A stretch of DNA of 50,335 bases. Origin: a virus. Both the position numbers and the translations under genes were made by a program. The notes beneath the pieces are model-generated. The model searched no databases, was not told where the DNA came from, and saw only the letters and a list, made by a program, of their open reading frames with translations. Where the stretch lies: IMG/VR virus record IMGVR_UViG_3300042470_000725, positions 1 through 50,335 of that record; one strand, written 5' to 3'. Numbering within the stretch: the first letter of the stretch is position 1; the number at the start of each line of letters is the position of its first letter. This document shows, piece after piece, positions 1 to 50,335 of the stretch.

Positions 1-81
1 CAAGCGCTGGCAATGGGTGATCCTGTCGCCCGCGACGCGCCCGACGGCCTCAAAGCCGAAGCCCTCGCCACCGTCCAGTAA
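1..81 (+). CDS. 3' end of the TetR-like regulator gene (duplicate of the end of the window)
   Basis: The reading frame enters from before base 1 and stops at TAA 79-81. It is the last 26 codons of the small HTH gene that is complete at 49963-50289, seen twice because of the terminal overlap. On the circular map it lies 12 bp upstream of the primase-helicase gene. It should be counted once. Confidence 0.85.
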   Translation, partial: QALAMGDPVARDAPDGLKAEALATVQ

Positions 82-127
82 AGAGGTTTCCGTATGGACT
101 CCCTTCCGGGAGCGCTCGCGGCGTTGG
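1..127. repeat. Terminal direct repeat, left copy (contig-circularisation overlap)
   Basis: These 127 bases are identical to the last 127 bases of the window. A perfect repeat of this exact length is the usual trace of a de Bruijn assembly with k=127 closing a circle, so I read it as evidence of a circular map or a circularly permuted packaged genome rather than a biological terminal repeat. A true short terminal redundancy cannot be excluded from sequence alone. Confidence 0.9.
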
Positions 128-2427
128 CGGCGAGTGCGCAATTTGTCACGTGGTACGCCTACCCGTCCGCCACGCGGCCGGGAAAGATGGATAAGATTCC
201 GACGCTTTGGCATAGCGGCGCGCCCTGTAACGCGCACGAGCCGGGCAATTGGACAGACGCGGCGACCGCCGTCGCGACGCAGCACCTAGCCGATCGCGGT
301 CACGGCGCGGGCATCGGCTTTGTCTTTACCGACGCGGATCCATTCTTCTGCTGCGACGTTGACGGCGCGCACGACGGGACCGATTGGTCGCCTTTAGCGC
401 TCGAGCTGGTCGGAAGGTTCCCGGGCGCGGCCGTGGAAGTCTCGCACTCCGGCCGTGGCCTGCACATTATCGGCCGGCTCACCGGGGCCCCGCCGCCGCA
501 CAGTACGAAGAACGTCGGGCTCAATATGGAGCTCTACACGGCGCGCCGCTTTATCGCGCTCACCGGGACGCACGCGCACGGCGACGCCGGCACGGACCAT
601 ACCGCCGCCTTTGCCGCCACCGTCGCCCAATACTTCGCGCCGACGGCCGGGACGGGGGTCACGGCGGGCGAGTGGACAACCGGCCCCGTGGCGGAATGGG
701 GCGGGCCCGAAGACGACGAGACCTTGATAGCCCGTGCCCTAAAGGCGAGCGACAACAGCTCGCGGGCAGTCTTCGGCGGGCAGGGATACACGTTCCGCCA
801 GCTCTGGACGGCGGACGTACCGCACGACGCCCGGAGCGAGTGCGATCAAGCCCTAGCCGGGCACTTGGCATTCTGGACGGGCAAAGACTGCGCACGGATT
901 GAACGGCTCATGAGAGCGTCGCCGTCGTACCGGGATAAATGGGACTCGCCGGCCCATGCCAACTATCTCGCGACCACGATCCTCAAAGCCTGCAGCTACG
1001 TGACCAACGTCGCCGTCGATCTCCGGGCGGCGCGGGCGTCGGATCCAGACGGGCCCGGGGACTTTGTCGACCCGTCGCAACAGCTCGCGTTTTTTGACGG
1101 ATGCACGTACATTCTGCAGGAGCTCGAGATTTACGACGCCAAGCGCAACCGGCTCATGAATCGCGAGGCGTTTGACGTGTTGTTTGGCGGCCGGGTGTTT
1201 GTCATAGACGCGGCCGGCGAGAAGGTGAGCGACAGCGCGTACAAGTGCTTGACGCAGTCGCGCGTTAACCGCCCCCGCATCGTCGACGACCTTTGCTTCC
1301 GGCCCGGGCTGGCGACTGGCGAGATCGTCCGGGAAGGGCCGTGGTCGGCCGTCAACACGTACGCCCCTTACGTCTGCGTCGCGACGCCCGGGGACGCCTC
1401 CCGTTGGCTTAGGCATCTTGCCCTAATGCTTCCCGACGCGGCCGATGCGCGGATTCTCATTGAGTACCTTGCGCGGGCCGTCCAATTCCCGGGCGTTAAA
1501 ATCCCGTGGTGGCCCGTGCTGCAGGGCGTCAAGGGTAACGGCAAGACACTTATCGCCGTCGTTATGGAGTACCTATTCGGCGAGACTTACACGTATCGAC
1601 CCAATACCGCCGCCCTTGCCCGTGACGGGATGAAATTTAACAAATGGCTGTCCCGCAAGTTATGGGTCACGCTTGACGAGCTCGCCCTGCACGACAAGCG
1701 GGGCTTCATGGAAGAGCTGAAGCCGATCGTTACCGAAGCCCGCGTGACCTATGAGGCGAAGGGCGTCGACCCGGTCATGGGCGACAATACCGCCAACGGG
1801 ATCATCTTGACGAACCACAAGGACGGCTTGCCGCTCACGGACGGGGAACGGCGATACGCGGTGTTTTATTGTGCGCAGCAAAGTGAAGCCGACCTTATCC
1901 GGGACGGCATGACGCAGGCGTATTTTGACGACTTCCTAGCGTGGCTGCAGGGCGGGGGCTTTGCGCACATAGCGCACTACCTGCAGACCTATCCGCTCCC
2001 GGCCGTGCTCCCCAATCGCGCGCCCAAGACGTCCGCCACGGCCGAAGCCATTACGCAGGGGCTAGGGACGGCGGAACAGCTCGTGCAGGACGCGATCGAA
2101 GAGGGGCGGCAAGGCTTTGCGGGCGGATGGGTCTCGAGCCACTATCTCGACCTACTGCTGGACGCGCGGCGCATCAAGATACCCCTAAACAAGCGGCGCG
2201 GCATGATGCAATCGCTTGGCTTCGACTGGCATCCTTGCCTCCCTGACGGCCGCGTTCATGAGCCCGTCGCCCCCGACGGCCGGCGGTCAAAGCTTTACGT
2301 CCGGCCCGGGCATCTATCCCTGCAGCTCACCGACCCGGCCGCCGTGGCGCGGGCCTATACGGCGGCTCAAACCGTGTCAGCGTTTGGCGCGGCGGGCGCG
2401 GTAATTAGTATCAATAATAACCGTTGA
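94..2427 (+). CDS. Primase-polymerase / SF3-type helicase (DUF5906-like)
   Basis: Replication initiator of 777 residues, expected to prime DNA and unwind the fork. The N-terminal third looks like a bifunctional primase-polymerase: an acidic D88-V-D90 metal pair, then an S-H-S-G-R-G-L-H motif at about 117-124, matching the DxD and sxH motifs of that family. The C-terminal half has a Walker A G-V-K-G-N-G-K-T (478-485) and an acidic L-D528-E529 as Walker B, followed by the NxxDGLP-type segment seen in DUF5906/D5-like phage helicases. ATG 94 follows AAAGAGG at a good distance. The gene lies just downstream of the TetR-like gene on the circle and its TGA stop sits inside the -35 box of the next promoter. 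The family call is firm; enzymatic details are inferred. Confidence 0.9.
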   Translation: MDSLPGALAALAASAQFVTWYAYPSATRPGKMDKIPTLWHSGAPCNAHEPGNWTDAATAVATQHLADRGHGAGIGFVFTDADPFFCCDVDGAHDGTDWSPLALELVGRFPGAAVEVSHSGRGLHIIGRLTGAPPPHSTKNVGLNMELYTARRFIALTGTHAHGDAGTDHTAAFAATVAQYFAPTAGTGVTAGEWTTGPVAEWGGPEDDETLIARALKASDNSSRAVFGGQGYTFRQLWTADVPHDARSECDQALAGHLAFWTGKDCARIERLMRASPSYRDKWDSPAHANYLATTILKACSYVTNVAVDLRAARASDPDGPGDFVDPSQQLAFFDGCTYILQELEIYDAKRNRLMNREAFDVLFGGRVFVIDAAGEKVSDSAYKCLTQSRVNRPRIVDDLCFRPGLATGEIVREGPWSAVNTYAPYVCVATPGDASRWLRHLALMLPDAADARILIEYLARAVQFPGVKIPWWPVLQGVKGNGKTLIAVVMEYLFGETYTYRPNTAALARDGMKFNKWLSRKLWVTLDELALHDKRGFMEELKPIVTEARVTYEAKGVDPVMGDNTANGIILTNHKDGLPLTDGERRYAVFYCAQQSEADLIRDGMTQAYFDDFLAWLQGGGFAHIAHYLQTYPLPAVLPNRAPKTSATAEAITQGLGTAEQLVQDAIEEGRQGFAGGWVSSHYLDLLLDARRIKIPLNKRRGMMQSLGFDWHPCLPDGRVHEPVAPDGRRSKLYVRPGHLSLQLTDPAAVARAYTAAQTVSAFGAAGAVISINNNR

Positions 2428-2452
2428 CGGGGGCGTCATAAGCGCTTAGTGT
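2424..2452 (+). promoter_or_regulatory. Sigma70-like promoter with TGACG/CGTCA dyad
   Basis: TTGACG (2424-2429), a 17-bp spacer and TAGTGT (2447-2452). The -35 box contains the TGA stop of the primase gene. TGACG and CGTCA flank four G bases, forming a small dyad followed by TAAG. The same arrangement occurs at 6288. It should drive the DUF3560 gene at 2481. Confidence 0.55.
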
Positions 2453-2480
2453 TCCCTTGCAAGACAGGGAGACAGAGACC

Positions 2481-3263
2481 ATGACGAACCGTTACGAAGA
2501 GAGACTTATCGCCCGGGCCGCACGGCTCGAGGCGCGCGCCGACAAACTGGCGGCGGAAGGGCACGCCCGGATTGACCGGGCCAAGGGCATCGCAAGCCAT
2601 ATCCCCTTCGGGCAGCCAATCCTTGTCGGACACCATTCCGAAGGCCGGGCGCGCCGGGACGCAGAGCGAATCCATACCAACTTCGACAAGGGCTTTCAGG
2701 CCCTCTCCGCAAGCAAGGCGGTCGCGGCCAAGGCTGCAGCGGTCGGGACGGGCGGAATCAGCTCCGATGATCCGGACGCCCTCGTGAAGCTCCGGGCAGA
2801 GCTGGCGGACGTCCAGAAGCGCCAAGAGCGCATGAAGGCGACCAACGTCACGATTCGCAAGCACAAGGCCGACCCGGTCCCGGCTCTGGTCGCCATGGGC
2901 TACAGCGAAGACAAGGCCCGGGCGCTGATCAAGCCGGACTTTTGCGGCCGGGTCGGATATCCCGACTACGCCCTGACGAACAACAGCGCCAACGGCCGGC
3001 GCATCGCAAAGCGGATTGCGCAGCTCGAGGCGAGGGCCGGGCAAGTCGAGAGCGTGACCGTCACGGCGGGGGTCCGCGTCGTTGAGAACGTCGACGACAA
3101 TCGCCTGCAGCTCTTCTTTCCGGACAAGCCGTCCGACGGTGTTCGCGCCGATCTCAAAGCCCGGGGCTTCCGCTGGTCGCCGACCGCCGGGGCATGGCAA
3201 CGCCAGCTCAACAACGCCGCCCGCTTCGCCGCAAAATGCGTGCTTGACCGGGTCGGGAATTAA
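2481..3263 (+). CDS. DUF3560 family protein
   Basis: 260 residues. The N-terminal part (about 1-85: long charged helices, then GQPILVGHHSEGRARRD) matches the DUF3560 family found on phages and plasmids, whose function is unknown. A middle part has a CGRVGYPDYAL segment, and the C-terminus has a compact RWSPTAGAWQRQL segment typical of these proteins. ATG 2481 is chosen over the upstream in-frame TTG 2457 because it follows a GGGAGAC ribosome-binding site, used in front of many genes here. The gene stands alone behind its own promoter, and its stop falls in the operator dyad of the next promoter. Role probably early and DNA-associated, but unproven. Confidence 0.8.
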   Translation: MTNRYEERLIARAARLEARADKLAAEGHARIDRAKGIASHIPFGQPILVGHHSEGRARRDAERIHTNFDKGFQALSASKAVAAKAAAVGTGGISSDDPDALVKLRAELADVQKRQERMKATNVTIRKHKADPVPALVAMGYSEDKARALIKPDFCGRVGYPDYALTNNSANGRRIAKRIAQLEARAGQVESVTVTAGVRVVENVDDNRLQLFFPDKPSDGVRADLKARGFRWSPTAGAWQRQLNNAARFAAKCVLDRVGN

Positions 3264-3276
3264 GCGTACAGATAAC
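3244..3276 (+). promoter_or_regulatory. Promoter with GTAC-centred operator dyad
   Basis: TTGACC (3244-3249), a 17-bp spacer and TACAGA (3267-3272). The 18-bp site ATTAAGCGTACAGATAAC at 3259-3276 overlaps the -10 box and matches sites at 15556, 16541, 39658, 40261 and 40669. A repressor bound here would block the promoter of the small-gene operon 3300-4383. Confidence 0.6.
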
Positions 3277-3299
3277 TCGCACTCAAGGGAGACAGCAAA

Positions 3300-3380
3300 A
3301 TGATCTGGTTTCTGGTTCTAGTCGTGGCGGCGGTCGCTTTCGCCGGCGCGGAAATTGCTTGGCGCGGGAGGGCCTTCTAA
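3300..3380 (+). CDS. 26-residue single-pass membrane peptide
   Basis: A very short gene, ATG 3300 to TAA 3378-3380, behind AAGGGAGAC. The product begins MIWFLVLVVAAVAFAGAEIAW and ends RGRAF: one hydrophobic helix with a basic tail, so probably an inner-membrane peptide. Its stop overlaps the next ATG by one base (TAATG), which with the ribosome-binding site supports real translation. It is the first gene after the 3244 promoter. Function unknown. Confidence 0.6.
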   Translation: MIWFLVLVVAAVAFAGAEIAWRGRAF

Positions 3381-3568
3381 TGCGGGAAGAGCTGCAAGCC
3401 CTCGCACGGGATCTCGAGAAGTGCGACCTTGGCCTAGCCGTCGCCAAGGGCAAGCTGCGCAAGCGGTACGCCGCACACCGGGCCGCGTGCATGGCCCGGA
3501 TCAATGAGCTGGACCCGGTCGGGCCCGGCATGACGGACGAAGAGCTTTTGAGGGAGCTGCAGGCATGA
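3380..3568 (+). CDS. Small helical protein, unknown function
   Basis: 62 residues, starting MREELQALARDLEKC: charged and almost wholly helical. ATG 3380 overlaps the stop of the membrane peptide, and its own stop overlaps the next start by ATGA, so it is translationally coupled in the small-gene operon. No recognised family. Confidence 0.65.
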   Translation: MREELQALARDLEKCDLGLAVAKGKLRKRYAAHRAACMARINELDPVGPGMTDEELLRELQA

Positions 3569-3756
3569 CCGACGAACAAATCAGATATCTCGCGCGGCGA
3601 CTGGACAGCCGTTTAGGCTACGGGGTCTGGCGTCTCGAGTCATGGATACGCGAGGATCTGGCGGGAATGCCAGAGGATCCGGAGCTGCGCAAAACCCTGC
3701 AGGATGCCGCCAAGGCCCTGCAGGACGCCCGGGCGCGATTGGAGGCGCGCGCATGA
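3565..3756 (+). CDS. Small helical protein, unknown function
   Basis: 63 residues, MTDEQIRYLARRLDSRLGYG, then a helical, Arg/Ala-rich C-terminus (KALQDARARLEARA) that may form a coiled coil. Coupled on both sides by ATGA overlaps. No recognised family. Confidence 0.65.
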   Translation: MTDEQIRYLARRLDSRLGYGVWRLESWIREDLAGMPEDPELRKTLQDAAKALQDARARLEARA

Positions 3757-3965
3757 TCACGTTCGAGCTGCGCACCGTCACGGGGCGCGTCATTGAGACC
3801 GTCGACCGGGCGGACCGGGCTAAGGAGCTGGCGACATACCATGCGGACCGTATCGGGATAACCGTCACGGTCTATAGGGTCACGGTTCGGGAGACCGCCA
3901 TATGCTCCGCGCCGGCCCGTATGCCCTACGCGCCTGCAGAGCCGGGCAGGAGCGCCACGCCATGA
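3753..3965 (+). CDS. Small paralogue 1 of three (beta-alpha-beta-like)
   Basis: 70 residues. Pattern: strand with FELRTVTGRVIET, helix RADRAKELATYHADR, strand ITVTVYRV, then a proline-rich tail. The next two genes repeat this order, so all three look like tandem duplicates. ATG 3753 overlaps the previous stop. The fold resembles small ligand- or protein-binding ferredoxin-like units, but the function is unknown. Confidence 0.65.
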   Translation: MITFELRTVTGRVIETVDRADRAKELATYHADRIGITVTVYRVTVRETAICSAPARMPYAPAEPGRSATP

Positions 3966-4171
3966 GCGGGCCCCTTGTGCGATACGAGCTTTGCGATCGC
4001 CTTGGCCGCGTCGTTGTGAGCACCCCGACTTTTGGTCTCGCCGTCGACGTCGCCAAGGCGATCGCCAATAAGGACGGCCAAGCCGTGACCATACGCGCCG
4101 CCCGGCCCGTAGCGGTCATTGTTCCGGATAGCTTGCCGTACGGGCCGGCACGGCGGGCGGTGACGATATGA
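3962..4171 (+). CDS. Small paralogue 2 of three
   Basis: 69 residues from ATG 3962, which shares ATGA with the preceding stop; an upstream in-frame ATG at 3902 lies inside the previous gene and lacks this coupling. YELCDRLGRVVVST, then helix VDVAKAIANKDGQA, then strand VTIRAARPVAVIV follows the same layout as its neighbours. Function unknown. Confidence 0.65.
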   Translation: MSGPLVRYELCDRLGRVVVSTPTFGLAVDVAKAIANKDGQAVTIRAARPVAVIVPDSLPYGPARRAVTI

Positions 4172-4383
4172 GCGAGCGCCGGGTATTTTACGAAGTGCAT
4201 GAAGTTGGTTTCGGCATTCTCACTACGATCTATGTCGCCAATAGCGAGGCGCGGGCTCTCGAATACGCTACGGAAATGGCGAACCGACGACGGGCGACCA
4301 TGAAAGTCGTTCGCGTCGTGGCGCTCGCCGACGTGACCTTTACGGTCGCCCCGGACTATGGGCCGAAGCCCGAACCTAGATAG
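4168..4383 (+). CDS. Small paralogue 3 of three
   Basis: 71 residues: FYEVHEVGFGILTTIYV, then helix EARALEYATEMANRRRA, then strand TMKVVRVVAL. Same architecture as the two preceding genes and coupled by ATGA. It is the last gene of the small-gene operon; its end overlaps the convergent zinc-module gene by 8 bp. Function unknown. Confidence 0.65.
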   Translation: MSERRVFYEVHEVGFGILTTIYVANSEARALEYATEMANRRRATMKVVRVVALADVTFTVAPDYGPKPEPR

Positions 4384-5155
4384 GCCGCTTGCGGGGCACG
4401 CCGTAAGCATTGAGGCATGTCAGACACCCCCCGTGGCGCACGCTATGGGGGGTTTTACCATGAGTGGCGCATAGACCCTCAAAGCTCGTCAAACCCGCCC
4501 TACGGGCCGCCGCTCGCGCCGTGTCGGCATCCTGCACGCCCCGGACCATGCCGGCCGACGTAAAGCACGTGAGGCACTTCCCGTGGCGCACACTATGCGC
4601 CGTGTTGTCGTGGATTTCGCATCGGCCGACATAGGACGTCTTATGCTCCCGGCGCGCCACGGCCCGGGGATTGTCGTCCTGCAGGGGCCCGCCGGGCGTC
4701 TCGTACTCTCGAGGCGCGCCGCCAAAGGTAAAGCACTTGAGACATTTACCGTGGCGCACGCCGTAAGGCGTCGGGCCGTGACGCCGACAAAACCCGTCGT
4801 ACGTTTTGCGGCCCGCCGTCCGCGCTTTGAACCGCAGGCTGGTTTTGTCGATCGCCAGAGCCGCCCGGAACGTCCCGGCCGTCGTAAAGCACGTCAAACA
4901 TTTGCCGCTCGCGACGCTATGGGGGACGGTAATATGAATCGGACAGTAGTCGATATACGTCGGCAAATTAGCGGCGCGAGCCCGGGAACGGTCCGGGTTA
5001 ATTACTGGACGCCCGGGACTTGACGGATCGCACTCTAGGCATTTTCCCGTCTTGGTCCGGAAGCGCGTAATTCCATGCACGGCGCACACGTGGACAAATT
5101 GCCGTAACTTTCGCTCGCGGCTCATGACGCGCGTTACGGCAAAAGAAAGCTGCAT
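4376..5155 (-). CDS. Protein of five tandem zinc modules (CxxH...CxxC)
   Basis: 259 residues made of five repeats of about 45-50 residues. Each has a C-x2-H pair, about 11-13 residues, then a C-x2-C pair, in the style of C..HG.TPHSVRHGKCLTCF; the last three are closest to one another. Each module should bind one zinc ion, so the protein likely contacts nucleic acid in a multivalent way. Start uncertain: ATG 5155 and ATG 5125 have no clear ribosome-binding site, while AGGAG at 5211-5215 sits seven bases before an in-frame ATT (5203). The gene faces the small-gene operon and lies next to the candidate origin. No named family recognised. Confidence 0.7.
   Translation of the reverse strand: MQLSFAVTRVMSRERKLRQFVHVCAVHGITRFRTKTGKCLECDPSSPGRPVINPDRSRARAANLPTYIDYCPIHITVPHSVASGKCLTCFTTAGTFRAALAIDKTSLRFKARTAGRKTYDGFCRRHGPTPYGVRHGKCLKCFTFGGAPREYETPGGPLQDDNPRAVARREHKTSYVGRCEIHDNTAHSVRHGKCLTCFTSAGMVRGVQDADTARAAARRAGLTSFEGLCATHGKTPHSVRHGGCLTCLNAYGVPRKRPI
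4426..4456 (+). terminator. Possible rho-independent terminator for the small-gene operon
   Basis: ACCCCCC (4426-4432) pairs with GGGGGGT (4447-4453) around a 14-base loop and is followed by TTTT on the plus strand, 43 bp after the last plus-strand stop. It lies within the coding sequence of the opposing zinc-module gene, so the structure may partly reflect its coding repeats. Confidence 0.45.
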
Positions 5156-5270
5156 TGAGGCGATTTTCTGAATTAACGCCTCGTCGTCGTTGGTTCTGGA
5201 AATGGGAATTCTCCTGTATTTTCAATGGTCGCGGGACTTCCAGAACGAAACACGTCCTTAGCCGTTCGGC

Positions 5271-5372
5271 ATAGATATATTAAGCGGTACGCATACTCGA
5301 TCCACATGCGTGTTGCAAGCACCGTGCACGCGTGCATGTGGAAGGATGATGCATACCCTTTAATATATCTAT
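5271..5372. repeat. Nested inverted repeat (potential cruciform)
   Basis: The outer arms ATAGATATATTAA (5271-5283) and TTAATATATCTAT (5360-5372) are perfect 13-bp inverses. Inside them GGTACGCAT pairs imperfectly with ATGCATACC. The inner arms TCCACATGC (5301-5309) and GCATGTGGA (5334-5342) are perfect 9-bp inverses. Three nested stems in 102 bp in a GC-rich genome are unlikely to be accidental. Confidence 0.75.
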
Positions 5373-5396
5373 CAGAATTCCCTTAGAAGGTAAAAA

Positions 5397-5489
5397 GTGC
5401 TGGAAGTGCTGGAAGAGACGCTAAAAACCTAAGCAAAACAAGGCGTTGCGCGTTCCAGTACGTTCTGGAAGGTGCTGGAAGTGCTGGAA
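5397..5489 (+). repeat. GTGCTGGAA iterons
   Basis: Four direct copies of GTGCTGGAA lie as two adjacent pairs at 5397-5414 and 5472-5489. Related TTCTGGAA/TTCCAG elements lie at 5194-5201, 5238-5245 (inverted), 5453-5458 (inverted) and 5463-5470. The spacing and paired layout resemble protein-binding iterons. Confidence 0.7.
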
Positions 5490-5541
5490 ATGGCGTGACC
5501 CTCTTGCCGTGGCGGGCCGGGCGGGGCATTTAAGCTTCGTC

Positions 5542-6291
5542 ATGTTGACGGAAAAACAGGAAGCTTACGCACGGCATTACGCGCGGTTTGGCAATTCCGC
5601 CGCCGCGTACATGAGCGCCTATGCCGCCAAGGATTCCCTACCCTCAACAATTGCTAGCGAGGGCTCGCGGCTTCGGGCGCACCCAGCCGTAGCCGCAAGG
5701 ATAGCGGAATTACGGGAAGCGGCGACCGCAACGGCCGACGTGACCCTTGATCTCAAACAAATCTTCGCCAAGCTTTGCCTGCAGGTGGTGACGGACCCGC
5801 GCGAGCTCATGACGCTGCGCACCGGCAACTGTCGCTACTGCAATGGCGAAGCGTTTGCGTATCGTTGGCGCGATGGGCCCGAATATCAGAAGGCCCTTGT
5901 CGAGTGGCAACGTCTCGCTGAAAAGGGCGTGGTCGAAGATATGCCCGGCTGCGAAGGTGGCTTCGGGTGGCGGCCCTTTCATCCCCCGAATCCGGAATGC
6001 CCGGAGTGCGGCGGCGGCGGAACGGTCCATGGGTCGCACAAGGCTACGGACGAATACAGCCCGGGCGCGGCGGCCCTGTACGAAGGTTTCAAACAAACCG
6101 CGCACGGTATCGAGCTCAAGACGGCGGACCGTCAAAAGTCCATGGAAATGCTCGTGCGTATGCTTGGGGGCTTCGACGACAAGCTAGAGCTCAAGGGCCA
6201 ACTGGCGGCGACGATCAAGGCGGCGGTCGCGGTCGCCAGCGACCAACACACGGCCGCCAGCATGTACGCCGAAATGCTCAAAGGCCGTTGA
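5542..6291 (+). CDS. terS: Terminase small subunit
   Basis: 249 residues. The N-terminus (MLTEKQEAYARHYARFGNSA, then AYMSAY and a helix with HPAVAARIAELR) is the helix-turn-helix DNA-recognition region of the terminase_2 type small subunits that select phage DNA for packaging. A middle insert has CRYC (about 96-99) and CPEC about 55 residues later, a probable zinc site common in these proteins. A C-terminal helical part would form the oligomer or contact the large subunit. ATG 5542 begins the conserved region; extension to 5446 would read through the iterons. Its TGA stop lies in the next -35 box. Confidence 0.88.
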   Translation: MLTEKQEAYARHYARFGNSAAAYMSAYAAKDSLPSTIASEGSRLRAHPAVAARIAELREAATATADVTLDLKQIFAKLCLQVVTDPRELMTLRTGNCRYCNGEAFAYRWRDGPEYQKALVEWQRLAEKGVVEDMPGCEGGFGWRPFHPPNPECPECGGGGTVHGSHKATDEYSPGAAALYEGFKQTAHGIELKTADRQKSMEMLVRMLGGFDDKLELKGQLAATIKAAVAVASDQHTAASMYAEMLKGR

Positions 6292-6316
6292 CGCCCGCGT
6301 CATAACCGGCTAGCCG
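6288..6316 (+). promoter_or_regulatory. Sigma70-like promoter with TGACG/CGTCA dyad
   Basis: TTGACG (6288-6293) overlaps the terS stop, followed by a 17-bp spacer and TAGCCG (6311-6316). TGACG-CCCG-CGTCATAA copies the element at 2424. It precedes the 21-residue peptide and the GapR-like gene. The -10 match is weak. Confidence 0.45.
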
Positions 6317-6341
6317 TAGCGGACAGCAACGGGAGACTGCA

Positions 6342-6407
6342 ATGGTTTATGTTCCGCCCTATGGCCTAACCGCGTGGTGGGTGCGCTGGTACCGGGTGTT
6401 CAAATGA
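6342..6407 (+). CDS. 21-residue aromatic-rich peptide
   Basis: ATG 6342 behind CGGGAGAC encodes MVYVPPYGLTAWWVRWYRVF plus Lys, ending at TGA 6405-6407, where ATGA overlaps the GapR-like gene. It may be a translated leader that couples ribosomes into the next gene or a small membrane-active peptide. The gene call rests on the ribosome-binding site and overlap only. Confidence 0.5.
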   Translation: MVYVPPYGLTAWWVRWYRVFK

Positions 6408-6679
6408 CGGACGGCGCGCACAACAGCGGGGACGTCATACCCCTTACGGCCGCGACGCAGCTCCGGACAATTCTCGAGCGCATCGAACGGCTCGAGGAGG
6501 ACAAGGCCGCCGTTATGGCGGATCTCAAGGAGGTTTACGCGGAAGCCAAAGGCAACGGCTTTGACGCGAAGATTCTCCGCAAAGTCGTGCGGCTGCGGAA
6601 ACAGGACAAGGCGAAGCGCGACGAAGAGCAAGCGCTTGTCGACCTGTACCTAGACGCGATCGACGGGGGCGACTCGTGA
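6404..6679 (+). CDS. GapR-like DNA-binding protein (DUF2312)
   Basis: 91 residues. The segment from LRTILERIERLEEDKAAVMA through VYAEAKGNGFDAKILRKVVR and LRKQDKAKRDEEQALVDLYL is the DUF2312/GapR domain over its full length. In Caulobacter, GapR is a nucleoid protein that binds overtwisted AT-rich DNA ahead of forks and transcription and stimulates topoisomerases. A phage copy could aid replication of its own DNA or compete with the host protein. ATG 6404 (ATGA overlap) is preferred over GTG 6374. GapR is typical of alphaproteobacteria, which is the main clue to the host. Confidence 0.88.
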   Translation: MTDGAHNSGDVIPLTAATQLRTILERIERLEEDKAAVMADLKEVYAEAKGNGFDAKILRKVVRLRKQDKAKRDEEQALVDLYLDAIDGGDS

Positions 6680-6879
6680 GCCGGGGCCTGACGTCCCATC
6701 AACGCGCGGCCCTGCACGGTTTGTCGCTTGGCCCGGTCTTTGGGTCCGCCAAGCACCCGCAATACGTCGCTCTTGAGCGTCGCTGTCTGGCGACCCGGGA
6801 AGTCATGTCCAGCACCGTGATGATAGTACGCTGGACGATCACGCACGCCGGCCGCCAAGCGCTGCAGGCGGGCCAATGA
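6676..6879 (+). CDS. Small protein, unknown function
   Basis: 67 residues from GTG 6676, overlapping the GapR-like stop as GTGA. Sequence SRGLTSHQRAALHGLSLGP, later MIVRWTITHAGRQALQAG; the end resembles a small winged-helix (TITHAGRQAL), which suggests nucleic-acid binding, but this is weak. Coupled to the next gene by ATGA. Confidence 0.6.
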   Translation: MSRGLTSHQRAALHGLSLGPVFGSAKHPQYVALERRCLATREVMSSTVMIVRWTITHAGRQALQAGQ

Positions 6880-7049
6880 GCGGCAAGAGCTACAAGCCGT
6901 GGGGAATGCGCCAAGACCAACGGCGCGCCTATCTAGCGCCCCCTACGCCCCCGCCAACGTGCCCCCGCTGCGAAACCCCCGCCACGGGCAAGCCGGGCGG
7001 GTGGTGGTGCGGCGAGTGCAGCGCGCCGGTCATAGGGCCGCGCCCATGA
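6876..7049 (+). CDS. Small zinc-ribbon protein
   Basis: 57 residues from ATG 6876, coupled to both neighbours by ATGA. A proline run leads into C29-P-R-C32 and C45-G-E-C48, a CxxC-x12-CxxC zinc ribbon. The N-terminus is basic (MSGKSYKPWGMRQDQRRAYL). Likely a small nucleic-acid or protein adaptor. The reading frame is supported by its tight overlaps and by the ordered cysteines. Confidence 0.65.
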   Translation: MSGKSYKPWGMRQDQRRAYLAPPTPPPTCPRCETPATGKPGGWWCGECSAPVIGPRP

Positions 7050-7360
7050 GCGCGCGCTTTCCGCCGACGGGCGACACGCCCCTAGATCGGATCCGGCGCG
7101 AGTATGACTTGCCCCCTGCGACCGCGTCGCTCTTGCTCGCCTTCCTCGAGCACCCCCCGGGCGCGTTTATCCCCCGGCACGAGCTGGCAAAACACTTCGG
7201 CCGGGCGCACCGGGCCGAATGCGTCCAGCCTCAACTTGACCTTCTCCGCAAACGCGTCGACGCATGGGCGTTCCGCGCGCCCCGGGGGCGGCAGCCCAAC
7301 GGCCGCTGCGTCGGGATCGACCCGGCGCTACACGAGCGATTGCGCGAGCTGGTCTCTTGA
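7046..7360 (+). CDS. Winged-helix-like small protein
   Basis: 104 residues from ATG 7046 (ATGA overlap). Helices DRIRREYDLPPATASLLLAF and RHELAKHFGRAH are followed by VQPQLDLLRKRV and a basic wing-like APRGRQPNGRCVGID. This order matches the winged helix-turn-helix of transcriptional effector domains. It could regulate the late genes that follow; no exact family assigned. Confidence 0.6.
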   Translation: MSARFPPTGDTPLDRIRREYDLPPATASLLLAFLEHPPGAFIPRHELAKHFGRAHRAECVQPQLDLLRKRVDAWAFRAPRGRQPNGRCVGIDPALHERLRELVS

Positions 7361-7393
7361 GGCATCTTGCCGCCGACTCAGGAGAGCGCGCGC

Positions 7394-7708
7394 GTGGCAA
7401 ACGGAATCCTTCAACCCCCTGAATTGCGCGGCGTCGGATCTCGTACGCACGTCCTGCCCGGCACGACCCGGACCTTTACCGGCACGAGCGCAGCGACCGC
7501 CGCGATCGACGCGGCCGAAGTGCTGCTCTACGCGACGCAAGCCTGTTGGGTGTACCCGGCGCAAGAGAGCACGGCCGCCGTCGTCGGGACGTCAATCCCG
7601 GTACCGGCCGGCATCCCGTTTTACATCCAGATTACGCCGGGCGACATCATCAACGTGGTCCGTGACGGCGCGGACGGTACGCTAACCATTATCGCGACGG
7701 CCCCGTAA
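7394..7708 (+). CDS. Small beta-rich virion-like protein, unknown function
   Basis: 104 residues from GTG 7394 behind AGGAGA. The sequence is beta-rich with many Thr/Ala/Val (TAAIDAAEVLLYATQACWVY, later IPFYIQITPGDIINVV), the style of small capsid-decorating or fibre-associated proteins. The TAA stop overlaps the ATG of the glycine-rich gene by one base, suggesting a joint role with it. Confidence 0.55.
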   Translation: MANGILQPPELRGVGSRTHVLPGTTRTFTGTSAATAAIDAAEVLLYATQACWVYPAQESTAAVVGTSIPVPAGIPFYIQITPGDIINVVRDGADGTLTIIATAP

Positions 7709-8511
7709 TGCTCATTGCCCCCGGCCTCATGGGGTGGAGCGTCGGCCGGCCCCTTGCCTTGATAGGAAATGAAATGGTCCGGTCTCAAGTTTTCACGTCA
7801 AGCGGGACTTGGGTGGTCCCTTCCGGCGTCAACACGATTGGCGCTCTGCTGGTCGGCGGCGGGTCGGGCGGCGGCGGCGGTCACGCCACGGGCGGCGGCG
7901 GCGGCGGGTCGGCGGGCGGCGGGACGATCATGCAAGACGGAATCCCCGTTACCCCCGGCTCAACCCTCACCGTGACCGTTGGCGCGGGTGGCGCGGGTGG
8001 CGCGATAGGATCCAACGGCACGGCCGGCACGCCGTCCTCAATATCCGGAGCGCTCCTCAACGTCCCGATCGCGGCTAACGGACTCGTGGGCGTCGCGGGT
8101 GCGGCCACTAACGGCGGGTCGGGCGGCAATGCCAGCGCGTCCCCGGGCTTGCCCTTTTCTTCCACAAGCGGCGGGGCCGGCGGCGCGGCGGCCGGGGCGT
8201 CTGGCGGCGTCTATACCGCGCTAGGCGGCGGTATCTACGGCGGCGGCTCTGGCGGCGCGGGGGCCGGCACGGGCGGCGGGGGCGGCGGACAAGGTCGCAA
8301 TTTCACCGCGTCTGGGGCCGTTGCGGGCGGCGCGAATATCGGCGGCGGATCCGGCGGCGGGTCGCTGGTCGGCGCTGGCGGGGCGGGCGGCGCGACGAGC
8401 GTCGCCGGGTCGTCTCCTGCGGCGGGTAACTACGGCGGCGGGGGCGGCGGAGGCGGACAGAACGCAGCGGGCGGCGCGGGCTTGGCCGGCGTAGTGGTGA
8501 TATACTTCTGA
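7708..8511 (+). CDS. Glycine-rich adhesin-like protein
   Basis: 267 residues. After a short leader, the segment VFTSSGTWVVPSGVNTIGAL opens the glycine-rich domain common at phage fibre tips, followed by about 220 residues dominated by Gly with Ala/Ser. In phages related to T2, Gly-rich segments in tip adhesins build polyglycine-II-type lattices that present receptor-binding loops, and a similar role is likely here. Its position, just before the lysis genes and far from the baseplate cluster, is unusual. No transmembrane segment. Confidence 0.7.
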   Translation: MLIAPGLMGWSVGRPLALIGNEMVRSQVFTSSGTWVVPSGVNTIGALLVGGGSGGGGGHATGGGGGGSAGGGTIMQDGIPVTPGSTLTVTVGAGGAGGAIGSNGTAGTPSSISGALLNVPIAANGLVGVAGAATNGGSGGNASASPGLPFSSTSGGAGGAAAGASGGVYTALGGGIYGGGSGGAGAGTGGGGGGQGRNFTASGAVAGGANIGGGSGGGSLVGAGGAGGATSVAGSSPAAGNYGGGGGGGGQNAAGGAGLAGVVVIYF

Positions 8512-8933
8512 TGGGACAAGCGGTGTCGACTCCACGTATGGATGATTTGCTTGCGCCTGCGGGCGTAACGATCTTACGCGCTAGCGAGAAGGGCCGCCGC
8601 TTGGAACCGCGAGTAAATCCGAACGAAGTGGCCCTTGAGCTCTTCCGGGAGCTCGGGGCGTCCGTGCGCCGGATCGACGACAAACTAGACCTTGCCCGGG
8701 ACGAGCTGGCGGAAATACGCGGCGCGGGAATTCCGGACGCTTTGGCGACCCTGTCGCGCGAGCACGCGGACCACAAGGCGCGCCTAGCGAAGCTCGAGGA
8801 GGCGGCTCGCACGGCGACCGCCGTCGCTAAACCGTGGTGGTGGTTCGGCCGCGAGCTGGTCAAGCCGCTTATTGCGTCGGCCGTTGGCGCGGCGGCGGCC
8901 CTGCTGGCGATCAAGGGCGCGCCATCCCCGTGA
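8511..8933 (+). CDS. Coiled-coil protein with C-terminal membrane anchor (XhlA-like or holin partner)
   Basis: 140 residues: a charged helical region (ELFRELGASVRRIDDKLDLA and LSREHADHKARLAKLEEAA) predicted as coiled coil, then a C-terminal hydrophobic segment LVKPLIASAVGAAAALLAI. This layout recalls XhlA-type haemolysin/holin helpers. It overlaps the next gene by GTGA and heads the lysis cassette. The assignment is by architecture and context. Confidence 0.55.
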   Translation: MGQAVSTPRMDDLLAPAGVTILRASEKGRRLEPRVNPNEVALELFRELGASVRRIDDKLDLARDELAEIRGAGIPDALATLSREHADHKARLAKLEEAARTATAVAKPWWWFGRELVKPLIASAVGAAAALLAIKGAPSP

Positions 8934-9214
8934 AATGGGCTAAGGATCTCTTCTACGGCCCGGACGGCGAGACGCTGCACTTGGGCCGTTGCGGGTCGGT
9001 CCCCATGTTTTTCAGCGGCCTAACGCTCCCTTGGGTCCAACTCTTCCGCTCCGGGTCGATCGACTACGCGTCGACCATGGTCGGATATACGGCGCTCGCC
9101 GGGGCGGTATGGGTGCTTGTGCAAGGGGCAAAAAATATGGACATAATGCCCGGCACGCCCCCGCCGGCTAACCCGGCCCCGGGCGGCAAGCCAACGGGGG
9201 CCCCAACACCATGA
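8930..9214 (+). CDS. Small membrane protein, holin candidate
   Basis: 94 residues from GTG 8930. A hydrophobic stretch MFFSGLTLPWVQLF and a clearer membrane segment MVGYTALAGAVWVLVQGA are followed by a Pro/Gly-rich tail. Placed directly before the endolysin and overlapping its start by ATGA, it is the best holin candidate, although the second segment could also make it a one-pass helper. Confidence 0.55.
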   Translation: MKWAKDLFYGPDGETLHLGRCGSVPMFFSGLTLPWVQLFRSGSIDYASTMVGYTALAGAVWVLVQGAKNMDIMPGTPPPANPAPGGKPTGAPTP

Positions 9215-9825
9215 CGCAGCTAGGCAACGCGCCGGAATTCTACAAAGCGCTCCGGGCGCACAAGATCATGGGCGTGACCCTAGATCAAATCGAAGTCGAC
9301 GGAATCGAAACGCTGTTGCGCGCCATGGGCAACGCGGGATGGGGCCGACGCTTCACCGCGTACGGGCTGGCGACCGCGTACCACGAGACCGCCGGGACCA
9401 TGCGGCCGGTTCACGAGTACGGCTCGTACGAGTATCTCCGGAACAATTACGACGTCACGGGCCGCCGGCCGGCCATGGCGCGCAACATGGGCAACATCAA
9501 CCCGGGCGACGGCGTACGGTACGCCGGCCGGGGATACGTCCAGCTTACGTGGCGCAACAACTATGTGCGGGCCGGGCAGGCGCTTGGCCGGGATCTGGTC
9601 ACGCATCCCGACGACGCCATGCTTCCGGACGTGGCGGCCGACGTCATGACGCGCGGCATGGCGGAAGGCTGGTTTACCGGCCGCAAGCTGTCCGATTTTA
9701 TCACCGCCGCCCGATGCGACTTCAAAGGCGCGCGGGCCGTCATCAACGGCACGGACAAGGCGGCGATCATCGCCAACGTCGCCGACAAATTCCTTGACTG
9801 TCTAACCGCCGGGGGATGGGCGTGA
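9211..9825 (+). CDS. Endolysin, GH19 (chitinase-like) family
   Basis: 204 residues covering a single GH19-like domain that hydrolyses the glycan strands of peptidoglycan. The segment AYGLATAYHETAGTMRPVHE contains E59, the likely catalytic acid, and E69 nearby; GVRYAGRGYVQLTWRNNY is the second signature of this family. No signal peptide is seen, so release probably depends on the holin genes upstream. Overlaps the Rz gene that follows. Confidence 0.9.
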   Translation: MTQLGNAPEFYKALRAHKIMGVTLDQIEVDGIETLLRAMGNAGWGRRFTAYGLATAYHETAGTMRPVHEYGSYEYLRNNYDVTGRRPAMARNMGNINPGDGVRYAGRGYVQLTWRNNYVRAGQALGRDLVTHPDDAMLPDVAADVMTRGMAEGWFTGRKLSDFITAARCDFKGARAVINGTDKAAIIANVADKFLDCLTAGGWA

Positions 9826-10193
9826 TTCCGCTTTGGGGATACCCCGCCGCCCTTGCCGCCGCTCTCGCGCTTGTGGTCGGGATCCAGACGGCTCGGGTCG
9901 AAAACCTGCACCGCGACTTGACGGCCGCCCGGGAACAAACCAAGGCGGCCCGGGATCTCACGGCGGCGAGCGAGCGGGCGCGTGACCGTGAGTCCAAGGC
10001 GGCCTTTGCCAGCTTCGAAGGGCTGCAAACAACTTGTGTCGCCATGAGCGCGGCGGCCGTCCAGAAGGGTCGAACCATTGAACGGATTGTATCAGCGCCG
10101 GGCCCTGTTGCTGGCGGCGCTCGCGGTATCGTTGGCGCTCTCGAGTTGCGCGAGCTGGTCGGCCAAGCCCCCGCCGCCCCCGGTACGCCCTGA
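9816..10193 (+). CDS. i-spanin (Rz-like)
   Basis: 125 residues with one N-terminal membrane helix (YPAALAAALALVVGIQ) and a periplasmic helical region with Arg/Glu/Lys repeats (NLHRDLTAAREQTKAARDL). This is the layout of an inner-membrane spanin, which joins with an outer-membrane lipoprotein to fuse the membranes in the last step of lysis. ATG 9816 is used; GTG 9822 would give the GTGA overlap seen elsewhere in this genome. The o-spanin gene is embedded in its 3' end. Confidence 0.75.
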   Translation: MGVIPLWGYPAALAAALALVVGIQTARVENLHRDLTAAREQTKAARDLTAASERARDRESKAAFASFEGLQTTCVAMSAAAVQKGRTIERIVSAPGPVAGGARGIVGALELRELVGQAPAAPGTP

Positions 10194-10389
10194 CACTTGC
10201 CCGCCGGCCCTGTCCGCCCCCGTCCCGGACGCCCCGCGCGTACCGGACGGCGCGGGCTTCCCGGCCCCGGTCACGCCCGAAGAGCGGACCGCCGTCGGCG
10301 TGTATCTGTCGTGGCTGGCGGCTTTTGCGGACTCTGACACGCTGGTTCGCGAGAGAATGCGTCTTGCGCGGGCCGGCTGCGTCCAGTAG
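10078..10389 (+). CDS. o-spanin lipoprotein (Rz1-like), embedded in Rz
   Basis: 103 residues in another frame, starting inside the Rz gene at TTG 10078 (TTG 10087 is an alternative). A signal peptide LLLAALAVSLALSSCAS ends in the lipobox L-S-S-C, followed by a Pro-rich stretch (KPPPPPVRP), as in Rz1 lipoproteins. The embedded arrangement is itself a hallmark of Rz/Rz1 pairs. The lysis cassette ends here, before a terminator. Confidence 0.8.
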   Translation: MNGLYQRRALLLAALAVSLALSSCASWSAKPPPPPVRPDTCPPALSAPVPDAPRVPDGAGFPAPVTPEERTAVGVYLSWLAAFADSDTLVRERMRLARAGCVQ

Positions 10390-10433
10390 CTTCCGCCCTG
10401 CATGGATCGGTCTCCCTACTGTTGACGTGCAGC

Positions 10434-10475
10434 AAGGCCCGCGCTTCCTCCCCCGGCGAGCGCGGGCCTTGTCAT
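10434..10475 (+). terminator. Rho-independent terminator after the lysis genes
   Basis: AAGGCCCGCGCT (10434-10445) and AGCGCGGGCCTT (10459-10470) form a perfect 12-bp stem with a 13-base loop. The downstream tract is only GTCATTT, so the U-run is weak. It separates the terS/lysis block from the terL block. Confidence 0.7.
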
Positions 10476-10526
10476 TTCCGGGCCCGGGCGTCATAGTCCG
10501 ACCACGCCCAAGGGAGGGGCGCTTTC

Positions 10527-10886
10527 ATGCCAATCTGTCCAGACAATCTATGTACCGGCACGCACTACCTCGCGGACTCGCCAGAGCTAGGCGCTTGCCC
10601 GTCCTGCTGCACGCCGGAAGCCATGCAACGGCTAGACCGGACCGTTGCGGCCCTTACCGCGCCGAAACCCTTTAGCGAGCAACTAGACGAGCTCGAGGGC
10701 ATGGTTAGCACCATGCGCGACACGTTCCGGGCGATGGAGCTCGAGCGTGACGAGCTGCAGGACACCGTCGCGGACGCCACGGCCGCGCTGCGACGACACT
10801 TGAGCGAGGCGGGCCAAGCGTCCGACCCGGTCACGCTCCCGCCCGGCGCGCTTCGGACGCTTCTCGAGTCCCTGAATCTGTTGTGA
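10527..10886 (+). CDS. Cys-rich/coiled-coil protein upstream of terL
   Basis: 119 residues from ATG 10527 behind AAGGGAGGGG. The N-terminus has C4, C9, C24, C27 and C28 (ACPSCCTPE), a possible zinc site; the rest is helical with a coiled-coil stretch MRDTFRAMELERDELQDTVA. Overlaps terL by GTGA, so the two are co-translated. It may assist packaging, but no family is recognised. Confidence 0.6.
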   Translation: MPICPDNLCTGTHYLADSPELGACPSCCTPEAMQRLDRTVAALTAPKPFSEQLDELEGMVSTMRDTFRAMELERDELQDTVADATAALRRHLSEAGQASDPVTLPPGALRTLLESLNLL

Positions 10887-12532
10887 CCCCGGAAGGCTTT
10901 GACTGGCAGGCCCCGGACTATACGGCCGTCTTTAACGCCCGGATGAAGCGGCTCGCTTGGATTCGCGAGGATCCAGACGTCCGTTTGCCGCCGCTTAAGG
11001 TGTTCTATCGGGAATACCCGGCGCAATTCATCCAAGATTGGGGCGTGACCTTCGACCCGCGTAACGCCGACGTCGACATTCCGACGTTGGTCCCCTTCCT
11101 GTTGTTCCCGAAACAAGAGGAATGGATAGCGTGGGTGCTCGATAGCTGGCGGAACCGTCGTCACGGGCTCACCGAGAAGAGCCGCGATTGTGGCGTGTCG
11201 TGGCTGGCGATTGCCCTTAGCTGCAGCCTTTGCCTATTCCGCGACGGGATGGTTATCGGCTTCGGGTCACGCAAGGAAGAGTACGTCGACAAAATCGACG
11301 CGCCTAAAAGCCTGTTCTACAAAGCGCGCAAGTTCATGGAATACTTGCCGCCGGAATTCCGGGGCGGCTTTAATTTGAAAATTCACGCCCCGCATATGCG
11401 TATGAGCTTCCCAAATACCGGGTCGCACATCGCTGGTGAGGCGGGAAACAATATCGGTCGGGGCGATCGGGCCGCGCTCTATTTTTTCGACGAAGCGGCG
11501 CACCACGAGCAACCCGTTCTGGTCGACGCGGCCCTGTCCGCGACGACAAACTGCAGAATGGACGTGTCGTCAGTCAACGGGCCCGCAAACCCCTTCGCGC
11601 AAAAGCGCTTCTCGTGGCCTAGCGGGCAAATTTTTATTTTCGACTGGCGAGACGACCCGCGCAAATCTCAAGACTGGTACGACAAGCTTAAAGCCCCGGG
11701 GGGTCTCGACCCCGTGAGTTTGGCGCAGGAAGTCGACCGCGACTATAACGCCAGTCAACAGGGCGTGCTGATACCGTCGGCGTGGGTGCAGGCGGCGATC
11801 GACGCTCACCTAAAGTTAGGCATTGCTCCCGTCGGCGGACGTACGGGCGGCTTCGACGTGGCGGACGAAGGGAAGGACGCCCTAGCCCTCGCGCTTCTCA
11901 ACGGCTGGTATCTGGAAGAGCTGCACGAGTGGTACGGCAAGGGCGACGATATTTTCTCGAGCGTCGAAAAAGTCTTCATGCTTTGCGACGACTTCGGCGC
12001 GCCGGGCTTCAAGTATGACAGCGACGGGCTAGGCGTCGGCGTTCGGGGCGACGCCCGGGTGATCAATGCGACCCGGCTCGGGGCGGGCCGGCATATGCTG
12101 GACGTCCGGCCCTTCCGGGGATCTGCAGAAGTGTACGACCCGGAAGGCTTCGTCGACCCGCGCGAGAAGACAAACCCGGACCGCAACCCGCTCTTGGCGC
12201 GGCGTAACAAAGACTTTTTTGTCAATTGCAAAGCGCAATCGTGGTGGTCGCTCCGGCGGCGCTTCGAAGCGACGTTTAGGGCCGTGACGGAAAGCGCGCC
12301 CTATAACCCGGACGATCTCATAAGCCTGTCCGGCCGGCTCCCCTTGCTCGGGAAGCTAACTGGCGAGCTCTCTCAACCGACGTACGATCTGCGCAACGGC
12401 AAGATATTGATTGAAAAGACGCCCGACGGGAGCAAAAGCCCGAACCTAGCGGACGCCGTCATGATCGCATACAGTCGCACGTCGCGAGAGCCCATGCGGA
12501 TTCGGGCCGGCGTCGCAGGAGACATAAGATAG
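10883..12532 (+). CDS. terL: Terminase large subunit (packaging ATPase and nuclease)
   Basis: 549 residues. The ATPase has a deviant Walker A E98-K-S-R-D-C-G-V-S-W107 of the kind common in large terminases, and a Walker B L-Y-F-F-D203-E204 with the catalytic glutamate. The C-terminal RNase H-like nuclease has G-G-F-D325-V-A-D-E-G, later CDDFGAPGFKYDSDGLG and a final LADAVMIAYSR. Together these drive DNA into the prohead and cut it. Starts at GTG 10883; the TAG stop overlaps the portal GTG by one base. About 4.6 kb of lysis and small genes separate it from terS. Confidence 0.93.
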   Translation: MTPEGFDWQAPDYTAVFNARMKRLAWIREDPDVRLPPLKVFYREYPAQFIQDWGVTFDPRNADVDIPTLVPFLLFPKQEEWIAWVLDSWRNRRHGLTEKSRDCGVSWLAIALSCSLCLFRDGMVIGFGSRKEEYVDKIDAPKSLFYKARKFMEYLPPEFRGGFNLKIHAPHMRMSFPNTGSHIAGEAGNNIGRGDRAALYFFDEAAHHEQPVLVDAALSATTNCRMDVSSVNGPANPFAQKRFSWPSGQIFIFDWRDDPRKSQDWYDKLKAPGGLDPVSLAQEVDRDYNASQQGVLIPSAWVQAAIDAHLKLGIAPVGGRTGGFDVADEGKDALALALLNGWYLEELHEWYGKGDDIFSSVEKVFMLCDDFGAPGFKYDSDGLGVGVRGDARVINATRLGAGRHMLDVRPFRGSAEVYDPEGFVDPREKTNPDRNPLLARRNKDFFVNCKAQSWWSLRRRFEATFRAVTESAPYNPDDLISLSGRLPLLGKLTGELSQPTYDLRNGKILIEKTPDGSKSPNLADAVMIAYSRTSREPMRIRAGVAGDIR

Positions 12533-14994
12533 TGAGCGCAGCACGCCCCCGCCGTCAAATGAAGCTGCGTCCCGGCGTGGCGCGCGAGATCCAGCGCCCC
12601 GGACAGGACGCGGCGACCTTTGCGCCGTATGTCCCGGCCCCGGGCGTCGCGCCTAAATCGGCGTCATCCCTTGCCATGGACAGCACCGTCTACGCGTGGG
12701 CAACGCAGGCGTCCGTTGCGTACGGCGAGGGACTGGCATTCCTTGGGTACCCCTACCTAACGCAGCTCGCCCAACGGCCGGAATTCCGCCAGATCTCGAC
12801 CATTTGGGCGAAGGAAATGACTCGCCGATGGGTCAAGATCACGTCGGCGGGCGGCGATGCGGACGAAGAGAAGATTAAGGTTATCGAGGCCGAAATGCGC
12901 AAGCTTCGGGTCCGCGACGCCTTCCGCAACGCGACGCTGCTAGATGGGTTCTTCGGCCGCTCGCATATCTTCCTAGATTTCGGCCCGTCCAAGCCCGGCG
13001 AGCTGGAAACGCCGCTCGTGCTGGACCCGCGCAAGATCCGGCCCGGATCGTTCCGGGGGCTTCGCGTCGTGGAGCCGACTTGGGTCTATCCCAACGCGTA
13101 CAACACGGCCGACCCGCTAGACGAAAATTACTACAGACCGCGTGACTGGTTCGTCATGGGGAACCGCGTGCATCGCTCCCGGCTCATGACGTTCGTTTCT
13201 CAAGACGTCCCGGACCTTCTCAAACCGTCGTACAGCTTCGGCGGCCTGTCGCGCACTCAACAGGCCATGCCCTACGTCGACAACTGGATTCGTACGCGCC
13301 AAAGCGTGAGCGACCTTCTGCACAGCTTTTCCAAGACGATTCTAAAAACCAACATGTCGGCCGTCCTGCAGGGCGGCGGCGCGGACGCGTTGAACGAGCG
13401 GGCGTCCCTGTACGCGGCAACCCGTGACAATAAAGACCTGATTATGGTCGACATGACGGAAGAGGACATCGTTGACGTTTCGACACCGCTCGGGTCGCTG
13501 GACAAGCTGCAAGCGCAGTCGCAAGAGCAAATGTCGTCGATCGCCGGGATCCCGCTCGTGGTGCTCCTAGGCATCACGCCGTCCGGGCTCAACGCGTCCA
13601 GCGACGGCGAAATCAAGACGTTTTACGCGGCGGTCAAGGCGGCTCAAGAGGATCTATTCACGGACCCGCTCAACGTCGTTCTGGCGGTCATGCAGCTCTC
13701 CCTGTTCGGCAAGGTCGATCCTAACATTGGCTTTGAATATCTCCCGCTTTGGGAAGATGACGACACGGCGCGGGCCGGCGTGCAAAAGACCATGAGCGAG
13801 ATCGACACGAGCTATCTGGACGCGGGCGTCCTGTCCCCGGAAGAGGTACGCGAGCGGCTGGCAAACGACCCGGAAAGCCCCTATTCGGGTCTGGACCTAA
13901 GCGCGCCCCCGCCAGAGCCCCCGGAGCCGGACGTACCGGACGACGAAGGGGACGGGTCGGAGCTTCCCGCGCAAGACGCGGAATGGGACGAAGGCAAACA
14001 CAAGCGCGCCGACAACGGGCAGTTTGGCGAGGGGGGCGGCGGCTCAAACAAGCGTGACCCTGCGCCGGCCGCCAGCGAAGAGACGCCCGAAGCCAAGGCG
14101 GCTCGGGAAGCGGAAGAGCGCCGCGTTGAAATGGCCCGGCGCGCCGAAGTCCGGAAAGCGCACGCGGGCCCGGGCTTTAACCGTTCGGACGCTTTCACGG
14201 CGCCGGCGGACTTTAACGCGGCCGACTTCGCCCGGACGCATGACAAATTCGACGTTACCGAATCGGACATCATCAACGGCTTCCCGGACGATACGAGCGA
14301 GCGGATAAAGGACGTCGAAGGGCGTATTGCCGCCCGCGCGCCGACGAACCACGAACATAAGCAAGCGGACGGGAGCTGGACGCCAGAGCGGGCCGCCCTG
14401 CACAAGTCGATCATTGACGAAGTGTTCGCTAAGGAGAAGGTCGACGCGGCTCGCCCGGCGGACGGGGAAGCCCCGACGTTTACCGTGCTTGGCGGCCGGG
14501 GCGGGTCCGGCAAGTCTTGGTTTGAGGGTCACGTGTACGACCCGGAGCGCGCAATCGTGCTGGACCCGGACAAGATCAAGGCGAAACTGCCCGAATTCGA
14601 GGGATGGAACGCCGCGCAAGTGCACGAGGAGTCAAGCGAGATCGCGGACGAGATAACCCGCGTCGCTCAAGAAAACGGGCTCAATCTCGTGCATGATGCG
14701 ACCATGAAAAGCCCGGAGAAGGCTAAGGCGCTCGTGCAGGGCTTCAAGGAGCGCGGCTATCGGGTCGAAGCGCACTACATGCACCTTCCCCGCCAAGAGG
14801 CGGCCAAACGTGCCGTTGGGCGTTTCCTCAACCCGAAAAGCGGGCGCTACGTTCCGCCGTCGATCGTGCTCGGGAACACCGAGAACGAAAAGTCATTTGA
14901 GGGCGTTAAGGATCTGGTCGACGCTTGGTCCTTCCGCGACAACAACGTCCCGCAAAACACGCCGCCCGTTCTGATATCGGAGAGCCGCCCATGA
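12532..14994 (+). CDS. Portal protein (DUF1073 type) fused to a zeta-toxin-like kinase domain
   Basis: 820 residues. Residues about 45-430 are a DUF1073-type portal (segments SSLAMDSTVYAWATQASVAY and PEFRQISTIWAKEMTRRWVK, then SIAGIPLVVLLGITPSGLNA), forming the ring through which DNA enters the head. An acidic, proline-rich linker leads to a GKHKRADNGQFGEGGG segment (about 489-504), a joint often seen before C-terminal cargo domains in phage head proteins. Residues about 600-815 carry a P-loop kinase: Walker A G-G-R-G-G-S-G-K661-S-W, then VLDPDKIK, NLVHDATMKS and basic residues in KRAVGRFLNP, resembling zeta/PezT toxins, which phosphorylate UDP-N-acetylglucosamine. The two halves are in one frame. 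The activity and timing of the kinase are inferred. Confidence 0.85.
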   Translation: MSAARPRRQMKLRPGVAREIQRPGQDAATFAPYVPAPGVAPKSASSLAMDSTVYAWATQASVAYGEGLAFLGYPYLTQLAQRPEFRQISTIWAKEMTRRWVKITSAGGDADEEKIKVIEAEMRKLRVRDAFRNATLLDGFFGRSHIFLDFGPSKPGELETPLVLDPRKIRPGSFRGLRVVEPTWVYPNAYNTADPLDENYYRPRDWFVMGNRVHRSRLMTFVSQDVPDLLKPSYSFGGLSRTQQAMPYVDNWIRTRQSVSDLLHSFSKTILKTNMSAVLQGGGADALNERASLYAATRDNKDLIMVDMTEEDIVDVSTPLGSLDKLQAQSQEQMSSIAGIPLVVLLGITPSGLNASSDGEIKTFYAAVKAAQEDLFTDPLNVVLAVMQLSLFGKVDPNIGFEYLPLWEDDDTARAGVQKTMSEIDTSYLDAGVLSPEEVRERLANDPESPYSGLDLSAPPPEPPEPDVPDDEGDGSELPAQDAEWDEGKHKRADNGQFGEGGGGSNKRDPAPAASEETPEAKAAREAEERRVEMARRAEVRKAHAGPGFNRSDAFTAPADFNAADFARTHDKFDVTESDIINGFPDDTSERIKDVEGRIAARAPTNHEHKQADGSWTPERAALHKSIIDEVFAKEKVDAARPADGEAPTFTVLGGRGGSGKSWFEGHVYDPERAIVLDPDKIKAKLPEFEGWNAAQVHEESSEIADEITRVAQENGLNLVHDATMKSPEKAKALVQGFKERGYRVEAHYMHLPRQEAAKRAVGRFLNPKSGRYVPPSIVLGNTENEKSFEGVKDLVDAWSFRDNNVPQNTPPVLISESRP

Positions 14995-15131
14995 TTCCGT
15001 CCCCGGCCGAAGCCCCGGACCTATACGACGACGACGACGCCCGCCCCTTGCGGGACGGGACGTCAATCCAGTACACGCCCCCGCCGTGGCTTAAGAACCC
15101 GTCTCCTGCGCCCGCCAGCGACGACGCATAA
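14991..15131 (+). CDS. Small acidic protein after the portal-kinase gene
   Basis: 46 residues from ATG 14991, coupled to the portal stop by ATGA. Sequence begins MIPSPAEAPDLYDDDDARPL and ends in Pro/Ser/Asp. Because it is acidic, tiny and translated right after a zeta-like kinase, it could be an inhibitor of it, though it shows no likeness to known epsilon or PezA antitoxins. Its 3' end overlaps the convergent gene at 15091. Confidence 0.5.
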   Translation: MIPSPAEAPDLYDDDDARPLRDGTSIQYTPPPWLKNPSPAPASDDA

Positions 15132-15276
15132 GCGCCTCGCCTAGAAGCTCCCGGATCTTATCGTTGCGGCCGTATGTGGCGGGGCCGGGTTCTGCGTCGA
15201 TCGCGGCGATCTCGCTAGGCGCGAGGGCGACCGCGATTCGCTTCAAGGGCTCGCCGTGCTTGACGGGACGGGCCAT
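15091..15276 (-). CDS. Ribbon-helix-helix-like small regulator
   Basis: 61 residues from ATG 15276, whose first base overlaps the preceding stop (TAATG). After MARPVKHGEP comes LKRIAVALAPSEIAAIDAE and RNDKIRELLGEALMRRR: a short strand followed by two helices, in the order of ribbon-helix-helix (Arc/CopG-like) repressors. It ends the minus-strand module and is a candidate binder of the GTAC dyads. The fold call is moderate. Confidence 0.6.
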   Translation of the reverse strand: MARPVKHGEPLKRIAVALAPSEIAAIDAEPGPATYGRNDKIRELLGEALMRRRWRAQETGS

Positions 15277-15539
15277 TAGATCGCGCCCCTGTAGTGCTTC
15301 GCCAGCTCTTCGACGGATCCGGCCCATTCGAGGGCGGCGGCTTCCGCGTCCGCTAGGCTGGCGAAGGACCGGGTTTCAAACACTTTGCCTTCCTTGACGG
15401 CGACCTTGCGAGCGAAGCCCGGGCCGCTATGGGCGGCGATATCCAGCAAGTCCGGGTCGCTGCAATTGAACGCGAGCGGGGCCGGAACGCTCCCGACAAA
15501 GGCGAACCGCCCGGCCGGGTTGGGGATTATGTGCATCAT
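15276..15539 (-). CDS. Small protein, unknown function
   Basis: 87 residues from ATG 15539 (or 15536), behind AGGAGACC. Sequence MMHIIPNPAGRFAFVGSVPA, later GFARKVAVKEGKVFETRSF and a helix SLADAEAAALEWAGSVEELA. Compact alpha/beta with no recognised family. It lies directly behind a promoter/operator at 15556-15588 and is coupled to the ribbon-helix-helix gene. Confidence 0.65.
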   Translation of the reverse strand: MMHIIPNPAGRFAFVGSVPAPLAFNCSDPDLLDIAAHSGPGFARKVAVKEGKVFETRSFASLADAEAAALEWAGSVEELAKHYRGAI

Positions 15540-15555
15540 TTGTCTGGTCTCCTGA

Positions 15556-15588
15556 ATTATCTGTACGCTTAAAGGGAGGGGGCGTCAA
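15556..15588 (-). promoter_or_regulatory. Promoter with GTAC-centred operator dyad
   Basis: On the minus strand: TTGACG (15588-15583), which contains the stop of the upstream gene, a 17-bp spacer and TACAGA (15565-15560). The 18-bp site TTTAAGCGTACAGATAAT (15573-15556) overlaps the -10 box. Same design as at 3244, 40246 and 40654. Confidence 0.65.
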
Positions 15589-15869
15589 GCCTTCTCTTTC
15601 GCTAGCGGGTGAACAACGACGCCCCGAATGCAGTCGACGGCGTACCGCGCTTCGACTTTTTGGCGTTCGATCGCCCCGTGTTTGTGGTCCGGATGGTAAA
15701 AAATTTCCGGCTTCAATCCGTCTTTTGGCAAATGTCCCAATACCTTCGCTTTAACCGCCGCGCGCAATTCGGCACGGACCCCGGCGGGGATTCGGCTGGT
15801 CACGACGCGACTTCCCCGGGCCAAGATTTGTTCGACGTTCGGGCCATATTCGGCGGTGTATCTGGTCAT
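15585..15869 (-). CDS. Small protein, unknown function
   Basis: 94 residues from ATG 15869 behind CAGGGAGACC, rather than the longer in-frame extension to 15905. Sequence MTRYTAEYGPNVEQILARGS, then helical AGVRAELRAAVKAKVLGHLP and HPDHKHGAIERQKVEARYAV. Its TGA stop is inside the next -35 box. No family recognised; part of the minus-strand accessory module. Confidence 0.65.
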   Translation of the reverse strand: MTRYTAEYGPNVEQILARGSRVVTSRIPAGVRAELRAAVKAKVLGHLPKDGLKPEIFYHPDHKHGAIERQKVEARYAVDCIRGVVVHPLAKEKA

Positions 15870-15910
15870 GTCTTGGTCTCCCTGTTGAATGAGAGGGGGC
15901 GTCAAGCCCC

Positions 15911-16489
15911 CTAGTGGTATGCGGTCCAGCTACGCGGCCGGCCGTCCCAAAGGTGCGCGCTGGCGTAGCTCTCAATAGCGATCCGGCCCCGGGCGATCCG
16001 CTTAACCATGGCGTCGCCTTTGAAGTGGTCGATTGCCGGAATGCTCTTCCCTTGCGCCCAACCTTCGTTCCCGTTGCTGGCGTCGGCGCTATGGATCTGG
16101 CGGATAACGACGGTCGACTTGCCCCGGAGCTCAACGACCTGATACCAATCGATATTGGTCTGTTCGTAGCCCCAAGAGCAGACGAAGATCGACCCGACTT
16201 CGCACCCGTGACCCTTGGCCCGGGCGGCGGCGTCTTCGGCGGCGCGCTTGGCCTTGGCCGCCAGCGACGCCCGGCGGGATTCGAAGTGCTCCCGAACCTG
16301 CTTCTCGCGGCTGGATTCCTTGGCGAAGCGATAGTGATAGTCGGGCTTGTTCGCCTTGCCGTGGTATCCCTTGGCGCAGGGCTTGCCGTTCTGGTCGGTC
16401 CAGACGTACGCGACGGCGTCGGACAGCTTGTCCTTGACGATCACGGCCCCGGCGGGGGCGGAGCGGACGGGGGCGAGAAGTCTGTTCAT
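15911..16489 (-). CDS. Phage hypothetical protein with CSWGYEQTN motif
   Basis: 192 residues from ATG 16489, placed after a TAGGGAGAC ribosome-binding site; an extension to 16660 would cross the promoter and the opposite gene. The N-terminus is variable, the middle is a Lys/Ala-rich helix (SRREASLAAKAKRAAE-like), and the C-terminal half begins IFVCSWGYEQTNIDWYQVVE and ends SAHLWDGRPRSWTAYH. That half belongs to a family I have seen in many phage and plasmid proteins without assigned function. First gene of the minus-strand module. Confidence 0.65.
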   Translation of the reverse strand: MNRLLAPVRSAPAGAVIVKDKLSDAVAYVWTDQNGKPCAKGYHGKANKPDYHYRFAKESSREKQVREHFESRRASLAAKAKRAAEDAAARAKGHGCEVGSIFVCSWGYEQTNIDWYQVVELRGKSTVVIRQIHSADASNGNEGWAQGKSIPAIDHFKGDAMVKRIARGRIAIESYASAHLWDGRPRSWTAYH

Positions 16490-16531
16490 CGGAAGGGTCT
16501 CCCTAACCGGCCGAATTGCCGGTACAGTCTT

Positions 16532-16560
16532 CATATAGCCGTTATTCGTACAAATAACAA
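16532..16560. promoter_or_regulatory. Divergent regulatory site with perfect-arm GTAC dyad
   Basis: GTTATTCGTACAAATAAC at 16541-16558 has perfect 6-bp inverted arms (GTTATT/AATAAC) around CGTACA, making it the most symmetric of the six sites. On the minus strand, TTGTTA (16560-16555) and TATATG (16537-16532) with a 17-bp spacer form a promoter for the accessory module. On the plus strand TACAAA lies inside the dyad, but no good -35 box is seen. The site separates the divergent genes at 16489 and 16569. Confidence 0.6.
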
Positions 16561-16568
16561 GGGCTCTC

Positions 16569-17348
16569 GTGAAAAAAGATAAAACCATCCCGGCCGTGCA
16601 GCCAAATGAGGGGATCCGCGTCGCGTACAATCGCGCGCTGGACAAGCAAATCGACCGCATGGCTAAGGACGTGCAGCGGGTGGTCCTTCGGACCTATGCC
16701 GCCAACCCGCCAGAAATGGCGCAAGACGCCTCGCCGGCTGCAGAGCTACGCGCGGCCCTCCGGAAGCTTACAAGGCGTTGGCAGGCCGATTTTGACGCCC
16801 TAGCGCCGGAGCTGGCGAGGCACTTCTGCATGGACGCGGCGGACCGTAGCGACCGGGCCCTAAGCGCCATGCTGCGCAAGCGCGGGTTTACGGTCCGCTT
16901 CAAAGCGTCCCGGGTGCAGAACGACGTCGTGCAGGCGTCGATTGGTGAGAATGTCGCCCTGATACGCAGCATCCCGGCCCAATACATGACGGGCGTTGAC
17001 GGCGCGGTAATGCGGAGCGTCACGGCGGGGCGTGACCTTGGCGCACTGGCAAAAGAGCTTCGCCAGCAACACGGCGTTACGACCCGGCGCGCGGCCCTGA
17101 TATCTCGCGACCAAAACAACAAGGCGACGTCGACCCTTACCCGCGTGCGGCAAAAGGAGCTCGGGATAACCAAGGCGATTTGGGTCCATTCCGGCGGCGG
17201 CAAACACCCAAGGCCGGAGCACGTCGCCTTTAGCGGCAAAGAGTACGACGTTGAGAAGGGCGCGTATCTCGAGGGGAAGTGGACTTGGCCCGGCTTTGAG
17301 ATAAACTGTCGTTGCACGTCCCGGAGCGTTATCCCCGGGTTCACCTAA
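16569..17348 (+). CDS. MuF-type minor head protein (SPP1 gp7-like)
   Basis: 259 residues from GTG 16569. The C-terminal half shows the family signature: a helix with LISRDQNNKATSTLTRVRQK, then KAIWVHSGGGKHPRPEHVAF and a closing WPGFEINCRCTSRSVIPGF. Such proteins sit inside the head near the portal. In many phages MuF carries C-terminal toxin cargo; here it stops after the core domain, while the portal carries the extra domain instead. It is separated from the portal by the minus-strand module. Confidence 0.85.
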   Translation: MKKDKTIPAVQPNEGIRVAYNRALDKQIDRMAKDVQRVVLRTYAANPPEMAQDASPAAELRAALRKLTRRWQADFDALAPELARHFCMDAADRSDRALSAMLRKRGFTVRFKASRVQNDVVQASIGENVALIRSIPAQYMTGVDGAVMRSVTAGRDLGALAKELRQQHGVTTRRAALISRDQNNKATSTLTRVRQKELGITKAIWVHSGGGKHPRPEHVAFSGKEYDVEKGAYLEGKWTWPGFEINCRCTSRSVIPGFT

Positions 17349-17365
17349 ACAGGAGACTGCAGCGC

Positions 17366-17593
17366 ATGGCAAAGAAAGACGAAGAGGCGGCCCCGGCCGT
17401 TGAGCAAGAGGCGGCCCCGGCCGTTGAGCAAGAGGCGGCCCCGGCCGTTGAGCACGAGTCGACCGCCGTCACCGAAGCGCTCGTGCGCGAAGTGATCGCC
17501 GGCTGTCGCGATATCGCCAACGACCCGCGCACCCCCGAAGACACCCGGATTCAGCTCTGCGCTTGGGCGGACCGTTTCGAGTTGGCCCTGTAG
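17366..17593 (+). CDS. Small protein with three EAAPAVEQ repeats
   Basis: 75 residues from ATG 17366 behind AGGAGAC. MAKKDE is followed by three copies of EAAPAVEQ/H, a flexible acidic stretch, then a helical domain VTEALVREVIAGCRDIANDP ending in CAWADRFELAL. No known family. Followed at once by a strong terminator, so it closes the MuF transcript. Confidence 0.65.
   Translation: MAKKDEEAAPAVEQEAAPAVEQEAAPAVEHESTAVTEALVREVIAGCRDIANDPRTPEDTRIQLCAWADRFELAL
17384..17455 (+). repeat. Three tandem 24-bp repeats
   Basis: Units 17384-17407, 17408-17431 and 17432-17455 are identical apart from the last base of the third (CAA to CAC). They are in frame and encode the EAAPAVE repeat of the host gene. 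Copy number may vary between related phages by slippage. Confidence 0.85.
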
Positions 17594-17617
17594 CGGCCAA
17601 AGTCGCGAAAGAATATC

Positions 17618-17648
17618 AGCCCCCGCAAGTGACTTGCGGGGGCTTTTC
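17618..17648 (+). terminator. Rho-independent terminator
   Basis: AGCCCCCGCAA and TTGCGGGGGCT form a perfect 11-bp GC-rich stem with a GTGAC loop, followed by TTTT. It ends the MuF transcript before the spike gene pair. Confidence 0.8.
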
Positions 17649-17682
17649 GTTGCCCGTAACCTAGCGCACCGGAGAATCGCCC

Positions 17683-18027
17683 GTGCCTTATGAAATGCCC
17701 GCCGTTATCAACGCCGTTGGCGGGATCGACCTTCATGGTCGCGAGGGCATCCAGCTTGTTTTTAAGTTTGGCGAGTCCGACTTGACCGGACAGGATCTCT
17801 GGTTTGAGGTCAACGGCCTGTTTCGAAACGAGCTCGCCATAGGCGAAACGGTTTACGAAAAGATCATTACGATCTCGCAAGACGACGTACGCGCGATTTG
17901 GGAGGCCGGTACGCCCCGGGGCTCGAGTCGCCTGTTCACCGTGCGCCGATATGACGTCACGCCCCCACAAGTGCTTTGGGAGGGGCGAATCACTATTCGC
18001 GGCTATATCGAGGAGCCCCCGGCGTGA
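17683..18027 (+). CDS. Protein upstream of the spike, unknown function
   Basis: 114 residues from GTG 17683 behind GGAGAA. Beta-rich: INAVGGIDLHGREGIQLVFK, then LFTVRRYDVTPPQVLWEGRI. It overlaps the spike start by GTGA, so the two are made together; it could be a spike-attachment or assembly protein. Small beta proteins before fibre genes are common, but this one matches no family I can name. Confidence 0.6.
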   Translation: MPYEMPAVINAVGGIDLHGREGIQLVFKFGESDLTGQDLWFEVNGLFRNELAIGETVYEKIITISQDDVRAIWEAGTPRGSSRLFTVRRYDVTPPQVLWEGRITIRGYIEEPPA

Positions 18028-21000
18028 CCGAAACCGTGATCATTTCGCCCCTTGGCGCTCCGGGCATCATTCAAGGCAACCTTCCGCCGTCGGCGATGCG
18101 GTCCCATGCCGCGTTTCAAGCCGCGATTGACGATCTGGCGGCGGCGGGCAAAGAAGCCAAGATTCCCCGGGGCACGTGGCCCCTCGGGTATCTTGCCGCG
18201 CCTGAAGAGATCGACATATCGGGCCTTGGCGCGCTGTCCTTCGCGCCCGGCGCGGAAATTCTCAGCGACAACCCGTCGCGGGGCGTCTTCCTCGCCAACG
18301 GAAACACCGGCTTGCGTATCGAAGGGCTCCGGGCCCGGTACGAATTCGACGACGGAAACATTTTCCGGCCGGACATTGCGTGGCAGCAGGGCCTTAACGC
18401 GGCCGGAACAGTCGTCACGACGCCAAACGAAGAAATGCTGGCGTGGCTTACGGCGTGGAATGACGCATTCGGTACGTCGCTCAACGTCGACCCCGCGTCC
18501 ATCCTCAACTTCAAACAGCGCTGGGATCTGGTCTATACGGGGACGCCCTTCGAATCCTTGGCGCAAATCAGCCCGGCGGGCCGTCCGTCTGGTTTGATCC
18601 TCAACAACTGTTCCGAGCTCAAGATTTACGACCCGTTCGTGCAGTCGTGCGTCGCGCAAATCAACGACCAAGGCGGCGCGGCGACCGGCGACGCCCTGTA
18701 CGACTTCGCGACCTATATCGACACGCTCAAAATGGGGACCGATGAACGGTTTGCCTTGCTGGGAAAGAAGGGCGTCGCGGTCCGGGTCGATCGGCTGGTT
18801 TGCGACGTCACCGGCACACGGGACACCGGCGGCGCGCCGCATGGCATCTATTTTTCCGGCAATCCAGACACGACCCCGACGCCGGAAGCAAATACCGTCG
18901 CAAGTATTGGCGTCGTGCAGGTCACGACCTACAATCTCGCCCCCGTGGTCAAGGCGCGCGAGGCGTCAATTGATATCGGCGCGATCCTCGGCAAGACGAC
19001 GCAGTCGCTTCTTGGTCTGGTTCACTGTACCGGATCCATCGGGCCGGTCACTTCGCTAGACCAAACGCTGTCCGACGTCGACAACACCGGGTCGAAGTTT
19101 GTCGCCAACTTCACGCGTTGCTACGATATGCGCGTCGCCCGGATGAACGTCCAGCAACGGCCAAGCACCGGCCCGGCTCCGCAAAACGCTCTCCGGGTCG
19201 CCGACGTCAACGGCTGCGAACGCATGACGTTCGAAGGTTTCGACGTCGTCACGACGCGGCTTGACGACGCGGGCGGAATGGTCCGTTTCTCCCTTAGCAC
19301 CGATTGCGACGTTGGACCCGGCTCGCTAACCAATCTCGGGAACACCCCGGCATACCTTTACGAGCTGTCCGTTGGCGGCGAGATCGGCGGGAGCAACGGC
19401 GGGAGCAACGGCGGAAACAGCTTCGACGTCGTGCGCTGCTCCGCTAACGCCCGGATCGCGGACATTGGCGGCGCGAGCCGTAACACCCGCTTCAACGTCG
19501 ACGTCCGGCTTCTGGCGGACGGCTTTGAAGAGGGCGTAACCATCCGTGACGACTCGTTCGGGGCGTCCAATACCGTAAACATGGTTTTTGGCGAGCGTAT
19601 CGTCCCCTTCGGCGCAACGCCCCCGTCCTTCGAAACCCGGGCGTACGATAGCCTCCTGCTACGGTACACTCAGGACGAAGACAAAGACGACGATATCGTT
19701 CTCAACTATTCGAACGGGGACACGGTAACCCTTGTCGGACCGTCTGGCACCGTGACCGTTACGGCGGTCACGGCCCTGTCCGCCAACGGGCAGTTTTTGA
19801 TTGGCGCGGAACCGTCGGATAGCCAGAAGAACCTAGCCGCTCTGGTCAATCTGGATACGCCAGCGGCGGGCCGGTATCAGGCTGTCGCGGCTAACCCGGA
19901 CTATTCCGGCGTCGCATCCGGCCGCGAGTTTGTCGCGGTTAACCGCGTAACCGGAGCGGCGGGCAATGGTTACGCCATGTCGACGACGTCGCTCCGGGCC
20001 TTCTGGACAAGCGGCTTTACGGTAAACGGCGGCCTTGTCGACGGAAGCCTGTTCAACAGCGTCTTGGCGTTTGAGCCGGGGGCAACAGACGTAACTCTCG
20101 ACCTTCCGGATCCGTCCATCTTGCCAATAGGTTCCCGACTGGCGGTGAGCAAGTCGGACGACGCGGCGGGCTTTGTCACGACGGACACGCATCTAGGCGC
20201 AACCGTGTCGGTCCTCCGTAAAGAAGACGATCGAATCGACCTGTACAGCGACGGGACGGGCTGGCAGACCTTTACGGCTTCAACGCCTCACGTCGCCATG
20301 CGCGGCGACACGAGCGAGCGGCTGTCCATTACCGACTACGCGGACGACCCGACAAGCGGCGATTGGACGGACATTTTTGAAAGTGCGATGGCGGCGGGAT
20401 ACCGCAATATTTACGCCGACGATCGCGCCTTCCAATTCACAAACCTGATTCCCGCCGACGGAACGCGCCTTGAGTTTGGGCCTAACCACACTATCGGCAA
20501 CGCCGCGCCCCGCACCACGAGCAACATAATCGTAATAGACGGCGCGCAAAACGTGTCGATCGTTCGCCCGTTCTTTGACCTTCCGCCCATGCTCGAGGCC
20601 AACACGGGCAAAATGGCGAACGTCTATTGCAACGTATCCGCTGGGGGAATTGCCAACCCGGTAGTAATTAGCGAAGGCGGTTCCGGCTATACGCCGTCCA
20701 GCGGCACGTTCGACTACAGCCTTGGCGCTGGCGACTTGGGGACGGGCGGCGTCATCCGCTTTACGACCGTCGGGGGCGTGATCACGGCGGGGGAGGTCAT
20801 CACGGCGGGCACCGGATATGTGGCGTCATCGTCCAGCAGAATGCTTGTCGGCCGCTCTCAATACGCCAGCTATTCCATCTATGTCGGCGGCGATGACGGC
20901 GATTACAGCCAAAACATCTTGATCGAAGGCGCTCGTCAGCAGTACGGGCGGGGCTTCCTACGCGTTAACGGCGCGAACAACGTCACGGCGCGCGATTGCC

Positions 21001-23444
21001 TGCTAGAGGACGGCGGCTCTAGCTACGTCGGGATGACCTTTGAGAAGGTCACGAATTTCAAAGCGTTACAGAACCGCATTTATCGCGGTCACGGCTCCGG
21101 ACTAATTAACGGCTGCGCTATTCGGGTTTCGGGGGACGAGCCGTCAATTATTCAAACTGGTTTGATCGCCCATAACATTGTCGAAGATATTTTGATTGGG
21201 AACGGAATAGACAGCAATCTTTGTAACGTCCGCGACGTGTCTATCCTCGGTAATATCGTGACTATGCGCGACCCTTTGACCGTTTACGCGTACCAACTTA
21301 AGCAGGGCCTGACCTCGACTCTCACCGACCTTAACGAGCGGGGGGCTAAAAACTACATTTGGCGGGACAATCAAGCGATCCTGTATCACCCCGCCGCCGG
21401 CGGATGGGATCTGCAAAACAATATCGACGGCGAAGCTTTCGAGCCGTGGCTAGACCGAACCAACATTATTGACTTCCGGGGCTGTTCCGACACGACGTCT
21501 TCTTACGCCGTGCGCGGAACGGGCGTCACGGGTGGGTTTATTGGCCCGACGATTGTCGAGTGCCAGACCGGGATTCGTTTGACGGGCGGTACCCCCGGGT
21601 ACAACAGAAACGTAATCGTTGCGCCCCTTATCCGGCGTTGCCGTTACGGCGTTTGGATAGACGACGTCGGCCGCACGGTCGGGGTCCGCGACGCGGACAT
21701 TGTCGCCTCGGATATCGGCGTTTATGTCTCGGAAACCGGAACGTCGGACTTCCGCATTGAAGATACAAAAGTCCGCATCCGGGGGCGTCGCCTCAACAGC
21801 CTTACGATCAACACGGCGGGAACGGGCTACACTGACGGGACCTACGCGGTCTATGCCAACGGCGGCGGCGGGGGATTGATTTTCGAAGTTACCGCGACGG
21901 CGGGGGCGTTGACGTCTGCGCAGCTCACGGGTGGCGGCTTTGGGTACCTTGGCGGCGCGTCCGGGGCGTTCAAGCTCACGATTGACCCGCCGAACAACTG
22001 GACGGGCGGCACGGGCGGGATCGTCGAATGCACGGTTACGTCCGGCATCGTCACGGCCGTGGCGGTTAGCACGGCGGGCAGCGGGTACCTCGCGAGCGGG
22101 AACGGCGTATGGGCCCCGGAATTCGGGTACGGGTTTGAGGGGACGATTACCGTTTCCGGCGGCGTTTGCACGGCCTCCAGCGTGACCAATGGCGGTATCG
22201 GCTTCACGTCTAACCCGACGCTGGCGATTGGCAACCTGACGCTTCCGTCTGGCATCGGGGCCGGGTCCGGTACCATCGCGCTAACCGGCGCGGTTTCTTC
22301 GTCAACGGGCTATGCAACCCGTTTGATTGACGTTCAGTCGGCCAAGATTAGCGGAAACTGGTTCGAGAGCATAAACAGCAACGTCCGGCTAGAAAACGGA
22401 ACGGGCGCGCTGTCCTGCAAAAATGTGCAGGTTACGAACAATACGCTGGTTTCTTCTGCGGAACATATCAGCCTAGAAACCACAAATAACCAATACACCG
22501 CGCTTCACAATACGCGCATTGGCCCGGCGTCGTCAGATAGCACGACCACCGTTGCTTCCGGGGCGATCCGGGCAACGGGTAACGTAATCAAGCTTGCCCC
22601 GGAAGGGGGCGTTGCGGACAGCCTCGATACCATAAACGGCGCGCTAGGCTTCGGGCATACGGTTCTACTGGTGGGTTCCGCTACCGCGCCTATCACCGTG
22701 ACGGCGGCGGGCAACATTCGCCCCTTGGCGGGCGGCACGCGAACGCTTGCGGACCAATACGCCTCCCTTGAGCTGCGTTGGAACGGCTCGCTATGGTGCG
22801 AATATGGGTTTACCGACGTCGTCGCACCGGACGTGGGTTTGCTCACAGCGACTTGGGCGACCTTGCCTAGTGCGGCGACGTACCCCGGCCGCTGCGTCCT
22901 GATCACTGACGTCGGCGTTGACGGCGGGTCCGTGTGGGTAAGCAACGGGTCGATTTGGGCCCCGACCGGGCCCGTCGTTCTCGCGCGGTCTGCGGTCCAA
23001 TCGGCGGCCCATACCGGGACAGTCACGGAAACAACCGTCCAAAGCGTGACCATCCCGGCGGGTCTCATGGGGACCAACCGCTCGATTCGCGTTAGCCATA
23101 CGTGGAGCGTCGCGGCGCTGTCAGTCAACGCGAACGCCAAGACCTTCCGGGCGCGCCTGTCTACGGCGTCAAGCCCGCCCAACGGCACGGCGTTCAATTC
23201 GACGGCCGCCGCCAGCACCACCGCAACAACGGCACTTACGGGGCGGATTTCAAACCGCGACAGTGCGTCTGCGCAAGTGGTGGACCCGGGCGCTCTATCG
23301 GGTAACGGCGGCAACTCCACGTCAACCGTAGCCACCGGGACGCTCAACAGCGCCAACGTCTCATATGTTGTGTTTAGCGCCGAATTGGGGAACACGGGGG
23401 ATACGGTCTATCTCGAGCGTTACCTAGTGGAGCTTGTGCCGTGA
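18024..23444 (+). CDS. Very long tail spike/fibre with beta-helix and GxGY repeats
   Basis: 1,806 residues from GTG 18024. The N-terminus (LPPSAMRSHAAFQAAIDDLA) resembles the part of pectate-lyase-like spikes that begins the beta-solenoid. Asn/Gly/Val-rich turns in the centre (about 950-1250, e.g. LIAHNIVEDILIGNGIDSN) suggest a right-handed beta-helix, often a polysaccharide-degrading receptor-binding domain. GxGY/GxGF modules occur near 887, 930, 1267, 1305, 1352 and 1392. The C-terminus (QSAAHTGTVTETTVQSVTIP onward) looks like a beta-sandwich fibre end. It is the largest gene, unusually placed among head genes. Enzyme activity is not shown by any motif I can identify. Confidence 0.8.
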   Translation: MTETVIISPLGAPGIIQGNLPPSAMRSHAAFQAAIDDLAAAGKEAKIPRGTWPLGYLAAPEEIDISGLGALSFAPGAEILSDNPSRGVFLANGNTGLRIEGLRARYEFDDGNIFRPDIAWQQGLNAAGTVVTTPNEEMLAWLTAWNDAFGTSLNVDPASILNFKQRWDLVYTGTPFESLAQISPAGRPSGLILNNCSELKIYDPFVQSCVAQINDQGGAATGDALYDFATYIDTLKMGTDERFALLGKKGVAVRVDRLVCDVTGTRDTGGAPHGIYFSGNPDTTPTPEANTVASIGVVQVTTYNLAPVVKAREASIDIGAILGKTTQSLLGLVHCTGSIGPVTSLDQTLSDVDNTGSKFVANFTRCYDMRVARMNVQQRPSTGPAPQNALRVADVNGCERMTFEGFDVVTTRLDDAGGMVRFSLSTDCDVGPGSLTNLGNTPAYLYELSVGGEIGGSNGGSNGGNSFDVVRCSANARIADIGGASRNTRFNVDVRLLADGFEEGVTIRDDSFGASNTVNMVFGERIVPFGATPPSFETRAYDSLLLRYTQDEDKDDDIVLNYSNGDTVTLVGPSGTVTVTAVTALSANGQFLIGAEPSDSQKNLAALVNLDTPAAGRYQAVAANPDYSGVASGREFVAVNRVTGAAGNGYAMSTTSLRAFWTSGFTVNGGLVDGSLFNSVLAFEPGATDVTLDLPDPSILPIGSRLAVSKSDDAAGFVTTDTHLGATVSVLRKEDDRIDLYSDGTGWQTFTASTPHVAMRGDTSERLSITDYADDPTSGDWTDIFESAMAAGYRNIYADDRAFQFTNLIPADGTRLEFGPNHTIGNAAPRTTSNIIVIDGAQNVSIVRPFFDLPPMLEANTGKMANVYCNVSAGGIANPVVISEGGSGYTPSSGTFDYSLGAGDLGTGGVIRFTTVGGVITAGEVITAGTGYVASSSSRMLVGRSQYASYSIYVGGDDGDYSQNILIEGARQQYGRGFLRVNGANNVTARDCLLEDGGSSYVGMTFEKVTNFKALQNRIYRGHGSGLINGCAIRVSGDEPSIIQTGLIAHNIVEDILIGNGIDSNLCNVRDVSILGNIVTMRDPLTVYAYQLKQGLTSTLTDLNERGAKNYIWRDNQAILYHPAAGGWDLQNNIDGEAFEPWLDRTNIIDFRGCSDTTSSYAVRGTGVTGGFIGPTIVECQTGIRLTGGTPGYNRNVIVAPLIRRCRYGVWIDDVGRTVGVRDADIVASDIGVYVSETGTSDFRIEDTKVRIRGRRLNSLTINTAGTGYTDGTYAVYANGGGGGLIFEVTATAGALTSAQLTGGGFGYLGGASGAFKLTIDPPNNWTGGTGGIVECTVTSGIVTAVAVSTAGSGYLASGNGVWAPEFGYGFEGTITVSGGVCTASSVTNGGIGFTSNPTLAIGNLTLPSGIGAGSGTIALTGAVSSSTGYATRLIDVQSAKISGNWFESINSNVRLENGTGALSCKNVQVTNNTLVSSAEHISLETTNNQYTALHNTRIGPASSDSTTTVASGAIRATGNVIKLAPEGGVADSLDTINGALGFGHTVLLVGSATAPITVTAAGNIRPLAGGTRTLADQYASLELRWNGSLWCEYGFTDVVAPDVGLLTATWATLPSAATYPGRCVLITDVGVDGGSVWVSNGSIWAPTGPVVLARSAVQSAAHTGTVTETTVQSVTIPAGLMGTNRSIRVSHTWSVAALSVNANAKTFRARLSTASSPPNGTAFNSTAAASTTATTALTGRISNRDSASAQVVDPGALSGNGGNSTSTVATGTLNSANVSYVVFSAELGNTGDTVYLERYLVELVP

Positions 23445-24799
23445 CGGACAAATCTTCGCGGATCCAATTCGCTTTTGATCGCTCGGCCCGCCGCTATGAC
23501 GTCGACGGTCGGCTGCACGTCGTCATGTCCAACATCAGCAAGGCGGCGGTTAACCCGTACTATGGCCGGGAGATTCCGAAGTGCGAGGAGCTGCGGCTAG
23601 ACCCGAACAAGGTCTATTACCTGCTTCGGGATCCGGAAGAGCTCGAGCGCGCCGCGCCGACGTTTAACAATCTCCCGCTGCTATCCAAGCACGTCCCCGT
23701 GTCGGCGCTAGACGATGAATCGCATCAACCCGACTTTGTCGTCGGGTCGCTCGGGACGGACGCAGAATGGCGTGACCCCTATCTACGCAATTCGCTCGTG
23801 GTTTGGGCGGCCGGCGCGATCGCCGGAATCGAGAGCCGGGATCAACAGGAATTGTCCGCCGCGTACCGTTATGACGCCGATATGACCCCGGGGACTCACG
23901 AGGGCTTGCATTTTGACGGCGTCATGCGAAACATACGCGGAAACCACGTGGCCCTTGTCGAATCAGGCCGGGCCGGGTCGGACGTAGTCGTTGGCGATAG
24001 CCAAATCGAAGGACTTGCAATGCTCACGTCGCGAACCGCTCTAATGCTCTCCGGCGCTCTGGCGGCGGCAATCACGCCCCGGCTTGCGCAAGACGCGCAA
24101 ATCGACTTCGGCCGGCTCGTGCAGGGCGTCAACCGCAAGAATTACGCCAAGACGACCAAGGATCTCCCGGCCCGCGTGCTTCGTGCCGTGACCCCCAAGC
24201 TGGCGGCCGACGGCTCCCTTGACGTCGACGACGTCGTTGGGATCATCGGGGCGCTCTCCGGGGCCGTCCCCGCCGCCGAACCGGACGCCATGCCCGCGAT
24301 CGACGATGACGGCGGCGACGTGGTCGGGCGTATCTGCTCCATGCTGGAAGGTAAGGTCGACGACGAGACCATGGCCGCCATTCGCGCCATGGGCGGGACC
24401 GCCGCCGACGGATACGACGCCGAAGGCGAGCACCCGGAGCCCGACGGCGACGAACCGTTGCCGCCCAAGAAGGAAGACAAGCCCGCCATGGACGCCGCTC
24501 TCCGCAAGGTGCGCGCCGACGCCGCCGCCGATTTCCGCGCCGTGCGTGACGCAGAGCGCGAAGTGTTCCCCTACGTCGGCGAAGTGGTCGCCATGGACAG
24601 CGCCGCCGACGTGTACGGCTTCGCTCTCGAGACCATGAACGTCGATCTGGCGGGCGTCCCGAAGAGCGCGTATCGCGCCGTGCTGAAAGCCCTGCCCGTC
24701 CCCGGGTCGGACCGTCCGCGCATCGCCCAAGACGCCGCCCCGGCCGCCGACTTCGGCGCTCGCTTCCCGACCGCGCACGCCCTGAAGCGCGCAATCTAA
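23441..24799 (+). CDS. Prohead protease/scaffold protein (DUF2213)
   Basis: 452 residues from GTG 23441 (GTGA overlap with the spike). Residues about 1-190 are the DUF2213 region: RRYDVDGRLHVVMSNISKAA, VNPYYGREIP, LLSKHVPVSA, then GTHEGLHFDGVMRNIRGNHV with the N-H-V-A-L-V-E sequence typical of phage head-maturation proteases. The C-terminal part is acidic and helical, as expected of a scaffold. It should cleave itself and other head proteins during maturation and lies directly before the capsid genes. Confidence 0.85.
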   Translation: MTDKSSRIQFAFDRSARRYDVDGRLHVVMSNISKAAVNPYYGREIPKCEELRLDPNKVYYLLRDPEELERAAPTFNNLPLLSKHVPVSALDDESHQPDFVVGSLGTDAEWRDPYLRNSLVVWAAGAIAGIESRDQQELSAAYRYDADMTPGTHEGLHFDGVMRNIRGNHVALVESGRAGSDVVVGDSQIEGLAMLTSRTALMLSGALAAAITPRLAQDAQIDFGRLVQGVNRKNYAKTTKDLPARVLRAVTPKLAADGSLDVDDVVGIIGALSGAVPAAEPDAMPAIDDDGGDVVGRICSMLEGKVDDETMAAIRAMGGTAADGYDAEGEHPEPDGDEPLPPKKEDKPAMDAALRKVRADAAADFRAVRDAEREVFPYVGEVVAMDSAADVYGFALETMNVDLAGVPKSAYRAVLKALPVPGSDRPRIAQDAAPAADFGARFPTAHALKRAI

Positions 24800-24811
24800 G
24801 GACCGGCCCCA

Positions 24812-25732
24812 ATGCCCTTTCAAACCGTTGTTCGCAGCCAACCGGCCCCCGCCGTAGCGGGCGACTTCGCCAGCGGCAACCCGCGTTCGGCCGTCCTCAC
24901 CCAAGATGGGGAAGGCTTCGTTGCGGGCGCTGGCGGCGTGACCGTCGGTCGCTTCGCGTGGCTGTCTTCCGGCCTGCGTCGCAAACTGTTCTCCTATGGA
25001 ATCGGCATTCCGGCCGGCTTCATTCACCGCGAACAGCAAGCCCTGATCACCGGCTTCTACGACCTGTACGGGTCGAACGTCCCCGAAGGCTTCCCCGTCA
25101 CCGTCATGAACGGCGGCGACTTCTGGGCCAAGAATGACGGATCCGGCGCGGCCGTCCCCGGGCAAAAAGTGTTCGCCCAATACGCCGACGGCAAGGCTGT
25201 AACCGCCGCCGCCGGGGCGACCATCGCCAACGCGAGCGTCACGGCGTCCGTCGCCGCTTCGACCTTCTCCGTTACCGCGTCGATCGCCGACAACACCATG
25301 ACCGTGACGGCGGTCGGCTCCGGGACTGTCGTCCCCGGCGCGACGATCTCCGGAACCAACGTCGTTTCCGGAACGACCGTCACCCGGCAAATCTCCGGGA
25401 CCACGGGCGGCATTGGCGTCTACAGCGTCAGCACCGCACAGACCGTCGCCAGCACCACCGTTTCCGGCACTTACGGCACGATGACCGTAACCGCCGTCGC
25501 CTCCGGCACTCTGGCAATCGGCCAAGTGCTCGCCGGGGCCAACGTGACCGCCGCCAGCTTCATCACCGCCTATGGCACCGGCACGGGCGGAACGGGGACC
25601 TACATCGTCAGCCCGACGCAGACCGCCGCCAGCGCCACCGTTACCGCGACCGGAGCCGTGGAAACCAAGTGGTATGTCGCCAGCAACGCCCTTGCGGGCG
25701 AGCTGTTCAAAATGACTTCTACCGCCCCGTAA
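24812..25732 (+). CDS. Capsid cement/decoration protein with inserted repeat domain
   Basis: 306 residues. The N-terminal 145 residues ([20 protein letters not shown], then [11 protein letters not shown]) match the structural cement protein family (Gp24-like) that stabilises the mature capsid. Residues about 154-281 are two copies of a repeat, each with MTVTAV...SGT...G...V.S..Q.AS, inserted before the last 25 residues ([20 protein letters not shown]). The same repeat occurs in the sheath and in the fibre, so it is probably a surface-exposed add-on. ATG 24812 follows AAGGACC. Confidence 0.85.
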
Positions 25733-25744
25733 GGAACGCCAGAT

Positions 25745-26797
25745 ATGCGCCGTCACGCCGACTTTGCCGCTCTCGAGCGCTCCCATGGGATCGTGCTCCC
25801 GGGGGCGGCCGACTACATCACCCCGGAAGTCGCGATGGATTGCAACATCGCCTTCGATGCGCAGCCCGCCCTCGTGACCACTGGCAACAGCGGTATCCCG
25901 GCGTATCTGACAAACTACGTCGATCCGGGCCTTATCCGCGTGCTCGTCACGCCCATGAAGGCCGCCGAAATGATCGGCGAAGCTCAGAAGGGCGACTGGA
26001 TCACCGATACCGCGACCTTCCAAGTGCTCGAGTCGACCGGCGAAACGTCGGCCTACGGGGACTACAGCGAAAACGGATCCGCCGGCGTCAACTTCAACTT
26101 CGTGCAACGCCAGTCGTTCCATTACCAAACCATGACCCAATGGGGCGAGCGCGAGCTTGAACGCGCCGGCCTCGCGCGTATCGGTTACGCTGCGGAGCTC
26201 AACGTGTCGGCCGCTCTGGTTCTCAACAAATTCCAGAACAAGACGTACTTCTACGGCGTCGACGGCCTGCTCAACTACGGCCTGCTCAACGACCCGTCGC
26301 TGTCCGCCGCCCTGCAGCCCGGCCCCAAGGCGTACGGATCCGCCGCGCACGGCCCATGGGTTACGGCTGGCGTCGTTACCGCCACGCCCAACGAGATCGT
26401 CACCGACGTTACGTCCATGTTCTACGCGCTGGTTTCGCAAAGCGGCCAAAACGTCGAAATGGGCACGCCGTTCACTCTCGCCATGTCCGGTCTGTCAGAA
26501 GTCGCCATGACCGCGACCAACAGCTTCAACGTCAACGTCGCCGATATTCTGCGAAAGATTTTCCCGAATATCACGATCAAGACCGCTCCCGAATACAGCA
26601 CGTCGGCCGGCGAGCTCGTGCAGCTCTTCGTGAATTCGATCGACGGGCAGGATTTCGGAACGTGCGCCTTTACCGAAAAGATGCGCGCGCACACCGTCGT
26701 TCCGGCCGTCTCGAGCTGGAAGCAAAAGAAGAGTCAAGGCACTTGGGGGGCGATCATCAAAATGCCCCTCGCCATGACGCAAATGCTGGGGGTCTAA
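25745..26797 (+). CDS. Major capsid protein (DUF2184-like, HK97 fold expected)
   Basis: 350 residues, placed after the protease/scaffold and cement genes as usual. Segments AAEMIGEAQKGDWITDTATF, SFHYQTMTQWGERELERAGL and the ending WGAIIKMPLAMTQMLGV match the DUF2184 major capsid group. ATG 25745 follows AAGGAA. The TAA stop overlaps the next ATG by one base. Confidence 0.88.
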   Translation: MRRHADFAALERSHGIVLPGAADYITPEVAMDCNIAFDAQPALVTTGNSGIPAYLTNYVDPGLIRVLVTPMKAAEMIGEAQKGDWITDTATFQVLESTGETSAYGDYSENGSAGVNFNFVQRQSFHYQTMTQWGERELERAGLARIGYAAELNVSAALVLNKFQNKTYFYGVDGLLNYGLLNDPSLSAALQPGPKAYGSAAHGPWVTAGVVTATPNEIVTDVTSMFYALVSQSGQNVEMGTPFTLAMSGLSEVAMTATNSFNVNVADILRKIFPNITIKTAPEYSTSAGELVQLFVNSIDGQDFGTCAFTEKMRAHTVVPAVSSWKQKKSQGTWGAIIKMPLAMTQMLGV

Positions 26798-27186
26798 TGG
26801 ATACCGTCGTCGTCGCCTGCAAGCTCCCGCACGGGATGCACCTAGAAGTGCGCAACCCGGCGGGAATGGTCGAGAAGCGCGTCACCATCAATGGTGCGCG
26901 CCTCAAGACGTCCGCCACCGGGCGGGAGCTCAACACTCACGAGACGACCGACGACTTTGGGAAGGGCTACGGCCTGACCTTCAACGTCCCGGCCGACTTT
27001 TGGGCGCGCTGGTCCAAGGAAAATGCGGACTATCCGCCGTTCGCCCGGGGCTTCATTTTCGCGCAAGACAACCCCGTGGAAGCCAAGGCGCAAGCTCGGG
27101 AAATGTCCGATCTGCAAACCGGCTTTGAGCCCCTGTCGCAGTCGAAGCTTCCGGGCGGCCTGTCGAAGTTTGATCCGAAGAATTAG
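26797..27186 (+). CDS. Head-associated protein, unknown function
   Basis: 129 residues from ATG 26797 (TAATG overlap with the capsid gene). Beta-rich start MDTVVVACKLPHGMHLEVRN, then DDFGKGYGLTFNVPADFWAR and a basic flexible tail. A gene of this size and style often follows the capsid gene in DUF2184 phages; its role, perhaps head completion, is not established. Confidence 0.65.
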   Translation: MDTVVVACKLPHGMHLEVRNPAGMVEKRVTINGARLKTSATGRELNTHETTDDFGKGYGLTFNVPADFWARWSKENADYPPFARGFIFAQDNPVEAKAQAREMSDLQTGFEPLSQSKLPGGLSKFDPKN

Positions 27187-27191
27187 CCCGG

Positions 27192-27617
27192 ATGACCGTC
27201 GCCGTCTTCTCTTACGCGGGATGGGCGGCGCGGTACCCGGAGCTCGTCACGGCGACACCCGAACCGCTCGCCGTTGAGCTCTTCGCCGAAGCCGCCTTGT
27301 ATCTGGACAACACGGACGGCTCGCCCGTTTTGGCGGACGCCGTCACCTATCAGCCCCGGCTCTTGCTCTTGGGAATGCTGGTCGCGCACCTAGCCGCGTT
27401 GCGCTCCCCGGACCGCGCCGGCATGGTCGGCCGCATCGCCAGCGCCGGGCAAGGCAGCGTGAACGTATCGGCCGCCATGGACGGGCAAACCCCGAACGCC
27501 GCTTGGTATCAGCAAACCCAATACGGGGCTAACTACTGGACCGCCACGGCGCGCTACAGGACCGCGCGCTTTATCCAGCCGGCCGCCAGCGTGACCGTCC
27601 CGCCATGGCTACGATAA
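27192..27617 (+). CDS. Head-tail adaptor (DUF4054 family)
   Basis: 141 residues with a helical core: FSYAGWAARYPELVTATPEP, then LLLLGMLVAHLAALRSP and GRIASAGQGSVNVSAAMDG, ending AAWYQQTQYGANYW. This matches the DUF4054 neck adaptors that sit between portal and tail. Order after the capsid gene agrees. Overlaps the next gene by 13 bp. Confidence 0.82.
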   Translation: MTVAVFSYAGWAARYPELVTATPEPLAVELFAEAALYLDNTDGSPVLADAVTYQPRLLLLGMLVAHLAALRSPDRAGMVGRIASAGQGSVNVSAAMDGQTPNAAWYQQTQYGANYWTATARYRTARFIQPAASVTVPPWLR

Positions 27618-28129
27618 GCGGCGGCGAGAAGCTGCAGGACGCCCTCCGGGACATTGCGAAGCGCTTTGGCGTCAAGGGCGCGCTTAAGGTCGGCTTCCTT
27701 GAAGGGTCGACATATCCGGACGGGACGAGCGTCCCGACCATCGCCGCGATTCAGAATTTCGGCGCACCGTCCAAGGGCATCCCGCCCCGGCCATTCTTCA
27801 GCAACATGGTCGCGGAAAAGTCGCCCGCGTGGCCCGAAGCCGTCGGTAAGATCCTGCAGGCCAACGGCGGCGACGGGGCGGCGGCTCTCGAGCTCATGGG
27901 CGAAGGGATCAAGGGGCAACTGCAGGCAGCGATCGTCGAAGGCAATTACGCGCCTAACAGCCCCGTGACCAACCTTCTCAAGTATCGCTTCCCCATGGGC
28001 GGGCAGAGCTTTCAAGACGTGCTGGACGCGCGCCGGGACGTGGCGAACGGCGAAAGCGCGCCGGCCGGCAAGCCGCTTGTCCATACTTCGAATCTGCTCA
28101 ATAGCGTCGACTATGAGGTTGGCGAATGA
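27605..28129 (+). CDS. Neck/tail-completion protein (HK97 gp10-like)
   Basis: 174 residues from ATG 27605. The sequence LKVGFLEGSTYPDGTSVPTI, AAIQNFGAPSKGIPPRPFF and later LLKYRF and HTSNLLNSVDYEV has the FGxxxxxIPxRPF core typical of phage tail-completion proteins. It should join the head to the tail. Coupled to its neighbour by ATGA. Confidence 0.75.
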   Translation: MATISGGEKLQDALRDIAKRFGVKGALKVGFLEGSTYPDGTSVPTIAAIQNFGAPSKGIPPRPFFSNMVAEKSPAWPEAVGKILQANGGDGAAALELMGEGIKGQLQAAIVEGNYAPNSPVTNLLKYRFPMGGQSFQDVLDARRDVANGESAPAGKPLVHTSNLLNSVDYEVGE

Positions 28130-28515
28130 ATCTCAACGCCCTCGCCGCCGGCCTAGCGCGGGCCGTCAACGCCCCTAACGAAGCGATCCTTTGGGTCGGT
28201 ACCGGACTTTACAACGTGAGCCCTGACGGCGTCCGTACGCCCCGTTGGGCGGCGCAATACCCGGTCACGATTGACGTGCAGGAAGCGACGTCGAAGGACC
28301 TTAAGCAACTGGACGGGCTCAACGTGCAGGGCGTTACGAGCGTCGCGTATGTCAACGGCACGCTGGACGCCGTGAGCCGCGTTCGTCGCAAAGGCGGGGA
28401 TATGATCACGCTGCAGGACAGTGGCGAGACCTATCTTGTGGCGATCGTGCTTGAACAATGGGCCGGCTGGTGCAAGGTCGGAATCACGCTGCAGCTCGAG
28501 CCGCCGAACGCATGA
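28126..28515 (+). CDS. Neck protein, unknown family
   Basis: 129 residues from ATG 28126. Helical start MNLNALAAGLARAVNAPNEA, then beta segments YPVTIDVQEATSKDLKQLDG and ITLQDSGETYLVAIVLEQW. Size and position between the tail-completion and tail-terminator genes suggest a head-closure or stopper protein. ATGA overlaps on both sides. Confidence 0.65.
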   Translation: MNLNALAAGLARAVNAPNEAILWVGTGLYNVSPDGVRTPRWAAQYPVTIDVQEATSKDLKQLDGLNVQGVTSVAYVNGTLDAVSRVRRKGGDMITLQDSGETYLVAIVLEQWAGWCKVGITLQLEPPNA

Positions 28516-29036
28516 CCCCGACCGTTACCGACGTCCAGATTTTTACGGCCGTTCGCGCGCTCTTGCTCGCGATCGTCCCGGACGGCGTCGAAGTGTTCCG
28601 GGGCGAAGTCAATCGCGTTCCGGAGCCAATCGGGCCTAACTTCGTCATCCTCACCGCCCGGACCCGCGTCCGGCTGTCGACGCCTGTCGAAAGCTGGACC
28701 GGCCGTGCGCCCGTCGGCCTCGCGGTCGAAACGTCTTTTGACGTCACCGTACAGGTCGACGTGCACGGCCCCCTGTCCGCCGATATCGCCAGCGTGATCG
28801 TCGGGGCCCTGCATAGCTCATGGGCATTCGATACGCTGGCGGCGCAAGATCCGGCCGTGCTCGCGCCGCTCTACTGCGGCGACCCGCAATCCATGCCGTT
28901 CGTTGGCGAGACGCAGCAAACGGAATGGCGCTACGTGATTGACGCGCACTTTGAAGCGAAGCCCGCGCTATCGACACCCGCACAATTTGCCGATACCCTC
29001 GCCGCTCAAGTCGTCATGGCTGATTCAGGACCCTAA
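28512..29036 (+). CDS. Tail terminator / neck protein (gp12-like, LIC_12616 type)
   Basis: 174 residues from ATG 28512. IFTAVRALLLAIVPDGVEVF, then ETSFDVTVQVDVHGPLSADI and TQQTEWRYVIDAHFEAKP form the alpha/beta pattern of phage neck terminators, which cap the tail tube before joining to the head. It directly precedes the sheath gene, as in related myoviruses. Confidence 0.78.
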   Translation: MTPTVTDVQIFTAVRALLLAIVPDGVEVFRGEVNRVPEPIGPNFVILTARTRVRLSTPVESWTGRAPVGLAVETSFDVTVQVDVHGPLSADIASVIVGALHSSWAFDTLAAQDPAVLAPLYCGDPQSMPFVGETQQTEWRYVIDAHFEAKPALSTPAQFADTLAAQVVMADSGP

Positions 29037-29039
29037 CCC

Positions 29040-30959
29040 ATGCCCGCAATCCCCGCGTCCGCGATCGTCAATGTCAACCCGGGGGTCATTTCGGCCGGCG
29101 GCTCGGCTCTCGATCTGTCCGGCCTGTTGCTCACCGCCAGCACGCAACCGCCAATCGGGTCGGTCCTGTCCTTCTCTTCGGCTCTCGACGTCGCGGCATA
29201 CTTCGGCGGGTCCAGTGCGGAAGCGGCGCAAGCGGCCGTCTATTTCGACGGGTACGACAACAGCACCGTAAAGCCGGCCGCCCTTCTCATCGCCCAATAT
29301 CCGACCAACCCGCTAGGGGTCGCCCCCTACGTCCGGGGCGGGTCGCTGGCAAGCATGACCCTTGCGCAGCTCAACGCCCTCGGGACAGGCACGATCACGC
29401 TTGCCGTCAACGGCGTGTCGGTAACGTCCGGGTCGATCGACCTTAGCGCCGTGTCGTCCTTCTCCGCAGCGGCGACCGCGATCCAGACCGCGCTCGCGTC
29501 TTACGCAGCCGTGACCACCGCCGCTATTACAAACACGAATAGCCTTTCCGTCACGGCGTCCATCAGCGGCGAGATCATGACGGTTACGGCCGTTGGCGCG
29601 GGCAACGTCCGCAACGGGACGATCATCGCGGGAACGGGCGTCACCGCCGGCACGCGGGTCATTAGCCAGATCTCCGGCACGGCGAACCAAGTCGGGACCT
29701 ACCGGGTCAGCGTTGCGCAGACTGTCGCCAGCACCACGATTACCGGGTCGGTCGGGACGATGACCGTGACCGCCGTCGCGTCCGGTACGCTCGCGGTCGG
29801 TCAAGTCATCTCCGGGACAGGCGTCACCGCCGGAACCTTCATCACCGGCCTTGGGACCGGCACGGGGGGCACCGGAACCTACTTCGTCAGCCCGGGGCAA
29901 AACGCTTCGTCGACCACCATCAGCGCCGGCCCGCTCGCCTGCACATACGACAGTGTTTCCAGCGCGTTCGTCATCACCGGGGGCACCCCCGGCACTGTCG
30001 GAACCATCACGTACGCTTCCAGCGCTCTGTCGACGTCCCTGAAGCTCACGGCGGCGACCGGCGCGACCTTGTCGCAAGGCGCGCCCGAAGGCGTCCCGTC
30101 GACCAATCTGGACGCGCTTATCGCCACCACTCAGAATTGGGCGTCGTTCACTACCGCCTTCGAACCGTCCATCACCGACAAGCTTCTGTTTGCGGCTTGG
30201 ACGAACGCCCAAGATGACCGCTTCGTTTACGTCCTTTGGGACACCGACGCTCTAGCGATCACGAACAGCGCGCTTTGCGCCGGCCGCCAGATTGCCGCCG
30301 CCGGGTACGCCGGAACCGCGCCGGTCTACAGCCCGACCGATCAATACCTTGGCGCGCTGGTCATGGGATTCATCGCGTCGCTGGACTTCGCCCGGGCCAA
30401 CGCTCGCGCGACTCTTGCCTTCCGCTCGCAGGCGGGCATGACCGCCAGCGTGACGAGCTCCACCGTTGCGGAGCAACTTATCGCGAACGGCTATAACTTC
30501 TACGGGGCCTACGCGACGGCCAACGACGAGTTTGTCTTCCTGTACCCCGGGTCGGTCTCCGGCGACTTCTTGTGGCTAGACAGCTACGTGAACCAAATTT
30601 GGCTCAACAACAGCCTGCAGCTCGCGCTCATGACGCTGCTTACCGGAACGCCGTCGATTCCCTACAATGCGGAAGGCTACGCCCTTATTGAGGCGGCTGC
30701 GCTGGACCCAATCAACGCGGCCCTTTTGTTCGGCGCAATTCGCCCCGGCGTGACCCTGTCCGCGCAACAGGCCGCGACCATCAACAATGTCGCCGGCTTT
30801 GACGCCGCGCCGATCGTGTCGGCCCGGGGCTGGTACTTCCTTGTTCAAGACGCCAGCCCGTCCGTCCGTGCCGCCCGTGAATCGCCGCCCTGTACGCTCT
30901 GGTACGCGGACGGGCAGAGCGTCCAGAAGATCACTCTCGCCAGCCTGCAGGTGCAATAA
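29040..30959 (+). CDS. Tail sheath protein (DUF3383) with inserted repeat domain
   Basis: 639 residues. The N-terminus (IVNVNPGVISAGGSALDLSG, YFGGSSAEAAQAAVYFDGYD) and the C-terminal half (AWTNAQDDRFVYVLWDTDAL, AEQLIANGYNFYGAYATAN, LQLALMTLLTGTPSIPYNA) match the DUF3383 sheath family, proving a contractile tail. Residues about 175-300 contain two copies of the MTVTAV...SGT repeat also found in the cement protein, inserted near the surface domain. Its TAA stop overlaps the tube gene. Confidence 0.92.
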   Translation: MPAIPASAIVNVNPGVISAGGSALDLSGLLLTASTQPPIGSVLSFSSALDVAAYFGGSSAEAAQAAVYFDGYDNSTVKPAALLIAQYPTNPLGVAPYVRGGSLASMTLAQLNALGTGTITLAVNGVSVTSGSIDLSAVSSFSAAATAIQTALASYAAVTTAAITNTNSLSVTASISGEIMTVTAVGAGNVRNGTIIAGTGVTAGTRVISQISGTANQVGTYRVSVAQTVASTTITGSVGTMTVTAVASGTLAVGQVISGTGVTAGTFITGLGTGTGGTGTYFVSPGQNASSTTISAGPLACTYDSVSSAFVITGGTPGTVGTITYASSALSTSLKLTAATGATLSQGAPEGVPSTNLDALIATTQNWASFTTAFEPSITDKLLFAAWTNAQDDRFVYVLWDTDALAITNSALCAGRQIAAAGYAGTAPVYSPTDQYLGALVMGFIASLDFARANARATLAFRSQAGMTASVTSSTVAEQLIANGYNFYGAYATANDEFVFLYPGSVSGDFLWLDSYVNQIWLNNSLQLALMTLLTGTPSIPYNAEGYALIEAAALDPINAALLFGAIRPGVTLSAQQAATINNVAGFDAAPIVSARGWYFLVQDASPSVRAARESPPCTLWYADGQSVQKITLASLQVQ

Positions 30960-31399
30960 TGGCCCGTCTGCGTACACTCACGGCGGCTAACGCCATTCTG
31001 TTGCTGTCCGTGACGGGGCTTTACGTCACGCCCCAACGGATCCAAGGCTTCTCGACTGACGACGCGTTCGACGTCGACACTGTCGAAGGCGCGGAAACCA
31101 TGATGGGCGTCGACGGCCTGCTGTCCGGGGGCTACGTCCCCAAGGAACGCAAGATGACCGTCACGCTGCAGGCGGACAGCCTCAGCAATGACTTTTTCGA
31201 CAATTGGGTTTCGGCTCAAGACGTCGTTCGCGAGCTCTATATCGCCAACGGGTCGATCGCGATTCCGTCGCTGTCCAAGAAGTACACGCTTACGCGGGGC
31301 ATCCTGTCCAGCTACAAGCCCCTCGCCGGCGTCAAAAAGACCCTGCAGGCCCGGCCCTTCGTCATCACTTGGCAAGCCGTCCAGCCGGCTCCGTTCTAA
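30959..31399 (+). CDS. Tail tube protein
   Basis: 146 residues from ATG 30959. VTPQRIQGFSTDDAFDVDTV, GVDGLLSGGYVPKERKMTVT and LARKYTL-like beta strands fit the tail tube proteins that follow sheath genes in this order. It forms the inner channel through which DNA passes. No extra domain. Confidence 0.82.
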   Translation: MARLRTLTAANAILLLSVTGLYVTPQRIQGFSTDDAFDVDTVEGAETMMGVDGLLSGGYVPKERKMTVTLQADSLSNDFFDNWVSAQDVVRELYIANGSIAIPSLSKKYTLTRGILSSYKPLAGVKKTLQARPFVITWQAVQPAPF

Positions 31400-31854
31400 T
31401 GGCCCGGCGCACCGCAACCGTCACCGTGACCGCCCCGGGGCGCGATCAAGGCAAGGTGTTTGAGCTCACGGAAATGAGCGCAGCGCAGGCCGAAGATTGG
31501 GCGCTCCGGGCGTTTCTCGCGCTGGCGAGATCCGGCGTTGAGATTCCGGAAGACGTCGAAGCGTCCGGCTTTGCGGGCATCGCGTCGCTAGGTCTCCGGG
31601 CCTTCGGCGGCATGACCCACGCCGACGCCAAGCCGCTCATGGACGAAATGTTTTCGAGCTGCGTCCAGCACGTCCCGGACGCCCGTAACCCGCTCGTGCG
31701 GCGCGGGCTGGTCGATGACGACACGGAAGAAGTCGGGACGCGGCTTTGGCTTCGCGGCGAAGTGCTCAAGTTACACGTGGATTTTTCCGTGGTCGCAGCC
31801 CTCTTGAGCTCGAGGACGGCGGCGACCGGGTCGGACGCTTCGCCCCTTACGTAA
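31399..31854 (+). CDS. Tail assembly chaperone, upstream frame (gpG-like)
   Basis: 151 residues from ATG 31399. Helical: FELTEMSAAQAEDWALRAFL and DAKPLMDEMFSSCVQHVP. It lies between tube and tape measure, the place of the tail chaperones that coat the tape measure before tail assembly. A second open frame overlaps its 3' end in the -1 direction (see the next entry), as expected for the G/GT pair. Confidence 0.78.
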   Translation: MARRTATVTVTAPGRDQGKVFELTEMSAAQAEDWALRAFLALARSGVEIPEDVEASGFAGIASLGLRAFGGMTHADAKPLMDEMFSSCVQHVPDARNPLVRRGLVDDDTEEVGTRLWLRGEVLKLHVDFSVVAALLSSRTAATGSDASPLT

Positions 31855-32009
31855 ACGTACCGGGGCTTATCGCCGTCGTTGTTTCGAGCCGCCTCGCGAC
31901 GCTGCACGAGCTGCAGACGATTTACGGGCTTCAAGATGCGTACGATCTGTTAGAGATTATTCGCGTCGACGGGTACAACGCGCGGGTCTCAAATGCCGAC
32001 GATAATTGA
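31785..32009 (+). CDS. Tail assembly chaperone, -1 frame extension (gpGT-like)
   Basis: This open frame overlaps the chaperone 3' end in the -1 frame and ends at 32009, inside the tape-measure start. Its protein (LATLHELQTIYGLQDAYDLL, EIIRVDGYNARVSN) has the GLQDAYDxLEI core seen in phage T-type chaperones. A slip at T-TTT-TCC (31782-31788) would join residue F129 to F-R-G-R-S-P-L, giving about 203 residues. Separate initiation at TTG 31746 is possible but has no good ribosome-binding site. The slip site is plausible rather than canonical. Confidence 0.6.
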   Translation, partial: FRGRSPLELEDGGDRVGRFAPYVNVPGLIAVVVSSRLATLHELQTIYGLQDAYDLLEIIRVDGYNARVSNADDN

Positions 32010-33642
32010 CAGCCTGATAGTCACGCTTCGGCTTGACGGGGGCAATTTCGAGAAAGAAGCCTCGCGGCTGGACGCCACGGAACGCAAGGTCCGTGACGGC
32101 GCGCAAAAGCGCGGGCAGGCGATCGAAGAGAGCCAAAAGCGCCAACGCGAAAGCTTCTCGCAGCTCACAAAAGCGACGCTCGCCTATGGGGCCGCGTTCC
32201 TTGGCCTTGGGTCCGTTACCGGCTTCGTCAAAAACATAATCAACGGCGATGCGTCCATCGGCCGCCTGTCCCGCCAGATTGGCGAGTCGACCGAAGAGAT
32301 TAGCGCTTGGGGCGGCGTGCTCCGGGGCGCGGGCGGCACGGCCGAACAAGCCGCGTCCGATCTATCCCTACTGCGCAATAGCTTTGAGGATATTCGGCTA
32401 ACCGGCCAATCGCAGCTTATCCCGTTCTTCAATCTGTTAGGGCTTTCGCTTAAGGATCTGGACGACCCGGGCGAAGCGCTCTTGCAGATCGCGGACAAAT
32501 TCGCGGGCATGGACCCGACGCAGGCCGCCGCGATCGGCCGGCAAATGGGCTTCAGCCCGGCCATGGTTTCGACGCTCGTAAAGGGCCGGGCCGCGACCGA
32601 AGAGCTCCTTAACGCCCAATACCGGCTAGGCGTGACCACAAAACAGGCCGCCGCCGACGCCGAAGAGCTGCAGCGCGCGCAAGCCGATCTGATCACCCTG
32701 CTTGGCGGGTTTGCCCGGACCATCAATAAAGACGTCGTTCCGGCCGCTACGGCGGTCGGAAAAGTGCTGCAGGCGATCGCGCAGGATCAAAGCTTCCGCG
32801 CCTTCATGTCGGCCGCGAAGGACGCCACGCTCGCGCTATTCAGCGTCGCAAAACCCGTCTTTACGGTCCTATTCGGGCTCATACAGTCTGTTGCCCGGCT
32901 TCTGTCCGGAGATTTCAGCGGCGCTTGGAAGTCCGTTAAGAATACCGTCGTCGACGTCGTCAAATCGCTAGAGTCGGCGTGGACCAACGGCACGCGGGCG
33001 GCGGTCAAATTCTGGCGGGCGGCGCGCGGGCTGGACCCGGAGTCGACGGGCGGCACGCCGCAAGCCCCCGGTCCGGCCGGCGCGAGCCCCCAAGGGCCCG
33101 GCGGCGCGGAACGCTTCGGGCATATCGTCAAATTTTTCACCGATCGCGGCTATTCGCAGGACGTGGCCCGGGGCATCGCGGCGGGCATTTATGCGGAATC
33201 CAAAGGCGACCCAAAAGCGATAAACCCGACAAGCGGCGCGTACGGCGTCGGGCAATGGCTAGGGTCACGGCAGCGCAAGCTTTTTGAAAAGTACGGGTCG
33301 GACCCGACGCTTTTCCAGCAACTCGAATTTATGGATTACGAGCTCCGGGGCGGCGACCATGGCGGGGCGGCGGTCCGGGGCGCGCGAGGCGAGCGGGCCG
33401 CACTGGACGCCTATATCCGGCGCTTCATGCGTCCCGCGCAAGGCGCGGAAACGTCCGGCGACTTGCAGCGCGGTCAAGCGGCCCTGCAGCGTTACCGGCC
33501 GATTAGCAACGTCGGCGGCGCAAGCGTGACCATCGGGGCCCTGCACGTGCACACCGCCGCCACGGACGCCCGGGGCATCGCTACGGGCATTTCCCGCGAG
33601 CTGGCGGTAGTCGTCCCGCAAGCCAATCTAGGGCTCGTGTAA
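31993..33642 (+). CDS. Tape measure protein with C-terminal tail lysozyme domain
   Basis: 549 residues from ATG 31993. The long helical N-terminus (FEKEASRLDATERKVRDGAQ) is followed by hydrophobic helices (LAYGAAFLGLGSVTGFV; ATLALFSVAKPVFTVLFGLI). About residues 375-490 form a phage-tail-lysozyme domain (DVARGIAAGIYAESKGDP, then SGAYGVGQWLGSRQRKLFEK), which locally opens peptidoglycan on entry. At about 0.15 nm per residue this predicts a tail near 80 nm, a rough upper estimate because the lysozyme part may not span the tube. Confidence 0.85.
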   Translation: MPTIIDSLIVTLRLDGGNFEKEASRLDATERKVRDGAQKRGQAIEESQKRQRESFSQLTKATLAYGAAFLGLGSVTGFVKNIINGDASIGRLSRQIGESTEEISAWGGVLRGAGGTAEQAASDLSLLRNSFEDIRLTGQSQLIPFFNLLGLSLKDLDDPGEALLQIADKFAGMDPTQAAAIGRQMGFSPAMVSTLVKGRAATEELLNAQYRLGVTTKQAAADAEELQRAQADLITLLGGFARTINKDVVPAATAVGKVLQAIAQDQSFRAFMSAAKDATLALFSVAKPVFTVLFGLIQSVARLLSGDFSGAWKSVKNTVVDVVKSLESAWTNGTRAAVKFWRAARGLDPESTGGTPQAPGPAGASPQGPGGAERFGHIVKFFTDRGYSQDVARGIAAGIYAESKGDPKAINPTSGAYGVGQWLGSRQRKLFEKYGSDPTLFQQLEFMDYELRGGDHGGAAVRGARGERAALDAYIRRFMRPAQGAETSGDLQRGQAALQRYRPISNVGGASVTIGALHVHTAATDARGIATGISRELAVVVPQANLGLV

Positions 33643-34559
33643 TGCCTCAATCCATCGTCACGGTTCCGCTGTTCCCTAACGTGCCCAACGTCCCCGGCGT
33701 GCCCCCGCTGGTACGGTCTGCGGAGGGGGCAAGCAACGTGCTCACCGGCACGCTGCAGGGCGTCCGGGACGCCGCCAGCGGGCAGTTTACCGGGGCCCTG
33801 CAGGGCGTGCTCCTGCTGTCCAACGGGCAAGCGGGGGCCGTGCTCGGGACGCTACGGGGCGTTTTGGACGGGTCGAACAATCTGACGGCCCTTCTGTCCG
33901 GGGGCGTCGCCGGGCAAGCCATCGGGACGTTTGCGGGGGCGATCGGCGCGGCCGGCCAACTCTCCGGAACCATCAACACGCTTCTAAGCCAAGTGACCGG
34001 CACGCTTGGCGCATCGGACGGCGCGTCCGTGGCGGCGCAGGCCGAACCGTTTAGGTGGGGAATCTTCAAGGCGGCCCTTAACGCCCCCGTCGTGGTCGCG
34101 GACAGCGTCGAAGCCTTCGAAGAGCAAAAAGAATACAGGGTCATAGACTACCCGCTCGAGGACGGGGCTTTTGAGTCATACAACAAGGTTGAGGTTCCCC
34201 AAGAGATCCGTTTTACCTTCAAAAAGTCCGGGACGATTGCGGAGCGCAGCGCGTTTCTGACAACGGTCGACAACGCGCTAAAGTCTCTGGATCTGTACGA
34301 CGCGGTCACGCCGGAAGCGACGTACCTCGATATCAGCCTAGTCCGACGCGAAATGAGGCGCACCGCCGAAAAGGGCGCGCAAATGCTCACAGTCGACGTT
34401 GTGGCCCGTCAAGTGCGCAACACGGCCGTAACCACGTTTACGAGCTCGAAAGCCCCTAGCGCCGCCGCTACGGCTAACAGCGGGCCCGTCCAGCCCGGGC
34501 CGGCCCCCGCTAGCGCGCCGGATCCGGCCGCGTTCGTTCCATCCCCGGGGGTCGCCTAA
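33642..34559 (+). CDS. Baseplate/tail-tip protein (distal tube)
   Basis: 305 residues from ATG 33642, one-base overlap with the tape measure stop. The N-terminus is Gly/Leu/Val repeat-like (GTLQGVRDAASGQFTGALQG); the C-terminal half has FGIFKAALN-type beta strands, YNKVEVPQEIRFTFKKSG and LDLYDAVTPEATYLDISLVR, the pattern of the first baseplate protein after the tape measure in sheath phages. A Pro/Ala-rich tail ends it. Confidence 0.7.
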   Translation: MPQSIVTVPLFPNVPNVPGVPPLVRSAEGASNVLTGTLQGVRDAASGQFTGALQGVLLLSNGQAGAVLGTLRGVLDGSNNLTALLSGGVAGQAIGTFAGAIGAAGQLSGTINTLLSQVTGTLGASDGASVAAQAEPFRWGIFKAALNAPVVVADSVEAFEEQKEYRVIDYPLEDGAFESYNKVEVPQEIRFTFKKSGTIAERSAFLTTVDNALKSLDLYDAVTPEATYLDISLVRREMRRTAEKGAQMLTVDVVARQVRNTAVTTFTSSKAPSAAATANSGPVQPGPAPASAPDPAAFVPSPGVA

Positions 34560-34843
34560 TGCTCACCGTTCCGCTGCAGGCCGTCCCGTCCCAAACGCTG
34601 GCGATTTCGCTAGGGGACCAACCGTGCAAGATTGACGTCGTGACCCGGGGTGACGGGCTATATGTTAACCTGTACGTCAACGACGCGCTTGTTATCGGCG
34701 GCGTGGCGGCCCGTAACCGCGTGCGCGTGGTGATCGACGCCTATCTAGGCTTTATCGGCGACTTGTCGTGGCTAGACACCCAAGGCGACGAAGATCCGAC
34801 CTACGACGGCCTCGGGTCGCGCTGGCAACTGGTATACCTATGA
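34559..34843 (+). CDS. Baseplate plug-type protein (DUF6983-like)
   Basis: 94 residues, all beta: LTVPLQAVPSQTLAISLGDQ, then VNLYVNDALVIGGVAARNRV and LGFIGDLSWLDTQGDEDPTY. This size and sequence style match the small baseplate plug family. ATG 34559 overlaps the previous stop; its own end is coupled to the hub gene by ATGA. Confidence 0.75.
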   Translation: MLTVPLQAVPSQTLAISLGDQPCKIDVVTRGDGLYVNLYVNDALVIGGVAARNRVRVVIDAYLGFIGDLSWLDTQGDEDPTYDGLGSRWQLVYL

Positions 34844-35718
34844 CGTTTCTACGCCGCGAGATCGACGTTAAATTCCAGCTTGGCAAAGGCAACTTTGGGC
34901 AAGACGGCGTCGATACTGTCGAAATTACGGGGCTTCGCGTCGCCGCCAGTATCCAGAAAAACGGCGGCGTGTCCCTCTCCCGGGCGTCAATCAAGATCTA
35001 CGGCTTGACCCTGTCGACCATGAATCAGCTCTCAACGCTCGGGAAGCCGCTGGTCGACGGCCGGAACAATACGGTCACGCTCACGGCTGGCGACGCCAAC
35101 GGGAAAAGCGTGGTTTTTTCCGGGACGATCACAGAAGCATGGGTGGACGGCACGAACGCGCCCGAAGTCGCCTTGCTGGTCGAAGCTTTCGGCGGCCTTC
35201 TGGACGCGCTGCGCCCCCTTCCGGCGACAAGCTTTCAGGGTAGCGTCGACGCCGCGACGATTGTCGCCGGCCTTGCGCAGCAAATGGGTTACGGGTTCGA
35301 GAATGGCGGCGTCGAAGGCGTCATCCTTACAAACCCTAACTATCCGGGAACCGGCCGGCAACAGCTCGAAAGCGTGGCGCGTGACGGCGGTTTCAACTTC
35401 TTCATCGACGACGTCCTAAACGCGGTCGCGATATGGCCCCGGGACGGCGTGCGCGGCGGGCAAATCCCCCTCATAAACGCCGCCACGGGCCTAGTCGGCT
35501 TCCCGACGCATACGGAAAACGGAATTCTGGTCACGTCTCTGTTTAACCCCGCCGTGATCTTTGGCCGCGCGATTCAGGTTGAAAGCGTGCTCACGCCGGC
35601 CGCCGGGCAATGGACCGTGTTTGCGGTCTCTCATGATCTGGAAAGCCTAGCTCCGGGCGGCGCGTGGTTTACGCGTGCGCAATGCACCGTCCTTGGGAGA
35701 ATCGCCCTTGCCAGCTAG
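34840..35718 (+). CDS. Baseplate hub protein
   Basis: 292 residues from ATG 34840. TFLRREIDVKFQLGKGNFGQ, NGGVSLSRASIKIYGLTLST, and later LESVARDGGFNFFIDDVLNA fit the hub proteins (gp27/gpD-like) that join tube and spike. It is directly followed by the spike protein, as expected. Confidence 0.78.
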   Translation: MTFLRREIDVKFQLGKGNFGQDGVDTVEITGLRVAASIQKNGGVSLSRASIKIYGLTLSTMNQLSTLGKPLVDGRNNTVTLTAGDANGKSVVFSGTITEAWVDGTNAPEVALLVEAFGGLLDALRPLPATSFQGSVDAATIVAGLAQQMGYGFENGGVEGVILTNPNYPGTGRQQLESVARDGGFNFFIDDVLNAVAIWPRDGVRGGQIPLINAATGLVGFPTHTENGILVTSLFNPAVIFGRAIQVESVLTPAAGQWTVFAVSHDLESLAPGGAWFTRAQCTVLGRIALAS

Positions 35719-36424
35719 CGACAACTACAAAGGCGCGCAACAGCTCTCGAGCGCGACGGATACCGCTAACGCGCTGGACTTTGTCGTGCGCATGGTCATG
35801 GGGCAAATGGCGACGGCGACCGTGGTCAAGGTGCTTGCGGTCTCTAACGCGGGCGGCGTGTCGGCCGTCGGTACGGTCGACGTGCTCCCGCTCGTGGCGC
35901 AAATCGACGGGGCGGGCAATGCCACGCCGCACGCGCCTATCTACGGGCTCCCGTATATGCGCTTGCAGGGCGGGACGGACGCCGTGATTCTCGACCCAAA
36001 GGTTGACGACATAGGGCTAGCCGTCTTCGCCTCCCGCGACATAAGCGCAGTCAAGGCGACCAAAGCGGCGGCCAACCCGGGCAGCTTCCGGCAATTCAGC
36101 CTGTCCGACGGCCTGTATATCGGCGGGTTCCTCAATGGCGTCCCGACCCAATACGTGCGGTTTTACGCCGACGGGATCCAGATTGTCACGCCGGGCGACG
36201 TTGCGATACAGTCGGGGGGCGCTGTCACCGTTGAGGCCCCCACCGTGACCATTACAAGCCCGGATATCCAGCTAGAAGGCGCGGTCCATGTGACCGGCGC
36301 GCTTACGGGGGATAGCACCGCGACCTTTACCGGCGTCGTCACTGGCGACGGCCGTAGCCTCACCACGCACAAGCACACCGGCGTTACGGTCGGCGGCGGC
36401 ACTTCCGGCCCGGCGGTCCCATGA
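35708..36424 (+). CDS. Baseplate spike protein (gpV / gp138-like)
   Basis: 238 residues from TTG 35708, chosen because GGGAGA lies 6 bases upstream; GTG 35675 is an in-frame alternative. An OB-fold-like N-terminus (TVVKVLAVSNAGGVSAVGTV, DVLPLVAQIDGAG, GLPYMRLQGGTDAVILDPKV) is followed by a beta-repeat C-terminus (IQIVTPGDVAIQSGG; TVEAPTVTITSPDIQLEGAV) and ends with a His-containing THKHTGVTVGG. This is the membrane-piercing spike of the baseplate. Confidence 0.88.
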   Translation: MPASDNYKGAQQLSSATDTANALDFVVRMVMGQMATATVVKVLAVSNAGGVSAVGTVDVLPLVAQIDGAGNATPHAPIYGLPYMRLQGGTDAVILDPKVDDIGLAVFASRDISAVKATKAAANPGSFRQFSLSDGLYIGGFLNGVPTQYVRFYADGIQIVTPGDVAIQSGGAVTVEAPTVTITSPDIQLEGAVHVTGALTGDSTATFTGVVTGDGRSLTTHKHTGVTVGGGTSGPAVP

Positions 36425-36798
36425 ACAGCCTTCTCTTAGATCAAACGACGTGGGATCTTTGCCTAGACGCGGCGGGCGATATAGCCGTTGCGTCCGACCC
36501 GTACGCCATGGCGCAAGACGTCGCGTCGGCTATCCGCCTGTTCCTCGGGGAGGCGTGGTACGACACGGCCCTTGGCGTCCCGTATTTCGACCAAATTCTA
36601 GGCCACGCCCCGCCGGTCTCGCTCGTCAAGCAACAATTGACCCGGGCCGCCCTTACCGTCCCGGGCGTGGTCGCCGCGACCTGTACGCTCGCCTCAATTG
36701 CGGGCCGCCAGCTTACCGGCCAAGTGCGGGTTACAGACACCGCCGGGACCGTGCTATCTATCGCGTTCGCGGGCGGCTCAACGTCCATAGGGGGCTGA
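36421..36798 (+). CDS. Baseplate wedge protein (gpW / gp25-like)
   Basis: 125 residues from ATG 36421 (ATGA overlap). LDAAGDIAVASDPYAMAQDV and AIRLFLGEAWYDTALGVPYF are the conserved gp25-like segment. Together with the J protein that follows, it builds the baseplate wedges. Confidence 0.9.
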   Translation: MNSLLLDQTTWDLCLDAAGDIAVASDPYAMAQDVASAIRLFLGEAWYDTALGVPYFDQILGHAPPVSLVKQQLTRAALTVPGVVAATCTLASIAGRQLTGQVRVTDTAGTVLSIAFAGGSTSIGG

Positions 36799-36799
36799 T

Positions 36800-38020
36800 A
36801 TGACCACAAGTGTTCCGTCCCCGACCTTCGGCCCCCGGGGCTTCGTCGCGCCTAGCGAGCCGGATATTCTGGCGGGCGTGCAGGCGGACCTAAACGCCGC
36901 CTTCGGGGGCAATCTAAACCCGTCCCTGTCCACGCCCCAAGGGCAGCTCGCGACCGGCTTCACGACGGCCATAGGCGAGAAGAACGCTCTTGTTCTGCAG
37001 GTGCTTAACGGCGTGGATCCGGCGCTAGCCACGGGCCGCCTGCAAGACGCGATCGGCCGAATCTATTTCCTCGAGCGCCTGCCTGCTATCGCGACGTCCG
37101 TCGTGGCGACATGCACCGGGAGCCCGGGCGTCGTCATTCCGGCCGGTTCGCTCGTAGCGTCAACCGCCGGCGACCTGTACGCCAGCACGTCGCGTGCCAA
37201 GATCCGGAGCGGCGGAACGGTCGACGTCGTGTTTCAATGCCAGACCACAGGCCCTATTGCCTGCCCGGCCGCCACGCTCACGAGTATCTATCGCGCCGTC
37301 CCGGGATGGGACAGCGTGACCAACGCAGACCCGGGAACGGTCGGCCGGGACGTTGAGAGCGCGACCGAATTCGAGGCGCGGCGGCGGGCGTCCGTGGCCC
37401 TCAACGCCGTCGGGTCGCTTCCGTCCGTGCGGGCCGCCGTCCTGTCCGTCCCGGGCGTGCTTGACGCCTATGTCACCGACAACAGCACCGCCGCGCCTGT
37501 CGCAACAGGCGGCGTGACCCTGCCCGCCTATGCCTTGTACGTCGCGGCGGCGGGGGGCGACGGGCAGGCCATCGCTGAAGCGGTATGGGGCAAAAAGTGG
37601 CCCGGCCAACCCATGTATACCGCCACCGCGACCCTGTACGCTGTGGAAGACCAAGATCCGTCCTACACGCCGCCGTACCCGTCCTACGACGTGTACGTTG
37701 TGACTCCGACGGACCTTCCGATTTTTATCGCCGTGTCGATCACCGATTCGCTCGCCGTCCCTTCCGACGCCGAAGCGCAAGTGCAGGCGGCGATCGCAAA
37801 CGCCTTTGTCGGGGGTGACGGCGGGACACGGGCCGGGATTGGCCGGACCCTGTATGCGTCCCGTTTCCTCGCGTCCGTGGTCACGCTTGGGGCATGGGCC
37901 GCCAACGTCATATCCATCAGTATCGGCACGACCGCGAGCCCGACGGGGGACACCGTAACCGTCGACATTGACCAACTGCCCTCACTCGACACCGCCGACG
38001 TGACGTTGACGCTCGTCTAA
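36800..38020 (+). CDS. Baseplate J-like protein
   Basis: 406 residues from ATG 36800. The segment TDVEARRR-like ESATEFEARRRASVALNAVG followed by VRAAVLSVPGVLDAYVTDN and GDGQAIAEAVWGKKWPGQPM matches Baseplate_J (gp47-like) proteins. Part of the wedge. Overlaps the next gene by one base. Confidence 0.92.
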   Translation: MTTSVPSPTFGPRGFVAPSEPDILAGVQADLNAAFGGNLNPSLSTPQGQLATGFTTAIGEKNALVLQVLNGVDPALATGRLQDAIGRIYFLERLPAIATSVVATCTGSPGVVIPAGSLVASTAGDLYASTSRAKIRSGGTVDVVFQCQTTGPIACPAATLTSIYRAVPGWDSVTNADPGTVGRDVESATEFEARRRASVALNAVGSLPSVRAAVLSVPGVLDAYVTDNSTAAPVATGGVTLPAYALYVAAAGGDGQAIAEAVWGKKWPGQPMYTATATLYAVEDQDPSYTPPYPSYDVYVVTPTDLPIFIAVSITDSLAVPSDAEAQVQAAIANAFVGGDGGTRAGIGRTLYASRFLASVVTLGAWAANVISISIGTTASPTGDTVTVDIDQLPSLDTADVTLTLV

Positions 38021-38592
38021 TGCCCTACGCCCCCCTCAACCCCCTTGTCAGTCAGTACGCCGCCAGCCCGACGATTATCCGGCTGCTAGAAGACTTCTCG
38101 ACTTGGATCGTTCCGGACGCCGATATCGACGCTTGGTATGATCTGGTTTGGAATGTCGCCACGGCGCAAGGCTATGGGCTAGACGTTTGGGGGCGCATCG
38201 TCGACGTCGGGCGCGTGGTGCTTGTGGCGAGCGGCGAGATAACGCTAGGCTTTGAGGAGTCCAACCCGTCCAGCGCCGTCCCGTTCGGCGAAGGCGTCTT
38301 TTTCAATGGCGGCTCGTCAACGTCCAACTACGCCCTGCCCGACGCGGACTATCGAACGCTCATTTACGCCAAGGCGTTGAGCAACATTTGCGACGGGTCG
38401 ATACCGTCCGCAAACCGAATCCTTCGCTTGCTCTTCCCGGGCCGGGGAAACTGCTATGTGACAGACGGCCTCGATATGACCATGACGTACACGTTCGAAT
38501 TTCCGCTTACGGCCGTTGAGCTGGCAATCCTTGCGCAATCCAACGTGCTCGCCACGCCTTCCGGCATCGTCGCCACAATCAACGTCATCTAG
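38020..38592 (+). CDS. Baseplate protein (DUF2612, gpI-like)
   Basis: 190 residues from ATG 38020. YDLVWNVATAQGYGLDVWGR, then DADYRTLIYAKALSNICDGS and LFPGRGNCYVTDGLDMTMTY fit the DUF2612 family, which takes the place of tail protein I between J and the fibre and likely anchors the fibre to the baseplate. Confidence 0.85.
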   Translation: MPYAPLNPLVSQYAASPTIIRLLEDFSTWIVPDADIDAWYDLVWNVATAQGYGLDVWGRIVDVGRVVLVASGEITLGFEESNPSSAVPFGEGVFFNGGSSTSNYALPDADYRTLIYAKALSNICDGSIPSANRILRLLFPGRGNCYVTDGLDMTMTYTFEFPLTAVELAILAQSNVLATPSGIVATINVI

Positions 38593-38601
38593 GGGCCCGC
38601 A

Positions 38602-39633
38602 ATGGACGCCGCCGACATTCCGACCAAGTTTCCGATTCCCTTCGCCTCGAGCGCGGGTGGCGGCTATATCCGGACCATTCCGGAAGCCCCCGGCGCGTCT
38701 GGCGTCGCGAATCTTACCGAAGGCTTCCCGCCGGAGTGCTTCACGCCCCTGTCCGGCGGCGGCGTGCCCCCGGCCGGACAGGATTTTAACGGGATCCTGA
38801 ATCAAATCACCGCTTGGAACCAATGGCAGGCGGCCGGCGGAACGTCCCTGTACGACGGCACATTCTCGACCGATATCGGCGGCTATCCCGCCGGCTGCAT
38901 TCTGCGCAGCACCACGGCCGGCCTCTATTGGGTGAATCTGGTCGACGCCAATACGACCAACCCGGACAGCGGCGGGGCGGGCTGGCAAGCGCTGGTCGCC
39001 CCGGACAGCGTCGCGAATACGCAGCTCGCGCAAATGCCGACGCTCACGGCCAAGGCCAATATCGGCACGGCGTCCGTGGTCACGGCTTCGATCGCCTCGC
39101 AGACGATGACCGTGACCGCCGTCGCGTCCGGCCGGCTGGCAATCGGCCAAACCCTGTCCGGGACGGGCGTCACCGCCGGCACACGCATTACGGCCTTCCT
39201 CACCGGCACGGGCGGTACAGGCACGTACAGCGTGAGCGTCGCGCAAACCGTCGCCAGTGGCACTATCAACGCCACGGGGACCGCTTCTGCGTCTGACGTG
39301 CCCCTTGCGGACCTTCTCACGGCGGCCGGCGTCGTCGCACCCTTCGCGTCCTGCATGGTCGCCGGACAGGGCAGCAACGGCGCGTGTACGATCTACGGCG
39401 CAAACAATATCGCCAGCGTGACCCGGACCGCCAGCGGAACCTATTACGTCGCGTTCACGTCCGCCCCCGCCGACGCCAACTATGCGCCACAACTCACCGT
39501 GCGCGGGCAGAACGTGGTCGCGACTTGGGAAAACCCGACGACGGTCGGCTTCGACGTGAACCAACAGAACGGCAACGCCAACATTGGCAGCGCGCCACAG
39601 AACAACAATTTCAGCGTCCTAGTCTTCCGCTAA
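38602..39633 (+). CDS. Tail fibre protein with one surface repeat
   Basis: 343 residues from ATG 38602. The N-terminal 140 residues ([60 protein letters not shown]) are a typical fibre base that attaches to the baseplate. Residues about 158-225 hold one MTVTAV...SGT repeat shared with cement and sheath. The C-terminus ([28 protein letters not shown]) is a beta tip. Last gene of the structural block. Confidence 0.8.
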
Positions 39634-39657
39634 GGGGCCGCCAGCGCCCGGCGTCGC

Positions 39658-39712
39658 GTTAGGCGTACAAATTACCATTGACGGCCCCCGGCCCCTGACG
39701 TACTGTACGTCA
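39658..39712 (+). promoter_or_regulatory. Compound promoter/operator: GTAC dyad plus 17-bp perfect palindrome
   Basis: GTTAGGCGTACAAATTAC (39658-39675) is a member of the GTAC dyad family. Just downstream is TTGACG (39678-39683), a 17-bp spacer and TACTGT (39701-39706). The -10 box lies inside TGACGTACTGTACGTCA (39696-39712), a perfect palindrome around a central T. It drives the gene at 39736. Confidence 0.65.
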
Positions 39713-39735
39713 TCGGCCAAGGGAGGGCCGCCCCA

Positions 39736-39963
39736 ATGTCTAACCCCGTTATCGTCAAGCCCCGCGCGTATTGGGCCGACCGACCTATGGCCGCCGCCGG
39801 CTTCGTTTCGTACCGCTACAAGGGGCCGTTCGGCTTCGTCATGATCGGCGCGACCGACGACGCCGACGCCCTGTACCAAGCGTCGCGGTCCCTATCGTCC
39901 GGCTTGCCGGACCGGGCAAACCTGCAGGTTTGGAAAGGGGACCGCTATGAGAACCTGTCCTGA
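39736..39963 (+). CDS. Small protein, unknown function
   Basis: 75 residues from ATG 39736 behind CAAGGGAGGG. Sequence KPRAYWADRPMAAAGFVSYR, then FVMIGATDDADALYQASRSL: a strand-helix pattern recalling the small paralogues at 3753-4383, though not clearly homologous. Overlaps the zinc-finger gene by 17 bp. First gene of the late small-gene block. Confidence 0.65.
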   Translation: MSNPVIVKPRAYWADRPMAAAGFVSYRYKGPFGFVMIGATDDADALYQASRSLSSGLPDRANLQVWKGDRYENLS

Positions 39964-40249
39964 ATGCGGGGCGTCCTTCCAACCCACCAACGGGCGCCAA
40001 GTCTTCTGCACCGTGCCCCATAAGCAGGCATTCTGGCGGCTCATGGCGGCCCGGGGGCAGCTCATGTTGCCCCTGTCCCTCTCGTGGCAGGCCGGGAACC
40101 GGAAGGGCGAAGATCACGCCGCTTGGGCCCGCTCGCAACAGGACGGGCTTTTGCGGCGATGGGTCCGGGAAGACCGGGAAGCCGGCCGGGATCCGTCCCT
40201 TGTGAGCCGCGCAAAAGAATCTTTGCGCTGGTCTCACGTTGACGCTTGA
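39947..40249 (+). CDS. Small zinc-finger protein
   Basis: 100 residues from ATG 39947. The N-terminus C4-P-E-C7-x13-C-x3-H (MRTCPECGASFQPTNGRQVF then CTVPH) is a clear zinc site of the type found at the start of small phage proteins. The remainder is helical and basic (WRLMAARGQLML; LLRRWVREDREAGRDP). Probably nucleic-acid binding. Its TGA stop lies in the -35 box of the next promoter. Confidence 0.7.
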   Translation: MRTCPECGASFQPTNGRQVFCTVPHKQAFWRLMAARGQLMLPLSLSWQAGNRKGEDHAAWARSQQDGLLRRWVREDREAGRDPSLVSRAKESLRWSHVDA

Positions 40250-40278
40250 CGGGGCTTGGGGTTAAGCGTACAAATAAT
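40246..40278 (+). promoter_or_regulatory. Promoter with GTAC-centred operator dyad
   Basis: TTGACG (40246-40251, overlapping the upstream stop), a 17-bp spacer and TACAAA (40269-40274). GTTAAGCGTACAAATAAT at 40261-40278 overlaps the -10 box. A near-ideal sigma70 promoter for the gene at 40301. Confidence 0.75.
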
Positions 40279-40304
40279 TGTCAGCAAGGGAGACAGCGAC
40301 ATGA
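40261..40304 (+). repeat. 44-bp direct repeat, copy 1 (partner 40669-40712)
   Basis: The two copies are identical from the operator through the -10 box, leader, GGGAGAC ribosome-binding site and start codon (ATGA). The spacers upstream of them differ, so the duplication covers exactly the regulatory unit from the dyad to the start codon. A recent duplication or recombination between cassettes is the simplest explanation. Confidence 0.9.
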
Positions 40305-40657
40305 GCATCAAGGCAATCTTTTCGAACGGCCAAGTCGACGTTTACAAGGGCAAGCGCCCCGTCCGGGCCGCGTGGCAAGTGATCGCCCCGAACGGCCGCG
40401 TTGAGTCCGGGCACTCGTTGGACCGGGCCAAGGCGCGGAAGACCGCCGAAGGATACGCGGCGGAAATGTCCGGATGCTTTAGCATTTGGGGCCGGTCTGG
40501 CGGGCGCTTCCCGGCGGACTACGTCATCGCCCGGGAGCGGGTCGCCCGCGAAAAGGGCTTCGGGAGCTACAAGCAATATTATGCGGACGTTTCCGCCAAG
40601 CGGGCCGCCTTCGCCGCCTCCTGCAAAATCGAGATCGTGGACTTGAAGGGGGCTTGA
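40301..40657 (+). CDS. Small protein, unknown function
   Basis: 118 residues from ATG 40301 behind CAAGGGAGAC. MSIKAIFSNGQVDVYKGKRP, then HSLDRAKARKTAEGYAAEM and YVIARERVAREKGFGSYKQY: mixed strand-helix, basic. Expressed alone between two copies of the duplicated promoter. Its TGA stop is inside the next -35 box. No family recognised. Confidence 0.68.
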   Translation: MSIKAIFSNGQVDVYKGKRPVRAAWQVIAPNGRVESGHSLDRAKARKTAEGYAAEMSGCFSIWGRSGGRFPADYVIARERVAREKGFGSYKQYYADVSAKRAAFAASCKIEIVDLKGA

Positions 40658-40686
40658 CGCCCCCGGGAGTTAAGCGTACAAATAAT
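40654..40686 (+). promoter_or_regulatory. Promoter with GTAC-centred operator dyad (second identical cassette)
   Basis: TTGACG (40654-40659, overlapping the upstream stop), a 17-bp spacer and TACAAA (40677-40682). GTTAAGCGTACAAATAAT at 40669-40686. Start of the second copy of the 44-bp repeat; drives 40709-41185. Confidence 0.75.
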
Positions 40687-40708
40687 TGTCAGCAAGGGAG
40701 ACAGCGAC

Positions 40709-40921
40709 ATGATTATCAAGAGCCCCGAACAACTCGCCGATGATCTCAAGTATGCGGTCGGCCCCGCCGTGAAGATCGACCGCTTCTATGACCGGGGCGC
40801 GCGGGTCTGGGCCGCGTACCCGGTCGACGCCAAGGGGAACCAAGTCGGGGACTGCAGGCACGAGCACCGCAAGGAATGGCTGTCCGTCAAGCTGGCGGAT
40901 TATTCGGTTTGGGAGGACTAG
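40709..40921 (+). CDS. Small protein, unknown function
   Basis: 70 residues from ATG 40709. MIIKSPEQLADDLKYAVGPA, then FYDRGARVWAAYPVDAKGNQ and CRHEHRKEWLSVKLADYSVW. Beta-rich with one Cys-His-His segment. Follows the duplicated promoter and precedes the gene at 40925 by 3 bp. No family recognised. Confidence 0.65.
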   Translation: MIIKSPEQLADDLKYAVGPAVKIDRFYDRGARVWAAYPVDAKGNQVGDCRHEHRKEWLSVKLADYSVWED

Positions 40922-40924
40922 ACC

Positions 40925-41185
40925 ATGCAAGCCGTCGAAAGCATCAACGCAGAGCTGGCGAAGCTAAACGGATCGCAACGGGCCGCCCTTCGCAAGTCTT
41001 GGGCCGGTGTTATCGGAGATCTCAAGATCCGCGCGTTCGATAACGGCGCGGCCGTTCAAGTCGGCTTTCGCCCGGTAAACGGCCGCCGGCTTTGGGCGTA
41101 CGCATGGGTCGGCCCTCGCGGGAGGCTGCTAGACGTTCAATCGCACGTCACGGGGGAAGACGGCCGGTCGACGTTGTTCGACTAG
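40925..41185 (+). CDS. Small protein, unknown function
   Basis: 86 residues from ATG 40925. Helix VESINAELAKLNGSQRAALR, then strands DLKIRAFDNGAAVQVGFRPV and WAYAWVGPRGRLLDVQSHV. Last plus-strand gene before the convergent DNA polymerase, overlapping it by 4 bp. No family recognised and no terminator visible. Confidence 0.65.
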   Translation: MQAVESINAELAKLNGSQRAALRKSWAGVIGDLKIRAFDNGAAVQVGFRPVNGRRLWAYAWVGPRGRLLDVQSHVTGEDGRSTLFD

Positions 41186-43425
41186 CCCTTCCGATACCGC
41201 CGGCCCCGCCAGCCCCCGGCCGCCACAATAGGCCAATCGTGCGCCCATGGCGGCCGGCGCATCATGAGCGCTTCAAACTCTTCTAGCGACCCGGTCCCTT
41301 GCGGGATCTCGCAGACGATTTCGTCATAGACGTGAAGGATCGTCGGATAGCCGGCGGCGCGTAGCTGCAGGACCGCGTAGCGCATTATGTCGTGCGCCAC
41401 GGCCTGCACGATATTTTCCGTGAGCCGCCCGCCAAACGTCGCCATGGGCCCCCATCCGGGCGGGCCGTACTTGGGGTTGCTGTTCCAAGTCCAATACACG
41501 ATTGAGAGCTGCGAAGGGTCACGGTCCGACGTCGTCAAGGTCGCGTTGTGATAGGTGAGCTCGCGCCCGGACAAGAGCCGGATTATCAGGGCGTCGTCGC
41601 GCTTGTAAAACGTGAGCCCCCGATAACTAAACGCCTGTCCGGGGTGCTGCAGGGCTAGAATGGCGTGGCCCTCAACGCCGTACAGCTCCGGCCGGCGGTC
41701 GCGGTCCCAAGGCCGCCCCCTATGCTGTCCGCCCCAAAATTCGACGATCGCGGGCGAAGCGTCACGCCATGCGATAATGTGGCCTTTGATCTCCTGTTCG
41801 GTAAACGTCCCGGAATCGTCGAACGCCAGCCAAGCGTTAATCCATCCCCCGAAGCCTAGCCCTAGCTCCGCGACCTTGCCGATCTTTTGGCGGTCCGGGT
41901 GGTGATCGCCGTTAAGCGCCGCGTACTCGAGATATTCCGCAAGCGTCTTGCCGGTTATCTTGGACGCGGACAGGAGATAGATCGGGTCGCCCTTGTTAAA
42001 GGCGTCGATCCGCCATTGTTCCCCGGCGAGCATGGCGATCACGACGGCTTCAATCGCGCTATAGTCCGACGCGATTAGATCGTGCCCCGGAGCGGCAACA
42101 AAGAGCCCCCGGATGCAACCCGATATGCAAAGCGCCGCGTCGCCGTAATACCATTCGACGAGATCCAGCGCGCCCGTTTCCATAACCTCTAGGACTTGGT
42201 CGACCATATCGACCTTCCATCCCGGTTTGCCCGGTTTGCGCTCTGGCGACGCGCACCACGGGCAGGCGTCAAACGTCGGCCGGTACGCCTTGTCACACGC
42301 CGCGCACGTGGCGAGCTTGGGGCCGGCCTTAGGCAGATTGAGAGGCTGGGGCCCTTCCCCCGTCGGCCGCCCTGTACGGGCCCCGTGGTGCGCAAGAAGG
42401 TTCCTAAGCCTGTCGTCGCGACTAAGCTGGTTCGCCATCGCCAATGTCTTCTTGACGCTGGCGGATCCGGTGAGCTGGCGGATCTCGAGCGCGCGCCGTG
42501 GCGGCCAATGCCGGCCGGGAGGATGGGGCGGCAAGCGCTTCAGGGCGTCGGTCACGGCCTCTTCGTCCATGCCCTGCATGTGGATACCGTGAGCCGCCAG
42601 CCAACCCTTTGTTGCCTCTAGCTGCGTCGGATTGAGCCCGCCTGTAATGCTCCGGAATTCATCCCCATAGCGCTCTAGGATCTGGTCGAGGATTCCAAGG
42701 CAGGCCATAAGCCCGGCCCGATCGACGCCCATTCCCCGCCAATTGATCTCCTGATCAATCCACCAAAAATTTAGCTCGTCGGGCGTCATGGGCAGCATAT
42801 GCGTGACCGCCTCGCCCTCTGCGTCTAGGTCCGTGTCGCAATAGCGGCAAAGCGCTTCAAAATCCGCCGCGTCGGCCGGATCCGCGCCGGGCGTCCAAGC
42901 GGGCAGGATCCGGCGACGCGGGTCCTTCTTGGTCGGATTCCGGGGCACGCTGAATTTGTCCAGAAGGCGCGTCCCCTCCTTGTCCTTCGGCGTCTTGAGC
43001 TGCAGGACGTCGGACAGCTTGGCAAGGGCGGCCGGGTATTGATTGACCCGGGCCGTCGCCATGCTGCAGCGCTGCAGATACGGGTTAAGGGGCGGCCAAC
43101 CGTACTTCCCTTGCAGCACGTGCACCCATATCAGCCGCTCAAACATGGCGTTGTGCGACTCGAGCGGGCCGCCCGCGTCCAAATAGGCGAAGAGATCGTA
43201 AGGCAAGGGAAGCCCGGGCCGCCAACGCCGCTTGGCCTGCCCGGGCAGCTCATACGAGAGCGTCAAGAGATCCGTCGACGGGTGCTCTGCGTACGCCGCC
43301 GCGCCGACCACGGGCAGGCCCTTTTTGACGCCGGAGCCGGGAACCTTGTCCCATTTCTGCGTCTTGTCATTCCAGACTAGACCCGCCTCGCTATAGGTTT
43401 CGACGTCCAGCTTCGCGGCGGTCAT
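41182..43425 (-). CDS. DNA polymerase I (family A) with zinc insertion
   Basis: 747 residues. The N-terminus (KLDVETYSEAGL, D7 and E9) begins a 3'-5' exonuclease domain; CRYCDTDLDAEGE is the third exonuclease motif. The polymerase domain has motif A D454-Y-S-A-I-E, motif B RQKIGKVAELGLGFGG and motif C H-V-Y-D701-E-I-V. Between the thumb and palm lies C374-A-A-C377-x10-C388-P-W-C391, a zinc ribbon not found in standard PolA. This should be the replicative polymerase of the phage. Its ATG is coupled to the upstream minus-strand gene by ATGA. Confidence 0.93.
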   Translation of the reverse strand: MTAAKLDVETYSEAGLVWNDKTQKWDKVPGSGVKKGLPVVGAAAYAEHPSTDLLTLSYELPGQAKRRWRPGLPLPYDLFAYLDAGGPLESHNAMFERLIWVHVLQGKYGWPPLNPYLQRCSMATARVNQYPAALAKLSDVLQLKTPKDKEGTRLLDKFSVPRNPTKKDPRRRILPAWTPGADPADAADFEALCRYCDTDLDAEGEAVTHMLPMTPDELNFWWIDQEINWRGMGVDRAGLMACLGILDQILERYGDEFRSITGGLNPTQLEATKGWLAAHGIHMQGMDEEAVTDALKRLPPHPPGRHWPPRRALEIRQLTGSASVKKTLAMANQLSRDDRLRNLLAHHGARTGRPTGEGPQPLNLPKAGPKLATCAACDKAYRPTFDACPWCASPERKPGKPGWKVDMVDQVLEVMETGALDLVEWYYGDAALCISGCIRGLFVAAPGHDLIASDYSAIEAVVIAMLAGEQWRIDAFNKGDPIYLLSASKITGKTLAEYLEYAALNGDHHPDRQKIGKVAELGLGFGGWINAWLAFDDSGTFTEQEIKGHIIAWRDASPAIVEFWGGQHRGRPWDRDRRPELYGVEGHAILALQHPGQAFSYRGLTFYKRDDALIIRLLSGRELTYHNATLTTSDRDPSQLSIVYWTWNSNPKYGPPGWGPMATFGGRLTENIVQAVAHDIMRYAVLQLRAAGYPTILHVYDEIVCEIPQGTGSLEEFEALMMRRPPWAHDWPIVAAGGWRGRRYRKG

Positions 43426-43607
43426 TTGTCCCCGGCCCTGCAGCTCTCCCCGCTATCCGCGCCGCAAAAAAGGCAGCACGCTAGGCCGGGATGCACTTCG
43501 TTTGTCTCGCATCTTTTCGGGAGCCCTAGAACGGCCGCCCAAAGAGCTTGACCCGCTACGTGCCTAGCTACGGAAGCCGGGTCCGTGTCTCGCTCAAAAC
43601 GGGTCAT
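43422..43607 (-). CDS. Small Cys-containing protein, unknown function
   Basis: 61 residues from ATG 43607. After helix ASVARHVAGQALWAAVLGLP comes HPGLACCLFCGADSGESCRA, a cluster of four cysteines that may bind a metal. It overlaps both neighbours by ATGA, so it is co-translated with the polymerase. No family recognised. Confidence 0.6.
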   Translation of the reverse strand: MTRFERDTDPASVARHVAGQALWAAVLGLPKRCETNEVHPGLACCLFCGADSGESCRAGDK

Positions 43608-44038
43608 TGCGCAGGCGTGACTGTTAGCCGGTCTAGGCGTTCTATTTCCGCCACGATCAACGCGCCCGCCTTTACGAGCTGCAGGCGGCGCGGCTCTCGC
43701 TTCTCAACCTTTGACCGATAGGCCCAAGACCATGAAGGAGGGTGCGTTCCCGTCAAAGCGAAGTCGGCGGCGGCGTTAGCAATTTCGCCGTTTCGGTGGC
43801 CGTCATCGTGTTCGGCGGTCCGGCCTTTAACGTCTATTTGCCGGCGTCGTTCTGCGGCGATATCCGGCAAAACCCCGGGCGCTTCCGCCTCGAGAAGCTG
43901 GATAGCGTAGTCCAGATACGTCCGGAATTCTTCCGCCTGTCGCCGGATCTTACAACCCGGCGCGCCGATGCGCGTCGCCGTAAAATGCTCTTGGGCGCGG
44001 ATAGCTCGCAGCCCGTTGACAACGTGTCTTCGTTCCAT
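43604..44038 (-). CDS. Phage EHDD-motif protein, possibly MazG/NTP-pyrophosphohydrolase-like
   Basis: 144 residues from ATG 44038, seven bases after AGGAGG; GTG 44044 is too close to it. The C-terminal half has IAAERRRQIDVKGRTAEHDD, GEIANAAADFAL and PRRLQLVKAGALIVAEIERL. This ERRRQ...EHDD...KA.ALI.AEIERLDR pattern is common in phages and recalls helical NTP pyrophosphohydrolases, in which E and D residues bind magnesium. The enzyme role is inference. Confidence 0.6.
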   Translation of the reverse strand: MERRHVVNGLRAIRAQEHFTATRIGAPGCKIRRQAEEFRTYLDYAIQLLEAEAPGVLPDIAAERRRQIDVKGRTAEHDDGHRNGEIANAAADFALTGTHPPSWSWAYRSKVEKREPRRLQLVKAGALIVAEIERLDRLTVTPAQ

Positions 44039-44049
44039 GGTCACGCCTC

Positions 44050-44154
44050 CTAGAATGGGATTTCATCATGGCACGCTTTGCACTCCCAAAGACCCCGGCC
44101 GACGTAGCGGACAGCCGGGGCCTTACAGAAGTCACAGAGCGGGCCGCTTAGGCC
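44050..44154 (-). CDS. Zinc ribbon reached by -1 frameshift from the SSB gene
   Basis: Open frame of 34 residues ending at TAG 44052-44050: GLSGPLCDFCKAPAVRYVGR, then GLWECKACHDEIPF. It holds CxxC-x14-CxxC, a textbook zinc ribbon. The frame is -1 relative to the SSB gene, overlapping its last codons. Going upstream, the -1 frame meets TGA within the YEAM repeat and has no ATG, GTG or TTG between that stop and the ribbon, so ordinary initiation looks impossible. C-CCC-CCG (44160-44154) at the end of the SSB gene is in the correct phase for a -1 slip, giving a 375-residue product. Frameshifting itself is inferred. Confidence 0.6.
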   Translation of the reverse strand, partial: GLSGPLCDFCKAPAVRYVGRGLWECKACHDEIPF

Positions 44155-45176
44155 GGGGGGCCTTGCATCATCCCGTGAGCGACAAGGGTCGCGTCGGTCC
44201 AGCCCGCCGCAAGCATGGCCTCATAAGACGCACCGCCAGCGGCCGGGAGCATGACGCGGACGGGAGCCGCCGGGGGCGTCGGCGCGGGCGCTGGCGGGGC
44301 CGGAGCGGGCCCGGCGCGGTACCCGTCGTATGCCGGGGCGGCGGGCGCTGCAGGGGGCACCGGCGCGGCCATGGGCGGGACGGGGGCCGGAGCCGGGGCG
44401 GGCGCTGCGGCCGGGGGCGGGGCCATCATGCCCGCCGCGATCAAGGCGGCGTCGGTCCAGCCGGCCGCGATCATGGCTTCGTACGTCACGCCGCCAGCCG
44501 CCGGGAGCATGACCGGGCCGACGCCGGGCATGGCTCCCGTCGCAACGGGCGTGACCGACGCGCCCGGGGGCAACGCCACGGGTCCGCCCGCCGTCCCAAA
44601 AGCATCTTCAGCCGACGGGCCGACGATGATCTCCGGGCCGATACCGTCGATTGCGAATTGACTCCAATTCATATGCAATCCGGGCTTTTGAGCGTTGTCG
44701 TTGCTCTTGATCGTCCCGGCGACACGGCCGTAATACCCGCGCTTGATCTCTTCGGGCCGCGCTTCCCGCCACGCGCCGCCTTCGCTCTTGACGACCTTGG
44801 GCTGGAATCCGTTGGTAAAGCGGACAACCCAATGACCGGCAAACCCGGGCAGGCGATTGAACGGCCGGCCGCGATCGTCGAAGCCGTCGCCGTCAACGAC
44901 CTTGTCGCTGAAAGTCGGAAGAACGCAGGGGCCGCCCGGGGTCGGATACAGGTGCGGCCACGAGAGCCGGGCTTCCGCGTCGATCAACGCTTTGAATGCC
45001 GGCCAAGCCGGGTCGGACTTGGCGAAGGCGAGCGCGACAAACCATTCCGTGCGCGCCTGTCCGGCGTTGGGGCCCGTCTTGATCGTCAGGGGCGCGCCCT
45101 GCATGTCCGTCGTATTCGGCTTAAAGGCGTCGCCCTGCACGAGCCGCCCGACGGGGCTGGTAAAATTGGTAGGCAT
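44148..45176 (-). CDS. Single-strand DNA-binding protein (DUF2815) with tandem UBA-like tails
   Basis: 342 residues. Residues about 1-185 are the DUF2815 domain: TNFTSPVGRLVQGDAFKPNT, TEWFVALAFAKSDPAWPAF, FAGHWVVRFTNGFQPKVV and GYYGRVAGTIKSNDNAQKPG, an OB-fold SSB used in phage replication. A Pro/Ala-rich linker follows. Two copies of LPAAGG.[ST]YEAM[IL]AAGWTDA.L[IV]A.GMM lie at about 222-251 and 308-337; this short three-helix unit is seen at SSB C-termini in related phages, where it may recruit partners. The gene ends with a C-CCC-CCG slip site before TAA. ATG 45176 follows AGGAGAGACC. Confidence 0.85.
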   Translation of the reverse strand: MPTNFTSPVGRLVQGDAFKPNTTDMQGAPLTIKTGPNAGQARTEWFVALAFAKSDPAWPAFKALIDAEARLSWPHLYPTPGGPCVLPTFSDKVVDGDGFDDRGRPFNRLPGFAGHWVVRFTNGFQPKVVKSEGGAWREARPEEIKRGYYGRVAGTIKSNDNAQKPGLHMNWSQFAIDGIGPEIIVGPSAEDAFGTAGGPVALPPGASVTPVATGAMPGVGPVMLPAAGGVTYEAMIAAGWTDAALIAAGMMAPPPAAAPAPAPAPVPPMAAPVPPAAPAAPAYDGYRAGPAPAPPAPAPTPPAAPVRVMLPAAGGASYEAMLAAGWTDATLVAHGMMQGPPA

Positions 45177-45193
45177 AGTTTGGTCTCTCCTGT

Positions 45194-46303
45194 TTACCCG
45201 AAGGCTTTTGCTGCAGATTCATGGCCCATGGGGACAAGCTTTTGCTCCCCCGGGGGCTTTTCCGCGAATGCGGTTACAACGTCTCCCGGGACGCCAGCGG
45301 TCCGGGCTTGGTTCGGCGTGAGCGTCGCGGGCTTTGCAAGGTTCACGCCGAAGCCCTCGCCAATGGCAACGACCGCGTCCGGGTCGATCGTCCAGCGCTC
45401 CCGGCCCGTCCCTTGCTTGAAGCCCCATCCCGGCACCGCCCGGCCGGCGCGAAGTTCCCCCTTAGCGATCTCTTCTAGTGCGCCCTGCTGCGCCTTTAGG
45501 CGGCCTTGGGCGCGTTGGATTAGCGAGAGCTGCAGGCCAATGGCGGCCGGCGGGATCTCGAGGGGCACGGACTGCCCGGCGATATCCATTGCGGCGTACC
45601 CGGCGGCCCGCAACGCCGGGCAAGCGTGGCGAGCGCTGCAGTCTTCGCAATGGTCATTTGGCACGCAAAGGGCGTTAGGCACTTTGGCGTGACGGGCCGC
45701 CGTATAAAGCCCGTCGACCACGGCGCGGACCTTCCAACCCAACGTGTCCCAAGTCCGTATCGGGCCGTCGGGGTGGTAATTGCGGGGCTGGACGATCGTA
45801 AGCCGGACTTGCCAGCCCTTGACCATGTCCCAAGTCAGGGACTCCCGCTCGAGCACGCCGGCGACGTATAGACAAAGCTGCTCATTGCACCACGGGTCGA
45901 CGTACCTATGCCCATATTTGTAATCGACGACGTCGATACACTTCGACCCGTGATCGCAGGCGGCAAGGTCCGGCGTGCCCTCGCAGTCGGGGTGTACGAG
46001 CTGGTACATTGTCAGCTTGCGTTCAACCCAACGCGGGAAGCCCGCCATGGTCGCGGCGGCGAGGAAGTAGCTCCCGCATTCCTGCATTTCTTCGTCAATC
46101 GCCACGCCGTTAGGCGCAATAGCCCCGACGGGCAGGAAGCGACCTTGCAGGGCTTCCGTCGCCCAATGGTGCGCGGCGGTCCCTAGCCGCGCCTCCTCGC
46201 CTTCCGTCTCCTCGTAACGGGCCTGCATTGCGAAACTGCCCGGGCAGCGCGACCATATCGCCGCGCTGCTAGGACGAAGGACCCCCGGCACACTCACGGT
46301 CAC
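45194..46303 (-). CDS. DUF2800 family PD-(D/E)XK nuclease (Cas4/RecB-like)
   Basis: 369 residues from GTG 46303 (GTGA overlap with the upstream gene). RPSSAAIWSRCPGSFAMQA, GTAAHHWATEALQG, CEGTPDLAACDHGS then CIDVVDYKYGHRYVDPW show the GTPD and D-x-K (DVVDYKYG) residues of a PD-(D/E)XK nuclease. Near the C-terminus NDHCEDCSARHACPALR has spaced cysteines that could hold an iron-sulfur cluster as in Cas4/AddB-type enzymes. It is expected to process DNA ends in recombination-dependent replication, beside the SSB. Confidence 0.85.
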   Translation of the reverse strand: MTVSVPGVLRPSSAAIWSRCPGSFAMQARYEETEGEEARLGTAAHHWATEALQGRFLPVGAIAPNGVAIDEEMQECGSYFLAAATMAGFPRWVERKLTMYQLVHPDCEGTPDLAACDHGSKCIDVVDYKYGHRYVDPWCNEQLCLYVAGVLERESLTWDMVKGWQVRLTIVQPRNYHPDGPIRTWDTLGWKVRAVVDGLYTAARHAKVPNALCVPNDHCEDCSARHACPALRAAGYAAMDIAGQSVPLEIPPAAIGLQLSLIQRAQGRLKAQQGALEEIAKGELRAGRAVPGWGFKQGTGRERWTIDPDAVVAIGEGFGVNLAKPATLTPNQARTAGVPGDVVTAFAEKPPGEQKLVPMGHESAAKAFG

Positions 46304-46971
46304 GCCGCCGCAATCGCGTCGACTTGCGCTTCCACGACCGGGATAAGGTCGGGACGCTGCAGGAGATCGCCAAGCTTCTTGACGCCGACGGTCTCGCACA
46401 TGCCGGTAATGTCCAGCACGGTCAATTTACCGGCGTTCTGCAGGGGCGTCACCTTCTTCATGAGCGCTTGGAAGAGCACGATCGGGGGCTGCACGGCGGC
46501 GGGGGCCGGGGCGGGCGGCGGCTCTGGCGGCGGGGGCGGAGCTGGCGGCGGCGCGGGAAGCGCGGCCCGGAGCTCTGCGGTCACGGTTTGCACGAGCGCG
46601 TCGGCGACGCCCCGCTTCTTCCGCCACCGGCCGTCCGCCGTGAGCGACCCGACGCCTTCCGCCGTGGTGGCATGGATTCGCGCATCCCATGGCAGGCCGT
46701 CCGCGTCGACGGGGCCGCCAGCGCTTTGCACGGGCGGGGCCGGGTCCGCCGGGCCAAACGCCGCCGTGACTTCGTCGACGGGGGCCGGAGCGGGGGGCAC
46801 GACGGCCGCCTGCAGTTTTTGCGCCAGCTCCGGTCCGTCCTGCAGAGTGACGTCGACCAAACGGGCCGGCGAGGCGTCGGCAAAGGGGGCGGGGCACACG
46901 CCGGTTAGCAGAGCGACAAGCCCCGTGATCTCCCGGGGCGTAATGGTCGCCGTGTCGAATGTGATTTGCAA
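46300..46971 (-). CDS. Replication-module protein, unknown function
   Basis: 223 residues from TTG 46971, nine bases after CAGGAGG. The middle has DADGLPWDARIHATTAEGVG, then DGRWRKKRGVADALVQTVTA, a motif common in phage proteins encoded beside DUF2800/DUF2815 genes, followed by a Pro-rich linker and a helical C-terminus (ALMKKVTPLQNAGKLTVLDI). It may be a recombination mediator of this module; no activity is known. Confidence 0.65.
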   Translation of the reverse strand: MQITFDTATITPREITGLVALLTGVCPAPFADASPARLVDVTLQDGPELAQKLQAAVVPPAPAPVDEVTAAFGPADPAPPVQSAGGPVDADGLPWDARIHATTAEGVGSLTADGRWRKKRGVADALVQTVTAELRAALPAPPPAPPPPPEPPPAPAPAAVQPPIVLFQALMKKVTPLQNAGKLTVLDITGMCETVGVKKLGDLLQRPDLIPVVEAQVDAIAAA

Positions 46972-47020
46972 GGCCGTGGCCTCCTGTTTTGCATGTTGAC
47001 GGCGGAACCGTTACCGACCT

Positions 47021-48697
47021 ATGACAGCCCCGTCAACAGCAATCGCAGAGCGTGCCTTGCCAATTCTCCGGCCATACCAGAACGATCTAGCCGCCGCCGT
47101 CCGCACGGAATGGGCGGCCGGGGCGCGCAACGTGGTCATGCGTCTGGACACCGGCGGCGGCAAGACGGTCATCCTCGCGCACCTTATCGGGAGCCAAGCC
47201 GCCGCCGTCATTGCGCACCGTCAAGAGCTTGTCGGACAGCTCTCGCTAGCCCTCGCACGCAACGGCGTCCGGCACGACATTATCGCCCCCGATGCGGTCC
47301 GACGCGCCATTGCCCGACTGCACATAGACGAATTGGGTCGAAGCTATTACGCCCCGGGCGCGCCGTGTCGGGTCGCTGGCGTCGACACGCTCAACAATCG
47401 CCGGGAAGAGCTCAAGGCTTGGGCGTCGACGGTCACGTTGGTTGTAGTGGACGAAGCGCACCACGTCATAGCGGCCAATAAATGGGGCACGGCCATGACC
47501 CTGTTTACCAACCCGGCCTGTCGCGGGCTCTTCCCGACCGCCACGCCGCAACGCGCCGACGGCAAGGGTCTAGGCCGGCACGCGGACGGGCTGGCGGACG
47601 TCATGGTGCAAGGGCCGCCTATGCGGTGGCTGATAGATAACGGGCATCTTACCGACTACCGCATGTTTTGCGTTGAGAACGATATGCGCCTGCTAGAGAG
47701 CGACATAGGCGCAAGCGGGGACTGGTCGACCGCCAAGCTACGCGCCGCCGCCCGCGAGTCGCATATCGTCGGGGACGTGGTCGCCCGATATCTTGAGTTT
47801 GCGCCGGGCCTCTTGGGCGTGACCTTTTGCCCTGACGTTGAGACCGCCGGCGAGATCCAAGCGCAGTACGTGGCGCAAGGCGTCCCGGCCGCCCTTCTTA
47901 CGGGCAAGACAGACGGCGGCGTGCGGCGTCACACGCTCAAGAGATACGCCAAGCGCGAGATCATGCAGCTTGTCGTCGTCGATATCGTGAGCGAAGGCTT
48001 TGATCTTCCCGCGATCGAGGTCGCCAGCTTGGCCCGCAAGACGGCAAGTCTCGCGACGTTCATGCAGCAATTTGGCCGGGCGCTCCGGCCCATGCCGGGC
48101 AAGGGCGCGGCCCGCATCATAGACCACGTCGGCAACTTCCTTCGCCACGGGCCGCCCGATCGGCCCCGGGCGTGGTCGCTGGACCGCCGGGAGCGACGCA
48201 GCGGCGGCGGGAGCGACGCCATACCGTCCCGCATTTGCCTTCCGTGGGGGCCGTATCCCGGCTGTTATCAACCGTACGTCCGGACGCTCAAAGCGTGCCC
48301 CTATTGCTCTTGCCCGGCCCCGCCGCCCGTCGGCCGGTCCAGCCCGGAAATGGTCGACGGCGACCTTAGCGAGCTAGACCCGGAGACCTTGGCGCGGCTT
48401 CGCGGCGCGGTCGACGTCGTCAACCTACCGGCCGAAGCGTACCGGGCGACACTGGCGGCAAAGCACATGCCGGAGATCGGACAGCTCGCCGACGTCAAAC
48501 GCCATCACGCCCGCCAGCTCGAGCAAGTGGCGCTCCGGAACGCCATGGACATATGGGCCGGCCAACGCCACGCGGCGGGGCGGACCGATTCGGAGATCCA
48601 GCGGGAATTCTGGTTTACCTTCGGGCTTGACGTGCTCAGTGCGCTAGCCTTGGGCCCAACGGACGCAGCGGCGCTAAGGGGGCGCATTGAAGCATGA
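47021..48697 (+). CDS. Superfamily 2 DNA helicase (DEAH)
   Basis: 558 residues. Q-motif-like LPILRPYQNDLAAAVRTEW, Walker A D43-T-G-G-G-K48-T, DEAH box V-V-V-D144-E-A-H147-H, motif III-like FPTATPQRADG, and motif VI Q349-Q-F-G-R-A-L-R-P. The C-terminal region has LKACPYCSCPAPPP, a possible zinc site. This resembles the RecG/UvsW-type restart helicases of phages. ATG 47021 lacks a good ribosome-binding site. A TTGACG lies at 46996 in the 49-bp divergent region, but no suitable -10 box is seen. Confidence 0.9.
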   Translation: MTAPSTAIAERALPILRPYQNDLAAAVRTEWAAGARNVVMRLDTGGGKTVILAHLIGSQAAAVIAHRQELVGQLSLALARNGVRHDIIAPDAVRRAIARLHIDELGRSYYAPGAPCRVAGVDTLNNRREELKAWASTVTLVVVDEAHHVIAANKWGTAMTLFTNPACRGLFPTATPQRADGKGLGRHADGLADVMVQGPPMRWLIDNGHLTDYRMFCVENDMRLLESDIGASGDWSTAKLRAAARESHIVGDVVARYLEFAPGLLGVTFCPDVETAGEIQAQYVAQGVPAALLTGKTDGGVRRHTLKRYAKREIMQLVVVDIVSEGFDLPAIEVASLARKTASLATFMQQFGRALRPMPGKGAARIIDHVGNFLRHGPPDRPRAWSLDRRERRSGGGSDAIPSRICLPWGPYPGCYQPYVRTLKACPYCSCPAPPPVGRSSPEMVDGDLSELDPETLARLRGAVDVVNLPAEAYRATLAAKHMPEIGQLADVKRHHARQLEQVALRNAMDIWAGQRHAAGRTDSEIQREFWFTFGLDVLSALALGPTDAAALRGRIEA

Positions 48698-49287
48698 CCA
48701 AGACACGCAAAGATGCGCACCTATGGCAGCGCGACCCGGAAGATTGGTATATTGAGCCGGCGAAGAGCGTCCGCCAGCTTCTAACCGTTGAGAGCTTCGA
48801 CGGCTGGACGCACGACCCATGTTGCGGACGCGGGACGATACCGGAAGTGCTGGCGTCGCATGGCGTGACGGTCACGGGGTCGGACATAAAGGACCGGGGC
48901 GCGCCGTTCTTTGCGGGCGTGTCGGACTTTATCGCGACCGGGTGGCTTCCCGAAGGCGTGCAAAACGTCTGCATGAACCCGCCGTACTTCAAGGCGGCCG
49001 GCGCGGAAGCCTGTATCGTGCAAGCTCTGGACAACGCGCCGGGCAAAGTCGCGGCGTTCGTGTCGGCCAAATTCCTGTACGGCGGCAAGCGCTCCCGGCG
49101 GCTCTATAAAACCCGGCCGCCCTCGCGCGTGTGGCTGCTTACCGATCGCCCGTCTTGTCCGCCCGGGGCGTGGCTGGCGGCCGGCAACGTGGCGGGAGGC
49201 GGCGAACAAGACTTTGCGTGGCTGGTATGGGACGTCGTGCAACGGCGGCGACCGGCCGGAATGCCGGCAAGCATGGGGTGGTTATGA
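48694..49287 (+). CDS. DNA N6-adenine methyltransferase-like protein
   Basis: 197 residues from ATG 48694 (ATGA overlap). HD41-P-C-C-G-R-G-TIPEVL is the S-adenosylmethionine-binding motif I, TVTGSDIKDRG is a motif II-like acidic loop, and CMN95-P-P-Y98 is the catalytic motif of N6-adenine methyltransferases. No restriction endonuclease gene is nearby, so it is an orphan enzyme, possibly protecting phage DNA. Target sequence unknown. Confidence 0.85.
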   Translation: MTKTRKDAHLWQRDPEDWYIEPAKSVRQLLTVESFDGWTHDPCCGRGTIPEVLASHGVTVTGSDIKDRGAPFFAGVSDFIATGWLPEGVQNVCMNPPYFKAAGAEACIVQALDNAPGKVAAFVSAKFLYGGKRSRRLYKTRPPSRVWLLTDRPSCPPGAWLAAGNVAGGGEQDFAWLVWDVVQRRRPAGMPASMGWL

Positions 49288-49652
49288 CAAGTGAAGCCTA
49301 CGCACAGTCTCAAGTGCGGCTAGAAGCGCCAACTAAAGGCGTGACCTTGTTCCGGAATAATGTCGGGGTATTGACTGACATAAACGGACGGCCCGTGCGC
49401 TTTGGTCTCGCCAATGACTCCAAGCAACTTAACGAAGTGCTCAAGTCGTCGGATCTCATAGGCTGGCGGCCCGTGCTGATCACGCCGGAGCACGTCGGCC
49501 GGACCCTTGCGCAATTTGTATCGCGGGAATGCAAAGCCCCCGGGTGGAAGTATACCGGCACGGACCGGGAGCGAGCTCAAAAAGCTTGGCTTGATCTGGT
49601 CGCGGCGGCCGGGGGCGATTCTGCATTTGCAACCGGCCCCGGGACACTGTAG
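49284..49652 (+). CDS. VRR-NUC domain nuclease
   Basis: 122 residues from ATG 49284 (ATGA overlap). TLFRNNVGVLTDINGRPVRF, SSDLIGWRPVLITPEHVGR and FVSRECKAPGWKYTGTDRE contain the conserved D, E-x-K and following positions of VRR-NUC nucleases, which act on branched or damaged DNA. It partners the helicase and methyltransferase in one operon. Confidence 0.88.
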   Translation: MTSEAYAQSQVRLEAPTKGVTLFRNNVGVLTDINGRPVRFGLANDSKQLNEVLKSSDLIGWRPVLITPEHVGRTLAQFVSRECKAPGWKYTGTDRERAQKAWLDLVAAAGGDSAFATGPGTL

Positions 49653-49690
49653 CTATGACCGCTACGTCATAAGTCGGGAGACACGAGAGC
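49653..49690 (+). promoter_or_regulatory. Possible regulatory site TGACC-N4-ACGTCATAAG
   Basis: This short gap contains TGACC and CGTCATAAG spaced like the TGACG/CGTCATAAG elements at 2424 and 6288, then CGGGAGAC, the ribosome-binding site of 49691. No clear -35/-10 pair is seen, so its function as a promoter is uncertain. Confidence 0.35.
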
Positions 49691-49972
49691 ATGACAGGGA
49701 CATACACCGCCGACCCGCCGCCCGCCCCGCGACTGGACGTAACCGCCGTCGCGTCAGAGCCGCCACGCACGCCGCCGGTACGGACCGCAACAGCCGTGAC
49801 GTCCGACTATGCGTTTAGCCTGCTGGCGGGCGTTTCGGACCTCTTGCGCGGCATAGGGGCGGAACCGCTCCCGTACCGGCGGCCCCTCTTTAGGACCAAG
49901 TCGCCCAAGGCGAAGCGCAAGCCATACAAGGGCAGCAAGGCCGCCCGGAAGAGAGCCCGCAGATGCAAGTGA
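49691..49972 (+). CDS. Small protein with basic C-terminus
   Basis: 93 residues from ATG 49691 behind CGGGAGAC. A Pro/Ala/Thr-rich N-terminus leads to SDYAFSLLAGVSDLLRGIGA and a strongly basic tail (KSPKAKRKPYKGSKAARKRA). It may bind nucleic acid. Overlaps the TetR-like gene by 10 bp. No family recognised. Confidence 0.6.
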   Translation: MTGTYTADPPPAPRLDVTAVASEPPRTPPVRTATAVTSDYAFSLLAGVSDLLRGIGAEPLPYRRPLFRTKSPKAKRKPYKGSKAARKRARRCK

Positions 49973-50289
49973 CCAACCCCCGTACGCCCCGTTGGCAGGC
50001 GATGAACGCGGCGCGCGACGCCAAGGTGCTTGACGCGGCTTGCGCCGTGGCGAGCGAGACCGGGCTGCAGGGGCTTACCCGGCGGGCCGTGGCGGAACGC
50101 GCCGGGGTGGCGCTCGGGAGCGTGAACCTATCGTACGGCGACCTAGCCGGGCTTCATCGCGCCGTGGTGCAGGAGGCGATCGCGCGCCCCCTTCTAGGCG
50201 TACTTGCACAAGCGCTGGCAATGGGTGATCCTGTCGCCCGCGACGCGCCCGACGGCCTCAAAGCCGAAGCCCTCGCCACCGTCCAGTAA
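49963..50289 (+). CDS. Short TetR-like helix-turn-helix regulator
   Basis: 108 residues from ATG 49963. AARDAKVLDAACAVASETGL, QGLTRRAVAERAGVALGSVN and LSYGDLAGLHRAVVQEAI form the three-helix DNA-binding part of TetR regulators. The ligand/dimerisation domain, usually over 120 residues, is reduced to about 40. It lies directly upstream of the primase gene on the circle, so it is a candidate regulator of early replication genes. A deletion derivative is possible, but the frame is intact. Confidence 0.75.
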   Translation: MQVTNPRTPRWQAMNAARDAKVLDAACAVASETGLQGLTRRAVAERAGVALGSVNLSYGDLAGLHRAVVQEAIARPLLGVLAQALAMGDPVARDAPDGLKAEALATVQ

Positions 50290-50335
50290 AGAGGTTTCCG
50301 TATGGACTCCCTTCCGGGAGCGCTCGCGGCGTTGG
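50209..50335. repeat. Terminal direct repeat, right copy
   Basis: Identical to bases 1-127, covering the end of the TetR-like gene and the first codons of the primase-helicase gene. See the left copy for interpretation. Confidence 0.9.

Follow-up and report, generated by a model that had tools for sequence, protein, structure and literature searches.

A conserved, iteron-bearing candidate control element ahead of the packaging genes of myophages with an NrS-1-type primase-polymerase

The late promoters of P2-type phages are activated by the Ogr/delta zinc-finger proteins, which bind repeats near -55, and the early control region of phage Mu is organised around divergent transcription, arrays of repressor sites and a bend made by IHF. 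The origins of P4 (the alpha origin and crr) and SPP1 (oriL and oriR) have iterons by AT-rich DNA and are linked to primase or helicase genes, and in lambda cosB and SPP1 pac repeats and a bend site lie before terS. In the case of phage NrS-1, one report suggests that TTTGGTTA sites may fix where replication starts (PMC8718748). A search of the literature found no paper on the element described here.

The window, i.e. the whole stretch of DNA analysed (50,335 nucleotides), is one IMG/VR virus record of a myophage with a tail sheath and an NrS-1-type primase-polymerase. Its first and last 127 bases (1-127 and 50209-50335) are identical, so that we read the record as a circular genome with a length of 50,208 bp, both ends being a single assembly overlap. 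The element spans the gap between an ORF annotated at 4376-5155 on the minus strand and terS on the plus strand, the two being read in opposite directions. The features to which the text refers are as follows.

94-2427, plus strand: NrS-1-type primase-polymerase with a DUF5906 helicase-like part, the marker of the element-carrying early module
4376-5203, minus strand: divergent gene, with a predicted N-terminal HTH and five zinc modules (C-x2-H ... C-x2-C), from its frame and predicted structure
5196-5201, plus strand: left iteron CTGGAA, probably within the left gene
5204-5541, no strand: putative control element, the non-coding part if the left gene begins at ATT 5201-5203, from conserved iteron and leader blocks
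5238-5243, minus strand: left iteron CTGGAA, inverted, not retained in the nearest relative, L108
5271-5372, no strand: 102-bp imperfect palindrome with outer arms at 5271-5283 and 5360-5372, from repeat and fold analysis
5397-5414, plus strand: tandem iteron pair GTGCTGGAAGTGCTGGAA with 9-bp spacing, retained in L108
5436-5448, plus strand: IHF-like site AAACAAGGCGTTG, one mismatch to the consensus WATCAANNNNTTR
5453-5458, minus strand: right iteron CTGGAA, inverted (TTCCAG; TTCCGG in L108), from the CTGGAA count
5465-5489, plus strand: three right iterons CTGGAA, at 5465, 5475 and 5484, from the same count
5504-5532, plus strand: promoter-like TTGCCG (5504-5509), 17 bp, CATTTA (5527-5532), 9 nt 5' of the terS start
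5542-6291, plus strand: terS, Terminase_2/phrog_51, from family matches

The repeats near -55 of P2 late promoters, bound by a small zinc protein, have a counterpart here in an iteron about 55-60 bp ahead of the start codon, but the zinc modules are different and come with a predicted HTH that has no family match, and there are also iterons at -130 to -170 and at about -300, an IHF-like site and a palindrome. The divergent genes, site arrays and IHF-like site are reminiscent of Mu early control, although the present element adjoins terS and accompanies a primase-polymerase module. The resemblance to the P4 and SPP1 origins lies in the iterons by AT-rich DNA, the presence of two copies in some genomes and the linkage to primase/helicase genes; however, the copies precede late operons and the skew does not turn at the element in eight of nine genomes. 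Unlike lambda cosB and SPP1 pac, the element is kept while TerS families are exchanged. The window primase belongs to the same family as that of NrS-1.

The first-pass annotation had described an AT-rich region with a nested hairpin and iterons, and this anatomy has stood up well. The lowest-GC 400-bp window of the genome (48% at 5091 compared to 64.1% overall) overlaps the element. CTGGAA occurs exactly eight times (six plus, two minus) from 5196 to 5489, just as had been claimed, out of 20 occurrences in the whole window, and its maximum of 8 per 300 bp was not approached when the genome was dinucleotide-shuffled 100 times (3 at most). The iterons stand at -346, -304, -142, -133, -89, -77, -67 and -58 from the operon start. 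The hairpin, with arms at 5271-5309 and 5334-5372, does have a perfect outer stem of 13 bp (ATAGATATATTAA/TTAATATATCTAT) and a DNA fold with z = -4.4, which was equalled in stability by only one of 200 shuffles. The iterons could not be explained as a coding repeat, being out of frame and in both orientations, and a coding extension of terS from TTG 5446 was rejected as its frame is not retained in L108. An Rfam search gave no match and a generic promoter scan called no promoter in the element.

A number of other observations were made on the genome and its relatives. The portal_3 protein (12532-14994) carries a C-terminal fusion to a zeta-toxin/AAA_33-like kinase domain (Pfam E 1.6e-24). A small phrog_4212 protein, which the first-pass annotation read as GapR-like, is encoded at 6374-6679, directly 3' of terS, and in L012 it precedes the element. 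Position 10558, inside the TerS-TerL interval, is base 1 of both L008 and L009, contigs of one metagenome, and the shared start may mark a strain break or a hypervariable spot. The tail sheath (29040-30959) and the fibre protein (38602-39633) both match phrog_21413 and phrog_38233, which suggests a common inserted domain. In L142, L148, L165, L179 and L182 long GC-rich tandem repeats in one orientation follow soon after the primase and are probably coding.

The left boundary of the element depends on where the divergent gene begins. Its annotated start is the ATG at 5155, its frame stays open as far as 5221 both in the window and in L108, a relative at 79-87% identity, and a Shine-Dalgarno sequence, AGGAGA, is present at 5210-5215, six bases ahead of an ATT codon at 5201-5203 that is the likely start. 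Since the frame is open and AGGAGA precedes the ATT, the CTGGAA at 5196 is probably inside the gene, and the left 48 bp or so of the stretch are probably coding. The residues added by the ATT start are predicted to form two helices (AlphaFold2 mean pLDDT 72.7, pTM 0.26), which may be read as HTH-like and as followed by the repeated zinc modules. The protein has no family match in Pfam, PHROG, NCBIfam or PDB, and a structure search found no significant fold match. A minus-strand ORF with zinc modules occurs within 2.6 kb to the left of the element in 26 of 39 regions compared (at least one of these matches, in L162, looks spurious), as against 18 of 138 control stretches, and was not found in the remaining 13. 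In L012 (4973-5232 and 5858-6406) TerS lacks an N-terminal domain and a separate small HTH-like ORF, full of GCGTTACG repeats, lies just ahead of the element; this ORF may represent a TerS that has been split, or a substitute regulator.

An exact scan for the iterons yielded 37 stretches among viral contigs, L108 being the only one found to be homologous to the window; the scan of genome contigs gave at least 120 unspecific matches and was not used. L108 and L126, which are one contig, hold the orthologous region with 79-87% identity around the element. The first-pass annotation would have given up its proposals had the iterons been poorly conserved in close relatives, but identity to L108 is 86% for the tandem iterons and 92% for the right iterons, with 81% for the leader of the left gene, 60% for the left (zinc) coding sequence and 81% for that of terS, and the best-conserved blocks fall on the terS side. 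The interior of the palindrome has been replaced (30% identical). In the outer stem 11 pairs are retained, two of them through compensatory double changes, and the two innermost pairs are broken. Because the outer stem is retained by compensatory changes while the interior differs, the palindrome was apparently selected as a shape, a suggestion drawn from two sequences. The promoter-like geometry is also retained, being TTGCCG-17-CATTTA-7-ATG in L126 and TTGCCG-17-CATTTA-9-ATG in the window. All this supports the earlier view that the stretch holds a conserved cis element of the protein-binding type, and judged on its sequence it is a real, conserved control element.

Relatives were drawn from those of the primase (80 of 103 loci kept) and of TerL (80 of 347 kept), and in 39 genomes the comparison took in the 450 bp 5' of the packaging operon. 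The set omits the duplicate contigs L001, L002, L108, L124, L125, L128, L129, L146, L170, L199 and L205; within it, L162 duplicates the element of L154, eight regions (KpV52, MSW-3, SppYZU01, Scuro, L155, L162, L191 and L204) were positioned manually, the element having already been noticed in them, and the operon starts of L130, L139, L025 and L055, in which the element was not found, are possibly misplaced. The region fell in the lowest 1% of GC of its own locus in 28 of 39 cases and contained a repeated hexamer at p <= 0.01 in 23; without the eight hand-placed regions the figures are 22 and 19 of 31. Each relative has its own iteron, which in most is TACCCC (102 found, 4.4 expected), and IHF-like sites with no more than one mismatch to the consensus number 59 compared to 10.8 expected, although both TACCCC and the IHF consensus were picked after inspecting some of the same sequences. 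Many of the plus-strand IHF-like sites lie at -86 to -182. The other iterons are CTGGAA (window/L126), ATACCGG (L012), ACTGGC (L127), CTCCCG (L132), TGACC (L154/L162), AAGGTA (L191) and CCCCCG/CTATGGGGG (L131). A 26-bp palindromic element, CAAASCCTTRYGCCACAAGGGTTTGC, which was found in L003 and L012 only among IMG/VR contigs, overlaps iteron and IHF-like parts.

The order of parts is shared: left iterons, AT-rich palindrome, tandem pair, IHF-like site, right iterons, a -35/-10-like core and the start codon. The places of the iterons are anchored to the operon start, the left ones at about -290 to -350, the tandem pair at -130 to -174 and the right ones at -46 to -118, ending about 55-60 bp ahead of it. 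Palindromes with z <= -3 are present in 18 of 39 regions and in one of 39 control windows, a part of them being inverted iterons. The score for inverted 7-mers (nine of 39 regions in the top 1% compared to control windows) tracks GC content and is uninformative. A core profile was built from 22 sequences, the window not among them, and it matches the window genome once only, at 5370-5448 and weakly (E 4.7). Among held-out genomes it matched in place in L131, L132, L154 and Scuro, weakly and on the opposite strand in L127, and elsewhere in L191; L126 and L012 were unmatched, and in KpV52, which was not used for training either, the best match is weak (E 0.55) and lies in its second copy. No element was seen in HMSP1-Susan, a more distant primase relative.

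An important consideration is which genes the element accompanies. L154 and L162 have primases that are 94% identical and elements that are 97% identical over 483 bp, but the identity stops some 15-20 bp short of the adjoining gene. In L154 that gene encodes a Terminase_2, in L162 a small terminase of phrog_606 that is unrelated to it. Either the element or just its core precedes TerS of phrog_51, phrog_606 and phrog_309 (in L184 it is recognised solely by IHF-like sites and low GC), as well as a phrog_38 TerL, and in SppYZU01, L204 and L147 it is followed by a minor-tail gene. At 34 loci with primase-free TerS homologues, one of which (L019) shares a contig with the primase locus L135 and holds five of the nine TACCCC matches and the sole perfect IHF site, only four fell in the lowest 1% of GC, IHF-like sites numbered 8 compared to 8.0 expected and TACCCC nine; the element is missing from the other 33. 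A partial Mantel test on iteron type gave -0.244 (p 0.004) for the primase and -0.139 (p 0.064) for TerS, a modest difference in favour of the primase as the partner. A search for the primase in plasmids gave weak partial matches only. In the genomes compared the element thus accompanies the early module, that of the NrS-1-type primase-polymerase, and not the small terminase.

Whilst the window and two of the isolates, SppYZU01 and Scuro, in which the structural genes are largely on one strand, have one copy of the element, two copies are found in genomes whose structural genes are interrupted by genes on the opposite strand. In all six of the enteric-lineage isolates read the right part occurs a second time, this copy comprising the tandem pair, an A-rich stretch with an IHF-like site and an inverted iteron, with identities of 95% over 302 bp in KpV52, 94% over 108 bp in MSW-3, 93% over 108 bp in PEi21, 91% over 89 bp in LAPP1, 86% over 84 bp in PEAT2 and 80% over 156 bp in KsaM-C1. 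The gene that follows is an annotated neck gene in five of them and in LAPP1 is unannotated with the same gene order. The other late operon starts of KpV52 are without a copy. The copies of KpV52 (L206) lie at 13984-14390 and at 47275-47405/1-170, and their similarity suggests recent gene conversion. The copy ahead of the neck gene also has a neighbour that encodes a zinc-like module.

The right-hand end of the element has the geometry of a promoter. In 13 of 37 regions, L025 and L055 having been dropped and the start re-set in four loci, a hexamer TANNNT with at least four of six matches to TATAAT precedes the start by 5-12 nt, compared to a mean of 3.0 and a maximum of 9 in 200 rounds of shuffling. 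All 13 are without a Shine-Dalgarno sequence; the other 24 have no -10 in the expected place. In 11 of the 37 the -10 is 9-10 nt from the start codon, and since this occurs without a Shine-Dalgarno sequence a leaderless mRNA is predicted. The terS start in the window is likewise without one and its -10, CATTTA, is weak. A sigma-54 promoter was considered and dropped, a good-looking GGCAC/TTGC match having been seen by eye in L154/L162 alone.

Of an origin, a TerS site and a late-operon control region, it is the last that best accords with the promoter geometry and the second copies. Our preferred reading, which we hold with moderate confidence, is that the stretch would be such a control region, run by a DNA-binding protein of the early module together with IHF and often giving a leaderless terS mRNA; a late-operon switch is the most likely function because the layout recurs in many relatives and remains with the genes for DNA copying where those for packaging have been exchanged. 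In the scheme that we infer for binding, direction of control and timing, an early-module protein, most simply the adjacent HTH/zinc-module protein, would bind the iterons and IHF would bend the DNA between the tandem pair and the right iterons. The complex would then activate the promoter, or repress it until late, and RNA polymerase would begin at or near the terS start codon. At the left iterons the same protein would control its own divergent gene, and the palindrome is perhaps kept as a shape, as a cruciform or melting zone. Several points tell against a late-operon switch: the -10 of the window is poor and the generic scan called no promoter there, most regions have no -10 where one is expected, the zinc-module ORF was not found in a third of them, other late operons of KpV52 start without a copy, the Mantel difference is modest, the core profile matches the window weakly, and a promoter would not require as much as 400 bp and a strong palindrome.

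The first-pass annotation had proposed a replication origin. At such an origin either the primase-polymerase/helicase or an initiator of host or phage would load at the iterons, IHF would bend the DNA and the AT-rich palindrome would melt; it could double as a late promoter. Some features speak for an origin, as the iterons do lie beside an AT-rich zone, the lowest-GC 400 bp of the genome being at the element in the window, KpV52, SppYZU01 and MSW-3, and the palindromes, the IHF-like sites and the linkage to the primase module are all in keeping with it. Perfect DnaA boxes (TTATCCACA) occur twice inside the element of L127 (at about 17166 and 17291), but in none of the other 38 regions. An absence of skew change had been named as a reason to abandon the proposal, and although the cumulative-skew minimum of SppYZU01 is inside the element (1331), in eight of nine element-bearing genomes it lies off it: the window (44,096), KpV52, MSW-3, Scuro, KsaM-C1, LAPP1, PEi21 and PEAT2. 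In KpV52, PEAT2, KsaM-C1 and LAPP1 it falls in the early divergent gap, and in PEi21 the skew maximum (42,138) is 0.7 kb from the element. GC skew thus gives no support as proof of an origin; as skew also follows transcription, the result weakens this reading without removing it. Neither the second copy at the neck operon nor the fixed distance to late start codons is predicted by an origin, which we regard as possible but doubtful. It is unlikely, but worth stating, that the iteron complex with IHF would be both origin and late promoter in myophages with NrS-1-type primase-polymerases, coupling replication to late transcription, and would form a fixed joint for the swapping of whole packaging/structural modules, duplicated where the structural genes are interrupted.

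That the element might be merely the operator of the divergent HTH/zinc-module gene, acting in autorepression with the terS side incidental, would suit the adjacency of that gene in two thirds of the regions and the conservation of its leader and Shine-Dalgarno sequence. This is improbable, however, given that it is the terS side that is best conserved, that the element persists in the 13 regions in which no zinc-module ORF was found and that the second copies of MSW-3 and PEi21 have no divergent neighbour.

The other half of the earlier proposal, a pac or cos site for the initiation of packaging, recognised by the small terminase, is very unlikely. It draws on the position directly before terS in most genomes and on the combination of iterons and an IHF-like site, which recalls lambda cosB. 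IME346, a Jedunavirus relative, has no fixed termini (PMC9007800), which would suit headful packaging from a pac somewhere and places no pac here. The element is unlikely to be a TerS site because L154 and L162 share it almost unchanged yet have unrelated small terminases, and it was rejected as such mainly on that pair and on the primase-free TerS loci; the several gene types that follow the element, the second copies before neck/tail genes and the retention of iterons in L012 in spite of its shortened TerS also count against it. A non-autonomous, MITE-like mobile element or an assembly artefact is hardly credible, for although the 102-bp palindrome resembles a terminal inverted repeat, the position is orthologous and the stem has compensatory changes in L108, the window genome has no second copy and the layout is common to dozens of phages.

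A late-operon control region of the kind preferred here would supply a widespread myophage group, the gene control of which is undescribed in the literature searched, with a cis element that can be recognised, and would lead to definite predictions: a leaderless terS mRNA, dependence on IHF and an activator with zinc modules and an HTH. The element marks a recombination joint between the early and late modules, and it serves as a reminder that repeats ahead of terS need not be pac sites.

Follow-up and report, generated by a model that had tools for sequence, protein, structure and literature searches.

A probable ribosomal frameshift adding a putative zinc ribbon and a bacterial SSB-type tip to a phage single-stranded DNA-binding protein

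Most of the frameshifting known in tailed phages concerns virion genes. One case is the lambda tail assembly chaperone pair gpG/gpGT, where a -1 shift close to the 3' end of the gene likewise gives a minority product (PMC5009743), although this is a virion assembly gene and its protein is unrelated to the one described here. Among replication genes, bacterial dnaX likewise has two products, tau and gamma, which differ through a frameshift close to a stop codon (PMC5009743); it is another gene, and its frameshift removes an interaction part whereas the one proposed here would add it. An acidic tail is characteristic of the single-stranded DNA-binding proteins (SSBs) of prokaryotes and phages (PMC5686142), and in Escherichia coli SSB the C-terminal tip is DDDIPF (PMC5928155). 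Known DUF2815/gp2.5-like SSBs (Enc34 ORF6, T7 gp2.5) carry their acidic tail in frame (PMC5686142). The SSB of phage HK620 recruits its partner Sak4 through the SSB-Ct-like end NDYPPF (PMC5928155), again in frame and with no frameshift reported.

We have analyzed a stretch of 50,335 nucleotides, here called the window, from the IMG/VR virus record IMGVR_UViG_3300042470_000725. Its SSB shares with the DUF2815/gp2.5-like proteins the OB-fold core (by predicted structure) and the family phrog_7011, but its tip is encoded in the -1 frame, following a ribbon. This tip, D-E-I-P-F at the extreme C terminus, is identical to that found in the majority of SSBs from the probable host class, but here it would stand on an unrelated phage core, attached via the putative zinc ribbon and reached only by frameshifting. 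The original prediction knew of no programmed frameshift in a DUF2815 SSB, and we have found none in the open-licence literature, nor an earlier report for any phage SSB, a description elsewhere being possible. Neither PRFect nor a large-scale survey of frame transitions in prokaryotes mentions SSB in its main text.

The SSB gene and its 3' end

The features of the locus, all on the minus strand, are the following:

44148..45176, minus strand: SSB gene (phrog_7011, gp2.5-like), 342-residue frame-0 product
44532..45176, minus strand: OB-fold ssDNA-binding core, about residues 1-215, from an AlphaFold2 model and structure matches
44424..44513, minus strand: C-terminal module, copy 1, VMLPAAGG-YEAMIAAGWTDAALIAAGMM, from sequence
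44166..44255, minus strand: C-terminal module, copy 2, VMLPAAGGASYEAMLAAGWTDATLVAHGMM, from sequence
44154..44160, minus strand: slippery heptamer C_CCC_CCG, frame-0 codons CCC CCG, -1 codons CCC CCC
44148..44150, minus strand: frame-0 stop TAA, one codon past the slip site
44050..44154, minus strand: -1 frame extension and its stop TAG, GLSGPLCDFCKAPAVRYVGRGLWECKACHDEIPF, under purifying selection in the -1 frame
44071..44136, minus strand: putative C4 zinc ribbon, CxxC-x14-CxxC, -1 frame
44053..44067, minus strand: SSB-Ct-like tip D-E-I-P-F, -1 frame, ending directly at the stop
44070..44145, minus strand: long imperfect hairpin, a candidate frameshift stimulator

The gene product matches the phrog_7011 (Gp2.5-like) profile with an E value of 7.7e-56. 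Against Pfam PF10991 it scores 13 bits, below the gathering cut-off of 26, so that it is not filed under PF10991 itself. The core was modelled with AlphaFold2 at a pLDDT of 86.6, and with this model Foldseek retrieved the DUF2815 protein 4klk (E 2.8e-10), the Enc34 SSB 5odl (8e-9) and T7 gp2.5 1je5 (9e-7); as modelled, the window SSB is an OB-fold protein like these three. The gene sits within a replication/recombination gene cluster. The module of about 30 residues, YEAMIAAGWTDxxLIxHGMM, is present in two copies in the window SSB and is C-terminal in most of the relatives. It is also found twice in the unrelated SSB-like protein of contig L020 (3350-4300), a weak match to phrog_862 that differs from the window SSB and shares this module with it, and in L043 it stands at the start of another gene, downstream of the SSB. 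The module has the appearance of a mobile C-terminal cassette.

The SSB coding sequence ends with the codons CAA GGC CCC CCG GCC TAA, and the frame-0 C terminus is GMMQGPPA, with no acidic tail in frame. The heptamer C_CCC_CCG is of the X_XXY_YYZ type and in the correct phase for a -1 shift. Past the SSB, the -1 frame reads RPPGLSGPLCDFCKAPAVRYVGRGLWECKACHDEIPF followed by TAG and terminates at 44050. From the upstream TGA to the residue before the first cysteine this frame has 27 open codons, and not one of them is ATG, GTG or TTG. The original prediction had been built on the CxxC-x14-CxxC ribbon ending at 44050, on the start-less stretch before it and on the heptamer at 44160-44154, whose CCC and CCG are indeed codons of the SSB frame; the sequence bears out all three. 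It had overlooked the DEIPF terminus and the hairpin, which begins 8 nt past the slip site. Judged by its residues, DEIPF is a form of the bacterial SSB C-terminal tip (SSB-Ct), and since the ribbon carries it, the frameshift acquires a likely function. The predicted fusion has 375 residues, against 342 for the frame-0 product. Pfam gave weak zinc-ribbon matches for the -1 tail (PF01780, E 1.6e-4; PF12760, E 3.9e-4), and the AlphaFold2 model of the ribbon (pLDDT 75) gave Foldseek E values above 0.7, with mostly zinc-binding domains as top matches; the ribbon may bind zinc.

Dinucleotide shuffles lead one to expect 27.5 copies of CCCCCCG in the whole window, which in fact has 9; this looks like avoidance of the slippery heptamer. 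Nine copies nevertheless mean that the motif alone is not rare, and the weight lies on its position and conservation. A phase statistic over all CCCCCCG sites of the window was discarded, since the greedy selection of ORFs behind it had given preference to spurious antisense frames. The distance from the slip site to the start of the hairpin is 8 nt in the window and about 5 nt in the relatives L002 and L104. RNA folding z-scores were between -3.6 and -7.3 at the six loci with a ribbon or Cys-tail, but several ribbon-less SSB genes were equally strong. Because strong hairpins follow many SSB genes of the latter kind, the structure supports frameshifting without proving it, and its value as specific evidence is weakened by these control loci. 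No intrinsic terminator was called at the hairpin.

Shifted-frame tips in the window lineage and in other phages

The window's own site is known from two distinct sequences, window/L001 and L002. L001 is identical to the window across 9,071 bases and may derive from related data. L002 (IMG/VR 3300023179_000175) is 95% identical in the SSB core and 88% over the fusion. When relatives were checked for the joint presence of slip site and -1 ribbon, as the original prediction had proposed, both proved to be kept in L002. The 16-nt slip/stop block GCCCCCCGGCCTAAGC is unchanged there; 3-nt deletions flank it on both sides and the ribbon carries an insertion of 6 nt, all multiples of three, so that the relative frame is kept. 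All four cysteines and DEIPF are preserved despite the diverged ribbon, and the open -1 frame of L002, as that of the window, contains no ATG, GTG or TTG. Comparing both sequences 3' of the stop, the -1 frame had a pS of 0.857 and a pN of 0.307 (Fisher p 8e-6), while the bias was not significant in the other two frames. Purifying selection acts on both the SSB frame and the -1 frame.

Similar tips were found in shifted frames behind other phage SSBs. In L104, about 46% identical to the window SSB, the gene ends GTC CCC CAG TAA and the -1 frame encodes a four-Cys tail ending WDEIPF. In L020 the end is ACT TTT CAA TAG, with a -1 tail ending DEDDLPF; no relatives of this SSB were found in IMG/VR. 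The Rhizobium phages P106B and RHph_X2_24 and the contig L068 have in the +1 frame a CxxC...CxxC ribbon followed by DDDIPF or DDEIPY. SSB genes of this type (L028 near 3451, L033 near 3424, and L068) end with CGA TAA, overlapped by a +1 Asp codon GAT, and a very stable hairpin follows the stop in all three loci. Between P106B and X2_24 the shifted frame had a pS of 0.776 and a pN of 0.199 (p 9e-8), the other frames not being significant. The shift in this group may be either +1 or -2, the two being indistinguishable here, and the three members cannot all be explained by any one tRNA re-pairing. A ribbon search across phage records gave good scores in Rhizobium phages only. Profile alignment of the window ribbon with theirs reached a modest probability of 52%, and the P106B spacing is 14 residues as in the window; on both counts, the two lineages may carry a related tail, reached at -1 in one and at +1 in the other.

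A further group, formed by Salmonella phages 9NA and Sasha, Klebsiella phages Carvaje and BU9, Morganella phage Henu15 and Proteus phage 2207-N35, has a +1 tail ending ...W-DDIPL without a ribbon. These tails, from enterobacterial phages of the 9NA/Sasha/Carvaje/Gorganvirus type, are located at the SSB stop of L029, L062, L064, L065, L066, L220, L221 and L225. In the shifted frame, 9NA compared with the Morganella and Proteus phages gave a pS near 1 and a pN of 0.26-0.29. TTT_C is invariant near the frame-0 end throughout the 9NA-to-Proteus group and might act as its +1 site; in influenza PA-X, UUU_C has been proven to serve for +1 shifting, although in a eukaryotic system (PMC3498833). The shifted-frame stretches VTVTDSYWNWDDIPL and RPFSNGLCFICEIDDDIPF are those that would join the SSB in 9NA, Proteus 2207-N35 or P106B fusions. 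In L076 (2501-3544) a DDIPF tip is in frame and without ribbon, a constitutive version of the same tip idea. Most SSB relatives carry no tip.

As a control, the pattern [DE][DE][ILVMF]P[FYLW] was sought at 1,847 non-redundant ORF ends from the gathered loci and the window. These loci had been gathered around SSB genes, and most of the ORF ends tested belong to other genes or antisense frames. Out-of-frame tips appeared behind phage SSB genes only; L076 figures in the control listing through spurious overlapping ORFs that read its in-frame tip. Because the ribbon is conserved in the -1 frame only in the window lineage and shifted tips are confined, among the ORF ends tested, to phage SSB genes, we do not consider the -1 arrangement a product of chance. 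For the locus search, an alignment spanning a wide range of SSBs proved too diverse. When 75 SSB cores were placed in a tree, groups with a tip were scattered among tip-less relatives. The window and L002 fell together with L104 and some others (94/87), the group of Rhizobium phages stood beside Psp6 and the 9NA-Proteus clade was distant, while L110, sister of L104, has no tail. To judge from this distribution, gain and loss of the tip are frequent among phage SSBs, and several origins of the shifted-frame tips are likely.

A second SSB form and the alternatives to it

We consider it highly probable that programmed -1 ribosomal frameshifting gives a second form of the window SSB, carrying the ribbon and DEIPF, and so doses the tip. 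Most ribosomes would stop at TAA and release the 342-residue SSB without acidic tail, and a minority would slip at C_CCC_CCG, tRNA-Pro re-pairing from CCC/CCG to CCC/CCC, to give a 375-residue protein ending in the zinc ribbon and DEIPF. Perhaps the slip is aided by the proximity of the stop codon, by the proline codons and by the downstream hairpin; how efficient it is would determine what share of the SSB bears the tip. The pair of 342 and 375 residues put forward in the original prediction is supported, at the level of sequence, by the conserved slip site and ribbon, the selection on the -1 frame, the lack of a start and the recurrence in other phages. The slippage itself, its efficiency, translation of the fusion, zinc binding and the recruitment of partners are inferred.

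DEIPF would imitate the host SSB-Ct, and replication and recombination proteins that interact with SSB, whether those of the host or of the phage itself, would probably dock through it onto phage ssDNA. We have taken as probable host class that of an Acetobacteraceae MAG bearing a related phage SSB, the class which the window phage presumably infects. Prophage copies were sought in 385 genomes of this class, and just the known MAG was found, without ribbon. The class supplied 31 host-type SSB loci, of which 30 had a readable end: DEIPF in 19, DDIPF in 9, and DEVPF and DDVPF in one each. It is possible, if rather doubtful, that the frameshifting is as proposed but the tip serves mainly phage partners (exonuclease, annealase or polymerase) and not host proteins. 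The T7 gp2.5 tail serves the phage polymerase and primase-helicase (PMC5686142), the last six residues of HK620 SSB are needed to recruit the phage Sak4 (PMC5928155), and the location of the window SSB in a replication/recombination cluster would also suit phage partners. However, DEIPF equals the host-class tips, which goes beyond mere acidity, and the 9NA group, though ribbon-less, retains W-DDIPL.

Production of the ribbon and tip as a separate tiny protein, by reinitiation or from a non-canonical start near the SSB stop, appears unlikely. Candidate starts do exist in some members: there is a GTG five codons into the conserved tail of X2_24, a TTG two codons ahead of the motif in L104, upstream ATGs in P106B and an ATG within the tail of Henu15. 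But no ATG, GTG or TTG precedes the conserved residues in the window, L002, L068, 9NA or Proteus, and in the Rhizobium phages these residues begin already at the GAT overlapping the frame-0 CGA TAA. An independent small gene was rejected, as most members have no start codon for it. Still less probable is transcriptional slippage on the C run, which would yield a fused mRNA in place of ribosomal frameshifting. The slip site is a homopolymer, and Thermus dnaX uses transcriptional slippage to the same end, a U5C4/C5 context being described in one IS element (PMC5009743). Nevertheless the runs are short (C6, C5 in L104, T4 in L020) when efficient bacterial transcriptional slippage takes 9 A or T (PMC5009743), and long runs are absent from the +1 groups. 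That the frame break is due to gene decay or to a mistake in sequencing or assembly, for which a single base in the C run would suffice and L001 might share the data origin, is hardly credible given the identical break in L002 with diverged flanks, the equivalent arrangement in independent records of other phages and the purifying selection on both frames.

Programmed frameshifting remains our reading of the window, and taking all groups together it is likely that -1 or +1 frameshifting is a recurrent rheostat of tailed phages, dosing an SSB-Ct tip on structurally distinct SSBs. The phages concerned include the cultured 9NA, Sasha, Carvaje, P106B, Proteus 2207-N35 and Morganella Henu15, which makes the claim directly testable. 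If it is true, the annotated SSBs of these phages are without their functional C terminus, and work using the annotated ORF deals with an incomplete protein. Frameshifting would then set the stoichiometry of an interaction tip on SSB, a protein at the hub of both DNA replication and DNA repair.
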